In this document: piece by piece, positions 1-55,413 of the stretch
Layout of the letters: the number at the start of each line of letters is the position of its first letter
How positions within the stretch are numbered: the first letter of the stretch is position 1
DNA from: Acidobacteriota bacterium
GTDB taxonomy: Bacteria; Acidobacteriota; Terriglobia; Acidiferrales; UBA7541
Assembly (NCBI GenBank): GCA_003223245.1
Contig: QHYI01000113.1
Location: 1 to 55,413 of the forward strand
Direction of reading: 5' to 3'
DNA length: 55,413 nucleotides
Translations under genes and position numbers: made by a program
The notes under the pieces: model-generated
What the model saw: the letters and a program-made list of their open reading frames with translations, nothing else
Database searches by the model: none
What the model was told of the DNA's origin: nothing

Positions 1-607
1 CGCCGCGAAATAGCCCTCGAACGTTTTGTGATAGTCCATGTGCTCGCGCGTCAGGTTGGTGAACACCGCGACCTGGAAATGGCAGCCCCACAAGCGGTCC
101 AACCAGAGCGCGTGCGAGCTCGCCTCGAGGACCGCGAACTTTCCACCGCCGCCGCGGATTTCTGCGAAAAACCTCTGAAGATCCACGGACTCGGGAGTGG
201 TGTTCGGCGCGGGATAGTCGCCTAGCGGCGTGTGGTAGGCGATGGTGCCAAACAAACCGGTCTTGGCCCCGGAAGCCTTAATGATGGCGTCCACGAGCGA
301 AGCGGTGGTGGTCTTTCCGTTGGTTCCTCGCCAGCGCCCTCCGCGCCTGTTTTACTTCAATCCAAGCCGCTCCACTCGCGAGTTTCACCGGCCCCGGTTC
401 TTCGCTGGCAATGGCCACAGCGCCCCGTCTTACCGCGTCTTCGATAAACGTATTTCCGTCCACTTGCGCGCCGTGCAGCGCAAAAAACAGCGCGCCCTTC
501 TCGACTTTGCGCGAATCACAAGTCACCTGCTGGATCTCGAGGCGCTCGGCGGCAGACAGAATCTTAGCCTCCACGCCACGCAGCAGCTCACTCAGTTTTT
601 TCCCCAT
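1..607 (-). pseudogene. murE: UDP-N-acetylmuramyl-tripeptide synthetase MurE, partial and frameshifted
   Basis: MurE adds the third peptide residue to UDP-MurNAc-L-Ala-D-Glu in the cytoplasm. The N-terminal domain starts at the ATG at 607 (MGKKLSELL) and contains the usual CDSRKV...GALFFALHG segment. Near 330 the frame breaks: ARRALA is followed directly, in another frame, by GTNGKTTTASLV and then by a normal MurE core (APNTTPES, EASSHAL, FTNLTREHMDYH) that runs off the left edge. Compared with the family, about 20 codons between ARRALA and the P-loop are missing, so the break is an out-of-frame deletion rather than a single-base slip. It lies downstream of ftsI in a dcw cluster, so an intact copy is expected to be essential. 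An assembly or sequence error is as likely as true decay. Gene identity is certain; functional status is not. Confidence 0.85.
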
Positions 608-701
608 CTTCGACTCGGTGGCTTGGACAGAGTGTTTCCGAGGCGTGTCCCGCTCGGTGGTGGGCTTCACCAGTTTATTGTGCCCCAATGCCATCTTCAT
701 C

Positions 702-2843
702 CTAATGCCTGCGCTTTCGTTTCGGCCTGGCAATTTTGGGGGCCGGTGCCCCGAATTGCACGGTCAGCTTCGCCCCAGGCCGCACCTTCAACCCCGCCGC
801 CGGCGCTTGACTTGTTGCAAGACCGCTGCCAACCAAAAAGGGATCCAGGCCCAGCTTCAGACACCTCTTGGTGACTTCGCGCATGGTCTTTCCGGCGAAG
901 TCGGGAATAAGAATGTCGCCGCCTTCATCGACAGCCACGGTCACAGCTGGCATATGGTTGTTGGCGCTCCGCGCATTTGTCCCGGAGGACTTGGCTGGGG
1001 GTAGGTCCGGTAGAGCAGCGAAATCAGTTGGAGTGAAGTCCGCGAGCGCTGCTAAGTGTGATGCATTTCTATCCTTGTAGGCAACTTGAATCAACCGGGG
1101 CTCGATGGGCACGTCGCGCGGCACATCCAGATACGGCAGCGCTTGCTCGGCAATGCGCTTGAAAACCGGCGCTGCTACCTGTCCGCCTTCGTGTTCTCCC
1201 ACGGGCGAATCCAGCGAGACGAGAATTGTCACCGCAGGATTATTGATTGGCGCAAACCCGGTGAAGGAAGCAATCAGTTGCGTGCGGGAATAGCGACCCG
1301 TGGTGGGATCAATTTTTTGCGCCGTGCCGGTCTTTCCTGCGGCGGTCCAGCCATCCAAGTGTGCAAGCGGCCCCGTGCCGTTCAGAATCACGCCTTCCAT
1401 CAACCGCCGGAGCGTCGCGGCCGTATCGGGCCGGATGACACGCTTTGCCTCAACAGGAGTGAGTGGTCCTTCCGGAGGCAGAACCTGATTGTCGCGGCGC
1501 AGTTGCGCCACCACATGAGGCCTGTAAAGAAGCCCTCCGTTGGCGATCGCCGAAACGGCAGTAACGAGCTGGATGGGCGTGACACCCACCTCCTGCCCCA
1601 TCGAAATCGATCCGATGGAGATTGCCGACCAATTCTCCAGCCGCCGCACCAATCCCCTGCTTTCCCCAGGCAGGTCCACGCCGGTAAGCTGGCCGAATCC
1701 GAACGCGCGAATGTAATCGTAGAATTTCGGTGCGCCCAACCGGAGCGCAATCTTGATTGCTCCGACGTCGCTCGATTGCGCCAGGATGTCCGAAACTCGC
1801 AGCAAGCCGAATGGCTTGTGGTCGCGAATACGGTGTCCCGCCAAGTACACGGCGCCGTTTTCGCAGTCAAACACTTCTTCCGGCCGGATGATGTCCTGAT
1901 CGAAGGCCGCCGCCAAAGTAATCAGCTTGAATGTGGATCCCGGCTCATAAAGAGCGCTAACGGCGCGGTCCATCCGCGCTTCGGCTGACGCCTCATTTGC
2001 GGCGTTGGGATTAAACTTCGGCCAGTTTGCCAACGCGAGAATTTCCCCCGTGTTGGGATTCATCACCACGACCGTCCCAGCCTGCGCATGGGTCTTGGCA
2101 ATAACCGCGGCAAGTTCGCGTTCCGCTATGTATTGAATCTGCTCGTCGATCGTGAGGACTACGTCCGCGCCGCGTTCGCGCTGAGCTTCCACTCCATCAA
2201 ACCAGCGCTGCCGCGCGTCCGCCAGCATCACGAATTTTTCGCTCTTGCCGCGAATTTGGTTGTCCAGCTCGTACTCGATTCCGCCGAGGCCTTTTTCGTC
2301 GAGATCCACAAAGCCCAGAACATGAGCAGCAAGGTCGCGCTTGGGATAAATGCGCTGGTTCTCTTTCTGAAAGTAAATACCTTTCAAATTCAGCGCCTCG
2401 ACTGCTTCTTTTTTGTCAGGCGGTACTTTGCGGGCAATCCAAACGAAATTCTGCGCTGAGCTCAGTTTTGCTTCCAGTACGTCGACCGGAATTCCCAGCA
2501 CCCTCGAAAGCAATTGCGCTGCAAGCTGAGGATCCCCAACATCAATGGGATCCGCGAACACCGAGTCCACGGGAATGCTCATCGCCAGCGGATCCATGTT
2601 GCGGTCGTAGACGGAGCCGCGCTTCGGGGTGATTTCGATGGTGCGTTGCTGCTGTCGAGCCGCGCTTAGAAGGTATTCCCGGTGACGGACGAGTTGCAGG
2701 TAGCCCAGTCTGAAGAGAACCGCGACGAAGCAAACGAGAATTAGGCTGGCAACAAGGAGGAGCCGCTCGCTCGCCGTGAACTCATGCCGGTCCATCACTC
2801 GTTTGCGGTCAGCCTTCACGACGTGCGCGCGGTTTCGGGACAT
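702..2843 (-). CDS. ftsI: Penicillin-binding protein FtsI/PBP3-like, with C-terminal PASTA domain
   Basis: Septal peptidoglycan transpeptidase anchored in the inner membrane. One N-terminal membrane segment (about residues 27-48) is followed by the dimerisation domain (RGSVYDRN motif) and the transpeptidase domain with the three active-site motifs: STFK (serine near residue 303), SSD and KTGTAQK. The last 60 or so residues form a PASTA repeat (VRPGAKLTVQF), which is absent from E. coli FtsI but common in acidobacterial and Gram-positive homologues. It sits between ftsL and murE on the same strand, as expected in a dcw cluster. The start is uncertain: a GTG at 2876 and ATGs at 2843 and 2795 are all in frame and none has a clear ribosome binding site; 2843 is chosen because it keeps a short basic cytoplasmic tail. 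Confidence 0.93.
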   Translation of the reverse strand: MSRNRAHVVKADRKRVMDRHEFTASERLLLVASLILVCFVAVLFRLGYLQLVRHREYLLSAARQQQRTIEITPKRGSVYDRNMDPLAMSIPVDSVFADPIDVGDPQLAAQLLSRVLGIPVDVLEAKLSSAQNFVWIARKVPPDKKEAVEALNLKGIYFQKENQRIYPKRDLAAHVLGFVDLDEKGLGGIEYELDNQIRGKSEKFVMLADARQRWFDGVEAQRERGADVVLTIDEQIQYIAERELAAVIAKTHAQAGTVVVMNPNTGEILALANWPKFNPNAANEASAEARMDRAVSALYEPGSTFKLITLAAAFDQDIIRPEEVFDCENGAVYLAGHRIRDHKPFGLLRVSDILAQSSDVGAIKIALRLGAPKFYDYIRAFGFGQLTGVDLPGESRGLVRRLENWSAISIGSISMGQEVGVTPIQLVTAVSAIANGGLLYRPHVVAQLRRDNQVLPPEGPLTPVEAKRVIRPDTAATLRRLMEGVILNGTGPLAHLDGWTAAGKTGTAQKIDPTTGRYSRTQLIASFTGFAPINNPAVTILVSLDSPVGEHEGGQVAAPVFKRIAEQALPYLDVPRDVPIEPRLIQVAYKDRNASHLAALADFTPTDFAALPDLPPAKSSGTNARSANNHMPAVTVAVDEGGDILIPDFAGKTMREVTKRCLKLGLDPFLVGSGLATSQAPAAGLKVRPGAKLTVQFGAPAPKIARPKRKRRH

Positions 2844-2936
2844 GATGGGTTCAGTTCGGCCAACGCACCGCCTCACGGTTCATTGTTGGGGGTGCAAAAT
2901 TCTGAGGATTTCCGTAAACCTCGCCCGCGAGCAAAC

Positions 2937-3353
2937 TTATTGCGAATTGTTCTGCCGCAGGAATCTCGCCGCGGCTACTTGCGCTCCCGGCGGAGATTCG
3001 TACTCCCGCACTTGCGTCGGCAGCGGCTCCGTCAAGCCCAACTGGCGGCGCGCAATCACGTCAATGCGCATCGGGTTTCTCAAGCTGGCAATCTCCAGTT
3101 TTAGGGAAGAATTCAGCGTCGCCGCTTTCACCTGCTTTGCCTTGACTTGCTCCAATTGGAAGCTCAGATCGATGCAGCGAAAATGCTGGTAGATGTAAAG
3201 CATGAAAAAAGCAGCCACCACCGTGCCGAGCGCCAGCATGCGGTAGTAATATCGCAGCTTGACCGGTTCAAACCGGCGCACCAGGCGCGAATTGTCAATT
3301 CTCTTTACGGTTTGGAACTCGCGCATCGGCCTTACTTTTCTCCTGCTGGTCAT
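2937..3353 (-). CDS. ftsL: Cell division protein FtsL-like
   Basis: Small bitopic membrane protein of the divisome. A basic N-terminal tail (MTSRRKVRPM) leads to one transmembrane segment at about residues 44-60, then a coiled-coil-like stretch (LSFQLEQVKAKQVKAATLNSSLKLEI) and the short conserved NPMRIDVIARRQLGL block typical of FtsL/FtsB-type proteins. It lies exactly between rsmH and ftsI, which is the main support for the name because FtsL sequences diverge strongly. The ATG at 3353 comes 2 bases after the rsmH stop codon, so translation is probably coupled. Confidence 0.82.
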   Translation of the reverse strand: MTSRRKVRPMREFQTVKRIDNSRLVRRFEPVKLRYYYRMLALGTVVAAFFMLYIYQHFRCIDLSFQLEQVKAKQVKAATLNSSLKLEIASLRNPMRIDVIARRQLGLTEPLPTQVREYESPPGAQVAAARFLRQNNSQ

Positions 3354-3355
3354 GA

Positions 3356-4258
3356 CTACACTCTTTCCGCGCACCGCAGTTTCGCGCTTCGCGAACGCGG
3401 GTTGCCCGCCATCTCTTCCCTGGTGGGCTGGATTACATGTTTCGTTAGTACGCGGAGCGTTCCCGCCCGCTCGCCTTCCTGAAACGCACGCTTAACGAGG
3501 CGATCCTCCCGCGAGTGGTAGCTCAGCACCACCCAGCGTCCGCCCGAATTCATTGCGGCGGGGGTCCGAGAAAGAAACTGCCCGAGTTCCTCCAACTCTC
3601 GATTCACCGCTATCCGCAGCGCCAGAAACGTTTTTGTTGCGGGATGCAGTTTCTGCCTTCCCCATTGTTTTCGAACCCCTGCCACAACCGCTGCCAGGTG
3701 CGCAGTGTCGCGTATTGGGCGCGCTCTCACGATCGCCCTGGCGATCCTTCTGGAATCGTGCTCATCCGCTTCGTGGTAGAGCAAATCGGCCAACTCCCGC
3801 TCCGGCCATCGATTCACAATGTCGTCTGCCGTCAATTCATTCTCGGTATTCATACGCATGTCCAGCGGACCAGCCTCGCGAAAAGAAAAACCTCGCGCCG
3901 CCTGGTCAAGCTGCATGCTCGAAACTCCCAAGTCGGCCAAGACCCCGTCCGCCGGCGGAATCCCCAACTCGCGTGCGACCTCCACAATCCTCGAGAACGG
4001 GGCGTGCACCGCTGTCACTTTCGCCCCAAAGATCCTCAGCCGCTCTCGCGCCATGGCGAGCGCCTGTGCGTCCCGGTCCAGACTGATCAGCCTGCCAGAG
4101 GTCAACCTCTCTGCAATTGGCGCCGAGTGCCCGCCCGCCCCTAACGTGGCGTCGATGTACGTTCCGTCCGGCTTTACGCGTAGCCATTCGAGCACCTCTC
4201 CCAACATCACCGGCATATGTGGCGGATTGTTGCTTTCTCGCCACTCGCCACTCGCCAT
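3356..4258 (-). CDS. rsmH: 16S rRNA (cytosine-1402-N4)-methyltransferase RsmH
   Basis: SAM-dependent methyltransferase that modifies C1402 of 16S rRNA. The sequence begins with the family signature HMPVMLGEVLEWL, followed by the SAM-binding loop DATLGAGGH and later GVLADLGVSSMQLD, ALRIAVNRELEEL and the SYHSREDRLVKRAF block near the C-terminus; length (300 aa) is normal. The start at 4258 is preceded by an AAGGGA Shine-Dalgarno overlapping the mraZ stop, so it is preferred over the ATG at 4216, although the extra 14 residues are not conserved and derive from a short tandem repeat (gccactc). Second gene of the dcw cluster. Confidence 0.95.
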   Translation of the reverse strand: MASGEWRESNNPPHMPVMLGEVLEWLRVKPDGTYIDATLGAGGHSAPIAERLTSGRLISLDRDAQALAMARERLRIFGAKVTAVHAPFSRIVEVARELGIPPADGVLADLGVSSMQLDQAARGFSFREAGPLDMRMNTENELTADDIVNRWPERELADLLYHEADEHDSRRIARAIVRARPIRDTAHLAAVVAGVRKQWGRQKLHPATKTFLALRIAVNRELEELGQFLSRTPAAMNSGGRWVVLSYHSREDRLVKRAFQEGERAGTLRVLTKHVIQPTREEMAGNPRSRSAKLRCAERV

Positions 4259-4266
4259 CTCTTCCC

Positions 4267-4707
4267 TTAAATCCCCAAGTCTTCCAATGCCTTGTCGTCC
4301 TCGTCCGTGTACGGCTCGTTCTTGAGTTGATCCAGCATCCGCGTATGATTCATCACTTCCAAATAGTCCAGGTTGCCCAGCACGTCCACGTCTCCCTTGG
4401 TCTGGGCCGATTCCCGGAGCACGGGTGGCAGAAGCAGCCTGCCCTGCCCGTCCAGTTCCACGGTTTGCCCGTAGTAGCTGGTGCGCATCAAAAACTTCCG
4501 CTTCGCCCGGTTTGCGCTCGGCATCTTCTCTAGCTTGTCTTCAATCTCCGACCAAACCTTCATCGGATAAATCCGGGCCGTCTCACCGGTCGTGCTGGTG
4601 ATGTAAAACTGGTTGCCGTACTCCTTCAATTGCTCGAGAAACACCGCGGGTATCTTCAGACGCCCCTTCTCGTCGACCTTGGCCGGACAGTTTCCCCGCA
4701 GCTTCAT
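4267..4707 (-). CDS. mraZ: Transcriptional regulator MraZ
   Basis: DNA-binding SpoVT/AbrB-fold protein that represses its own dcw operon. Two tandem MraZ domains are visible: the first begins LRGNCPAKVDEKGRLKIP, the second YGQTVELDGQGRLLLPPVLRE. With the ATG at 4707 the protein is 146 aa, close to the family norm; a GTG at 4761 would add 18 poorly conserved residues. It is the first gene of the minus-strand division cluster and is followed by rsmH after 8 bases. A matching operator lies upstream (4834-4871). Confidence 0.94.
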   Translation of the reverse strand: MKLRGNCPAKVDEKGRLKIPAVFLEQLKEYGNQFYITSTTGETARIYPMKVWSEIEDKLEKMPSANRAKRKFLMRTSYYGQTVELDGQGRLLLPPVLRESAQTKGDVDVLGNLDYLEVMNHTRMLDQLKNEPYTDEDDKALEDLGI

Positions 4708-4833
4708 ATGCACCGCACAGTTCGACCCGGTTGCGAGGATCGAACGCGAAAATGTGGTCACGAATGGTCAAAATGTCCGCTTTGGCCACAAGTTGCGCCG
4801 AGCTTCTACTTTGCCCTACAATTTTCTAGCGAA

Positions 4834-4897
4834 TGCCCCTGCATCCCACTTTCTACCACTTTGCGCCCCATGCTACCCTCTTTTGTGCGCTTGTCAA
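4834..4897 (-). promoter_or_regulatory. dcw cluster promoter with MraZ operator
   Basis: Reading the minus strand, TTGACA (4897-4892) and TAGCAT (4875-4870), spaced 16 bp, form a sigma-70-like promoter. Immediately downstream are four G-rich units at 10-bp intervals (TGGGG, GTGG, GTGGG, GGGG between 4870 and 4835), the known pattern of MraZ boxes, which are TGGGN direct repeats separated by 5 bp. The overlap of operator and start region fits autorepression. The promoter assignment is by eye only. Confidence 0.7.
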
Positions 4898-5063
4898 GAG
4901 AAAACATGCGTTTTGGTGAAAAAAGTTGTGAAAATGAGACGAGGATTCGCCCTAGCTTTTCATGCGCAACGAATTGTGGGTCATGCTGATATTGTCTTCA
5001 ACATTTAGCGGTGGGGTTCCAGAAGCGCCCGCAGGCAAGAACGAGCTTCGTGAGAATTAAGTA

Positions 5064-5477
5064 CTAATTGTGCCGCCCGGAGCTTCTCGGTCTGGCGGTT
5101 TCGGATTCTATTTTCGCCACGGTTATCGTATTCGTCTTCGGATCGAGTGTGCCAACGACTTTCACCTTCTGCCCCGCCCATCCCTCTGCCACGGCCTGCG
5201 CCTGGAGCTTGTAAACGTTGTCCTTGGCCTGTAGCACGTATCTTCCGCCGCGTTCCTTGACACAATAGCGGGCACACTCAGCATTCGTTCTGATTTCCGG
5301 CTTCATCTGTATCATTTCCTTGTGAGACTGGCTTAGCGAATGCACGTTCAGCGCGCACTGCGTGTCGGCGATCTCGCCCAGGAAGGTCTTCTCGCCTGCT
5401 CCGCGCACGCGGGCCGCATTAAAGGCGCCCCCAATCAGCACCGCGATAAAGATAATTGTTCCTGATTTGTTGGTCAT
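5064..5477 (-). CDS. Small exported protein, DUF5818-like
   Basis: A 137-aa protein with an N-terminal signal peptide (MTNKSGTIIFIAVLIGGAF...). The mature part has the pattern GEIADTQCA, a HxxxxxH stretch, ECARYCVKERGG and then a beta-rich end (YVL..VYKL..QKVKVVGTLD..TITVAKI) that looks like a small OB-like barrel. This arrangement is common in acidobacterial exported proteins of unknown function; C41, C68 and C72 with nearby histidines could bind metal or haem, but that is inference. ATG at 5477 has a GGGAGAG ribosome binding site. It is the fourth gene of the porin-cytochrome-CuA operon, 46 bp after the third. Confidence 0.75.
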   Translation of the reverse strand: MTNKSGTIIFIAVLIGGAFNAARVRGAGEKTFLGEIADTQCALNVHSLSQSHKEMIQMKPEIRTNAECARYCVKERGGRYVLQAKDNVYKLQAQAVAEGWAGQKVKVVGTLDPKTNTITVAKIESETARPRSSGRHN

Positions 5478-5523
5478 TCGTTTCTCTCCCTGCCTGCGAG
5501 AGGATTGCGGCCGCAACAACGGT

Positions 5524-5967
5524 TCACGGCTGCACGACAAGCTTCATTTCCATCCCTTCGTGGTCCTGGCTGCAGATCACGGTGCATACCACCACGTATT
5601 CTACTGCTTCGTTGGGCGCCGTCACCGAGAATTCCTGAACGCCCGGTTTCAGCAGGAAGTCCCACCCATCGACAGGGCTCCTATCCTTGGCGCGGAGCAA
5701 GCTGAAGCCATGAATCGCGCCGTCGCGATTGACGTTTTTCGCCTTCTTCGCCGTGATCCGCAACGTAAGTGGCTCGCCCGCCTTAACGGTAATTACAGGT
5801 TGCTTCTGCCCCGCCATTTTATATCGGCTATCGTGGTCCGCCAGGATTTCAATCACGCGTAATGCCGGTTGTGGGCTCTGTCCCCAAGCCGAGGCGCATA
5901 GCGCCAGCGCAACTAGAGGCCAGCGCCAAAGGAACATTGTTTTCAGAAAGCCGGTGTTCGGTCTCAT
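5524..5967 (-). CDS. Periplasmic cupredoxin with CuA-type binding motif
   Basis: A 147-aa exported protein with a signal peptide ending near AWGQ (residue 30) and a single cupredoxin domain. The C-terminal loop C128-x3-C132-x3-H136-x2-M139 (CTVICSQDHEGM), with H86 upstream (IHGF), reproduces the binuclear CuA ligand set of cytochrome c oxidase subunit II and nitrous oxide reductase. No membrane anchor or oxidase subunit I is nearby, so it is a free-standing CuA protein, probably a periplasmic electron carrier. Its ATG overlaps the cytochrome stop (ATGA at 5964-5967), implying coupled translation. Copper ligation is deduced from the motif; the redox partner is unknown. Confidence 0.82.
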   Translation of the reverse strand: MRPNTGFLKTMFLWRWPLVALALCASAWGQSPQPALRVIEILADHDSRYKMAGQKQPVITVKAGEPLTLRITAKKAKNVNRDGAIHGFSLLRAKDRSPVDGWDFLLKPGVQEFSVTAPNEAVEYVVVCTVICSQDHEGMEMKLVVQP

Positions 5968-6332
5968 TGCGTCATGTACTTCAAGATCAGGCGCATGTCC
6001 TCATCGGTGAGCATGGCTCGCACTCTCATGTGTCGAATCGCCGTGGCCATCACTCTCGGCGGAAACTTATGCGGCGGCTGATGACAGCGCCCGCAATTCG
6101 TGCGGAACCGCTTTTCGCCCTCTATTCGCGCTGCTCTGTCTTCGCTTGCGGAGCTTCTAAAAGCCTGCGGGGACGCACGGTCATGGCTCGGGATGGAATT
6201 GGTAGCCGAAAGGCCGGCAGTTGCCGCGGATTCCGAAGCCTTTTCCGATTCTTTGTGCTCCTGGGCAATCGCAGTTCGGACCAGGCAGGCCGTCACGCCA
6301 AAACAGCAAAACAGCATCCAATTTCGCCTCAT
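5964..6332 (-). CDS. Exported monohaem cytochrome c
   Basis: A 122-aa protein with a signal peptide (MRRNWMLFCCFG...TAIA-QE), a low-complexity Ser/Ala/Glu linker of about 45 residues and a short class I-like cytochrome c domain containing one haem-binding site C80-G-R-C83-H84. Candidate distal methionine ligands are M95, M102 or M107 (VMATAIRHMRVRAML). The domain ends with the usual helix (LTDEDMRLILKYM). The ATG at 6332 overlaps the stop codon of the upstream beta-barrel gene (ATGA, 6329-6332) and its own stop overlaps the CuA protein start, so the three genes form one translational unit. Confidence 0.85.
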   Translation of the reverse strand: MRRNWMLFCCFGVTACLVRTAIAQEHKESEKASESAATAGLSATNSIPSHDRASPQAFRSSASEDRAARIEGEKRFRTNCGRCHQPPHKFPPRVMATAIRHMRVRAMLTDEDMRLILKYMTQ

Positions 6333-7429
6333 TGCGCGCTCCCTGTTGGCCCGAGCGGAACGACAAATCGATACGTAAGGGCCATGGTCCAAACATTCAG
6401 GTTCCCCGCAGCACTAAATTGGCGCCCGTAATTGCTGGAAGCCTTCAATCCATCCATGAAGTAGTAGTTCACGCCGAATTCGAACTCTTTGGTATTCACC
6501 GAGGGCAGCGCGTCGTTGGGCAGCTCTCCGGCAAAAAACTGCTGATACCTCGCGACGAGTTGCGTGCGCCGCATTTTGTTTCGCAAGAACGGGAGCTGGC
6601 TCAGTTTGTAGGCGGGTTCTACCCAATAGCCGCTGCCGCGCCTGGAATGGGCATATTCGCCGCGGATGTCCAGCGGGAGAGGCGTCGGTTGCCAGATCGT
6701 ATGAAAGCCAAAGAGATTCGATCGCTCCTGTTGCAGCAAATGCTGGAAGGAGCCCCCGATTTCCAGTCTCTCGCTGGGCACAAAAATCCCAGCACGCAGC
6801 CCGGCAAATCGGTCGGAATCGACCGGGCTCCTCGTCGAGAGCGCCGAAAAGTAAGCCGTGTAGTTGATGTTGAGCTGCGGATGCGCCTTAAACCCTCCCC
6901 GAATCATCGTCCCAGTGCTGGCGTTGCTTGGCCCGATTCCGATGGGCAGAATCAGCGGGTCAGACTGCAAGTTTCGAATCCACGCCGGATAGAGCCGTTC
7001 GTTGAATATGCCAAAAGGCGTCAGGAATCGGCCCACAGTTACCGTCATGTAAGAATTCGCGATGAAATCGATTTGGGCGTATTCGACTTCCTTTTGAACA
7101 GGGCCACCGTGAAACCCGCTTCTTCCCGGCACTTGAACCAAGTCGTTTTCGAACGTCGCGCGCGTTTCGAACAGCCATCTCTGCCCGATGGGCAGAAGCA
7201 CCACCGGCGCGGCAATGGGATGCAAATCGGGTTGCCCGCCGGTGAAATTGGTGATAAAGCCCACGCTGCCCTGAAGTAAGGGGACGGGCTTGACGTCCTC
7301 GTCTGACACCCCCTGGGCGGACACCGGAGTGGCGAATGGATTTAAGGCCAAGGCGAAGGACAGCAGCGCAAGCCCCGCACGGGCTCGAAGGCGATCTGCC
7401 GAAATCAGGAACGTTCTGGTCTTCTTCAC
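6329..7429 (-). CDS. Outer-membrane beta-barrel (porin-like) protein
   Basis: A 366-aa protein with a signal peptide (LALLSFALALNPFATPVSAQG) and a sequence dominated by alternating-hydrophobicity strands ending in aromatic residues (GSVGFITNF, LFETRATFEND, IDFIANSYMTVTVGRFLTPFGIF, LNINYTAYFSA, FEFGVNYYF). The size suggests about 14-18 strands. The motif GRFLTPFGIFNERLYP resembles phosphate-selective and other Acidobacteria/Bacteroidetes porins, but I cannot name the family. The GTG at 7429 with GAGG six bases upstream is preferred to a TTG at 7441. First gene of the operon with cytochrome c and CuA protein, so it may be a conduit component rather than a nutrient porin; that is inference. Confidence 0.75.
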   Translation of the reverse strand: MKKTRTFLISADRLRARAGLALLSFALALNPFATPVSAQGVSDEDVKPVPLLQGSVGFITNFTGGQPDLHPIAAPVVLLPIGQRWLFETRATFENDLVQVPGRSGFHGGPVQKEVEYAQIDFIANSYMTVTVGRFLTPFGIFNERLYPAWIRNLQSDPLILPIGIGPSNASTGTMIRGGFKAHPQLNINYTAYFSALSTRSPVDSDRFAGLRAGIFVPSERLEIGGSFQHLLQQERSNLFGFHTIWQPTPLPLDIRGEYAHSRRGSGYWVEPAYKLSQLPFLRNKMRRTQLVARYQQFFAGELPNDALPSVNTKEFEFGVNYYFMDGLKASSNYGRQFSAAGNLNVWTMALTYRFVVPLGPTGSAQ

Positions 7430-7441
7430 ACCCCACCTCAA

Positions 7442-7710
7442 AATGACCGGCTTGGGCTTTAAAATCTAGCTTGGGTAAGGTCGCTTGGGAACGTCAAGTC
7501 ACGTTATGGATTGTGTGTCCGGTTTGGTAAGTGGCGTCTAGTCGCAGGCAATTTTCATTGCAATAGCCCTTGCCCGAACCGCGCTGACTTTTTCACACTG
7601 CCGCTAGCCTCGTGCTTCTCCAAAGTTCAGCCATTCCAAGCATTGCCCATCCCCGTTACCTGCAGCTCGCCCTTCCTTTTTGGTCCGATACGTGCTAGTT
7701 TAAGCGCCTG
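7442..7710. other. Divergent intergenic region between porin operon and pqqB
   Basis: This 269-bp stretch must hold the promoters for both the minus-strand porin operon and the plus-strand pqq operon. No pqqA peptide gene (Glu-x3-Tyr core) could be found here on either strand, and no clear operator or riboswitch was seen. A stretch CTTGGGTAAGG and TTTAAAATCTAG near 7457-7470 is A/T-rich and could be part of the porin promoter, but it is not convincing. Confidence 0.4.
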
Positions 7711-8643
7711 ATGCGCGTAAGAGTCCTCGGATCCGCAGCCGGGGGCGGCTTTCCCCAATGGAATTGTCAGTGTCCCAACTGTGGCGCTTTGCGGCGCGGC
7801 AAGATAAAAGCTCGTCCGCGCACGCAAACCCAGGTCATCTTCTCCCCCGACTCCAAGGTTTGGTTTCTGCTGTGCGCTTCTCCAGACCTGCGCCAACAAG
7901 TTCTCGCGGCACCGGAACTCGCTCCCCCTGCTGATAGACCTTCCCCGCCGATTGGCGGCGTGTTCCTGCCCAACGCTGAAGTGGATTCGGTGATGGGGCT
8001 GCTCCACCTGCGCGAGTTCCAGACCTTTTTTGTCTTCGCCACTCGCGGCGTGCAGTGCGTTCTTCAAAGAGAAAACCGGATCTTCGGCGTTCTAGAGCGC
8101 GCTAATCCTCCGGTGAAATGGCAAACCTTATCTGCAAAAGGGCGCCTCGGTTGTCATATGTCTGAGGATTCTTCCGGACCGGCTGACTTCATCTGCGCGA
8201 CGGTGCCCTTGGGTGGCTGTTATCCCGATTATGTCAGCGAAGAGATGCTCCGCGCAGTCCCGCCGGAAGAGGCGTCCATCGGCTTTGTCATCGAGCAAAG
8301 CGAGAAGCGCCTCTTCTTTGCTCCCTCGCTTTCAGGGTCTTCGGCGATGTGGAAGTCAGAAGTGGAATCCGCCGATGCCACTTTGATTGACGGGACCTTC
8401 TGGAGCGACGACGAACTGATGCGCACGGGCCGTAGCAGCAAAAGCGCGCGCGAAATCGGCCATGTGCCGCTGTCTGGGCCTGGCGGCCTGCTGGAGCAAT
8501 TCCCGACGAAAGGCAAAGGCCGCAAAATCCTGATCCACCTCAACAATACGAATCCCATTCTTGACGAAGACAGCGCGGAACACCGTATGGTGCTGGATGC
8601 CGGTTTCGAAATCGCCTACGATGGCATGGAGTTCGAACTATGA
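7711..8643 (+). CDS. pqqB: Pyrroloquinoline quinone biosynthesis protein PqqB
   Basis: Metallo-beta-lactamase-fold protein of PQQ synthesis, thought to act as a hydroxylase. The N-terminus (MRVRVLGSAAGGGFPQWNCQCPNC, with the CxC..C zinc site) and later blocks (LIDGTFWSDDELMRTG, IGHVPLSGPGG, KILIHLNNTNPILDEDS, AYDGMEFEL) are all present and length (310 aa) is normal. In the metal-binding loop the usual DHTAGLL reads DSVMGLL, so one expected histidine is missing; I cannot tell whether this is lineage variation or decay. It overlaps pqqC by 4 bases (ATGA). The later genes of the operon are damaged, so PqqB may no longer serve PQQ synthesis. Confidence 0.92.
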   Translation: MRVRVLGSAAGGGFPQWNCQCPNCGALRRGKIKARPRTQTQVIFSPDSKVWFLLCASPDLRQQVLAAPELAPPADRPSPPIGGVFLPNAEVDSVMGLLHLREFQTFFVFATRGVQCVLQRENRIFGVLERANPPVKWQTLSAKGRLGCHMSEDSSGPADFICATVPLGGCYPDYVSEEMLRAVPPEEASIGFVIEQSEKRLFFAPSLSGSSAMWKSEVESADATLIDGTFWSDDELMRTGRSSKSAREIGHVPLSGPGGLLEQFPTKGKGRKILIHLNNTNPILDEDSAEHRMVLDAGFEIAYDGMEFEL

Positions 8644-9218
8644 CCGTGCCAGTGGCAAGCACTCTCGAAAGGCCTTCCCTTTCCAAAGCCGAGTTCACCG
8701 CTGGCTTCCATGCCATTGGCGAAGAGCGCTATCACCACAAACACCCATTTCATCTGCTCATGCATGACGACAAGCTCACCCGCGGTCAGCTTCAAGCCTG
8801 GGCACTCAACCGCTACTTCTACCAAAACCGAATTCCCGTCAAAGACGCCGCGATTCTCGCGCGCAGAGAAGATCCGGCGTTCCGACTTGCCTGGCGCAAG
8901 CGGATTCCCGATCACGACGGCGACGGCACAAAGCCAGGCGGGATCGAAAGATGGTTGAAAGTCGTCGAAGCGACCGGCCTTTCTCGCGATCTCGCGTTGC
9001 GCGGTGACGGAATCCTTCCTGCCACGCGCTTTGCGGTGCAAGCCTATGTGGATTTCGTCTCCACCCGCTGGCATCGCGAAGAACAAGATAAAGCACACGC
9101 CGCTGTGCGCGCGAAGTGCGACATTCTCCGGGCGCAGCTCGACGCCCTGTATTTCGCGTACGTGAATCCCGGCTGGCCTCCTCCGGGCGCGTTGCAACCC
9201 GCCAAGGAAAATGCATGA
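8640..9218 (+). CDS. pqqC: PqqC-like protein with large in-frame internal deletion
   Basis: PqqC is the cofactorless oxidase that closes the PQQ ring. Here residues 1-140 match well (FHLLMHDDKLTRGQLQAW, NRYFYQNRIPVKDAAILAR, DHDGDG, GGIERWL, GILPATRFAVQAYVDFV), and the C-terminal helix (AVRAKCDILRAQLDALYFAYVNPGW) is also present, but the segment normally between them, about 50-60 residues with the LTELFAP, IHxxR and YFxxRL blocks, is gone at about 9060. The protein is 192 aa instead of about 240-250. The lost region holds active-site residues (the His/Arg and Tyr/Arg pairs), so it is expected to be inactive. The deletion keeps the frame and the ATGA overlaps with both neighbours. Confidence 0.88.
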   Translation: MTVPVASTLERPSLSKAEFTAGFHAIGEERYHHKHPFHLLMHDDKLTRGQLQAWALNRYFYQNRIPVKDAAILARREDPAFRLAWRKRIPDHDGDGTKPGGIERWLKVVEATGLSRDLALRGDGILPATRFAVQAYVDFVSTRWHREEQDKAHAAVRAKCDILRAQLDALYFAYVNPGWPPPGALQPAKENA

Positions 9219-9502
9219 GTGTGGACTTAAACAGCAAGCCGCGTCTCGCCGCAGGATGCCGTATGGGAGAAAACAATAATCAGCGCGTTCTGCTGATGCC
9301 GAAGCGTGCTTGGCGCCTTAACGGTCCGAGCTTGGAAATTGTTTCCCGCTGCGATGGCGAGCACTCTGTGGCCCAAATCATCGGCGAGTTGCAATCGATC
9401 TATTCCAAAGCCGAGCCGCACAAAGTCGAGCAGGACATCCTCGGCTATCTCGCGCTTTTGCAGAAGGAACGCGCTCTCGATTTCGAATCAGGCGCCGTGT
9501 AA
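9215..9502 (+). CDS. pqqD: PQQ biosynthesis peptide chaperone PqqD
   Basis: A 95-aa PqqD that would bind the PqqA peptide and present it to PqqE. The pattern KPRLAAGCRMGENNNQRVLLMPKRAWRLNGPSLEIVSRCDGEHSVAQIIGELQSIYS is complete, with the C-terminal GYLALLQKERALDF helix. The start ATG overlaps the pqqC stop (9215-9218). The frame is undamaged although the neighbouring pqqC and pqqE are broken. Confidence 0.92.
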   Translation: MSVDLNSKPRLAAGCRMGENNNQRVLLMPKRAWRLNGPSLEIVSRCDGEHSVAQIIGELQSIYSKAEPHKVEQDILGYLALLQKERALDFESGAV

Positions 9503-9508
9503 CACCCC

Positions 9509-9716
9509 TTGCCGCCTAGCCTGCCTAGCTCATAAAACCCGCTCGCCCTGGTCGCCGGACTCACGCATCGCTGCCCGCCTCCATTGCGTCTATTGCTCGA
9601 ATCCTCTCGAACTGCAATCGCGTTCGAACGAGCTCTCAAGTGAAGTTTGGTCCCGCGGCGAAGACTGGACGCAAGAACCTTGCAAATCCTGCGATCGCCG
9701 TACGCAGGATTTTGGG
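9509..9716 (+). pseudogene. pqqE: PqqE remnant, N-terminal part with stop, frameshift and internal deletion
   Basis: PqqE is the radical-SAM enzyme that cross-links Glu and Tyr of PqqA. A possible TTG start at 9509 is followed by PPSLPSS, a TAA stop (probably from CAA), then NPLALVAGLTHRCP, a one-base insertion in the next codons (ccgcctccat, one c too many), and then LHCVYCSNPLELQSRSNELSSE, the hallmark CxxxCxxC iron-sulfur region of PqqE. After EVWSR the sequence jumps straight to EPCKSCDRRTQDFG, which belongs to the C-terminal auxiliary-cluster domain, so roughly 250 residues are missing. An IS is inserted directly after DFG at 9716. Four independent lesions make this a clear pseudogene. 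Confidence 0.88.
9710..9716. repeat. Target-site duplication, left copy
   Basis: TTTTGGG directly precedes the TGT terminus of the insertion sequence; the same 7 bases follow the other end at 11234-11240. Confidence 0.88.
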
Positions 9717-9752
9717 TGTCGGCGGCGGCGAAAAACTGGTCCACTTTGGCGG
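9717..9752 (+). repeat. IS terminal inverted repeat, left
   Basis: Starts TGTCGGCGG and ends with TGGTCCACTTTGGCGG; pairs with 11198-11233 read on the minus strand, with 11 of the outer 20 and all of the inner 16 positions identical. Confidence 0.87.
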
Positions 9753-9842
9753 CAGCAGGTGGACCGGCGAGGTGGTTACGCTCTGTAGGGTAGTGGCCAC
9801 GTTGAGGAATGCGGGCCTTTGGTGTATCGGTCAGTTCTTTTT

Positions 9843-10622
9843 CTATGCTGGACGTTCCCCTTCTTTGGGGCCGTGTGCACGGTACGACCGGCCTTTAATC
9901 GTGAGGATGATCGCTCCCTCCACGATGCGATCGAGGAAAGCCATGGCCACGGGCCCATCGGGCAGATACTCTCCCCATTTTTCGAAGTCCACGTTGGTGG
10001 CGAGCGCGGTGGACTTCTTCTGGTTTCGCCGGGCGATGATCTTATAGAGCAGGTGAGCCGATTACGGGCTTGCCTCCCGCTCGATTTTGTCGCATCCGAA
10101 TTCGTCCACGATCAATAAGTCCGGACGCGCGTAGCGGCGCAGCTTTTCGGGAAGCGTTTTGTCCGCGAGCGAAGCGGTCAAATCCGAAATCAAATCGGCG
10201 GAGGTGCGATAGAGGACGCGATACCCATGGACACAGGCCTTTTGCCCCAGGGCCTGAATAATGTGACTCTTTCCAACTCCGCTCCAACCCACCAAGATCA
10301 CATTGGCGCGACGCCGGATGAAATCTCCGGTAGCCAACTCTTCGATCTGCTGGCGGTCAAAGGCCTTGGGGTTGAACTTCCAGTTGAAGCCTTCCAGGGA
10401 TTTGTCCTCAGCGAAGTGCGCTTCCCGGATGCGCCACTGAATGGAACGTTCGCGGCGAGCGTTGGCTTGCTCGCCGATGAGCTGATCGAGAAAATCCAGA
10501 TGCGAGAGATTCTCTTTTTCGGCTTTCGTGAGCAGTACATCCAGCGATTCGGGTCGGAACGGAATACCCAGAGTCGCAAAGTGGCTCAAGCACCGATCAC
10601 GTAGATGCGTCGCCTTGGTCAT
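9843..10622 (-). pseudogene. istB: IstB-like ATP-binding transposition helper, interrupted by a stop
   Basis: IstB is the AAA+ helper of IS21 transposases. From the ATG at 10622 the frame shows THLRDRCLSHFATLGIPFRPES, the Walker A GWSGVGKSH, Walker B LLIVDEFGCDKIERE, then SP followed by TAA at 10064-10062. The same frame continues without shift as SAHLLYKIIARRNQKKSTALATNVDFEKWGEYLPDGPVAMAFLDRIV and ends at a TAG at 9843, giving 259 codons, the normal IstB length. The family has glutamine (ESPQ) at the stop, so a single CAA to TAA change explains it. Without the C-terminal third (sensor region) the protein is probably inactive. Confidence 0.88.
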
Positions 10623-10895
10623 GTTCGGTTGGGTTCTCTTGTCGCGCACGCGCTCGCGGTAGCGTCGGCTCTGGACTTTTCGCTTGAGCGTCACACTCAT
10701 CAAGTCTGCATACACGTATATGCATATAGACATGAGTCGTATGCGCTTTTCTTTACCCCGCACAGTTGCCCGGTACTTCTGCTGCGCCTTCCATGCGGAC
10801 CACTCCCGCGCCTCCTCTCGACAGCGAGCACTGCAGTAGTGCTCCGAGGCTTGGTGAGGATGGAAGGGCTGCTCACATCCTTTCAGCAAACACAT
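10623..10895 (-). CDS. Small cysteine-motif basic ORF of the insertion sequence
   Basis: Frame-continuous with istB but carrying a separate kind of sequence: CLLKGCEQPFHP..EHYCSARCREEAREWSAWKAQQKYRAT..KEKR and QSRRYRERVRDK. The CxxxxC...YCSxxC arrangement suggests a small zinc-binding domain followed by a basic helix, as in short proteins I recall next to istB in other genomes. There is no stop between it and istB, so a fused product starting at 10895 or 10982 is possible. An AT-rich imperfect palindrome (10696-10736) interrupts the basic part. The role is unknown. Confidence 0.5.
10696..10736. repeat. AT-rich imperfect palindrome inside the IS ORF
   Basis: CTCAT (10696-10700), GTCT (10704-10707) and the overlapping TGCATA (10707-10712) are mirrored by TATGCA (10719-10724), AGAC (10728-10731) and ATGAG (10732-10736) around CACG. 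It is far more AT-rich than its surroundings and is translated in frame as SICIYVYADL. Confidence 0.6.
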
Positions 10896-11197
10896 CCGCG
10901 TTCGCGGCTGGCGCGCGAGAAGCACGCATCTGCTTGCCTCTTGATTTTGGGGAGCGTCTGTAGGACGTTCAGGAAGGCCCATGGGAGGTACTGCTCCCAG
11001 AAGCTTATGCCTCGGAGGGGAACTGCTAATTCCTCTCCGGGACGCAGCTCTTCGTTCACCGACCGTGAATCAGAAGTCCACGCGGCGCAAACACACTCTA
11101 CCTCAACTCATTCCTTGGCAGGGACACGATCGCTTGGCTCGCAACTCTTCCCCTCCACTTACCGCCACCGACTACTGGTGGTCCGGCCTACACTGGA

Positions 11198-11233
11198 CCG
11201 CCAAAGTGGACCACTCTCAATCCGCCACTAACA
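11198..11233 (-). repeat. IS terminal inverted repeat, right
   Basis: Read on the minus strand it starts TGTTAGTGGCGG and ends TGGTCCACTTTGGCGG, matching the left end at 9717-9752. Confidence 0.87.
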
Positions 11234-11240
11234 TTTTGGG
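11234..11240. repeat. Target-site duplication, right copy
   Basis: TTTTGGG directly follows the ACA terminus of the insertion sequence and repeats 9710-9716. Confidence 0.88.
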
Positions 11241-11432
11241 GGTTGCCGGTGTCAGGCCATTCGCGGGGACCCGTCCGCGACCGATCCTGTTTGCTCGCTC
11301 ACGCCGCAGCGCCCCAAGGTGCACGCAATCCTTACCAACGTGAACGCGCATGACGGCGTGGGGGCGAGGCTTGCCTCGCCCACCGCAGCTTTGCCCAAGA
11401 TCAGCTGGCTCGATCGCCCCAACCCTGCCTGA
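11241..11432 (+). pseudogene. pqqE: PqqE remnant, C-terminal part after the IS
   Basis: Continues the pqqE frame broken at 9716: GCRCQAIRGDPSATDPVCSLTPQRPKVHAIL, which is the end of the SPASM-type cysteine cluster and C-terminus of PqqE (family pattern DFGGCRCQA...TDPVC.LSP). It runs to a TGA at 11430-11432; the last 30 residues are not conserved and contain the GTGGGGGCGAGGC hairpin. It has no start of its own. Confidence 0.85.
11359..11383. terminator. Hairpin between convergent pqq and TonB receptor genes
   Basis: GTGGGGGCGAGGC / GCCTCGCCCAC form a strong GC stem with a two-base loop. It lacks a T-run, so it may be a REP-like hairpin rather than an intrinsic terminator. It sits about 70 bp before the converging TonB receptor stop. 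Confidence 0.4.
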
Positions 11433-11455
11433 TCTCGATTAGCCTGGCCTCGCGT

Positions 11456-13873
11456 TCAGTGACTTTTCGACCAGTGGTATCGCACGCCGCCCGAAAACAA
11501 AATCGGCGTGCCGATCTGCGGAATCGGAGTGGTCTGCACAAAGTATTCGCGATTCAAGGCATTCTCCAAATTCAAAAACCCACTCCAGCGTTCTCCTAAC
11601 GCGCGTGAAACTTCCAGATTGAGCACAAAGTAGCTCCCGAGTTTTCGTTGATTGAGGCTGTCGTCGAAGCGGTAGCTTTCGTATCGGCCTTCCAGGCTGG
11701 CGTCAGCCCATTTTGGGTGCGAATAAAGAACCCTTGCGCTGGTTCGATGCTTTGGCACCTGCGGCAGAAGATTACCGACAATCGCCGGATCCGCGGCAAA
11801 ACTCCCCACCACCGATTGGTTAAACATATACTTCGCGTCCAGTCCCCAGCGCTGTTCCAACCGGTAGCCGACCTCTGCTTCAGCGCCCTTGACGTTGGCG
11901 TAACCGAGATTTTCTCGTTGCTGGGTAATCAAGGTTGGCGTCGTGCTGATGGTTACATTCGAGACGACATTGTCCAACCGGTCCGCAAACAAGGTAGCTC
12001 GCCAGAAAATCCGAGACGTCACCTGCTGATTGACGCCAAACTCATACCCGTTTACGTGTTCTGGCCCCAGGTTGGGATTAGCGTTCGTCACCACGTTGCC
12101 GACGCGAAAAGAGCGATACAGCTCATCGAGCGTAGGCGCACGGAACCCCTGATAAAAAGCGCCTCGCACGGAAACAGCTCGCGTTGCTCGAAAAACCAAT
12201 CCAGCGCGCGAGGTCACGGTCGTCTTCGAAACGTCGGGAAATACCGTTGTCGTGGTCGTATTCGCAGGCAGGACGGTCTCCGTCTTCGAAGCGCCATAGT
12301 TTCGCCAATAATCCACCCGTGCTCCCGCGATGACATTCACCCGCCACCAAGGACTCCAGAAATCCTGAAAAAACCCTCCCCCGAACATTTGCTCGCCCGG
12401 GATCCGTCGCTCTCTGGTGATTGTCCCCGCAAAGGCGTTCTCATGATCCCGCGCATAGATCCAGCGTCCGTCTCCTCCGATCATCAAGACCTGGGAACCC
12501 GGGAGCGGCCGCAACCACTGACCATTTCCTCCGTAGCCATACGAAGGTTCGCCTTCTAGCAGCGTCAGTGTTTCGCTTTGCCGGTTTGGCGCAATTGCAC
12601 TGAAGCTGCTTCGGATTCTCTGGTCAAAGGAATAAAAATTCCCATGCCAATCGCTGCCACCGTTCGTGTGCGAACGCAATCCTGCCTGCGAAAACCCTTC
12701 TCTTGTGCCGTTGGTCTGGAGTGGTGTTCCGTTGTCACGAACCTCGTTGAAATAGCGTCCGCTTAGAAAAAGGAGCGTATTTTTGGACACCTGAGCGTCC
12801 ACGCGGCCGTTAACCGTTTCGTGCTGAGAAGCCGCGTTTACGTCTACCGCTCCGCGAAAGGCTTCCGGTGTGAGCTTGAACCCGTCGGTTCGAAACAAAT
12901 CTCCGCCTAGGCTGTAAGTGATCGGACCGCGCCGATCACCCGCAAAAAGATCCAGGTCGGCGGTTCCGCGCGTGCCCCCTAGCCCTTCCACTTCCAGCAG
13001 GGCTGCCGAAGGCCTTCGCGTCGTGATATCAATCGCTCCCGCCATTGCCGAGCTTCCATAGAGAGCGGAAATCCCGCCTTCATCGACCTCGATTTTGTCG
13101 ATTTGCATCAGCGGAATTTTTGACCAATAGACCCAACTCCCCACGGGATCATTGAACGGTACGCCATCGAGCAGCACCAAGGTTCGGCTCACGCCGCTTG
13201 CCCCAATCCCCCTCAAGGACACCCCCTGCGTCGTCGGATGAGAAACCAGGCTGCTCCCTCGCCGAAACAAGCTGAAGCTCGGCACCTGCCGCAACAAATC
13301 GTCGAGGGTCAGCGTCGCCGCGCGCGAAACATCTTTTGCCGACAGCACCGTCGCCTGCGCAGGCAAGTCGCCAAGTTGTTCGGCTGTGCCGGTCTCGGAA
13401 ACCACCACGGTTTCGTTCACAGGAAGAATTTGGAGGCTAATCTGCAGCGATTCCGCCGCCGCGCCTTCGCGCAATGTCACTTCCCGCGTGACCGGCTGAA
13501 ACCCGGGCGCCTCCGCACGCAGTGCGTACTTCCCCGCCGGCAAATCCGCAAAAGAAAATTTTCCGTCTGACCTTGCCACGGCATGGCGCTCCACGGACCG
13601 CTCGCCTGCTTTCGTTTCAACTTGGCGCAACGTCAGCGCAACCCCCGCGACCCCCTGCCCATCCGCGGTTCGCACAACCCCGTCAATCCAGCCTTGTTGC
13701 TTTTGATGGCTCTCAGCTTGCTGCTCCTGTCTAATCCCGAACTCCGCTCCAGGAATAGTTTCCGCAACTCCGAAGTTGCGGTGCGAGCTGGCAGCCGCCA
13801 GCACATTCACACCTGCGAAAACAGCAATCGATGATGCTCCCGCAACTCGTCGCAACGACTTATTCCAACTCAA
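11456..13873 (-). CDS. TonB-dependent outer-membrane receptor with N-terminal CarboxypepD_reg-like domain
   Basis: Signal peptide (VAGASSIAVFAGVNVLAAASS), a carboxypeptidase-regulatory-like beta-sandwich (GWIDGVVRTADGQGVAGVALTLRQ...DGKFSFADLPAGKYALRAEAPGF), a plug domain (LDDLLRQVPSFSLFRR..., TQGVSLRGIGASGVSRTLVLLDGVPFNDP, IDKIEVDEGGISALYGSSAMAGAIDITTR) and a 22-strand-type barrel ending YFVQTTPIPQIGTPILFSGGVRYHW. The substrate is not evident. An AAGGAG seven bases before a TTG at 13873 makes that the likely start; the ATG at 13903 lies upstream of this ribosome binding site. It converges on the broken pqq operon, which makes PQQ or a metal chelate conceivable substrates, but that is only context. 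Confidence 0.9.
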   Translation of the reverse strand: MSWNKSLRRVAGASSIAVFAGVNVLAAASSHRNFGVAETIPGAEFGIRQEQQAESHQKQQGWIDGVVRTADGQGVAGVALTLRQVETKAGERSVERHAVARSDGKFSFADLPAGKYALRAEAPGFQPVTREVTLREGAAAESLQISLQILPVNETVVVSETGTAEQLGDLPAQATVLSAKDVSRAATLTLDDLLRQVPSFSLFRRGSSLVSHPTTQGVSLRGIGASGVSRTLVLLDGVPFNDPVGSWVYWSKIPLMQIDKIEVDEGGISALYGSSAMAGAIDITTRRPSAALLEVEGLGGTRGTADLDLFAGDRRGPITYSLGGDLFRTDGFKLTPEAFRGAVDVNAASQHETVNGRVDAQVSKNTLLFLSGRYFNEVRDNGTPLQTNGTREGFSQAGLRSHTNGGSDWHGNFYSFDQRIRSSFSAIAPNRQSETLTLLEGEPSYGYGGNGQWLRPLPGSQVLMIGGDGRWIYARDHENAFAGTITRERRIPGEQMFGGGFFQDFWSPWWRVNVIAGARVDYWRNYGASKTETVLPANTTTTTVFPDVSKTTVTSRAGLVFRATRAVSVRGAFYQGFRAPTLDELYRSFRVGNVVTNANPNLGPEHVNGYEFGVNQQVTSRIFWRATLFADRLDNVVSNVTISTTPTLITQQRENLGYANVKGAEAEVGYRLEQRWGLDAKYMFNQSVVGSFAADPAIVGNLLPQVPKHRTSARVLYSHPKWADASLEGRYESYRFDDSLNQRKLGSYFVLNLEVSRALGERWSGFLNLENALNREYFVQTTPIPQIGTPILFSGGVRYHWSKSH

Positions 13874-14042
13874 TGAGGATCTCCTTGGTTGCAGTATAAC
13901 CATTCCGGAACGGACATCCTTCTGGCCCTTCCCTCACAGAGAACCGCAAGCATCGTATCGGAAGACCTGCGGCGAAGAAATGAAATAGCGGAGGGACAGA
14001 GGAGAGCTCACTTCGCCACAGCTTTTGCGCGGTGCCGCTCTC

Positions 14043-15197
14043 CTAGGCTTGGGAAGCCGTCTGGACCCGCCTCGGCTTTGCCACCACTCGCGAAACGAAG
14101 ACCAGACTCCCCAGCAGTACCACGGATCCGAATACAGAGAGCGTGTGCGGCGCACCGATGTGCTTCGCCACTCCGCCAGCCAGCAGCGCGCCAATCGGCT
14201 GCACGCCCATGAACATCGTGGCATACACAGCCATCACGCGGCTGCGCAACTCATCGGGCACGCGGTTTTGAATCAGCGTATTCGTCGCTGCCATCTGCGA
14301 GGTCGCCGCAAATCCCACCACGAACAGCACCACCACGCACAACCAAAAAACCTTGGCGCCGGAAAAAATCAGCAGCCCAATGGCGCACGTTGTCGAAGTC
14401 GTGGCAATCCAACGCGCCAGCCCTTTGTAATCCGTTCGGGCCGCAAAGTGCAACGCCCCCAGCACCGCCCCGACCCCTGCTGCGCTCATTAGGTATCCTT
14501 GTATCTTGATGTCCCCCTTCAAAATGTCCATCGCGTAAATCGGCATAAACACGGAATACTGCAAGCCAAAGAGGCTCAGCACGCTAAGCAACGAAAGCGC
14601 CGAACGCACTGGAAAATCACTCATCGCAAAGCGGAACCCCTGCACCAGACTCCTCAGCGGCCGCTCCTGACTCGGCATCGTTTGCATCCGTTCTATCTTC
14701 ATCATCAACAGCGCCACGATGACTGCTATAAAGCTCACTCCGTTCAGAAAAAAGCACCAGCCCTCTCCTACCCAGGCAACGGTAAAAGCGCCGATTGCCG
14801 GGCCCACCACGCGCGCGCTATTAAAGATCGAGGAATTCAGCGCAATCGCATTCGGCAGATCATCCTTCCCCACCATCTGCACCAGGAACGCCTGCCGGAT
14901 CGGCACGTCAAAGGAGTTCACCACGCCAAGCATGAATGCAATCACAACGATCACCCACGCTCCGTGCCAGCCCTGAATCTTGCCCATCAGCGTCAGCGCC
15001 GCCAGGACAAACGCCAGCACCATCGAAGCCGTCTGCGTAGTGATCACCCCGCGGTGCCGGTTGTAGTGATCGCCGATGTATCCGCCGAGCGACGAAAGGA
15101 ACAACAGTGGCACCTGGCTCGCAAATCCAAAAACGCCCAGCAGTACGGCGGAATGCGTCAGCTCGTAGACCAACCACTGCTGCGCGGTCGTCTGCAT
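14043..15197 (-). CDS. MFS_3-family transporter, start codon unclear
   Basis: A 12-helix major facilitator of the EntS-like MFS_3 type, probably a drug or siderophore exporter; motif A appears as GGYIGDHYNRHRG, and RVVGPAIGAFTVAWVGEGWCFFLNGVSF is typical. The first ATG (15197) falls inside the conserved start of helix 1: the open frame upstream encodes TRFRALQHRNFQLFIAGQLISLIGTW, which belongs to the protein, and stays open to about 15366. No ATG, GTG or TTG occurs there; only rarer codons such as ATT (15317), preceded by GGAGG, or CTG could start it. Either a rare start is used or the start was lost by mutation. Confidence 0.83.
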   Translation of the reverse strand: MQTTAQQWLVYELTHSAVLLGVFGFASQVPLLFLSSLGGYIGDHYNRHRGVITTQTASMVLAFVLAALTLMGKIQGWHGAWVIVVIAFMLGVVNSFDVPIRQAFLVQMVGKDDLPNAIALNSSIFNSARVVGPAIGAFTVAWVGEGWCFFLNGVSFIAVIVALLMMKIERMQTMPSQERPLRSLVQGFRFAMSDFPVRSALSLLSVLSLFGLQYSVFMPIYAMDILKGDIKIQGYLMSAAGVGAVLGALHFAARTDYKGLARWIATTSTTCAIGLLIFSGAKVFWLCVVVLFVVGFAATSQMAATNTLIQNRVPDELRSRVMAVYATMFMGVQPIGALLAGGVAKHIGAPHTLSVFGSVVLLGSLVFVSRVVAKPRRVQTASQA

Positions 15198-15366
15198 CCA
15201 CGTCCCGATAAGCGATATAAGTTGTCCCGCGATGAAGAGCTGGAAGTTGCGATGTTGCAGGGCGCGGAAGCGCGTGGAAACACTCTCGCGAAGGCGCGTG
15301 GATAGGGATGCGATAATTTTCCTCCACTCGTTCGATGCGGCAAATCTAAACCAGTGCCGTTCTTGC

Positions 15367-15696
15367 TTTCAGCAATGACTGATGGCCTCGGTAACCACGA
15401 TCCCCTGCCGCGATGGATCATGCGGGAAATCACCTGGTTGGAACGGCACCAGTCACCATGCCGTGAACTAGCGGAGGTTGTCAACGCTGCGCCCAACCAG
15501 GGAAACCGCCGAATTGGCGTGCGCGCTGAATTCTCAACTCGTGATTCTCGTCTTCAACGCCCATGAGCGGGGTAGCGATGTCATCTGCAAGGACATCCGA
15601 TGAGGGCCTAAGGAGCTCCATCCGATCCATCTCGTTAGAGGAGATTTCAGGTTTTCTCTGGAACTTAAAACTGAGAACTGACAACTGAGGACTCTT
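15367..15696. other. Intergenic region without recognisable gene
   Basis: About 330 bp between the MFS gene and the DUF3106 gene. Short open frames here show no family resemblance. The right part (15655-15690) contains the degenerate tandem phrase aaactgagaactgacaactgagg, of a type that recurs in other gaps of this window. Confidence 0.5.
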
Positions 15697-16401
15697 TCAT
15701 TCCCCTGGCGGGTCCGGCGCGCCCACATGCATATGGCTCAGGTCTCGAAGCAAGGTTTTATCCTCTTCGCTCATTCCGCGCGTGAAATTCGGATCGTTCA
15801 GATGCTGATTCCGCGCCGATTCCGGCATATTTTGCAGAACATTCAGGCGGCTCTTGATGGCGTTCCGACGCGCTGCCGGCAACTGTTTCCATTCCGGAAG
15901 GATGTCGTTTCGAATGTGGTTTTGTTGCTCCGGCGTCAGTTTCGCCCAAACGCGTGCGCGTTCCCGCATTTCCTGTTGTTGCTGAGGTGGCAGTTGCCGG
16001 AAACGTCGCTCATCTTGCTGTAATTTCTGGCGCTCCTGGGGCGTGAAGTTACGCACGCGATTCCCCGCATTCGGTGGCCGATTCGCATTGAGTTCCGGGC
16101 GCTGCCCGGATTCGCCGTGCGGCCGATTCCCCCCAATCATGCCCATCGATTCCGTTTGACCGCTTGAAGGCTGCCGGCCCGGCGCCATATTGTTGTGCGG
16201 CCGATCATCGCCAGGCCGCCCGTTCGGAGCCCCCTTTCCTGGTTGCTGCTGCCTGCGCTCCTGTCGCGCCGCCTGCCTTTGCGGTCTCTGTTGTTGCGGC
16301 GGCCTATTCTTGTTGCGATTCTGCGCCGCGCAGGGAATGACCAGCCCTAGGCAGACTCCCAGCGCAACCAGCAGCTTCCCGAATTGCATTCGCCGTGTCA
16401 T
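15697..16401 (-). CDS. Exported DUF3106-domain protein
   Basis: A 234-aa protein with a signal peptide (LLVALGVCLGLVIPCAAQ), a long Gln/Arg/Pro-rich disordered region and a C-terminal DUF3106 domain (NFTPQERQKLQQDERRFRQLPPQQQQEMRERARVWAKLTPEQQNHIRNDILPEWKQLPAARR). The last part, helical and rich in charged residues, resembles periplasmic Spy/CpxP-like stress-sensing repeats only loosely. It ends an operon with an ECF sigma factor and its anti-sigma factor, so it may take part in sensing or in the envelope response, but no function is known. The ATG at 16401 lies 10 bases after the anti-sigma stop. Confidence 0.82.
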   Translation of the reverse strand: MTRRMQFGKLLVALGVCLGLVIPCAAQNRNKNRPPQQQRPQRQAARQERRQQQPGKGAPNGRPGDDRPHNNMAPGRQPSSGQTESMGMIGGNRPHGESGQRPELNANRPPNAGNRVRNFTPQERQKLQQDERRFRQLPPQQQQEMRERARVWAKLTPEQQNHIRNDILPEWKQLPAARRNAIKSRLNVLQNMPESARNQHLNDPNFTRGMSEEDKTLLRDLSHMHVGAPDPPGE

Positions 16402-16411
16402 TTTACTTTTG

Positions 16412-16864
16412 CTAGTTCTGCTGCTGTCCGCCATCATCTACCTGCGCAGGGGGCGGCAATTCCGTCAGCACATCAAAGTTGGAAAGCACGTCCATATTCT
16501 CGAGCACCGGGATATCATCCTGCGCAATCTGCGGCTGCGTGTTGGTGGGGCGTGTGCTTACCCAGACTGTCGCCACTACCAACGCCGCCGCGACAATCGC
16601 CACGCGCGGCGACGGGAACCATGCCCGCCAGCTGTGCTTCATCGGTTCCGCCGCCACCCGCGCATGCACGCGCAAGTCAAACGCCGGCGATGGCTCGATC
16701 GTTGGCAGTTCGTCCAGCAAGCCGTTCACTGCTCGAAACCCATTCACACGCAGACGGCACGCCGCGCAACCGGCGAGGTGCTTCTCCACCTCCAGCCGCT
16801 CGCTTTCCTTCAAGCGTCGGTCGAGGTATCCCAGAATTTTCTTTTCCATCCGGCTGCAACTCAT
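16412..16864 (-). CDS. Anti-sigma factor with zinc-finger (zf-HC2) domain
   Basis: A 150-aa membrane-anchored anti-sigma factor. The N-terminal zinc-binding domain (KKILGYLDRRLKESERLEVEKHLAGCAACRLRV) carries the HxxxCxxC motif; one transmembrane segment follows (VAIVAAALVVATVWVS) with a short periplasmic tail rich in Asp, Pro and Gln. The ATG at 16864 has a GGGGAAG ribosome binding site. It follows the ECF sigma gene after 25 bases, the usual arrangement for a sigma/anti-sigma pair. Confidence 0.88.
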   Translation of the reverse strand: MSCSRMEKKILGYLDRRLKESERLEVEKHLAGCAACRLRVNGFRAVNGLLDELPTIEPSPAFDLRVHARVAAEPMKHSWRAWFPSPRVAIVAAALVVATVWVSTRPTNTQPQIAQDDIPVLENMDVLSNFDVLTELPPPAQVDDGGQQQN

Positions 16865-16889
16865 GACTTCCCCTTCCTTGGCCCAATAG

Positions 16890-17489
16890 CTAGGACTTCC
16901 CATGCTGCGCTACGAGGGGGGCGAGTTCCACGCGCAGCGTTTCATAGGCCCGGAACAGCAGCGACTTCAGCGCGCTCTCCGAGCATTGTAAAATCTTGGC
17001 GATCTCTCCGTAATCCAGCTCCTGATACTTGTGCAACAGCACCGCCGCGCGCTGCTTTTCCGGAAGCTTTTCAATCGCATGGCGGATCATCTTTTTTCTC
17101 GTCTCTTCCACCAGGTGCTGCTCGATATTCGGGTGTTTCTCGGCGATGTCCAGCGTTTTCTCTTCACCTTCTTCCGCGTCCACGGTCACCGGAGCATCCA
17201 GCGAAATCTCCATGCGCTGGTAGCGCGTGTCCCGCACCGAGTTCAACGCCAGATTCGTCGCGATCCGGAAGAGCCACGTCGTGAACTTTGCGCTCGGCAC
17301 GTAATCTTCGCGTGCCCGGTACACCCGCAAAAAAACTTCTTGAGCTAGATCTTCCGCCTGCTCCCGGTTGCGCACCATGCGGTACAGGAAATTTACCAAC
17401 GGACTCCGATACCGATGCAAGAGCAGCGTGAACGACTGCTCGTCGCCCGCCTTCACGTCCAGCATTAGTTGGACGTCCGACCTGGCCAT
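16890..17489 (-). CDS. RpoE-type ECF sigma factor
   Basis: A 199-aa group IV sigma factor. Region 2 (SFTLLLHRYRSPLVNFLYRMVRNREQAEDLAQEVFLRVYRA, FTTWLFRIATNLALNSVRD) binds the -10 element and core RNA polymerase; region 4 (IEKLPEKQRAAVLLHKYQELDYGEIAKILQCSESALKSLLFRAYETLR) contains the helix-turn-helix for the -35 element. Controlled presumably by the zinc-finger anti-sigma factor encoded next. The ATG at 17489 is preferred to a GTG at 17498. No GAAC-type autoregulatory promoter was obvious upstream. Confidence 0.93.
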   Translation of the reverse strand: MARSDVQLMLDVKAGDEQSFTLLLHRYRSPLVNFLYRMVRNREQAEDLAQEVFLRVYRAREDYVPSAKFTTWLFRIATNLALNSVRDTRYQRMEISLDAPVTVDAEEGEEKTLDIAEKHPNIEQHLVEETRKKMIRHAIEKLPEKQRAAVLLHKYQELDYGEIAKILQCSESALKSLLFRAYETLRVELAPLVAQHGKS

Positions 17490-17626
17490 CGCCGCCACAC
17501 TGTATCAAACCCTTGTTGTCTCAGAAAGTTGCGATTGCCAGCGGTCCTAGACCGTAGCCTAAGATGTTCGAGGGCCGCGCTTTAGCCGAGCAGTTTAGGT
17601 AGCGTTTAAATCAGGTTAATCCCGGC

Positions 17627-18370
17627 TCAAATATGGAATAAGTGCTGCATTATCAATAAACTAGCCACGCCCACAAACACCAGCAGCGCCATCCGCCAGT
17701 TCGGCTCCCGGTTCACCTCGGGTAGCAGGTCGGTCGCCGCCACGTAGACCGTCACTCCCCCCGACAAAGGCAGAGCGTATTTCAATTGCCCCTGCAGGGC
17801 GCTCGTCAGCAGGACACCAAATATCGTCGCCGCACCTAATAACCCGGCTCCCAGAATCGCGTTGCGCTTGCCTCGTCCGCTGGCCAGCGCCACCGACGCA
17901 ATGGTGAACCCTTCCGGCAGCTTGTGCAGAAATACGGCTACAAAGAGCATCACGCCCAACCAGGTCGAAACCAGGAATCCCGCGGCGATCGCCACGCCGT
18001 CAAAGAACGTGTGAATCGTCATCCCCAGCAGCACCGTTTTCCCGGCATGAATTCCGCTGAACTCTTCGTGGTGCGTCTCTTCCCCAAAATGGAAGTGCGG
18101 CGCAATTGTGTGCTCGAATAAATGCACCAGAAAAAACCCAATCAACACAAACAGCAAGGCGCGCTCGCCCGCAAGCCGCACCGACTCCGGAATCACTTCC
18201 ACAAACCCCACCGCCAGCATGTACCCTGCGCCCAGCGCCAAAAAATATTGCAGATACTGCCGTGGCCAATGCTTTCGAACGACGAAGTACCCACCGAGCA
18301 AATTTCCCAGCGCTGCCAGCAATCCCAGCAGCACCGCGAGCCCCGTCCGAAATGCCACGTCATGTTCCAT
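17627..18370 (-). CDS. ZIP-family divalent metal transporter
   Basis: A 247-aa inner-membrane protein with eight predicted helices. Metal-binding motifs of the ZIP family are clear: HTFFDGVAIAAG in helix IV and HKLPEGFTIASVALA in helix V. The cytoplasmic loop between helices III and IV is histidine-rich (HTIAPHFHFGEETHHEEF), typical of metal-sensing loops. The probable substrate is Zn(II), Fe(II) or Mn(II); the sequence does not decide. The ATG at 18370 is chosen because the sequence before it is non-conserved. Confidence 0.88.
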   Translation of the reverse strand: MEHDVAFRTGLAVLLGLLAALGNLLGGYFVVRKHWPRQYLQYFLALGAGYMLAVGFVEVIPESVRLAGERALLFVLIGFFLVHLFEHTIAPHFHFGEETHHEEFSGIHAGKTVLLGMTIHTFFDGVAIAAGFLVSTWLGVMLFVAVFLHKLPEGFTIASVALASGRGKRNAILGAGLLGAATIFGVLLTSALQGQLKYALPLSGGVTVYVAATDLLPEVNREPNWRMALLVFVGVASLLIMQHLFHI

Positions 18371-18500
18371 AGAAGAAGGTCGCAGTCGACAGTTCACAGT
18401 GGACAGTCAGAGATCGCATCGCGGGCGTGAATCCAGGGCACGCTTGCTTGCTCTGTGTCCTCTGTGCTCTCGGCGAACTCTCGGTGTTAGTTCCGTTTCT

Positions 18501-19571
18501 TCATCCCGAGTGCCGAAACAGAATCACATCTCCTTCCTGCACTACGTACTCTTTCCCTTCCAATTTCACATGGCCCTTTTCGCGCGCATGCACTAAATTT
18601 CCCGCCACCACCAAATCGTCCCAGCGCACCACTTCCGCGCGAATGAACCCCTTCTCGATATCGCTATGAATCACCCCCGCAGCTTTCACCGCGTGGTCTC
18701 CTTTGTGAATGGTCCATGCGCGCACTTCCGGCTCTCCCGCGGTGAAAAACTGAATCAATCCCAGCAAATCATACGTCGCGCGAATTAACCGGTTCAGCCC
18801 CGGCTCCTTCAATCCATACGAAGCCAGCAGTTCCGCCGCTTCTTTCTCTTCCATATCCGCCAGTTCCGCTTCCAGCCGGCCGCAAATCGGCACCACCGCC
18901 GCGTTCTTCCGCCCCTGGAGCGCGCTCAGCCTGTGCCGCTCCACCGCCGTATCCAGCTTGTCCGCTTCCTCGTCTCCCAGATTCAGCACATAGAGCACTG
19001 GCCGCGCTGACAAGAACAAAAATCCGCTAATGGACTTCTGCTCTTCCGGCGTCAACTGCAATTCGCGCAGCGGCTTTTCCGCCTCGAGTTGCGCTTTGCA
19101 CTTTTCCAGCACGGTCTTCTCGGCTTCCAGCGCCGGGTCACGCTTCTTCTTCAAATCCTTTTCCACGCGTTCTAAGCGCCGCACGATCTGGTCGTGATCA
19201 GAAAGCATCAGCTCCAAATCCAGATTCGTCGCGTCCCGCAGCGGGTCAATGCTTCCCTCCGAGTGCGGCACGGTCGGATCCTCGAACACGCGAATCACAT
19301 GCGCGATCACGTCCACTTCGCGCAATTGCGCCAGCGCTTCGCGCATGCGCTCTTTCTGCATGCCGCCCAAATCCACATAATTCACCGTCGCGTAGGTAAT
19401 TTTTTTCGGGTTGTAAAGCTTCGCCAGTTCCAGCAAGCGTGGCTCCGGGACTTTCGCCACGCCCACGTGCGTGGCCGACGCTCCGCCCTTCCCTTCGACG
19501 TGCGCCTTGGTCAGAATCCGGAACAGCGTCGTCTTCCCAACTTGTGGTAGTCCAATAATTCCCGCTTGCAT
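18501..19571 (-). CDS. ychF: Redox-regulated ATPase/GTPase YchF
   Basis: Universally conserved Obg-family P-loop protein (356 aa) that binds ATP and associates with ribosomes. G1 reads GLPQVGKTTLF; G3 is VDLGGMQKERM; the C-terminal TGS domain (IQFFTAGEPEVRAWTIHKGDHAVKAAGVIHSDIEKGFIRAEVV) and the family end GDVILFRHSG are intact. The usual glutamine of the catalytic loop is absent, as in all YchF (HAS-ATPases). A stand-alone gene; no linked partner. Confidence 0.96.
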   Translation of the reverse strand: MQAGIIGLPQVGKTTLFRILTKAHVEGKGGASATHVGVAKVPEPRLLELAKLYNPKKITYATVNYVDLGGMQKERMREALAQLREVDVIAHVIRVFEDPTVPHSEGSIDPLRDATNLDLELMLSDHDQIVRRLERVEKDLKKKRDPALEAEKTVLEKCKAQLEAEKPLRELQLTPEEQKSISGFLFLSARPVLYVLNLGDEEADKLDTAVERHRLSALQGRKNAAVVPICGRLEAELADMEEKEAAELLASYGLKEPGLNRLIRATYDLLGLIQFFTAGEPEVRAWTIHKGDHAVKAAGVIHSDIEKGFIRAEVVRWDDLVVAGNLVHAREKGHVKLEGKEYVVQEGDVILFRHSG

Positions 19572-19801
19572 AAACCCGTAATCCTAACACACACGTGTCA
19601 GACACCCCTCTGCCCGAGCTTTGGTTCTGACTGCGGTTTTCAGCGCGCGAGGATAATGGACGGACGCAGAACAGCAGCCGGGGAGTACGATTTGTCGCTC
19701 CCGCCGCGCTTTCCAGCCACTTAGCGGCCCTCAAAGCTCTTTTCCTGAAACGTTAGCGTGTGCTGTGCCGTCTCAAGGCCTATGCTCGGCCACTACTGCC
19801 C

Positions 19802-20410
19802 ATGAGTCTCACCGTTCTCGATCTTTCTGCCGACGTCGGCCTTGTGGCCGTTGGCGCGGTCACGCTGAACATGCTTCTGGGTGTTCTCATGGCCTTTCGG
19901 TATAGCCCGCATCGTTCCTGGCCCCATCAGCGGTTCAACTACTTTCGCGTGCACAACTGGTCTGGCTACATCGCCCTCTCCATGTCGCTGCTGCATCCGG
20001 CCATCCTGCTTCTGAACAAAGACCCGCGCTTTCGCGTCCTCGATTTTGTCTACCGAGTCCGCTCCCCGAGCCAACCGCTCGAAAACACGATAGGCGCCGT
20101 CGCGCTCTATCTCATTGCGTTCGTTGTCGTTACGTCGTATCTGCGCCTTCGCCTAGGACGCCGTCTTTGGAGGTCTTTCCATTTCACCGTCTATTTCGCG
20201 GCAGCGGCTGTCTTCTTTCACAGCCTCTTCACCGCTCCCGCCTTGAGGAACAATCCCATCGACTGGCTCGACGGCGGCAAACTCTTCGTCGAATCGTGTT
20301 TCCTGCTGATCGCCGCAACCAGCCTCCTCCGCTGGCGCCACTCCCGGCAAAAAGCGGCTCATCAGCGCCGCCTCTCCCCCCAAACCGCAGCCTCGACCGA
20401 GCCGCTGTAA
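19802..20410 (+). CDS. Ferric-reductase-like transmembrane (haem b) protein
   Basis: A 202-aa integral membrane protein with about five helices. The central part carries histidines suited to b-type haem binding (RVHNWSGYIALSMSLLHPAILLL, WRSFHFTVYFAAAAVFFHSLF), the pattern of ferric reductase-like/YedZ-type membrane domains. No FAD/NAD domain is attached and no MsrP gene is next to it, so the electron donor is unknown. The ATG at 19802 is preferred to an upstream start at 19760, which would add a non-hydrophobic, unconserved tail. Confidence 0.72.
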   Translation: MSLTVLDLSADVGLVAVGAVTLNMLLGVLMAFRYSPHRSWPHQRFNYFRVHNWSGYIALSMSLLHPAILLLNKDPRFRVLDFVYRVRSPSQPLENTIGAVALYLIAFVVVTSYLRLRLGRRLWRSFHFTVYFAAAAVFFHSLFTAPALRNNPIDWLDGGKLFVESCFLLIAATSLLRWRHSRQKAAHQRRLSPQTAASTEPL

Positions 20411-20559
20411 CGACAATTCTCTGCGGTTCCTCTGCGCGCTCTCGGTCTCCGCGTTTCACCTTCTTCCTATTTCCTTCCTATCGGTCAGTTGCGCCGTATG
20501 ACGGGCCCCTCGAATTTCGATCTTCGAATTTCGCGTTTCGTTCTCCGACTGTTAATCTA
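20411..20559. repeat. Degenerate short tandem repeats in intergenic gap
   Basis: The gap holds ctctgcggttcctctgcg, a repeated cttcctatttccttcctat and cgaatttcgatcttcgaatttcgcg, three low-complexity phrases with internal periods of 7-12 bases. Similar phrases occur in other gaps of this window. No gene is seen. Confidence 0.5.
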
Positions 20560-20586
20560 ATGGCCCCGTTTCCGGATAGGAGCTTC

Positions 20587-21360
20587 ATGGTAGCCACGGA
20601 ATACGAACTGCCGCCGTTTGATTTGCGCCTCGCGATGGACACGCTCGCGGCGAAGGACCCGCTTCTTGTCCGGCTGATCAAAGAAACGCGGGAGTTCCGC
20701 GTCGAAAAAGGCGACGCAGAGTCCCCCTACGAGGTCCTCGTCGAAGCCATCACGCACCAATCCATTTCCGGCAAAGCTGCCGCCACGATTTTCGGCCGCA
20801 TCAAGGCGCTCGGTTCCAACGGGCGCATTCCTACGCCGCACGAAATGCTCAAGCTGCCTAAGCCTGCTCTCCGCAACGCCGGCCTCTCTCACGCCAAAAT
20901 TCTCGCTATGAAAGACCTCGCGCAAAAAACCGTCGACGGCGTCGTTCCCACTCTCGAAGAAGCTCACCAGCTCTCCGACGAAGACCTCCTGAAACGCCTG
21001 GTTTCCGTCCGCGGCATTGGCGCCTGGACCGTCGAGATGTTTCTCATTTTCCGCCTGGGCCGGCCCGATGTTCTTCCCATCCACGATCTGGGGGTCCGCA
21101 AAGGCTGGGCCATCACCTACGGCAAGAAGCACATGCCCGCTCCCAAAGATCTCCTGAAATTCGGCGAACGCTGGCGACCCTATCGCACCGTTGCCTCCTG
21201 GTACATGTGGCGCGCTTGCCAGCGGGCCGGCAACGCCGCCCTGCGCAAAATCCGCCCCCCCAAAACCACTCCCCGCCGACCTACTCGTCCAAATGTCGGC
21301 CGCGCTTCTCGCAACGCAAAGCCCCCGGCCACAAGACGCGCGACGCGCAAGGCGCTGTAG
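20587..21360 (+). CDS. DNA-3-methyladenine glycosylase, AlkA-like HhH-GPD protein
   Basis: Base-excision repair glycosylase of the HhH-GPD superfamily (257 aa). The helix-hairpin-helix and catalytic loop read LVSVRGIGAWTVEMFLIFRLGRPDVLPIHDLGVRKG, where the aspartate of PIHD is the catalytic residue. The ITHQSISGKAAATIFGRIKAL block is typical of the AlkA/Mag group. The tail beyond about residue 205 is Arg/Pro/Thr-rich and probably disordered. The ATG at 20587 with AGGAG just upstream (20578-20582) is preferred over the ATG at 20560. Confidence 0.88.
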   Translation: MVATEYELPPFDLRLAMDTLAAKDPLLVRLIKETREFRVEKGDAESPYEVLVEAITHQSISGKAAATIFGRIKALGSNGRIPTPHEMLKLPKPALRNAGLSHAKILAMKDLAQKTVDGVVPTLEEAHQLSDEDLLKRLVSVRGIGAWTVEMFLIFRLGRPDVLPIHDLGVRKGWAITYGKKHMPAPKDLLKFGERWRPYRTVASWYMWRACQRAGNAALRKIRPPKTTPRRPTRPNVGRASRNAKPPATRRATRKAL

Positions 21361-21378
21361 TGCGCTTCTTCTGCGCTT

Positions 21379-21858
21379 TCAGGAGATCTTGAGCGCTAAC
21401 TCTCTCACCAGCAAATAGATAGCAGCAAGTCCCGCCAGGAGCACGGCGCTTTCCATCGAAACCGAAATCGCGTGCAGCCGCGCAAACGCAGCGAGCAGGG
21501 GGCTGTCGGCGGCCGTCGCTTGAATCGAGCCCATGTGCATGCGCAGCGCAGCCATCTTTGTGCTGACCGCGTATTGCGAGATCGCCGTCAGCGCGATCAT
21601 CAGCACTACGCAGAGCGCTGCGGGCGTGGCCAAGCTCGCAAAGGTCCTCGTCCGCGCCAGCCGAGCCGCCAAAATCACCAAGCCGCAGACGATCCCGCCG
21701 AGGTGCATGCGGTTGAGCGAAAATCCGACCATCGCCCCCGCCTGGTCCCGGCTCAAAATCCGGAACGCTCCCGGCGCCACCACAAAGCTGAGGAACAGAT
21801 CGCTCCCGAGCCACAGGCTCAAACTTAGAAACTCAATCGCACGAAGCAAGGTTGACAT
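21379..21858 (-). CDS. DUF4149-type membrane protein
   Basis: A 159-aa protein with four predicted transmembrane helices and the family-like starts IEFLSLSLWLGSDLFLSFVVAPGAF and LNRMHLGGIVCGLVILAARL. It resembles DUF4149/TMEM205-like proteins, which have no assigned biochemical role. It converges on the glycosylase gene (gap 18 bp) and is transcribed away from the tRNA. Confidence 0.7.
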   Translation of the reverse strand: MSTLLRAIEFLSLSLWLGSDLFLSFVVAPGAFRILSRDQAGAMVGFSLNRMHLGGIVCGLVILAARLARTRTFASLATPAALCVVLMIALTAISQYAVSTKMAALRMHMGSIQATAADSPLLAAFARLHAISVSMESAVLLAGLAAIYLLVRELALKIS

Positions 21859-21899
21859 GCGCTGATTTTAGCTAGAATGGCTTGTGGCGCAAACCAAGA

Positions 21900-21976
21900 T
21901 GGTGGGCGACAAAGGACTTGAACCTTTGACCTCTCCCGTGTGAGGGGAGCGCTCTAACCAACTGAGCTAGTCGCCC
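21900..21976 (-). tRNA. tRNA-Val (anticodon CAC)
   Basis: Minus strand from 21976: acceptor stem GGGCGAC pairs with GTCGCCC; D-arm GCTCAGTTGGTTAGAGC; anticodon arm CTCCC-CTCACAC-GGGAG with anticodon CAC; variable loop; T-arm with GGTTCAAGTCC. The discriminator A and CCA are encoded (21903-21900). Complete cloverleaf, 77 nt including CCA. Confidence 0.96.
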
Positions 21977-22064
21977 AACGATTGCGGCGCTCCGGGGCGG
22001 CACCGCGAAGCGTCATCGCTTGCTAGCATCTATTTGTAGCAGGAAGGACCCGGGTTTTCAACAC

Positions 22065-23012
22065 ATGCTGACCGCCACCGCTCAAGTCGTCTCACAGCTG
22101 CAGCGCACCATCGCACGCGCCATTTTCGGCAAAGAAGAAGCCATCCAACTCGCGCTCATCACGCTGCTCGCGCGCGGCCATTTGCTTATCGAAGATGTTC
22201 CCGGCGTCGGCAAGACTACGCTGGCGCAGGCGCTCGCCAAATCTTTTCACTGCAGCTTCCAGCGCATTCAATTCACTTCGGACCTGCTTCCGAGCGACGT
22301 TCTCGGCGTCAGCGTCTATAACCCGGAGAATCGCGAATTTGAGTTTCGTCCCGGACCCATTTTCGCCAACGTCGTGCTCGCCGACGAAATCAATCGCACG
22401 ACGCCGCGCACGCAATCTGCGCTTCTCGAAGCCATGAACGAAGCGCAAGTCAGCATGGACGGCAAAACCCAGCCGCTCCCGCAACCGTTCTTCGTGGTGG
22501 CCACACAAAATCCCGTCGAACACCACGGCACCTATCCGCTACCAGAATCGCAGCTGGATCGCTTCCTGATGCGCATCAAGATGGGTTACCCTTCGCACGA
22601 AACGGAGCGGGAAATCCTGCGCAAACGCATCGGTGCCGATCCGCTACAATCGCTCGAGCCTGTTGCGGACCTGAGCGAAGTGCTCGCCATGCAGGAAGCC
22701 GTGAACCGTATCAAGGTTGATTCCAGCCTGCACGATTACGCGCTGGAAATCGTCAATGGCACGCGCAAGACCGAGCAGCTTGCGCTCGGCGTCAGCCCGC
22801 GGGGCACTTTGATGCTCCAGCGCGCCGCGCAAGCCCGCGCGTTTCTTGACGGGCGCGACTACTGCTTGCCCGACGATTTCAAGCAGCTCGCGGTCCACGT
22901 TTTCGCGCATCGCGTGGTGGCTAGCTCGCGCCATGCTTCGCTGCAAAAGAAATCCGAGACCACAGAATCGGTCTTGCGCGAAATCGTTGAATCCGTTCGC
23001 GTGCCGTTGTAA
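22065..23012 (+). CDS. MoxR-family AAA+ ATPase
   Basis: Cytoplasmic AAA+ chaperone-like ATPase (315 aa). Walker A is EDVPGVGKTTLAQA, Walker B VVLADEINR, followed by TPRTQSALLEAMNEAQV and sensor 1 VVATQNPVEHHGTYPLPESQLDRFLMR, the hallmark of the MoxR group. It heads a plus-strand set with a DUF58 protein and a transglutaminase-like membrane protein, the conserved trio thought to act on extracytoplasmic protein maturation. The ATG at 22065 is preferred over 22020, whose added residues are unconserved. Confidence 0.94.
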   Translation: MLTATAQVVSQLQRTIARAIFGKEEAIQLALITLLARGHLLIEDVPGVGKTTLAQALAKSFHCSFQRIQFTSDLLPSDVLGVSVYNPENREFEFRPGPIFANVVLADEINRTTPRTQSALLEAMNEAQVSMDGKTQPLPQPFFVVATQNPVEHHGTYPLPESQLDRFLMRIKMGYPSHETEREILRKRIGADPLQSLEPVADLSEVLAMQEAVNRIKVDSSLHDYALEIVNGTRKTEQLALGVSPRGTLMLQRAAQARAFLDGRDYCLPDDFKQLAVHVFAHRVVASSRHASLQKKSETTESVLREIVESVRVPL

Positions 23013-23034
23013 GTTCAAAACTCTTCCTTAAAAT

Positions 23035-24393
23035 ATGGCTGCAATTCGTTCCACTCTCGCGCAGATGCTGGCCAAAACCGACCGTCCCGGCGTGCGCGCG
23101 TTTTTTCTCTCCATGGCCGCGCTTTCCGGCGCGCTTCTTCTAGCGCTTTACTCCAGCGCCGCTGCGGAACTCGGCCAACTCATTCTTGCTAGCACTTCGG
23201 CGCTCGTGGCCCTGGCCATCGCGGGATGGGTCGCGGTTACGCTGGTGCCGGCGCTGGCACGTCGCACGCCGCTGCGCTGGATCGGCTACAAAACCGAATA
23301 CACAGTTTCTCGCGAGGGATGGGTTTATTTCAGCGGACTCCTGCTCGTTGCGCTTGCTGCTCTGAACACCGGCAATAATCTGCTTTTCCTGATTCTTGCC
23401 TGCCTCATTGCCCTCATTCTCATGTCCGGGATTCTTTCTTCCATCAGCCTCTCCGGTATCGAAATGCACCTCGTTCTTCCTGAGCACATTTTTGCCGCGC
23501 AGCCCGTGCGCGCTCATGTGGAACTCGAAAACCAAAAACTCACATTGCCGTCTTTTTCGCTGCGCCTCGAAGCAATCCCGGAAAAAGGTGCTGCCGCCTC
23601 GGCCATTCTCGAACAGCCCGTCTATTTTCCCTACCTTCCCAGGCAGGACCGCCTGCAGCAGGCCGTTCCAATGAAATTCCCACGGCGCGGCGTCTACCAC
23701 CAGGACGCCTTCCGGGTCATCACCCGCTTTCCCTTCGGTTTTTTGCAGAAGGCGCGCCGTATGGACCTGAAAACGGAAGCGCTGGTCTACCCTTCAGTGG
23801 ACCCCACGACGGAGTATCGCGACGTCCTGCCCGTCCTCCAGGGCATGCTCGAAAGCGTTGTCAGAGGCCGAGGCCAGGATCTGTATGGCGTGCGCGATTA
23901 CGTTCACACCGACAGCGCACGGCTGGTGCACTGGAAGGCCACCGCACGGTCGGGGTCGCTCATGGTCCGTGAGTTCACGCGCGAGGAAGACTCGCGCGTG
24001 TTACTCGTGCTCGATCCTCATTCCGCGGATTCTGTGGCAGAAAAATCCGCACTAGACCCCCCATCAACTAAAATCAACGAGCGCTTCGAGCGTGCAGTAG
24101 CCCTTTGCGCCAATATTGCCTGGCACTTTTATCAGGCCAATGCCTTGCTGCAATTCCGCAGCGTCGACTTCGACACGCCGCTAGCTCCTGCCGAGAAAAA
24201 TATTTTTGAGATTCTCAGGTACCTTGCTTTGGTGCAGCCGCTTCCGCTCGACCCCGAGCAAAAACTCATTGCGGAACTGGCTTGTTCGACGGAACTGTTC
24301 AAAATTATTGTCACTAGCCAGCCGCGCGGCTTTTTTCCTCATGCCGTGTGGAGTTCCTCCTTCATCGTCTTCCTCGACGAAGAAGTGCAATAG
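23035..24393 (+). CDS. DUF58 domain membrane protein
   Basis: A 452-aa protein with two pairs of N-terminal membrane segments (about residues 20-70 and 95-135) and a C-terminal DUF58 domain with the conserved RGRGQDLYGVRDYVHTDSARLVHWKATARSGSLMVREF block and a vWA-like following segment. DUF58 proteins are encoded with MoxR ATPases and are their likely partners. Here it starts 22 bases after moxR and its stop overlaps a possible GTG start of mutY. Confidence 0.9.
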   Translation: MAAIRSTLAQMLAKTDRPGVRAFFLSMAALSGALLLALYSSAAAELGQLILASTSALVALAIAGWVAVTLVPALARRTPLRWIGYKTEYTVSREGWVYFSGLLLVALAALNTGNNLLFLILACLIALILMSGILSSISLSGIEMHLVLPEHIFAAQPVRAHVELENQKLTLPSFSLRLEAIPEKGAAASAILEQPVYFPYLPRQDRLQQAVPMKFPRRGVYHQDAFRVITRFPFGFLQKARRMDLKTEALVYPSVDPTTEYRDVLPVLQGMLESVVRGRGQDLYGVRDYVHTDSARLVHWKATARSGSLMVREFTREEDSRVLLVLDPHSADSVAEKSALDPPSTKINERFERAVALCANIAWHFYQANALLQFRSVDFDTPLAPAEKNIFEILRYLALVQPLPLDPEQKLIAELACSTELFKIIVTSQPRGFFPHAVWSSSFIVFLDEEVQ

Positions 24394-24452
24394 TGATCGC
24401 AGGAAAAGCGGCTCGAATCATCGGGCTAGTTGTGCGAGAATCGCGACGCGCC

Positions 24453-25583
24453 ATGCTGAAAGGACCAGAACTCGCCGCATTCCGCAAACAACTGCTCGCC
24501 TGGTTTCGCCAATTCCAGCGCGACTTGCCCTGGCGGCGCACTCGCGATCCCTATCGCGTGTGGCTCTCGGAAATCATGCTGCAGCAAACGCGCGTCGCTG
24601 CGGTGATTCCGTATTACAAGCGCTTTCTCGAACGCTTCCCGAATGTTCTTGCGCTCGCCGCGGCGCGGGAAGAAGAAGTGCTGCGGTTGTGGTCCGGGCT
24701 CGGCTACTACAGCCGCGCTCGCAATTTGCAAAGATCCGCGCAGCAAATCGTTGGGGAGCATGGAGGGAAATTCCCATCGCACTCGGAAGATGTGCTCTCG
24801 CTCCCCGGAATCGGAAATTACACCGCGGCGGCCATCTTGAGCATCGCGTTCGACAAAAAACACGCCGTGCTGGACGGCAATGTGGCGCGGGTGCTGGCGC
24901 GCCTCGGAGCTGTTCGCGGAGATTTGCGTAGTTCACTCGGCCGGCAAGGATTGCAGAAATGGGCGGATGCGTATCTCGATAGGAAATCGCCCGGTGATTG
25001 GAACCAAGCCATGATGGAGTTAGGCGCTACTCTGTGCTCACCGAAGTCCCCGCAATGTCTTCTCTGTCCGGTAGCGCAATTCTGTGAGGGCCGGAAGCAA
25101 GGCATTGCGGACCTGCTGCCAGAAAAGCGCAAGAAACGCGCAACCGTAGAGATCCGTCTGGCTGCCGCAGTTTTTTCCGATCAGCAAGGACGTACGCTGT
25201 TGCTTCCTCCGCCCGAAGAGAAAAACAGGGAACCGCTCGTCGATCACGTGCCGACGCTCGTATCCCACCTGTGGCACTTTCCGACAATCCCTGTTAGCGG
25301 CGATGCCGTTGCGAAATTGCGTGGCCACATGCGGAGGCTTCGCGTACAAAGCCAGAACGGCGGTTTGCATTTTGTCGCCGCGAACAAAGTTCGCCACACG
25401 GTGACCTATCGCTCCATCACGGTTGAACCGTTTTGCATCGGCGTGAAGAAACTTCCTCGCATCAAGGGCGCGGAGCGCGTTCCCCTGGGCGAAATCACCA
25501 TTCTTCCCGTTTCCAACCTCACGCGAAAAGTCGCGCGTGCCGCGCTTGCGGCAGCCTTCCCCGGGAAAAGCGCACATTCCTAA
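24453..25583 (+). CDS. mutY: A/G-specific adenine glycosylase MutY
   Basis: Removes adenine mispaired with 8-oxoguanine. The catalytic domain shows RDLPWRRTRDPYRVWLSEIMLQQTRV, WSGLGYYSRARNL, LPGIGNYTAAAILSIAF and the catalytic VLDGNVARVLARL; the 4Fe-4S cluster ligands C-x6-C-x2-C-x5-C appear in LCSPKSPQCLLCPVAQFC. The C-terminal third is the NUDIX-like 8-oxoG recognition domain. It is placed between DUF58 and the transglutaminase gene. The ATG at 24453 is used; a GTG at 24393 overlapping the DUF58 stop would add 20 residues and would give translational coupling. Confidence 0.94.
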   Translation: MLKGPELAAFRKQLLAWFRQFQRDLPWRRTRDPYRVWLSEIMLQQTRVAAVIPYYKRFLERFPNVLALAAAREEEVLRLWSGLGYYSRARNLQRSAQQIVGEHGGKFPSHSEDVLSLPGIGNYTAAAILSIAFDKKHAVLDGNVARVLARLGAVRGDLRSSLGRQGLQKWADAYLDRKSPGDWNQAMMELGATLCSPKSPQCLLCPVAQFCEGRKQGIADLLPEKRKKRATVEIRLAAAVFSDQQGRTLLLPPPEEKNREPLVDHVPTLVSHLWHFPTIPVSGDAVAKLRGHMRRLRVQSQNGGLHFVAANKVRHTVTYRSITVEPFCIGVKKLPRIKGAERVPLGEITILPVSNLTRKVARAALAAAFPGKSAHS

Positions 25584-25718
25584 GCGCCTGCCGGCAACGG
25601 AATGCGCTCGGCTCCTTGCAATTTCCCGCTTTGCATCCCCAAAAGCGTTATCCCTTTGGAGCGTTTTCTCCGCTGAATGTCGCCGCATGTGCGTGCGCCG
25701 ATGTTAGGATTGGCTATC

Positions 25719-27995
25719 ATGGCCGCTACCGCTGCATCTCCCGCCGCACACGCATTGCCTGCCGAACGGTTTTTTCGCACTTCGCTTTCGCTCCTCGTCC
25801 TCACCTCGATCCTCACGCTGTCAAGCACTGGCAAGTTGGATTTGTTCACTTCCGTGGTTGCCCCACTAACGGCGCTGCTGAAAGGTTACCGCTGGTGGCA
25901 TGGACGCCCGGCCGAACTCTCGCATCGCGTTGCGACGTGGTGCCTGCTGACGTACCTCGCATTCTTCCCGCTGGACGCGTTGTTTCTGTCGCGCTTCTTC
26001 GTCGGGGGCTCTGCGAATCCGCCGCTTTTCGCCTTGCTGCTGGCGGTGGTGCATTTCCTGATCGTTGCCATGCTGGTCCGGTTTTACAGCGCTTCTTCGG
26101 ATCGCGACGCGTTGTTTCTCAGCATGCTGGCGTTTGCGGCGATTCTGGCCGCTGCGATTCTCACCGTCGATACGCTGTTCCTCACGCTGTTTTTCTTTTT
26201 CCTTTTGTCCGGAGTCGCTACGTTCATCGGGTTGGAATTGCGTCGTGGCGTTGCCGGAGCCGTTTCGCCCGCTCTCGCACTCCGTGAGACAGAAGGCAAA
26301 CTCAACCGCTCGCTGAGTCTTGCCGCGTTTAGCGTGGCTATCGGAGCCATCCTGCTCGGAGGCATGCTCTTTTTCTTCTTCCCGCGGTTCAAGGCCGGCT
26401 ATCTGGGCCGCGTCAGCTTCAGCCCAACGCTGATGACCGGGTTCACGGACGACGTCGAGTTGGGCCAGATCGGCGAGATCAAGAAAAGCTCCGAGATCGT
26501 GATGCGCGTGGAGGCTGGCAAGCCAATCGGATACGAATGGTTGCGCTGGAGAGGCATCGCGTTGACCACCTTTGACGGGAAGCGTTGGAGTTCCAGCGCG
26601 AGCACCTCGCAAATACTTGGAGTGCAGGCCGATGGCTGGATTCACACACCGGAAGCGGCACAGAAGGAGAACGATTCAGGACCGGTGATCCGTTACACGG
26701 TTTTCCTGGAGCCCGTTGCCACTAACGCGATATTCGTTCCAGGAAGGGTTCTTCTCCTGCAGGGCAACTTCAGCGGCGGCTCGGCCAATTCGTTCGCTGC
26801 ATTGCAACGCAACTACCTCGACATGGACGCAACGGGGACGGTGAAAAGTCCGTTTCGCAATTTTACCGCTATCCGATACGCCGGAATTTCGCGCCTGCCG
26901 CCACGCGAGGTAACGAAGCTGCGGGCCGCCGGCACCAGCTATCCCAACGATATTACCTCGACCTATCTGCAGCTCCCGCTTGAGCTCGACCTACGCATAC
27001 CGGAATTGGCGCGCGAAGTTACGAGAAATGCGAAAACCCCTTTCGATAAGACGATTAGTATCGAGGGCTACTTGCGCACTCGCTATGCCTATACGCTGAA
27101 CCTGGCTGGAAGACCCGGCCCGGATCCACTCGCGCATTTCCTTTTCGAAACACGCGCCGGACACTGCGAATATTTCGCTTCGGCCATGGCCATCATGCTT
27201 CGAACACTGGGCATTCCTTCCCGCGAAGTGAACGGGTTTCTTCCCGGGGAGTACAACGATCTTGCCGGAGACTACATCGTGCGCGCGAGCGACGCACACA
27301 GCTGGGTAGAAGTGTACTTCCCCGGAAATGGCTGGCAAGTCTTCGATCCAACTCCCGCCAGCCTGCAAAGCGGAGGCGGATTTTTGGCGCGCCTGGAGCT
27401 ATACATCGACTGGATGCAGATCACTTGGAATGACTGGGTGATTGGCTACGACTTCGCGCATCAGGTGATGATGGCGCAAAATCTCCAGCGCGGCTCGAAA
27501 AATTGGGGCGAATCCGCGCGGGGTTGGTTTGACCGCAAGCAACAGGAAGGCAAGCGTTGGCTGAAGTTGTGGCAGCTGCAGCATGGCTCGCTGGGGTACC
27601 TATTGCCGGTCGTGCTGGTGGCGTTGCTCCTAGCACTGCGCTACAACGCACCTGCGGAACTGATTCGTCGCGTTCGCCTGTTAGTGCGGATCCGCGCGGC
27701 GAAGTCGGGGAGATCCGATCCGCAACTTGCCTCGCGCTTGTATGCGGAACTGCTGCGAATTCTCGCGCGGCGGGGACTCGAACGCAGCGAGGCGCAAACG
27801 CCGCTTGAATTTGCCGCTGCCGTGAATTTTCCTCAGCTTGCTCCTGCGGTGAAGGAGTTCACTCAACTCTACGTAGATGCGCGTTTTGGCGGAGCACCCT
27901 GCGACACAACACGCTTTGGGCAGTTGCTTGACCAGGTTCGCGCTGCGCTCGGCACGCGATCGCATCGTTCCTCTGCCTATCGGTTTCGAGATTAA
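25719..27995 (+). CDS. DUF3488/transglutaminase-like membrane protein (TgpA-type)
   Basis: A 758-aa protein with six to seven N-terminal membrane helices (DUF3488-like), a periplasmic transglutaminase-like domain and a C-terminal helix (YLLPVVLVALLLAL) followed by a cytoplasmic DUF4129-like tail. The protease-like triad is present: Cys in RAGHCEYFASAMAIMLR (about residue 482), His in DAHSWVEVYFPG (about 526) and Asp in WQVFDPTPAS (about 542). In the known arrangement it works with MoxR and DUF58 proteins. Starts at 25677, 25701 and 25719 are possible; the last has AGGA upstream. Confidence 0.88.
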   Translation: MAATAASPAAHALPAERFFRTSLSLLVLTSILTLSSTGKLDLFTSVVAPLTALLKGYRWWHGRPAELSHRVATWCLLTYLAFFPLDALFLSRFFVGGSANPPLFALLLAVVHFLIVAMLVRFYSASSDRDALFLSMLAFAAILAAAILTVDTLFLTLFFFFLLSGVATFIGLELRRGVAGAVSPALALRETEGKLNRSLSLAAFSVAIGAILLGGMLFFFFPRFKAGYLGRVSFSPTLMTGFTDDVELGQIGEIKKSSEIVMRVEAGKPIGYEWLRWRGIALTTFDGKRWSSSASTSQILGVQADGWIHTPEAAQKENDSGPVIRYTVFLEPVATNAIFVPGRVLLLQGNFSGGSANSFAALQRNYLDMDATGTVKSPFRNFTAIRYAGISRLPPREVTKLRAAGTSYPNDITSTYLQLPLELDLRIPELAREVTRNAKTPFDKTISIEGYLRTRYAYTLNLAGRPGPDPLAHFLFETRAGHCEYFASAMAIMLRTLGIPSREVNGFLPGEYNDLAGDYIVRASDAHSWVEVYFPGNGWQVFDPTPASLQSGGGFLARLELYIDWMQITWNDWVIGYDFAHQVMMAQNLQRGSKNWGESARGWFDRKQQEGKRWLKLWQLQHGSLGYLLPVVLVALLLALRYNAPAELIRRVRLLVRIRAAKSGRSDPQLASRLYAELLRILARRGLERSEAQTPLEFAAAVNFPQLAPAVKEFTQLYVDARFGGAPCDTTRFGQLLDQVRAALGTRSHRSSAYRFRD

Positions 27996-28286
27996 AATTC
28001 GCTGGTTTTCGTTGCGGTTGAGAAATTGGCTGCCGGTGAGGGTGCTGCCCCCTCCCGGCACGCTAAGCTAGCGTTTTCCAGGGCTTATAAGACCCCGCTC
28101 GACGGCTGGTGCCACCCCACCCTGTGCGAGGTCGTATTATCAGACCGCAAATCATATTCCAAGAAGATCTCAAGCCGTTTCGAAATCAACCGCTCCCTTG
28201 ACACACGTTGACACACGGCAAAATCAGGCGGGACCGCGCGCGCATGTTAGAATTAGCGTTTACGCCAAAGGGTCCTTTCACTGCCT

Positions 28287-29774
28287 ATGACGAAGGTTGG
28301 ATTTGTGAGCCTGGGATGCCCGAAGAACCTCGTGGACAGCGAGGTGATGATGGGCCTTCTTGCGCGTGACGGCTATGAATTGACGCCTCGCGCGGACGAA
28401 GCGGAAGTGCTGGTCGTCAACACCTGCAGTTTCATCGAGGCGGCGCAGAAGGAATCGGTCGAGTCCATCCTGGAGATGGCGGAGCACAAGAAATTCGGTG
28501 CGGCGAAAAAGTTGATTGTGGCGGGCTGTTTGGTGGAGCGCTACCGCGAACAAATCCTGGAGCAAGTGCCGGAAGTAGATGCGGTGGTGGGCCCTGGAGA
28601 GGTCGAACGGATTTTGGAGGCGGTGCACGGCGATCTGCGGGTGTTGCCCCGAGAGCCTCCCACCTTTTTGTATCACGACTTCACACCGCGCATCTTGACC
28701 ACCCCAAAATACGCGGCGTACATCAAGATTGCAGAAGGCTGTGATCATCCTTGCACGTTCTGCATCATTCCGGAACTACGAGGAAAATTTCGCAGCCGGC
28801 GGTTCGCGTCGGTCGTGCGGGAAGCGGAAAATCTGGCTGCGGCAGGCTCGCGGGAAATCACGCTGATCGGACAGGATACGACTTCCTACGGCGAAGACCT
28901 GGGCTTGCGCGATGGTCTGCCGCAATTGCTGGCGAAACTCGCGCAAATCGAAGAACTGCTGTGGGTGCGATTTTTGTATGCGTATCCTAATCGCGTAACG
29001 CAAAAATTGCTGGATACCATTGCTGAGCATCCGCGGTTGGCGAAGTACATCGATATGCCGCTGCAGCATGCCAGCCGGAGCGTGCTGGCGCGCATGAAGC
29101 GCGGTTCGAACGGCGATGCGTTTCTGCGTTTGCTGGAGCGCATGCGCAAGACGATTCCGGGGGTGTCGCTGCGAACGTCGTTCATCGTGGGATTCCCGGG
29201 CGAGACGGAAAACGACTTTCAAGAACTGTGCGATTTCGTGAAGGAGGCGAAGCTGGATTGGATGGGTGTGTTCGAATATTCCGATGTAGACAACTCGGAA
29301 AGCCACGCGCTCGACGAAAAAGTGCACGCCGCAACGACTGCTGACCGGCGAAAACGCCTAATGGCAATTCAGAAAAAGATTTCGCGAAAGAATCTGCGCG
29401 AGAAGTATCTCGGCCCGAGGGTGCGCGGTGGAAAGCATGAGTTGTTCGCCGCGCTGGTCGAGGGTCCGTCGAAGGATAACCCGATAGTCTGGGAAGCGCG
29501 GCTTGAAAGCATGGCGCCGGAGATTGATGGAAAGCTGTATTTGACGGATATCGAGTTGGCCAATGGCCAAGTGGCAGAAGGGGGGGACGTGGCGCGCGTG
29601 CAAATCACAAGAAGCGGGGCCTACGACCTGATCGGACGCGTAGTAGAAATTTTGCCGCGGCCGGCGGGGCCAGCGGAGGTAACGGACGCAAGGGTGTCGG
29701 CGACTTCTCCAGTTCCCGCAGCGGAGAAACTCCACAGGATTGCTACCGGAGCGCCGCTGCGTGTGCTGCGGTAG
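28287..29774 (+). CDS. rimO: Ribosomal protein S12 methylthiotransferase RimO
   Basis: Radical-SAM enzyme that methylthiolates an aspartate of ribosomal protein S12. The N-terminal UPF0004 domain (KVGFVSLGCPKNLVDSEVMMG, VNTCSFIEAAQKES, VAGCLVERY) supplies three cysteines for the auxiliary cluster; the radical-SAM motif is CDHPCTFC followed by IIPELRGKFRSR, typical of RimO rather than MiaB; a TRAM domain follows. The protein is 495 aa, longer than usual (about 440) because of a 40-residue unconserved tail. It starts a closely spaced plus-strand series. Confidence 0.95.
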   Translation: MTKVGFVSLGCPKNLVDSEVMMGLLARDGYELTPRADEAEVLVVNTCSFIEAAQKESVESILEMAEHKKFGAAKKLIVAGCLVERYREQILEQVPEVDAVVGPGEVERILEAVHGDLRVLPREPPTFLYHDFTPRILTTPKYAAYIKIAEGCDHPCTFCIIPELRGKFRSRRFASVVREAENLAAAGSREITLIGQDTTSYGEDLGLRDGLPQLLAKLAQIEELLWVRFLYAYPNRVTQKLLDTIAEHPRLAKYIDMPLQHASRSVLARMKRGSNGDAFLRLLERMRKTIPGVSLRTSFIVGFPGETENDFQELCDFVKEAKLDWMGVFEYSDVDNSESHALDEKVHAATTADRRKRLMAIQKKISRKNLREKYLGPRVRGGKHELFAALVEGPSKDNPIVWEARLESMAPEIDGKLYLTDIELANGQVAEGGDVARVQITRSGAYDLIGRVVEILPRPAGPAEVTDARVSATSPVPAAEKLHRIATGAPLRVLR

Positions 29775-29874
29775 GCTATACTCTCCGGTGAAGCGACTCG
29801 CTTTCCAGCGCCTTGTGCGTCTCAACTGCGTTTTGGGTTTCAAAGGACAGGGAACGCAGAGAAGAAGTTTCGCC

Positions 29875-30093
29875 ATGAAGCACAAATGTCCGATTTGCAA
29901 AGCGGAAACAGATTCGGAAGTACATGCGGATTTTCCCTTTTGCAGCGAGCGCTGCCGGATGCGGGACCTCGGCAACTGGGCGAGTGAGAAGTACCGGGTC
30001 TCCGAGCCGATTTTCGACGAAGAAGAAGCCATAGAAGGCGAGCGCAAAACGATCCTGCTCGATCTCGACAAATCCGATGACCACGAATCTTAG
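29875..30093 (+). CDS. yacG: Zinc-binding protein YacG (DNA gyrase inhibitor type)
   Basis: A 72-aa protein with the four zinc-binding cysteines CPICK...PFCSERCRMRDLGNW, the YacG signature. YacG of E. coli inhibits DNA gyrase; in this organism that role is inferred. The ATG at 29875 has no strong ribosome binding site but gives the exact family start (KCPICK). Its last 17 bases overlap pgpA. Confidence 0.88.
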   Translation: MKHKCPICKAETDSEVHADFPFCSERCRMRDLGNWASEKYRVSEPIFDEEEAIEGERKTILLDLDKSDDHES

Positions 30094-30787
30094 CGCCGCG
30101 CCCGCATTAGAAGCATCCCGCAAAAAGCCGCGCCTGGCCCTGACGCTCGCAACCGTTTTCGGAATCGGCTACGTACCCAAAGCGCCGGGAACTTTTGGAT
30201 CCCTGGCAGGCATCGTGACGGCCTCTCTCGGTGCAATATTCTTTCTGCATCCAAGGTCCGTTCGCGATTTGCTTTCGCTGCATCCGCTGGCCGACGCGAT
30301 CCTAAGAGAAAACTTGTTTGGCGCGCCAGGAACCAACGTGCACAACACCACGTTGATCTATCCATTGGTCATTGCCGCAGTGCTGTTCATTCTGCTGTCC
30401 ATTCTCGGCGTGTGGAGCGCGTCGCGCGTGGCTTCTTACGCGTGCAGTGAAGACCCACAGCAAGTGGTCATCGACGAAGTGGCAGGCCAACATTTAACCC
30501 TGCTGCTGCCGCTGATCCCCATCGCTTTGCCACACCTCACGGCGCACATGGACTTCTCCCAGTACGCCATTTTTTTTGCCTTGAGCCTGGCCAACTGGAA
30601 ATACCTGCTTCTGGGTTTTATACTTTTTCGGGTGTTCGACATCTGGAAGCCCTGGCCCGTTTACCGGCTGGAAAAACTGCGCGGCGGGTGGGGCATCATG
30701 GCGGATGACTGGATGGCGGGGCTCTACGCGGCAATCCTGCTGCGCGTGGCGTTATATTTCGGCCTTCTGACGGTTCATATTGGTTAG
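30077..30787 (+). CDS. pgpA: Phosphatidylglycerophosphatase A
   Basis: Membrane enzyme that dephosphorylates phosphatidylglycerophosphate. The N-terminal GIGYVPKAPGTFGSLAGI is the PgpA hallmark, followed by DPQQVVIDEVAGQHLTLLLPLI and RVFDIWKPWPVYRLEKLRGGWGIMADDWMAG, which hold conserved acidic residues. Compared with E. coli PgpA it carries an insertion of about 50 residues after helix 1 (HPRSVRDLLSLHPLADAILRENLFG...). It overlaps yacG and is followed by the NHL-repeat gene after 2 bases. Confidence 0.93.
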   Translation: MTTNLSAAPALEASRKKPRLALTLATVFGIGYVPKAPGTFGSLAGIVTASLGAIFFLHPRSVRDLLSLHPLADAILRENLFGAPGTNVHNTTLIYPLVIAAVLFILLSILGVWSASRVASYACSEDPQQVVIDEVAGQHLTLLLPLIPIALPHLTAHMDFSQYAIFFALSLANWKYLLLGFILFRVFDIWKPWPVYRLEKLRGGWGIMADDWMAGLYAAILLRVALYFGLLTVHIG

Positions 30788-30789
30788 GC

Positions 30790-31848
30790 ATGAAATTCGG
30801 CTTCAGTTCCTCGGCTGAAAAGAACGGCATTCCGCACATTGAAAGAGTTGCGCCTACAGCCGCGATTCCTGGCGGGGAGATGACCATCCACGGGCGCGGC
30901 TTCGTATCGCGCGCGCAGGCACGTCCCGTGGTGCACTTTGGCGATGCGGAAGCAAGCTTGGCACTGGCCAGCGAAAACAGATTGATCGCGCGCGTGCCGG
31001 AAGGCGCCAACGGTGGGACCGTGCGCGTGGCATCGGATGGGCGGGAGAGTTCGCCTCACCCCGTACACATCGGAATCCAAATCGCGGACAATCTGCATCC
31101 GGTGGCGAACCCTGCGGTGGATCACGAAGGAAATATTTACGTGACGTTTTCCGGGCCGCGGGGCCAGCGCGTCCCCGTTTCCCTATACAAAATCACGGCT
31201 AACTACGACGTGAAACCTTTCCTGACTTCGCTGGTGAATCCCACAGGTTTGGCGCTGGACCGCGAAGGAAATCTTTTTGTTTCGTGCCGGAATGACGGAA
31301 CGATTCACCGCGTCACGCCGGACGGCAGGTCCGAGTCGTGGATTGAAGGCATGGGCATCGCCACGGGCATCGCGTTCGACCGCGCGGACAACTTGTACGT
31401 CGGAGACCGTAGCGGAACGATTTTCAAAATCAGCCCGCAACGCGAGATTTTTGTGTTCGCAACGCTCGAGCCATCGGTGGCCGCGTACCATCTGGCGTTT
31501 CATCCCAACGGCGATTTATACGTGTCCGGGCCAACGACTTCGAGCTTCGACCGCATCTATCGCATCACGCCGGGAGGAGACGTCAGCGTGTTCTTCCGCG
31601 GGCTGGGGCGGCCACAAGGGCTGGCGTTCGACCGCGAAGGGAATCTCTTTGTCGCTGCGTCTTACCAGGGTTGGCGGGGCATCGTGTGCATCGACGCTCA
31701 GGCGCATGCCAATATCGCGTTGAGCGGTTCGGGGCTGGTTGGCCTGGCGCTGCAATCCTCCGGGCGCGCGATTTTGGCCACCACGGGCGCGCTCTTCACA
31801 CTGGATTGGGATGTGCGCGGCCTGCCGCTTGTCGGATCACTGAACTGA
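30790..31848 (+). CDS. IPT/TIG and NHL-repeat beta-propeller protein
   Basis: A 352-aa protein with an N-terminal IPT/TIG-like Ig domain (about residues 15-95: PHIERVAPTAAIPGGEMTIHGRGF) and a six-bladed NHL/SMP-30-like propeller with repeated LALDREGNLFVS, IAFDRADNLYVGD, LAFHPNGDLYVSG and LAFDREGNLFVAA motifs. There is no signal peptide, so it would be cytoplasmic unless exported otherwise. No catalytic metal ligands of gluconolactonases are obvious. Its stop overlaps the cinA start (TGATG), which ties it to the housekeeping operon; role unknown. Confidence 0.8.
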   Translation: MKFGFSSSAEKNGIPHIERVAPTAAIPGGEMTIHGRGFVSRAQARPVVHFGDAEASLALASENRLIARVPEGANGGTVRVASDGRESSPHPVHIGIQIADNLHPVANPAVDHEGNIYVTFSGPRGQRVPVSLYKITANYDVKPFLTSLVNPTGLALDREGNLFVSCRNDGTIHRVTPDGRSESWIEGMGIATGIAFDRADNLYVGDRSGTIFKISPQREIFVFATLEPSVAAYHLAFHPNGDLYVSGPTTSSFDRIYRITPGGDVSVFFRGLGRPQGLAFDREGNLFVAASYQGWRGIVCIDAQAHANIALSGSGLVGLALQSSGRAILATTGALFTLDWDVRGLPLVGSLN

Positions 31849-33122
31849 TGAAAACCGAGATCATCGCGGTGGGTTCGGAATTGCTGACTCCGGACCACAT
31901 AGACACGAACTCGCTCTTTCTCACCGAAGAATTAAACAAGCTGGGCATTGAAGTCGTTCGCAAAACGATTGTAGGCGACAACCGAGAATTGCTGGCCGAA
32001 ACGTTTCGCGATGCGCTCGAGCGCGTGCCGCTGATTTTGGCGAGCGGCGGGCTCGGGCCTACGGAAGATGATCTAACGCGCGAAACCGTTGCCGATTTGC
32101 TGCATCGCAAGCTCATCCTGAATGAACAGATCTTGCATTACATCGAAGGACGATTCCGTCAATTGGGCCGTGAGATGCCTCCGGTGAACGTCCGTCAGGC
32201 GATGGTGCCGGAAGGCGCGGAAGTGATGGAGAACCCCCGCGGGTCGGCGCCAGGCTTATGGTTGGAAGACAAAGGGCGATGTATCGCGCTGCTGCCGGGG
32301 CCGCCGCGCGAATTGAAACCAATGTATCAGGAACAGGTATTGCCGCGGCTCGAGAAGCGGCGCTCGGGCGTGCGGATGTTTCACCGCGAATTGCGCGTCG
32401 CGGGGTTGGGAGAGTCGGCTCTCGAACAGCGCATCAAGGCGATTTACACCCGCTATTCCGACGTGAACACCACGATTCTTGCGGCGCCGGGGGAAATTCA
32501 AATCCACCTGCGCCTGTGGACCGACAACGCCATGCATGCAGAGAAAACACTCGATGAAATCGTGCAGGGCTTCGAGTTGGCGCTGACCGACCGGATTTAT
32601 TCGAAAGATGGATCTTCGATGGAGGAAGTGATCGCCCGGCTGCTGACCATGAACAAAGCAACGATTTCCGCAGCGGAAAGCTGCACGGGCGGCTTGCTGG
32701 CCGAAAGACTGACGAGCGTTGCCGGGAGTTCTTCCTATTTTCTGGGCAGCGTGGTTTGTTACAGCAACGATTTGAAGACCGCCTGGGTGAACGTTCCGCC
32801 GGAGTTGATTCAGTCGAAAGGTGCGGTGAGTAGCGAAGTGGCAAAGGCGCTGGCCGAAGGCATCCGGCGCAGCGTGGGGAGCACTTTGGGTGTCGGCATT
32901 ACCGGAATTGCCGGGCCGGGCGGCGGCAGCGAGGAGAAACCTGTCGGCACCGTACACATCGCGTTGTCGCATGCAGGCGGAGTGAAAGAACGCGGCGTGC
33001 GTTTTCCGGGGGACCGCGAAGCGATTCGCTGGCACGCCTCGCAGCTTGCGCTGGATATGGTGCGGTTGCACTTCCTCTACAATGGTGGCGAACCCCCACG
33101 ACACGACATGAAAAGGCCCTGA
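31848..33122 (+). CDS. cinA: CinA: NMN deamidase / ADP-ribose pyrophosphatase-type protein
   Basis: A 424-aa competence/damage-inducible CinA protein. The N-terminal MoCF-biosynthesis-like domain (TEIIAVGSELLTPDHIDTNSLFL, GGLGPTEDDLTRE, PRGSAPGLWLE, LLPGPPREL) hydrolyses ADP-ribose in homologues, and the C-terminal domain (ISAAESCTGGLLAERLTSVAGSSSYFLGSVVCYSNDLK, GVGITGIAGPGGGSEEKPVGTVHIAL) is the NMN deamidase. The ATG shares a base with the preceding stop, so translation is coupled. Complete. Confidence 0.95.
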   Translation: MKTEIIAVGSELLTPDHIDTNSLFLTEELNKLGIEVVRKTIVGDNRELLAETFRDALERVPLILASGGLGPTEDDLTRETVADLLHRKLILNEQILHYIEGRFRQLGREMPPVNVRQAMVPEGAEVMENPRGSAPGLWLEDKGRCIALLPGPPRELKPMYQEQVLPRLEKRRSGVRMFHRELRVAGLGESALEQRIKAIYTRYSDVNTTILAAPGEIQIHLRLWTDNAMHAEKTLDEIVQGFELALTDRIYSKDGSSMEEVIARLLTMNKATISAAESCTGGLLAERLTSVAGSSSYFLGSVVCYSNDLKTAWVNVPPELIQSKGAVSSEVAKALAEGIRRSVGSTLGVGITGIAGPGGGSEEKPVGTVHIALSHAGGVKERGVRFPGDREAIRWHASQLALDMVRLHFLYNGGEPPRHDMKRP

Positions 33123-33125
33123 ACG

Positions 33126-33689
33126 GTGCGCCTCTTCATCGCGCTGAAAATTCCCCCCGCAGTGCGAGAGAATCTCGCCACGTTGCTTGCCACCCTGCGC
33201 GCTATTACCAAGGAGCCGCGTTGGGTGCGTGCGGAAAACCTTCACGTCACGCTGAAATTTTTGGGTGAAGTCGGCGAGGACAAACTACAGGCAGTTCGGA
33301 GCGCGCTTGGGAAGATTCGTTCCGAACAAGTGGTGAGCTTGGAATTTCGCGGCTTGGGATTTTTCCCCAACGAGAAAAACCCACGCGTTTTCTGGGCAGG
33401 CGTCGAGGCGTCCACGAACTTGAAAGCGCTGGCTGCGGATATTGAAGGTGCGATGGAAAAGCTGCGATTCCCGCGCGAGAAACGCGAGTTCTCGCCGCAT
33501 CTGACGCTAGCACGCTTCGAAAGCTCGCGCCTTCCGGAAGCATTGCGCAAGGCCATCACGGAAAACGCACCGCGCGAGTTTGGGTCGCTGCGCACGGGCG
33601 AATTCTATTTGATTCAAAGTAAGCTCAGACCCTCCGGCGCGGAGTACGTTACGCTCACGACTTTTCCCTTCGCGCCGGCTATCAAATAA
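33126..33689 (+). CDS. thpR: RNA 2',3'-cyclic phosphodiesterase ThpR
   Basis: A 187-aa 2H phosphoesterase with both catalytic HxT motifs: NLHVTLKFLG (about residue 40) and PHLTLARF (about residue 125). It starts MRLFIALKIPPAVRENL at a GTG codon 3 bases after the cinA stop, with AAAGG upstream. cinA-thpR adjacency is common. Function as RNA ligase/phosphodiesterase is inferred from the family. Confidence 0.93.
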   Translation: MRLFIALKIPPAVRENLATLLATLRAITKEPRWVRAENLHVTLKFLGEVGEDKLQAVRSALGKIRSEQVVSLEFRGLGFFPNEKNPRVFWAGVEASTNLKALAADIEGAMEKLRFPREKREFSPHLTLARFESSRLPEALRKAITENAPREFGSLRTGEFYLIQSKLRPSGAEYVTLTTFPFAPAIK

Positions 33690-33695
33690 CATTTC

Positions 33696-43192: not shown

Positions 43193-44049
43193 AGAGTTTC
43201 GTCCAGCGCCGGGATGAGTTCGTCCTGTTTGCGGAAATTCACAATGAAAGGGTCGTCGGAATTTTCAAAGCCTCCCCACGGCCCGAAGTAAGTCACGCGG
43301 CCTTCTTGCAGAAAGACGACGGTATCGGCCAGCTTTTTTGCCAAGCGCGTGTCATGCGTTACCACAATCGACGTTTTGTGGAAGGCTTCCTTCAAGCGCA
43401 AAATCAAATCGCCCATGTGCCCGGCCATGATGGGATCCACCATGGTCGTCGGTTCGTCGTACAGAATGGCCTCGGGATTCTGCGCGAAGGCGCGCCCGAT
43501 GGCCACCGCGCGCTTCATTCCGGTCGAGAGCTCGCTTGGCAACTTATCGAGCACATCGTTCACCTCGAGCAAACGCGCGATTTTCGCAACGTACTCGTCA
43601 ATATCTTCAGGCGTCAGTCCCGGCTGCCCGTCCAGCGGAAACGAGATGTTCTCTCGCACGGTGAGCGAGTCAAACAGCGCACCGGACTGAAACACCATCG
43701 TCACTTTGCGCCGCACTTCCGCAAATTGCTCCTCCGTGTAATTCGTAACGTCTTCCCCGTCGACAATGACCCGCCCGGAATCCGCTTTCAGAAAACCCAT
43801 GATGTGTTTCAACGTGACGGACTTCCCCACCCCGCTGCGCCCCATGATCACGCAGGTTTCCCCCTGCTTTACGCTGAAGCTGACGTGATCCAGCACCAGC
43901 CGTTCATCGAAAGCTTTGCACACATCGCGAAACTCGAAGAAATTCTCCTCACGAGGGTCGGCGTAGTCCTGCACCGTCAGCTCGCTCGCTGCGCGAGGAA
44001 AACTCAGCTTGGTAGGACCGCCCCGGTTGATGTTCAGAATGTCGGTCAT
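43189..44049 (-). CDS. MlaF-like ABC transporter ATPase
   Basis: A 286-aa ABC ATPase closest to the MlaF/Ttg2A group of lipid transporters. Walker A is GRSGVGKSVTLKHI, the Q-loop FQSGALFDSLTVRENI, the signature LSTGMKRAVAIGRAFA and Walker B ILYDEPTTMVDP. The N-terminal 40 residues before FFEFRDVCKAF are extra. No MlaE permease or MCE-domain gene is next to it; instead it is coupled to an APC permease (ATGA) and to mobA (ATGA, 44046-44049). The partner subunits are presumably elsewhere, or the protein has another use. Confidence 0.9.
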   Translation of the reverse strand: MTDILNINRGGPTKLSFPRAASELTVQDYADPREENFFEFRDVCKAFDERLVLDHVSFSVKQGETCVIMGRSGVGKSVTLKHIMGFLKADSGRVIVDGEDVTNYTEEQFAEVRRKVTMVFQSGALFDSLTVRENISFPLDGQPGLTPEDIDEYVAKIARLLEVNDVLDKLPSELSTGMKRAVAIGRAFAQNPEAILYDEPTTMVDPIMAGHMGDLILRLKEAFHKTSIVVTHDTRLAKKLADTVVFLQEGRVTYFGPWGGFENSDDPFIVNFRKQDELIPALDETL

Positions 44050-44690
44050 CTTTCTCGCGATTCCAAAATTCGCCGCGCTTCCTCGTATTCTGCGGGCGTA
44101 TTCATGTTCCAGAAAAGCCGGCCCGTCTTGTCAAACCGTGCCCAATCCCTTTCGTCAACAATTTCCATGCTAGCGCGTTTCATGGCCTCGGTCACTTTGC
44201 GTATGCCGTCCTCGAACGCATATTGCAACTTGCCAGTGGCGCCCGTATGCCAGCACGCGCAGAGCGGCTCTAGTCCCGCAGCAGACTGCGGCGCGACCAC
44301 CGCGCTACCGCTAGCCAGAGCGCGGTCTTTGAGATAAGTAAGCCAGTCGCGCGTGAGAAACGGCATGTCGCAGCCGATGATCATGCACCAGCGGTGCTGA
44401 TGATTCTGCGCGTGCGCATCCATCAGCGCGGTAATAATTCCGCCCAGCGGCCCTTGGCCCGGCCAGTGATCTTCCACGAGTCGCTCTCCCAATTCGGCAT
44501 AGCGCCCAAACGGCGCGACGACACTTACCGATCGCGTCACGTCCTTGACCAGCTTACACATCCGCGCCAGCATGGTCTCTCCATTCACTTCCGCCCGCGC
44601 CTTGTCGAATCCGAAGCGCGTGCTGGCGCCGCCAGCCATCACATAGCCTGCGAACCGCTCTGCGACGCTGGCCTCTCCCTCACGAGTCAC
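44046..44690 (-). CDS. mobA: Molybdenum cofactor guanylyltransferase MobA
   Basis: Transfers GMP to molybdopterin. The nucleotide-binding start GYVMAGGASTRFGFDKARAEVNGETML, GQGPLGGIITAL and the CDMPFL motif are conserved; 214 aa is normal. The annotated GTG start at 44690 lies in a repeat-like gap (gtgacttgtgactcgtgag), so the true start may be an inner GTG before ATGGCGGGCGG. It is followed by the ABC ATPase with a 4-base overlap and preceded by the response regulator after 17 bases. Confidence 0.9.
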   Translation of the reverse strand: MTREGEASVAERFAGYVMAGGASTRFGFDKARAEVNGETMLARMCKLVKDVTRSVSVVAPFGRYAELGERLVEDHWPGQGPLGGIITALMDAHAQNHQHRWCMIIGCDMPFLTRDWLTYLKDRALASGSAVVAPQSAAGLEPLCACWHTGATGKLQYAFEDGIRKVTEAMKRASMEIVDERDWARFDKTGRLFWNMNTPAEYEEARRILESRER

Positions 44691-44707
44691 AAGTCACCGG
44701 TTACAAC

Positions 44708-46108
44708 TCACTCTTCTTCCAGCGGCTCCCGTCCTGGCCTTCGAATCCCCAACTCCCGCAACTTTTCCTGCAAGCTTTGGCGGTGCAGCCCAATGGTCGC
44801 CGCGGTTCGCGAAACATTCCAGCGATGCTCCGCCAACTGCTTGGTCAGATAGGCGACCTCAAACTTCCGCTTGGCTTCGCGGAAATCCGCCTCTCCCATT
44901 CCGTTATCCGGCTGGTCGGAACCGTGTTTCACGGAAATCGTTTCTCCCTCGACCACTTCCGCAGGCAAATCGTCGACTCCGATCTCCTCCTTGCGGCAGA
45001 GCACCACGCTGCGTTCCAGCGCGTTCTTCAGTTCGCGCACATTGCCTGGCCAGTCGTATTTCTCAACCGCTCCCAGGGCTTCGCGGCTCAATCGTGCCGT
45101 CCGGCCCAATCTTGCGCCGTGCATTTGCAAAAAGGCTTCTGCCAGCAGCGCGATATCGCCTTTGTGGGCCCGCAGCGGCGGCAACTCCACAGTCACCACG
45201 CGAAGCCGGTAGAACAGGTCCTCGCGAAATTTTCCATTCCGAATTTCCGCAGCCAGATGGCGATGGGTCGCGCTGATGACGCGCACATCCACGGGCAGCG
45301 GCTGCGTCCCACCCAGGCGTTCAATCGTGCGATTTTCCAGCACACGCAGCACCTTGGCCTGCGTGACCGGATTCATGTCTCCGATTTCGTCCAAGAAGAT
45401 CGTCCCGCCCGATGCCAGCTCGAATTTTCCTTTTTTCTGCTGCGCAGCGCCCGTAAACGCTCCCCGTTCGTAGCCAAACAATTCCGATTCGATCAGCGTC
45501 TCGGGCAACGCGGCGCAATTCACGGCCACGTACGGCTTCCCCGCTCGTGGGGATCGCCTATGAATTTCCTGCGCCAGCAAATCTTTTCCCGTTCCGCTTT
45601 CTCCCAAAATCAGCACTGTCGAATCCGTCGGCGCCACGCGATCAGCCATTTCAAACGCGCGTCGCATCTCCGCCGAGCGCCCGATCATCCGCCCGAACTG
45701 CCCTTCGTTCGCCATGCGGCTGCGCAACGCAGCATTTTCTTTTTCGAGTGTTGCCAGCTTCAGTAGATTCGCCACTCGCTGCCGCAGTTCGTCCAATTCA
45801 AATCCTTTCACCAAATAATCGGCTGCTCCAAGCTGGAGCGCCTGGACCGCCGTTTTCGCCGTATCCAGCGCGGATACCATCAACACCGGCACTTCGCTCC
45901 CCTGCTCGCGCATCCACTTCAAGAAGGACATTCCGTCCTGTCCTGGCAGCACGAGGTCCAAGAGCACGAAATCCGGCTGCTCGCGCGGCAACGCCTCCCG
46001 CGCCGCTTCCGCGGAATCCGCTTCCGCAATTCGATATTTTGCTTCGAGCGCTTTGCGCAAACCGTATCTTGCCGCCGGCTCATCATCCACAATCAGTATG
46101 GTCTTCAT
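44708..46108 (-). CDS. NtrC-family sigma-54-dependent response regulator
   Basis: A 466-aa regulator with receiver domain (ILIVDDEP, phospho-acceptor D51 in LLDLVLPGQDG, K101), AAA+ domain (Walker A GESGTGKD at 169-176; GAFTGA loop at 216-221, which contacts sigma-54; DEIGDMNPVTQAKVLRVLE) and a Fis-type helix-turn-helix (NVSRTAATIGLHRQSLQEKLRELGI). The ATG at 46108 gives the standard start; the frame extends to 46207 without homology. Encoded directly after the histidine kinase, its likely partner. Target promoters are unknown. Confidence 0.94.
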   Translation of the reverse strand: MKTILIVDDEPAARYGLRKALEAKYRIAEADSAEAAREALPREQPDFVLLDLVLPGQDGMSFLKWMREQGSEVPVLMVSALDTAKTAVQALQLGAADYLVKGFELDELRQRVANLLKLATLEKENAALRSRMANEGQFGRMIGRSAEMRRAFEMADRVAPTDSTVLILGESGTGKDLLAQEIHRRSPRAGKPYVAVNCAALPETLIESELFGYERGAFTGAAQQKKGKFELASGGTIFLDEIGDMNPVTQAKVLRVLENRTIERLGGTQPLPVDVRVISATHRHLAAEIRNGKFREDLFYRLRVVTVELPPLRAHKGDIALLAEAFLQMHGARLGRTARLSREALGAVEKYDWPGNVRELKNALERSVVLCRKEEIGVDDLPAEVVEGETISVKHGSDQPDNGMGEADFREAKRKFEVAYLTKQLAEHRWNVSRTAATIGLHRQSLQEKLRELGIRRPGREPLEEE

Positions 46109-46245
46109 TTGGCCCGCTTTCTTGGAGCGCGGCAGCCCTGCTGCCGCTTTTGCCGTCACTGATCCCTCGTAAACCTCGAAAACGGGAGCCGGTTTCCCGC
46201 ATTCCATGAAACCCGAACGTTGCTTAGCTCCCGCGCGCAGCCCGA

Positions 46246-48243
46246 CTAAGCAGTAGGCAGCGTTATCTTGAACCTCGTTCCTTTGCTATCCTTTTTTGGG
46301 CTTTTTGGGCTTTCCCAGTCGATTTTCCCGCCAAACTCTGCTACCCTGCGCGCCACAATCGCCAGACCCAATCCCGTTCCCTGCGCTTTCGTCGTAAAGA
46401 ACGGCTGCAAAATCTTTTCTCGAAGAGCCGCAGGAATTCCAGGTCCGTCATCTTCCACGAGCAAGGACAAATTTCCGTCCTCCCGTACGGCGGTCACGCT
46501 TACGCTTCCTCCGCGCGGCGCGGCCTCGAGCGCGTTCACCACGAGGTTTGACACAATGTCATTCAGAGCCTCCGGGCTTACGGCAACACGCGCGTTCAGT
46601 CCGGAAACTTGCGTGCGCAGCTTCAGCCCACGGCGCTCCGCCTCATGGAACAAAACGCCTACCACTTCTTCGATCACTGTCGCTGCATCACAATGAGCTA
46701 CCGCGTCTGCTAGGCGCACCGCCGGCCTGCTGAATTGCAGCAGTTGACTGAGCTTCGTCGAAAGCCTGCCAATCTCTTCCAGCACCATCTTTGTTTCGCC
46801 GCCAATGGACTCCGGCAACTCCGGATTCTCCAATTGCACCTGCAGAATCGTCTTGATTGAGCCCAGCGGATTTTTCAGGTTGTGCGAAATGCTCGCCGCC
46901 ATCTGCCCTACCAGGGCCAGCCGCTCGCGTTCCGCCAATTCCCTTTCGAGCCGCAGCTTCTCCTCGATTAACCGGCACAAATCCAGCGCCCCCGGCAACT
47001 GCTCGCACAAAAACTCTATTGCCGCGGCGGTGTCTCCTGAAATTGTGGCCCCGTGAGGTTCGACGTGAAGCATGCCCTCAGTTTTTCCGTCGCGCAGGAT
47101 TGCAAACTCATGCGGATCGAAAGCAAACGCCGCTCGAGGCTCGCCTGCTTCTGCACCGGTAGCAAGAAGCTTTTCGTTGCCTGGCAAAGCAAGCCGCGCC
47201 TCGCGCAGCTCAAACTGTTCCTTGATTCTTCGCTCCGTAAAACGAACGAGTTTTTCCAGATTGCCCTGACGCGCCTCTTGCTGAATCTGGGCCATCAACT
47301 TCTGCACCCGATCCATTTCCAGCTGAGCCGTTTCTCGCAAAATTCGTCCCAGCACCCGCTGGAGCGGCTCGATGAAGATCACCAGCACGAACAAAAGGAT
47401 CGCGGCAGATGCCTCGGGCGGCAGCCACGGCTCTAACCACGTGCCGACGCGGCGAACCAGGCTTAAATAAAGCAGGGCCAGAAATGTCGCCGAAACGGCG
47501 TACAGCAGATTCTTCTGCCGCCCGATCTGCAGGAAGTTTCGCCGATACACGAGCTCGAGGAGCACCGTGAACGGCACCATGGGCAGCAGAAAAAACGCCG
47601 TCTCCAGCGCTTCGCTGGTTGGTTTGGAAATGGGATAGGGCGCCACATGCAGCACGCCAGTTCCCAGGAAAGCAAGGGCAAAGAAGAGCAGCAGCGCGCA
47701 ATGAAAATAGCGTTGCGCTCGGTCCGGAGCTGTTGTCGCGAAGCGTCTCTCCCAGCCGGCACACCAAGCGAGCGCAACCGACAGCACGATGGCGAAACCC
47801 GTTCCCAAAGAGTTTCCCGGCCCAACGAAATCGAAATGCCCGCCCCGCACAAGCAGCGGAATGCGACCGAGTGCCAGATACAATCCTGCAAGATAAAACA
47901 GCGCCAAGACCGCGCGCTTCCACGCCTTGACCTGAAGCAGCCCGCGCGTCTCTGCATATTCCATGTGCAGGTGCAGCAGCAGCGCGGGCAACAGGCACAG
48001 GCCTGCCGAGATGATCACGACGGCGAAGCCTTCGACCCCTGCGGGTGGCTTCCGGTAATAGATTTGCGAGTTCAGCGCGAGAAGCGAGCCGCCGTAGAGA
48101 AGAAAGAACGCCATGCAGAGAAAAAAGAACACGCGCTCGAAATTGCGCTGCCGCCGGTAGCCGAGAATCACGACCATCCAGAAAAGCTCGATCAGCGTGC
48201 CGGCCGAGTAGCCAATCAGCCTGAGATAGAGCAATAGCCCCAC
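46246..48243 (-). CDS. Membrane sensor histidine kinase
   Basis: A 665-aa kinase with about nine N-terminal membrane helices (residues 5-300) without a large periplasmic domain, a GAF-like linker (MLHVEPHGATISGDTAAAIEFLCEQLPGAL), and HisKA/HATPase domains. The phospho-acceptor is His 453 in QMAASISHNLKNPLGSI; N box LVVNALEAAPRGG, G1 VEDDGPGIP and G2 GTGLGLAIVARRV are complete. The multi-helix input resembles PrsK- or 7TMR-type kinases that sense within the membrane. It heads the minus-strand set HK-regulator-mobA-ABC-APC and faces away from groES. Confidence 0.92.
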   Translation of the reverse strand: MGLLLYLRLIGYSAGTLIELFWMVVILGYRRQRNFERVFFFLCMAFFLLYGGSLLALNSQIYYRKPPAGVEGFAVVIISAGLCLLPALLLHLHMEYAETRGLLQVKAWKRAVLALFYLAGLYLALGRIPLLVRGGHFDFVGPGNSLGTGFAIVLSVALAWCAGWERRFATTAPDRAQRYFHCALLLFFALAFLGTGVLHVAPYPISKPTSEALETAFFLLPMVPFTVLLELVYRRNFLQIGRQKNLLYAVSATFLALLYLSLVRRVGTWLEPWLPPEASAAILLFVLVIFIEPLQRVLGRILRETAQLEMDRVQKLMAQIQQEARQGNLEKLVRFTERRIKEQFELREARLALPGNEKLLATGAEAGEPRAAFAFDPHEFAILRDGKTEGMLHVEPHGATISGDTAAAIEFLCEQLPGALDLCRLIEEKLRLERELAERERLALVGQMAASISHNLKNPLGSIKTILQVQLENPELPESIGGETKMVLEEIGRLSTKLSQLLQFSRPAVRLADAVAHCDAATVIEEVVGVLFHEAERRGLKLRTQVSGLNARVAVSPEALNDIVSNLVVNALEAAPRGGSVSVTAVREDGNLSLLVEDDGPGIPAALREKILQPFFTTKAQGTGLGLAIVARRVAEFGGKIDWESPKSPKKDSKGTRFKITLPTA

Positions 48244-48433
48244 AATGAAGTCCGCTTCAAAGAATTTTGGCCAAAGAGGAGCGTGAAGAACTGCCTAAAT
48301 CCTACTCTGAGAAGCTAAGCAAGGCAATTGCCACGTGCAAGATTTTTCTTGCACCATACAACTAATTACAATAAAAGGAGTTATACGATAACTTAGCCCA
48401 CGGCCAGCTTCGGTGAAAAAGTCAGGCAAATGC

Positions 48434-48461
48434 TTGACATGCAAGACTTTCATGCTATATT
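48434..48461 (+). promoter_or_regulatory. groESL promoter (sigma-70 type)
   Basis: TTGACA at 48434-48439 and TATATT at 48456-48461 with a 16-bp spacer; the -10 box runs into the CIRCE element. Confidence 0.8.
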
Positions 48462-48486
48462 AGCACTCGGTTGTGAGGAGTGCTAA
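48460..48486 (+). promoter_or_regulatory. CIRCE operator (HrcA-binding inverted repeat)
   Basis: Perfect TTAGCACTC-N9-GAGTGCTAA, the consensus HrcA operator, overlapping the -10 element of the groES promoter. It implies that groESL is repressed by HrcA at normal temperature; hrcA itself is outside the window. Confidence 0.97.
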
Positions 48487-48545
48487 TCCTCATGCACTCC
48501 CAAAACCACTTTAAGCCGCAACATCAACCTACGGAGGTTCTCCAG

Positions 48546-48866
48546 ATGGCAGTGCATCTCACCCCGCTTCACGACCGTGTCATTGTGAAGCGCATTGAAG
48601 AGAAGGAAACGGTCAAGGGTGGCATCATTATCCCTGACTCCGCAAAAGAAAAACCCATGGAGGGCGAAGTCATCGCTGTCGGCGCGGGCAAGCGCGAGAA
48701 GGGCGAGTTGATCCCTCTCGACGTCAAGCCCGGCGACCGCGTCCTCTTTGGCAAGTACAGCGGTACGGAAATCAAGATCGAAGACGAAGAATATCTTATC
48801 CTTCGCGAAGAAGAAATTCTGGCGAAGTTGAGCGGCGCCGCCAAGGCCGCAGGTTCCCGCAAGTAA
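48546..48866 (+). CDS. groES: Co-chaperonin GroES
   Basis: 10-kDa chaperonin lid (106 aa): [33 protein letters not shown] carries the mobile loop, followed by [46 protein letters not shown]. The ATG at 48546 follows a CGGAGG ribosome binding site (48530-48535). The C-terminal AAKAAGSRK tail is longer than usual. Transcribed from the CIRCE-controlled promoter. Confidence 0.97.
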
Positions 48867-48883
48867 CCTCGCAGTTGCTGTAG

Positions 48884-48910
48884 CTCAGGGCTTCAGCCCT
48901 GAGGGTTTTT
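48884..48910 (+). terminator. Terminator-like hairpin after groES
   Basis: CTCAGGGC-TTCA-GCCCTGAG, an 8-bp perfect stem with a 4-base loop, followed by GGTTTTT. It lies between groES and groEL and would attenuate groEL. A second hairpin, GCCGGGC-TCTA-GCCCGGC (48919-48936), follows. Confidence 0.7.
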
Positions 48911-48943
48911 CCAGGATGGCCGGGCTCTAGCCCGGCAGTAGTG

Positions 48944-48999
48944 GCGGGTCTTGTTTTAGGCTGAGGCTTCTTGCCAAAGCCAGACCCGTGGTTTTTCTC
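48944..48999 (+). terminator. Second terminator-like structure before groEL
   Basis: CGGGTCT near 48944 pairs with AGACCCG near 48983-48989, with an inner GGCTTCTTGCC-type stem, followed by TGGTTTTTCTCTT. Weaker than the first but also ends in a T-run. The groEL ribosome binding site (AGGAGG, 49032-49037) comes afterwards. Confidence 0.5.
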
Positions 49000-49044
49000 T
49001 TAGGAATTTGGCAGTTTGGTCGAAGATTCATCAGGAGGAACTAA

Positions 49045-50679
<1,635 letters not shown>

Positions 50680-50735
50680 AACCATCCGCCTGCCTGCCGC
50701 TGACAAAAACAGGCTTCAGCCCGGTGTCCTTCTTT

Positions 50736-50770
50736 GCGGGCCAGTCGACCGACTGGCCCGCTTTCTCTTT
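50736..50770 (+). terminator. groEL terminator
   Basis: GCGGGCCAGTCG and CGACTGGCCCGC form a near-perfect 12-bp stem, followed by TTTCTCTTT. It is 56 bp after the groEL stop. Another GC hairpin (GGGGCG...CGCCCC, 50777-50798) follows without a T-run. Confidence 0.8.
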
Positions 50771-51036
50771 ATATAGGGGCGCAGCCTGCTACGCCCCATC
50801 TCGGCAAGGTTAAAGCGCTTAGGCGTTCTCCGCTCATCCCAATGCTCGACGCAATCCCGAAAGGACGGGCGGAGGTATCTAACAATTAGGCCATACTGTT
50901 CGAATACCGCAACCCTGCCGGCCCATAAAGGCTGACCATCTGAAAATGTACACTGGCTTCGATTGCCTCCCCTGCCCTGCTTCGCTTACACTCTCCCTGC
51001 CTCAGCCACAGACTCTTCAGGGGGGAGTCCCACAAT
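50771..51036. other. Intergenic region between groEL and the phosphate transport pair
   Basis: About 270 bp. It holds the GGGGCG/CGCCCC hairpin at 50777-50798, then unremarkable sequence. No gene or tRNA seen. The ribosome binding site of the next gene (GGGGGGAG) is at its end. Confidence 0.4.
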
Positions 51037-51663
51037 ATGCCCGGACTTCTACAACGCTTCCTGCCGCGCGAAGAGGGTTTCTTCGACCTATTCAACAAAC
51101 AAGCGGCTAACATCCACGACGGGGCGGAAGCCCTTCTCAAAATGCTAGAACATTACACGGGGGTTCCGGAGCAGGTGCAAATCGTCAAGGCCTTCGAGCA
51201 CGAGGGCGACGAAATCACCCACGCCATTTTCACCAAGCTCAATCAGACCTTCATCACTCCTTTCGATCGCGAAGACATTCACGAGCTTTGCAGCCAGCTC
51301 GACGACATTATCGACCTCATCGACGCCGCTGCCAGCCGTTTCGTTCTCTACCGCGTCGACTCGGTTCGCACCGGCACGCTCGACCTCATCAAAATTCTGG
51401 TGGCCGCCACCTCCGAAGTCGAATCCGCGGTGCGGGCCCTGGGAACTCCCGATAGCGCCATTCAGCATTGCATTGAGATCAATCGCTATGAGAACGACAG
51501 CGACCGCATCTGCCGCACTTTGATCGCTCAGCTCTTCGACGAGGAAAAGGATTCCGTCCAGATCATCAAATGGAAGGAGATTTACGAGGTCATCGAAACG
51601 GCGGTCGACAAATGCGAAGACGTTGCCAACGTCATCGAAGGCGTCATCCTCAAGTCCGCGTAA
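51037..51663 (+). CDS. DUF47 (PhoU-like) phosphate transport accessory protein
   Basis: A 208-aa all-helical protein of the DUF47/TIGR00153 family, related to PhoU: FLPREEGFFDLFNKQAANIHDGAEAL, VKAFEHEGDEITHAIFTKLNQTFITPFDREDIHELCSQLDDIIDLIDAAASR, with conserved acidic/histidine residues that bind metal clusters in PhoU-like proteins. It precedes pit by 72 bases; DUF47-Pit pairs are common and the protein probably regulates the transporter. Confidence 0.93.
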   Translation: MPGLLQRFLPREEGFFDLFNKQAANIHDGAEALLKMLEHYTGVPEQVQIVKAFEHEGDEITHAIFTKLNQTFITPFDREDIHELCSQLDDIIDLIDAAASRFVLYRVDSVRTGTLDLIKILVAATSEVESAVRALGTPDSAIQHCIEINRYENDSDRICRTLIAQLFDEEKDSVQIIKWKEIYEVIETAVDKCEDVANVIEGVILKSA

Positions 51664-51735
51664 TCTCGCGCCAATGCCTCCTCGCTTCCCACACATCCTC
51701 GCCACTAGCCACTCGCCGCTTCTTCGAGGCTTCTT

Positions 51736-52746
51736 GTGACCAGCTTCTCTCTCTTTCTCGTTGTCGTCTTTCTCACCCTCGCCTTTGAATTCTCAAACGG
51801 CTGGCATGATGCCGCCAATTCCATTGCCACTGTCGTTTCCACACGGGTTCTCAAACCCTTCACGGCCGTCGCCTGGGCTTCCTTCTGGAATTTCATCGCT
51901 GCCTTCTTTTTCGGGACTGCAGTCGCTGGCACCATTGGCAAAGGGCTCGTGCAAATCGACTTGATCAACCAGCAGGTGATCCTCGCAGGTCTGCTCGGCG
52001 CTATCACTTGGAACCTCACCACCTTGGTTCTCGGCTTGCCCACGAGCTCCTCGCATGCCCTCATGGGTGGTTACGGCGGCGCCGCTGTGGCCTACGCCGG
52101 ATTCAAGGCGCTGATCCTCTCAGGCTGGGTCAAGCCGGTTCTTTTCATTGTTCTCTCGCCGATTGTCGGCATGGTGCTTGCCATATTTCTCACGAGTCTC
52201 ACCAGTTGGATCGTTCGTCGGCAGATGCCCTTGAGGGTCGACCGTTGGTTTCGCCGGCTGCAGCTTTTTTCCGCCGCCCTGTTCAGCCTGGGCCACGGCA
52301 CCAACGACGCGCAAAAAGGCATGGGCATCATTACGGCAGCGCTAGTGACCGCCGGCCTTCTCAAAACCACACCTGAAGGGAGATTCCCCGTTCCCTTTTG
52401 GGTCATTATCTGCTGTCACTTGGCCATGGGCGGGGGCACCATGGCCGGTGGCTGGCGCATCATCAAAACCATGGGCCAGCGCATCACCAAGCTCACTCCT
52501 TTCGGCGGCTTTTCCGCTGAGACTGCCGGAGGAATCACCATCGTCGCCAACGCTTTCTTTGGCATTCCAGTGAGCACCACGCATACGATTACCGGCGCTA
52601 TTGTCGGCGTGGGCGCGGCCCGGCGGCTTTCGGCGGTCCGCTGGGGCATCACCCGCCACATTGTCTGGGCCTGGATCCTCACCATCCCCGGTGCCGCGCT
52701 GTTCGGCGCCGTTCTCTTCAAAGCCTTGATTCCCATTCTTCGCTAA
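51736..52746 (+). CDS. pit: Low-affinity inorganic phosphate transporter Pit
   Basis: A 336-aa PiT-family permease with duplicated signature sequences: FEFSNGWHDAANSIATVVSTRVL at the N-terminus and SLGHGTNDAQKGMGIITAAL in the second half; GLPTSSSHALMGGYGG and GIPVSTTHTITGAIVGVGA are the paired phosphate-binding repeats. The start is a GTG at 51736. Substrate: phosphate, possibly as metal-phosphate complex, by proton symport. Confidence 0.95.
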   Translation: MTSFSLFLVVVFLTLAFEFSNGWHDAANSIATVVSTRVLKPFTAVAWASFWNFIAAFFFGTAVAGTIGKGLVQIDLINQQVILAGLLGAITWNLTTLVLGLPTSSSHALMGGYGGAAVAYAGFKALILSGWVKPVLFIVLSPIVGMVLAIFLTSLTSWIVRRQMPLRVDRWFRRLQLFSAALFSLGHGTNDAQKGMGIITAALVTAGLLKTTPEGRFPVPFWVIICCHLAMGGGTMAGGWRIIKTMGQRITKLTPFGGFSAETAGGITIVANAFFGIPVSTTHTITGAIVGVGAARRLSAVRWGITRHIVWAWILTIPGAALFGAVLFKALIPILR

Positions 52747-52863
52747 GTCATCCTAGGTAGTTGCGCAGGCCCCTCGCCCGGTCCCGTTTTAGCTCCCCAA
52801 AAACGCTTGGCCTGGTCTCGCGACCTTTGCTAATACTCCATCGCCCAGGAAATGGAGGCTTTC

Positions 52864-53313
52864 ATGACCAACGGAACTACACTCCCACCCATGCCCACCC
52901 CCGGAACCTCTTCGACATCGAATTTCGCCCTTCTGGTCCTGCGCATCGCTTGCTCGCTCCCGGTTCTTTACCACGGCAGTGGCATCCTATTCGGAGCCTT
53001 TGGCGGCCCAGGGCCAAAGGGCTTCGCGGCTTACGAGCACCTGTCGGTAACTTACGGTTATCTCGTTGGTTTGGCCCAATTTGCCGGCGGGTTAGCGATT
53101 CTTCTCGGCGCCCTACAGCGCCTTGGCTCGATCTGCGTCATCATCGTTATGATCGGCGCAATCCATCTCGTACACTGGCCCAACGGCTTCGATATCAGCA
53201 GAAACGGCATGGAGTTCGCCCTCACCGAGCTTTTGCTGGCTCTCGGGCTCTTAATCACCGGCTCCGGCTCATTTGCTCTTGGCCGCATCCTCGGCCCCTT
53301 GAAAAAGCTCTGA
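52864..53313 (+). CDS. DoxX-family membrane protein
   Basis: A 149-aa protein with four predicted helices; LRIACSLPVLYHGSGILFGAFGGPGPKGFAAY and VGLAQFAGGLAILLGALQRLGSICVIIVMIGAI match the DoxX family, whose members are linked to thiosulfate oxidation or oxidative stress in different organisms. The ATG at 52864 has GGAGG five bases upstream and is preferred over the ATG at 52852, which overlaps that site. Stands alone between pit and a small unknown gene. Confidence 0.85.
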   Translation: MTNGTTLPPMPTPGTSSTSNFALLVLRIACSLPVLYHGSGILFGAFGGPGPKGFAAYEHLSVTYGYLVGLAQFAGGLAILLGALQRLGSICVIIVMIGAIHLVHWPNGFDISRNGMEFALTELLLALGLLITGSGSFALGRILGPLKKL

Positions 53314-53599
53314 GCGGCCATTTTGTTGGCAAGCCCCAAACGTACGCCCATCGGCTTTGAGCTGGCAATCGTGCCTCTGCGGTTCATGCCTCCCCTTACT
53401 GGCGAATGCAATCTTTTTGACCAGGAAAGGCAAAAGCTTGCACAAATCCGCGTTACTCCCGTGGTTAACATCCTATAAATCAGTGGATTGCCGCTTAGCT
53501 ATCTTGGTAGGGTACATGCTCCCCACGAATGACAGATATCCCGGCCGAGAATCGGCAACCTGGGTTGGTGTTTCGCTTGGCCGCGTTTGGGGGCGTGCT
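53314..53599. other. Intergenic region without recognisable gene
   Basis: About 285 bp after doxX. An open frame runs through it in phase with the next small gene, but the amino-acid sequence (MSWQSCLCGSCLPLLANAIF) shows no family features and codon use is unlike the neighbours; I treat it as non-coding. Confidence 0.4.
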
Positions 53600-53875
53600 A
53601 TGGTCTTCCTGAATCCATCTGAAGCCGAAACCTTTCAGCAATTCCTGAACGGGGAACGCCTCTGGTCCTGGCCGAATGGCAGAGTGCAACTCGGTCAGAG
53701 CTTCCCCGACCTGGGCATCGTCAATCACTTAGTGGGCCAAGGTTTTCTCAACCGTGACTACGAACCCACCGAAGGCGGACGCGCCGCCTTGCAATCCTGG
53801 CTCAACTCCAAAGGCTTGCCAGCCACGACCGTCCTTCGTACCCCCGACGCCAGCCTCCGCCCACGCTTGTCGTAG
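53600..53875 (+). CDS. Small hypothetical protein
   Basis: A 91-aa protein (VFLNPSEAETFQQFLNGERLWSWPNGRVQLGQSFPDLGIVNHLVGQGFLNRDYEPTEGGRAALQSWL) with a winged-helix-like pattern (GLVxxLVGQGFLxxxYEPTEGGRAAL resembles the recognition and wing part of small helix-turn-helix proteins). I do not recognise the family. The ATG at 53600 is chosen because similarity to a folded domain starts there; an open frame upstream to 53357 is probably spurious. Confidence 0.5.
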   Translation: MVFLNPSEAETFQQFLNGERLWSWPNGRVQLGQSFPDLGIVNHLVGQGFLNRDYEPTEGGRAALQSWLNSKGLPATTVLRTPDASLRPRLS

Positions 53876-53958
53876 AACTACCGGATTCCGAGATTGATCG
53901 CCCAACAACAGTGGTTTCCGGTTAGCTCATAAAGGTATAGGGGTGGCTGCTCGTTCGC

Positions 53959-54840
53959 CTACACGGAAAACAAAAGCGGGAAAAACTGCCCGCCCATCTT
54001 CTCCCCTCGAGGAATTACGGGAACGCCTTCGAGCAGGGGCTCATCGGAATTTGACTTCACTCCATCCAGAAAAACGTTGATCACTGTCGCGCGCCGTGGC
54101 CGCGGCGTATCATTTGCGCCCGAGCCGTGCATCGTTCGCGCGTCATGAAACGAGCCTTCCCCTTTCTTCATTTCCACGGCCACCGGCTTGAACTTTTCTT
54201 GCAGCTCCTCCGGCAAACTTCGCCGGCTCTCTTCCAGTCCGCCCGCCAAAACTGGCTTCGGCAAGTCCGGCCACTTGTGGCTTCCCGGAACATAATGCAA
54301 ACAGCCATTCGCTCGCGTCGCGTCGTCCAGTCCAATCCAGCACGTGAGGTGCGCCAAGGGAGTCGTTCTCGTCCAATACGAATAATCTTGGTGCCACGCC
54401 ACCACGCCTCCATGCCGCGCCGGCTTGCAGAAAAGCTGGTCATGCCAGAAGCGCACCGGCCCGCCCAGCAATTGCGAAGCGGGCACGAAAAAGGCTGGAT
54501 TCCACAGCAAATCATGAAACCCCGGAAGTACGCGCCACGCGCCCAACGCATGAAACAGCACGCGCTGCGGGTCCGTTGATTCGTTGGAATGATATTCGTG
54601 GAATAGGCGCCGCCCCGGATGCTCGGGATTCATCAGTTGCTCGAGCTCGCCGCGCAGCATTTCCACCTGCGCGTCGCTTAGCATGCGAACCCCTTTCAAA
54701 TAGCCGTTCCGGCGAAAAAACTCGACTTGCTCTTCACTCAAACGATACCGCTCCCAGTCCTCTGCCCCGAACGCAGGAGCGAGCAGCTTCCCAATCGGAT
54801 GATGGTACTTCGACAAGTCTTCCACGGGCCAAATCTCCAC
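53959..54840 (-). CDS. Phytanoyl-CoA dioxygenase (PhyH) family protein
   Basis: A 293-aa Fe(II)/2-oxoglutarate oxygenase-like protein. The metal triad is visible: HxD in [11 protein letters not shown] and the distal His in TMHGSGAN, followed by an arginine-rich strand ([14 protein letters not shown]) that binds 2-oxoglutarate. [13 protein letters not shown] is the typical PhyH block. The substrate is not predictable. The start is a GTG at 54840 ([14 protein letters not shown]); no clear ribosome binding site. Confidence 0.9.
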
Positions 54841-55298
54841 CCGAGTAGCTTAGACACGACCTCAAGGACGCGGGTTGCCGACAACGCGGCGGTCCGTCTG
54901 CTTTTCCGTAGGTGCAACCCGATCAATCACTTATATCACTTATAGTATTTACTATACGCGTAGGGAATTTGCGCTATACTGCGGGGGTGGAGTGATGCCC
55001 TTCTTTCTGACTGGGGCCTTATGCGCCACGATCCGAGCTACTGTACCCCCCTCATGCTCTCGGCTGCCAAAACCATATATTCCCTTTACTTTCATGCACT
55101 TGCCGCCCTTTTTGCGCTACGCCAGAAGGTAACTGGCTGGTTTTCAAACGCTTGCGGCTTCTTTTCCAAAAACAGCGGGGTACGGAGCGGTATCTTGCTC
55201 TCCTGGCGCGCTGCGCCGCCGTCGCATATCGCCACACCAATTTGCTTCTTTGTTTTCTTCCACTTATAACTGAGGCTAAGGACTAAGTGCCTTTTCCT
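54841..55298. other. Intergenic region before ribB-type gene
   Basis: About 460 bp. It contains an AT-rich control-like segment (54925-54980) with the direct repeat TCACTTATA and a perfect palindrome, then GC-normal sequence holding short open frames (54993-55132; 55021-55269) without family resemblance. No RFN element (FMN riboswitch) was recognised. Confidence 0.4.
54941..54956. promoter_or_regulatory. Perfect 16-bp palindrome, possible operator
   Basis: TATAGTATTTACTATA (7-bp arms, 2-bp centre), preceded by two copies of TCACTTATA (54927-54944 region) and followed 18 bases later by TATACT (54975-54980), a possible -10 box. It could bind a dimeric regulator of the next plus-strand transcript or of the minus-strand phyH-like gene. 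Confidence 0.45.
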
Positions 55299-55413
55299 AT
55301 GACCGATGACAAATCACCATTCGCCACCGTCGAAGAAGCTGTCGAAGAGATTCGCCAGGGCCGCATGATCGTCCTGGTTGACGACGAGGACCGCGAGAAC
55401 GAAGGCGACCTCG
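55299..55413 (+). CDS. ribB: 3,4-dihydroxy-2-butanone 4-phosphate synthase (RibB or RibBA), partial
   Basis: The first 38 codons only; the gene runs off the right edge. [20 protein letters not shown] and [11 protein letters not shown] form the invariant N-terminus of DHBP synthase, with the acidic metal-binding cluster EDRENEGDL. Whether a GTP cyclohydrolase II domain follows (ribBA) cannot be seen. Third riboflavin locus of this window. Confidence 0.9.

Follow-up and report, generated by a model that had tools for sequence, protein, structure and literature searches.

A beta-barrel gene, a monohaem cytochrome c gene (cytA), a gene for a CuA-type cupredoxin and a gene for a DUF5818 protein follow one another, in that order, on the minus strand of an acidobacterial contig. 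The window referred to throughout is the whole stretch of DNA that was analysed, 55,413 nucleotides in length. The features of the operon are as follows.

6329..7441, minus strand: beta-barrel gene, an open reading frame with its start at TTG 7441 or GTG 7429, encoding about 370 aa with a signal peptide
5964..6332, minus strand: monohaem cytochrome c gene cytA, an open reading frame with a CGRCH motif
5524..5967, minus strand: gene for a single-domain, exported CuA-type cupredoxin (H86, C128, C132, H136, M139)
5064..5477, minus strand: gene for an exported DUF5818 protein (PF19135, E=7e-7)
6329..6332, minus strand: ATGA overlap of the barrel stop and the cytA start, read in the sequence
5964..5967, minus strand: ATGA overlap of the cytA stop and the CuA start, read in the sequence

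The junction sequences GCAATGAGGC and GCAATGAGAC are the two ATGA overlaps, and a spacer of 46 bp separates the CuA gene from the DUF5818 gene. The preliminary description of this DNA, in which a barrel, a CGRCH cytochrome and a complete CuA ligand set were joined by two such overlaps, is confirmed in the sequence. It had also placed a small exported cysteine protein downstream; the protein is present, but its identity is mended to DUF5818, and the boundary of the operon has been moved out to 5064 because DUF5818 accompanies the set in this taxonomic order. The signal peptides of the window proteins were judged by eye, without a prediction program. Among open reading frames of at least 60 aa in the 55-kb window, CXXCH occurs in the cytA frame alone, and C-x3-C-x3-H-x2-M in the CuA protein alone. 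The source genome carries COX1 above the cut-off on three other contigs and none on the window contig, and the CuA protein has no match of NosZ length. Upstream, the operon is flanked by divergent pqqB, pqqC and pqqD. Downstream lie mraZ, mraW and ftsL-like genes, named by reading.

Recurrence and linkage of the operon across genomes

Recurrence of the gene order had been set beforehand as a test, and the order is found in many genomes, so it is not peculiar to the source genome. A search of 95 genomes of the order with the window CuA gave matches in 26, and in 18 of these the barrel, cytA, CuA and DUF5818 genes occur together, with only a piece of the barrel in G462. The partial G462 match and the fragments of G417 were dropped before the set of 22 of the 95 order genomes was counted. 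Multiple loci per genome were counted once (for example L001, L069 and the window), and L045, whose record carries another label but gives blast values identical to those of L046, was dropped. Beyond the order, all four genes stand together in G257, from another family of the same class, and the barrel, cytA and CuA recur at 29-44% identity in G234 and G218, from another class.

Across 396 genomes of the phylum, the barrel profile gave 35 matches, of which 28 are strong (E<1e-80); the seven weak ones (E 1e-13 to 7e-4) were excluded from the counts. The cytA profile gave 30 matches, 28 of them strong (E<1e-24), with two weak matches (G350, G351) and a second match of G329, which is broken, left out of the counts. 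The strong sets are the identical 28 of 396 genomes (Fisher p=1.5e-43). The profiles for cytA (A5) and CuA (A6) were built mostly from barrel-linked loci, which favours finding these genes there, and a limited number of candidates was scored in each genome; the barrel family was represented by profiles A4 and A7. Every strong relative of the barrel lies beside cytA, which answers the earlier doubt that such relatives might never neighbour cytochromes: the two genes are immediate neighbours in 26 of the 28 genomes and are parted by an insertion in the remaining two (G352 and G049). The G352 barrel is additionally interrupted by a stop.

In the strong barrel loci examined and in the window, barrel and cytA are separate open reading frames. 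Junctions were measured at 40 loci out of the 47 strong-barrel genomes of both sets, with G329, G337, G163, G225, G249, G352 and G049 omitted, so that both genomes with an insertion stand outside the 40. In 39 of the 40, the closest in-frame cytA start lies at most 30 bp from the barrel stop, a figure biased toward short distances by the nearest-start rule, and a 4-nt overlap occurs in 23. Between cytA and CuA, the 4-nt overlap occurs in 7 of the 27 loci with CuA next. G448 has no measurable junction because its cytA sits in a longer open reading frame that overlaps the barrel; in this genome and in G422, both of the order, the arrangement is barrel, cytA, CuA and a second cytochrome, cytB. 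The conserved order of barrel and cytA, together with the short junctions, argues against a chance linkage, and it is strongly supported that the two form one functional unit.

The unit also occurs in a cultured organism, Granulicella tundricola MP5ACTX9. Its plasmid pACIX902 has the barrel gene, annotated as a 'hypothetical protein', followed by a cytochrome gene that is absent from the plasmid's gene table. Over 3,948 bases, pACIX902 and locus L094 of G249 have the same sequence; the CuA and cytB genes of G249 lie on its contig of 4.3 Mb. The window CuA gave no match among plasmids.

The position of CuA is more variable. A CuA match at E<=5e-30 is present in each of the 28 barrel genomes; in G257 this match is a copy linked to NrfD, the operon copy scoring E=4e-25. 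CuA adjoins cytA in 12 of the 28 genomes, stands divergently beside the barrel in two (G241 and G281), lies 6-14 kb away in nine and elsewhere in five. In G155, the barrel-cytA and CuA-cytB pairs are separated by a polysaccharide cluster (SLBB export and Wzz-type proteins). In G488, barrel-cytA is without an adjoining CuA, and CuA with cytA-like and cytB-like genes is found on another contig that has no barrel. Co-occurrence of CuA and barrel is significant (Fisher p=3e-29, with a profile that leans toward barrel-linked copies), and about 23 barrel-less genomes of the phylum carry a similar CuA match (best E<=1.3e-24, counted by hand). These genomes, together with the 14 of 28 in which CuA stands apart from barrel and cytA, indicate that CuA may serve several systems.

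CuA paralogues occur in another context as well. At nine loci in eight genomes (L053, L054, L056-L060, L064 and L065), they precede a 4Fe-4S protein with a Tat-like start and NrfD; in L056, NrfD alone was detected, the FeS frame being masked by an antisense frame. In L057-L060, a cytochrome with ten CXXCH motifs and an open reading frame of 918-1036 aa lie upstream of CuA, FeS and NrfD. Pfam confirmed the NrfD, FeS and multihaem proteins of L059 and gave no match for its 918-aa protein, so that the name 'MtrB-like' for the latter goes by size and place alone. Paralogues beside FeS/NrfD modules support CuA as a periplasmic carrier with ties to redox modules of the membrane.

Properties of the four proteins

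The window barrel matches Pfam Porin_O_P at E=5e-5 (23.1 bits against a gathering cut-off of 20.9, with a best stretch of 37 residues), and 7 of 22 barrels match this family at E<=0.1 in a profile search. No match at E<=1 or E<=10 was found for the barrel profile among PDB sequences. The AF2 model, from a 10-row alignment, is poor (pLDDT 44), and a count of 16 strands comes from a hand reading of its low-confidence secondary structure and of the alignment. In the topology drawn by hand, the periplasmic turns would be short and the outer loops longer; the long conserved stretch PFGxxNERLxPxWIxNLQ would make up the third outer loop, and a His/Asp/Glu-rich insert of the G234/G218 barrel falls in the seventh, which would be extracellular. 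Judged by its sequence, the barrel is weakly Porin_O_P-like and presumably located in the outer membrane.

The cytochrome consists of a signal peptide (by eye), a low-complexity linker and a haem domain of about 50 aa with the pattern NCxRCHxxP...HMRxRA. In the 17-row alignment A5, the N, C-R-C-H, P, T and HMR-RA positions are invariant, and there is a single CXXCH in every row.

In the CuA protein, all five ligands are invariant across 12 divergent cupredoxins (alignment A6); in the 14-row alignment A3, H, C, C and H are invariant and M is nearly so. The ligands are thus conserved in orthologues and divergent homologues alike, as the earlier reading called for, with single exceptions in the G419 orthologue, where Arg replaces the first CuA cysteine, and in the L057 paralogue, where Gln replaces the methionine. 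A cupredoxin fold is predicted from the AF2 model (pLDDT 73). Foldseek matched this model to the CuA domain of ba3 oxidase, which it ranks high, and to soluble CuA models (E 4e-5 to 7e-5), and also to ephrins, auracyanin, laccases and nitrosocyanin. VIA-align gave many cupredoxins tied at Z 8-9, including EfeO, FtrB, AcoP, laccases, NirK and E. coli bo3 subunit II; the ba3 CuA domain was not among its best 50 matches. Against PDB sequences, the CuA profile found oxidase subunit II types only, all weak (E 0.3-0.9), and phmmer with the window CuA sequence alone found nothing. The ligand set suggests that the protein would hold binuclear, mixed-valence copper. It shares with the CuA domains of CoxB and N2O reductase the five side-chain ligands, with C-x3-C-x3-H-x2-M and an upstream His, as well as the cupredoxin fold; it differs from them as a free-standing, exported single domain without COX1 on its contig. 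An assignment to CoxB was rejected, with a score of 12.9 bits, the cut-off being 147.7, and COX1 on other contigs only.

The DUF5818 protein has the conserved pattern DSQCALNVHSLSxSHxxM...CxRYCV. G257 and 18 genomes of the order have its gene adjoining CuA; no match was found in the G234/G218 loci, in a search that covered loci other than those of f2. On the ground of its conserved Cys, His and Met, it may be a metal or assembly helper, perhaps one that metallates CuA.

Known outer-membrane systems and the proposed route of electrons

Like Cyc2 and the Leptospirillum Cyc572, as far as the available portions of the published accounts describe them, the operon would pair a small porin-like barrel with a single haem c in the outer membrane, with a periplasmic carrier and an oxidase further down the chain. 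In the proposal given in the portion of PMC8406198 consulted, the single-haem domain of Cyc2 closes off the periplasmic mouth of its porin, which has 16 strands and was modelled on OprO/OprP; the Cyc2 motif PXFAR[Q/K][T/Y] is taken from the same portion. Cyc2, an Fe(II) oxidase, is a fused chain, whereas the genes here are separate and coupled, and its motif occurs upstream of CXXCH in none of the 17 cytA sequences; an identification of the operon as Cyc2 was rejected on these two grounds. The carrier is rusticyanin or Cyt579 in the Cyc2 and Cyc572 systems, and a CuA protein of predicted function here. Acidobacteria are reported among Cyc572 homologues in the part of PMC10654088 available; the comparison with Cyc572 made here goes by published descriptions.

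The operon shares with MtrAB, PioAB and MtoAB, as the accessible parts of the sources present them, an obligate pair of barrel and cytochrome and a periplasmic carrier (PioC, MtoD). Those conduits have ten haems and 26 strands, against one haem and about 16 strands (hand count) here, and an MtrAB-type conduit was rejected on the single CXXCH of cytA, the barrel of about 370 aa and the lack of any other CXXCH frame of at least 60 aa in the window. The earlier view that this is not a known multihaem porin-cytochrome conduit therefore holds, given one haem and a small barrel. With the rus operon of Acidithiobacillus (Cyc2, Cyc1, rusticyanin and aa3 oxidase), the likeness lies in an outer-membrane cytochrome-porin, a soluble copper protein, a second cytochrome (here in f2) and haem A/O synthase genes, which here lie near three g221 loci; the difference lies in type-1 copper against a CuA motif, and in the lack of oxidase structural genes in the operon. 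The Acidithiobacillus iron pathway list in the available part of PMC10654088 includes CtaA and CtaB. The Sideroxydans cupredoxin cluster, as given in the consulted part of PMC12016527, is a different gene set. In the open-access literature searched, partly as excerpts, no description of a barrel–monohaem cytochrome–CuA operon was found.

We propose, with even confidence for and against, that the operon encodes an electron-transfer unit of the outer membrane, made of two chains with a single haem and served by a periplasmic copper carrier of its own; it would work like Cyc2 and Cyc572 and run inward. A porin-like barrel, probably of 16 strands, would span the outer membrane, and cytA would dock at or in its periplasmic mouth, a placement in the barrel that follows the analogy with the fused haem domain of Cyc2. 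A small reduced substrate that comes in through the pore, or else a surface donor, would reduce the cytA haem; the CuA protein would accept electrons from it and deliver them to a haem-copper oxidase, in some families via cytB. The direction is probably inward, to such an oxidase, and the substrate, the least certain element, is perhaps a soluble donor like Fe(II). An oxidase is pointed to by cytB and by the surroundings of the operon in genus g221. In the f2 loci, cytB follows CuA, and the two copies scanned had a cbb3-type fusion as best match (E 5e-10 and 8e-10) and a match to Leptospirillum cytochrome 579 (E 3e-9 and 4e-5), all below the cut-offs. Haem A and haem O synthase genes lie near the operon in three of the five g221 long-flank loci (L046, L048 and L068), and no haem A genes were found in the other two (L062 and L067); DUF420 also lies near the g221 operon where seen. 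Pfam was positive for COX15-CtaA of L046 and L048, UbiA of L046 and L068 and DUF420 of L048.

The same conduit might instead run outward, with CuA and cytA passing electrons from quinol or the periplasm to an oxidant that is extracellular or enters the pore, a direction that we regard as rather unlikely; metal oxyanions, nitrite, Fe(III) and humics are the candidate oxidants, held at the same low expectation. This reading draws on the likeness of cytA to the C-terminal haem domain of TorC, a member of a reductive chain (15 of 17 members, best E=6e-4), and on the ExtI family of selenite/tellurite porins (NF040900, NCBIfam), matched by one of 22 barrels at E=0.016 and not by the window barrel, but both matches fall far below the cut-offs. 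Geobacter ExtHIJKL is similar in clustering a porin annotated as phosphate-selective with c cytochromes, as stated in the available part of PMC5877670. Among the 22 barrels, that one sub-threshold match is the only one to its ExtI. We know of no CuA in the ExtHIJKL operon. NrfH and NrfA beside the G234 operon, whose neighbours also include a sigma-54 response regulator and a kinase-like gene, would suit the outward direction, as would the CuA paralogues beside NrfD modules; against it, the haem A/O synthase genes near three loci and the cytochrome 579-like match of cytB point to oxidases.

It is also conceivable, though unlikely, that there is no conduit at all: the barrel would be a specific porin for a redox-active solute (Cu+, Fe2+ or phenolics), cytA and CuA a periplasmic oxidation pair, and DUF5818 a metal helper, the pair serving detoxification or copper/iron handling, a role given equally little credence. 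The barrel is indeed small and weakly Porin_O_P-like, the Cys/His/Met pattern of DUF5818 is conserved, the CuA model matches (in fold only) the iron-uptake cupredoxins EfeO and FtrB, and at a distant locus of G107, CuA and a DHOR di-haem enzyme stand together with a barrel that is weakly related. It would be unusual, however, for a plain porin to accompany a haem protein as strictly as this barrel does, in 28 of 28 genomes, and neither a permease nor a multicopper oxidase gene recurs in the operons read. The link to PQQ that the preliminary description had raised proved, among the loci covered, local to genus g1. The window and five of six further g1 long-flank loci have pqqB adjoining the operon, which could suggest that the linkage reflects PQQ-dependent alcohol oxidation, pqqBCD being divergent upstream; but tblastn finds no pqq gene in L045-L048, from other genera, none was spotted by eye in other long loci, and the pqq cluster of the window is itself decayed, all of which makes this explanation highly improbable.

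Since gene order, barrel neighbours and CuA ligands hold up, the joint function suggested earlier is well supported through order, pairing and ligands; the seat of cytA in the barrel, the direction and the substrate belong to the proposed inward-running unit. The idea of a minimal electron-transfer module stands, but that of CuA replacing multihaem wires probably needs some correction. By analogy with the known systems, CuA more likely replaces the periplasmic carrier (rusticyanin, Cyt579 or PioC), and the single haem more likely stands in for the multihaem wire, as proposed for Cyc2. We tentatively suggest, at somewhat less than even confidence, that Terriglobia and another acidobacterial class share a distinct class of outer-membrane conduit, in which a split, one-haem porin–cytochrome passes electrons to a free-standing CuA that is shared with NrfD/multihaem modules. 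To our knowledge, this would be the first use of CuA as a mobile respiratory carrier rather than as an enzyme domain.

The presence of the unit in cultured Granulicella tundricola MP5ACTX9 makes direct testing possible. Acidobacteria are abundant in soil, and for most of them little is known of electron exchange with minerals, humics and dissolved metals. If the proposal is true, genes now called 'hypothetical' would be explained, metagenomes would gain new marker genes, CuA would be shown to act as a mobile carrier, and a conduit of one haem and one CuA would broaden the known designs of outer-membrane electron transfer.

The pqq cluster and variant CuA copies

The pqq cluster that diverges upstream of the module is decayed (window 8640-11429): PqqC is missing about 60 internal residues, and pqqE is left only as pieces flanking an IS21 IstB gene, whereas a relative, locus L044, retains longer pqq copies. 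At L044 the CuA orthologue (9923-10369) has its first CuA cysteine replaced by arginine, in an operon that is otherwise similar. The genome that holds the window also encodes an additional single-domain CuA-like cupredoxin on contig C226 (L179:331-765), in a different context.

Split modules and weakly related barrels

In the acidobacterial family f2, the barrel and the monohaem cytochrome c, cytA, stand on one side of what looks like a cluster of exopolysaccharide genes, and the CuA part of the module stands on the other (L163 in genome G155; L165 in G313); Pfam was run on two L163 proteins only. At L114:1674-7255, an apparent two-component system accompanies a weakly related barrel of 476 aa and a two-CXXCH cytochrome, the first haem domain of which resembles cytA. 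At L115:3887-6617, the genes immediately after another weakly related barrel encode a CuA protein and a di-haem oxidoreductase of the DHOR type (PF06537), and this set may be a related unit in another class.

CuA with a multihaem cytochrome and NrfD

Four loci (L057, L058, L059 and L060) hold a ten-CXXCH cytochrome, an ORF of 918-1036 aa, a CuA cupredoxin, present at L057 as two tandem copies, an FeS protein and NrfD. The L059 protein of the ORF set had no Pfam match. Together, these genes constitute a putative full conduit.
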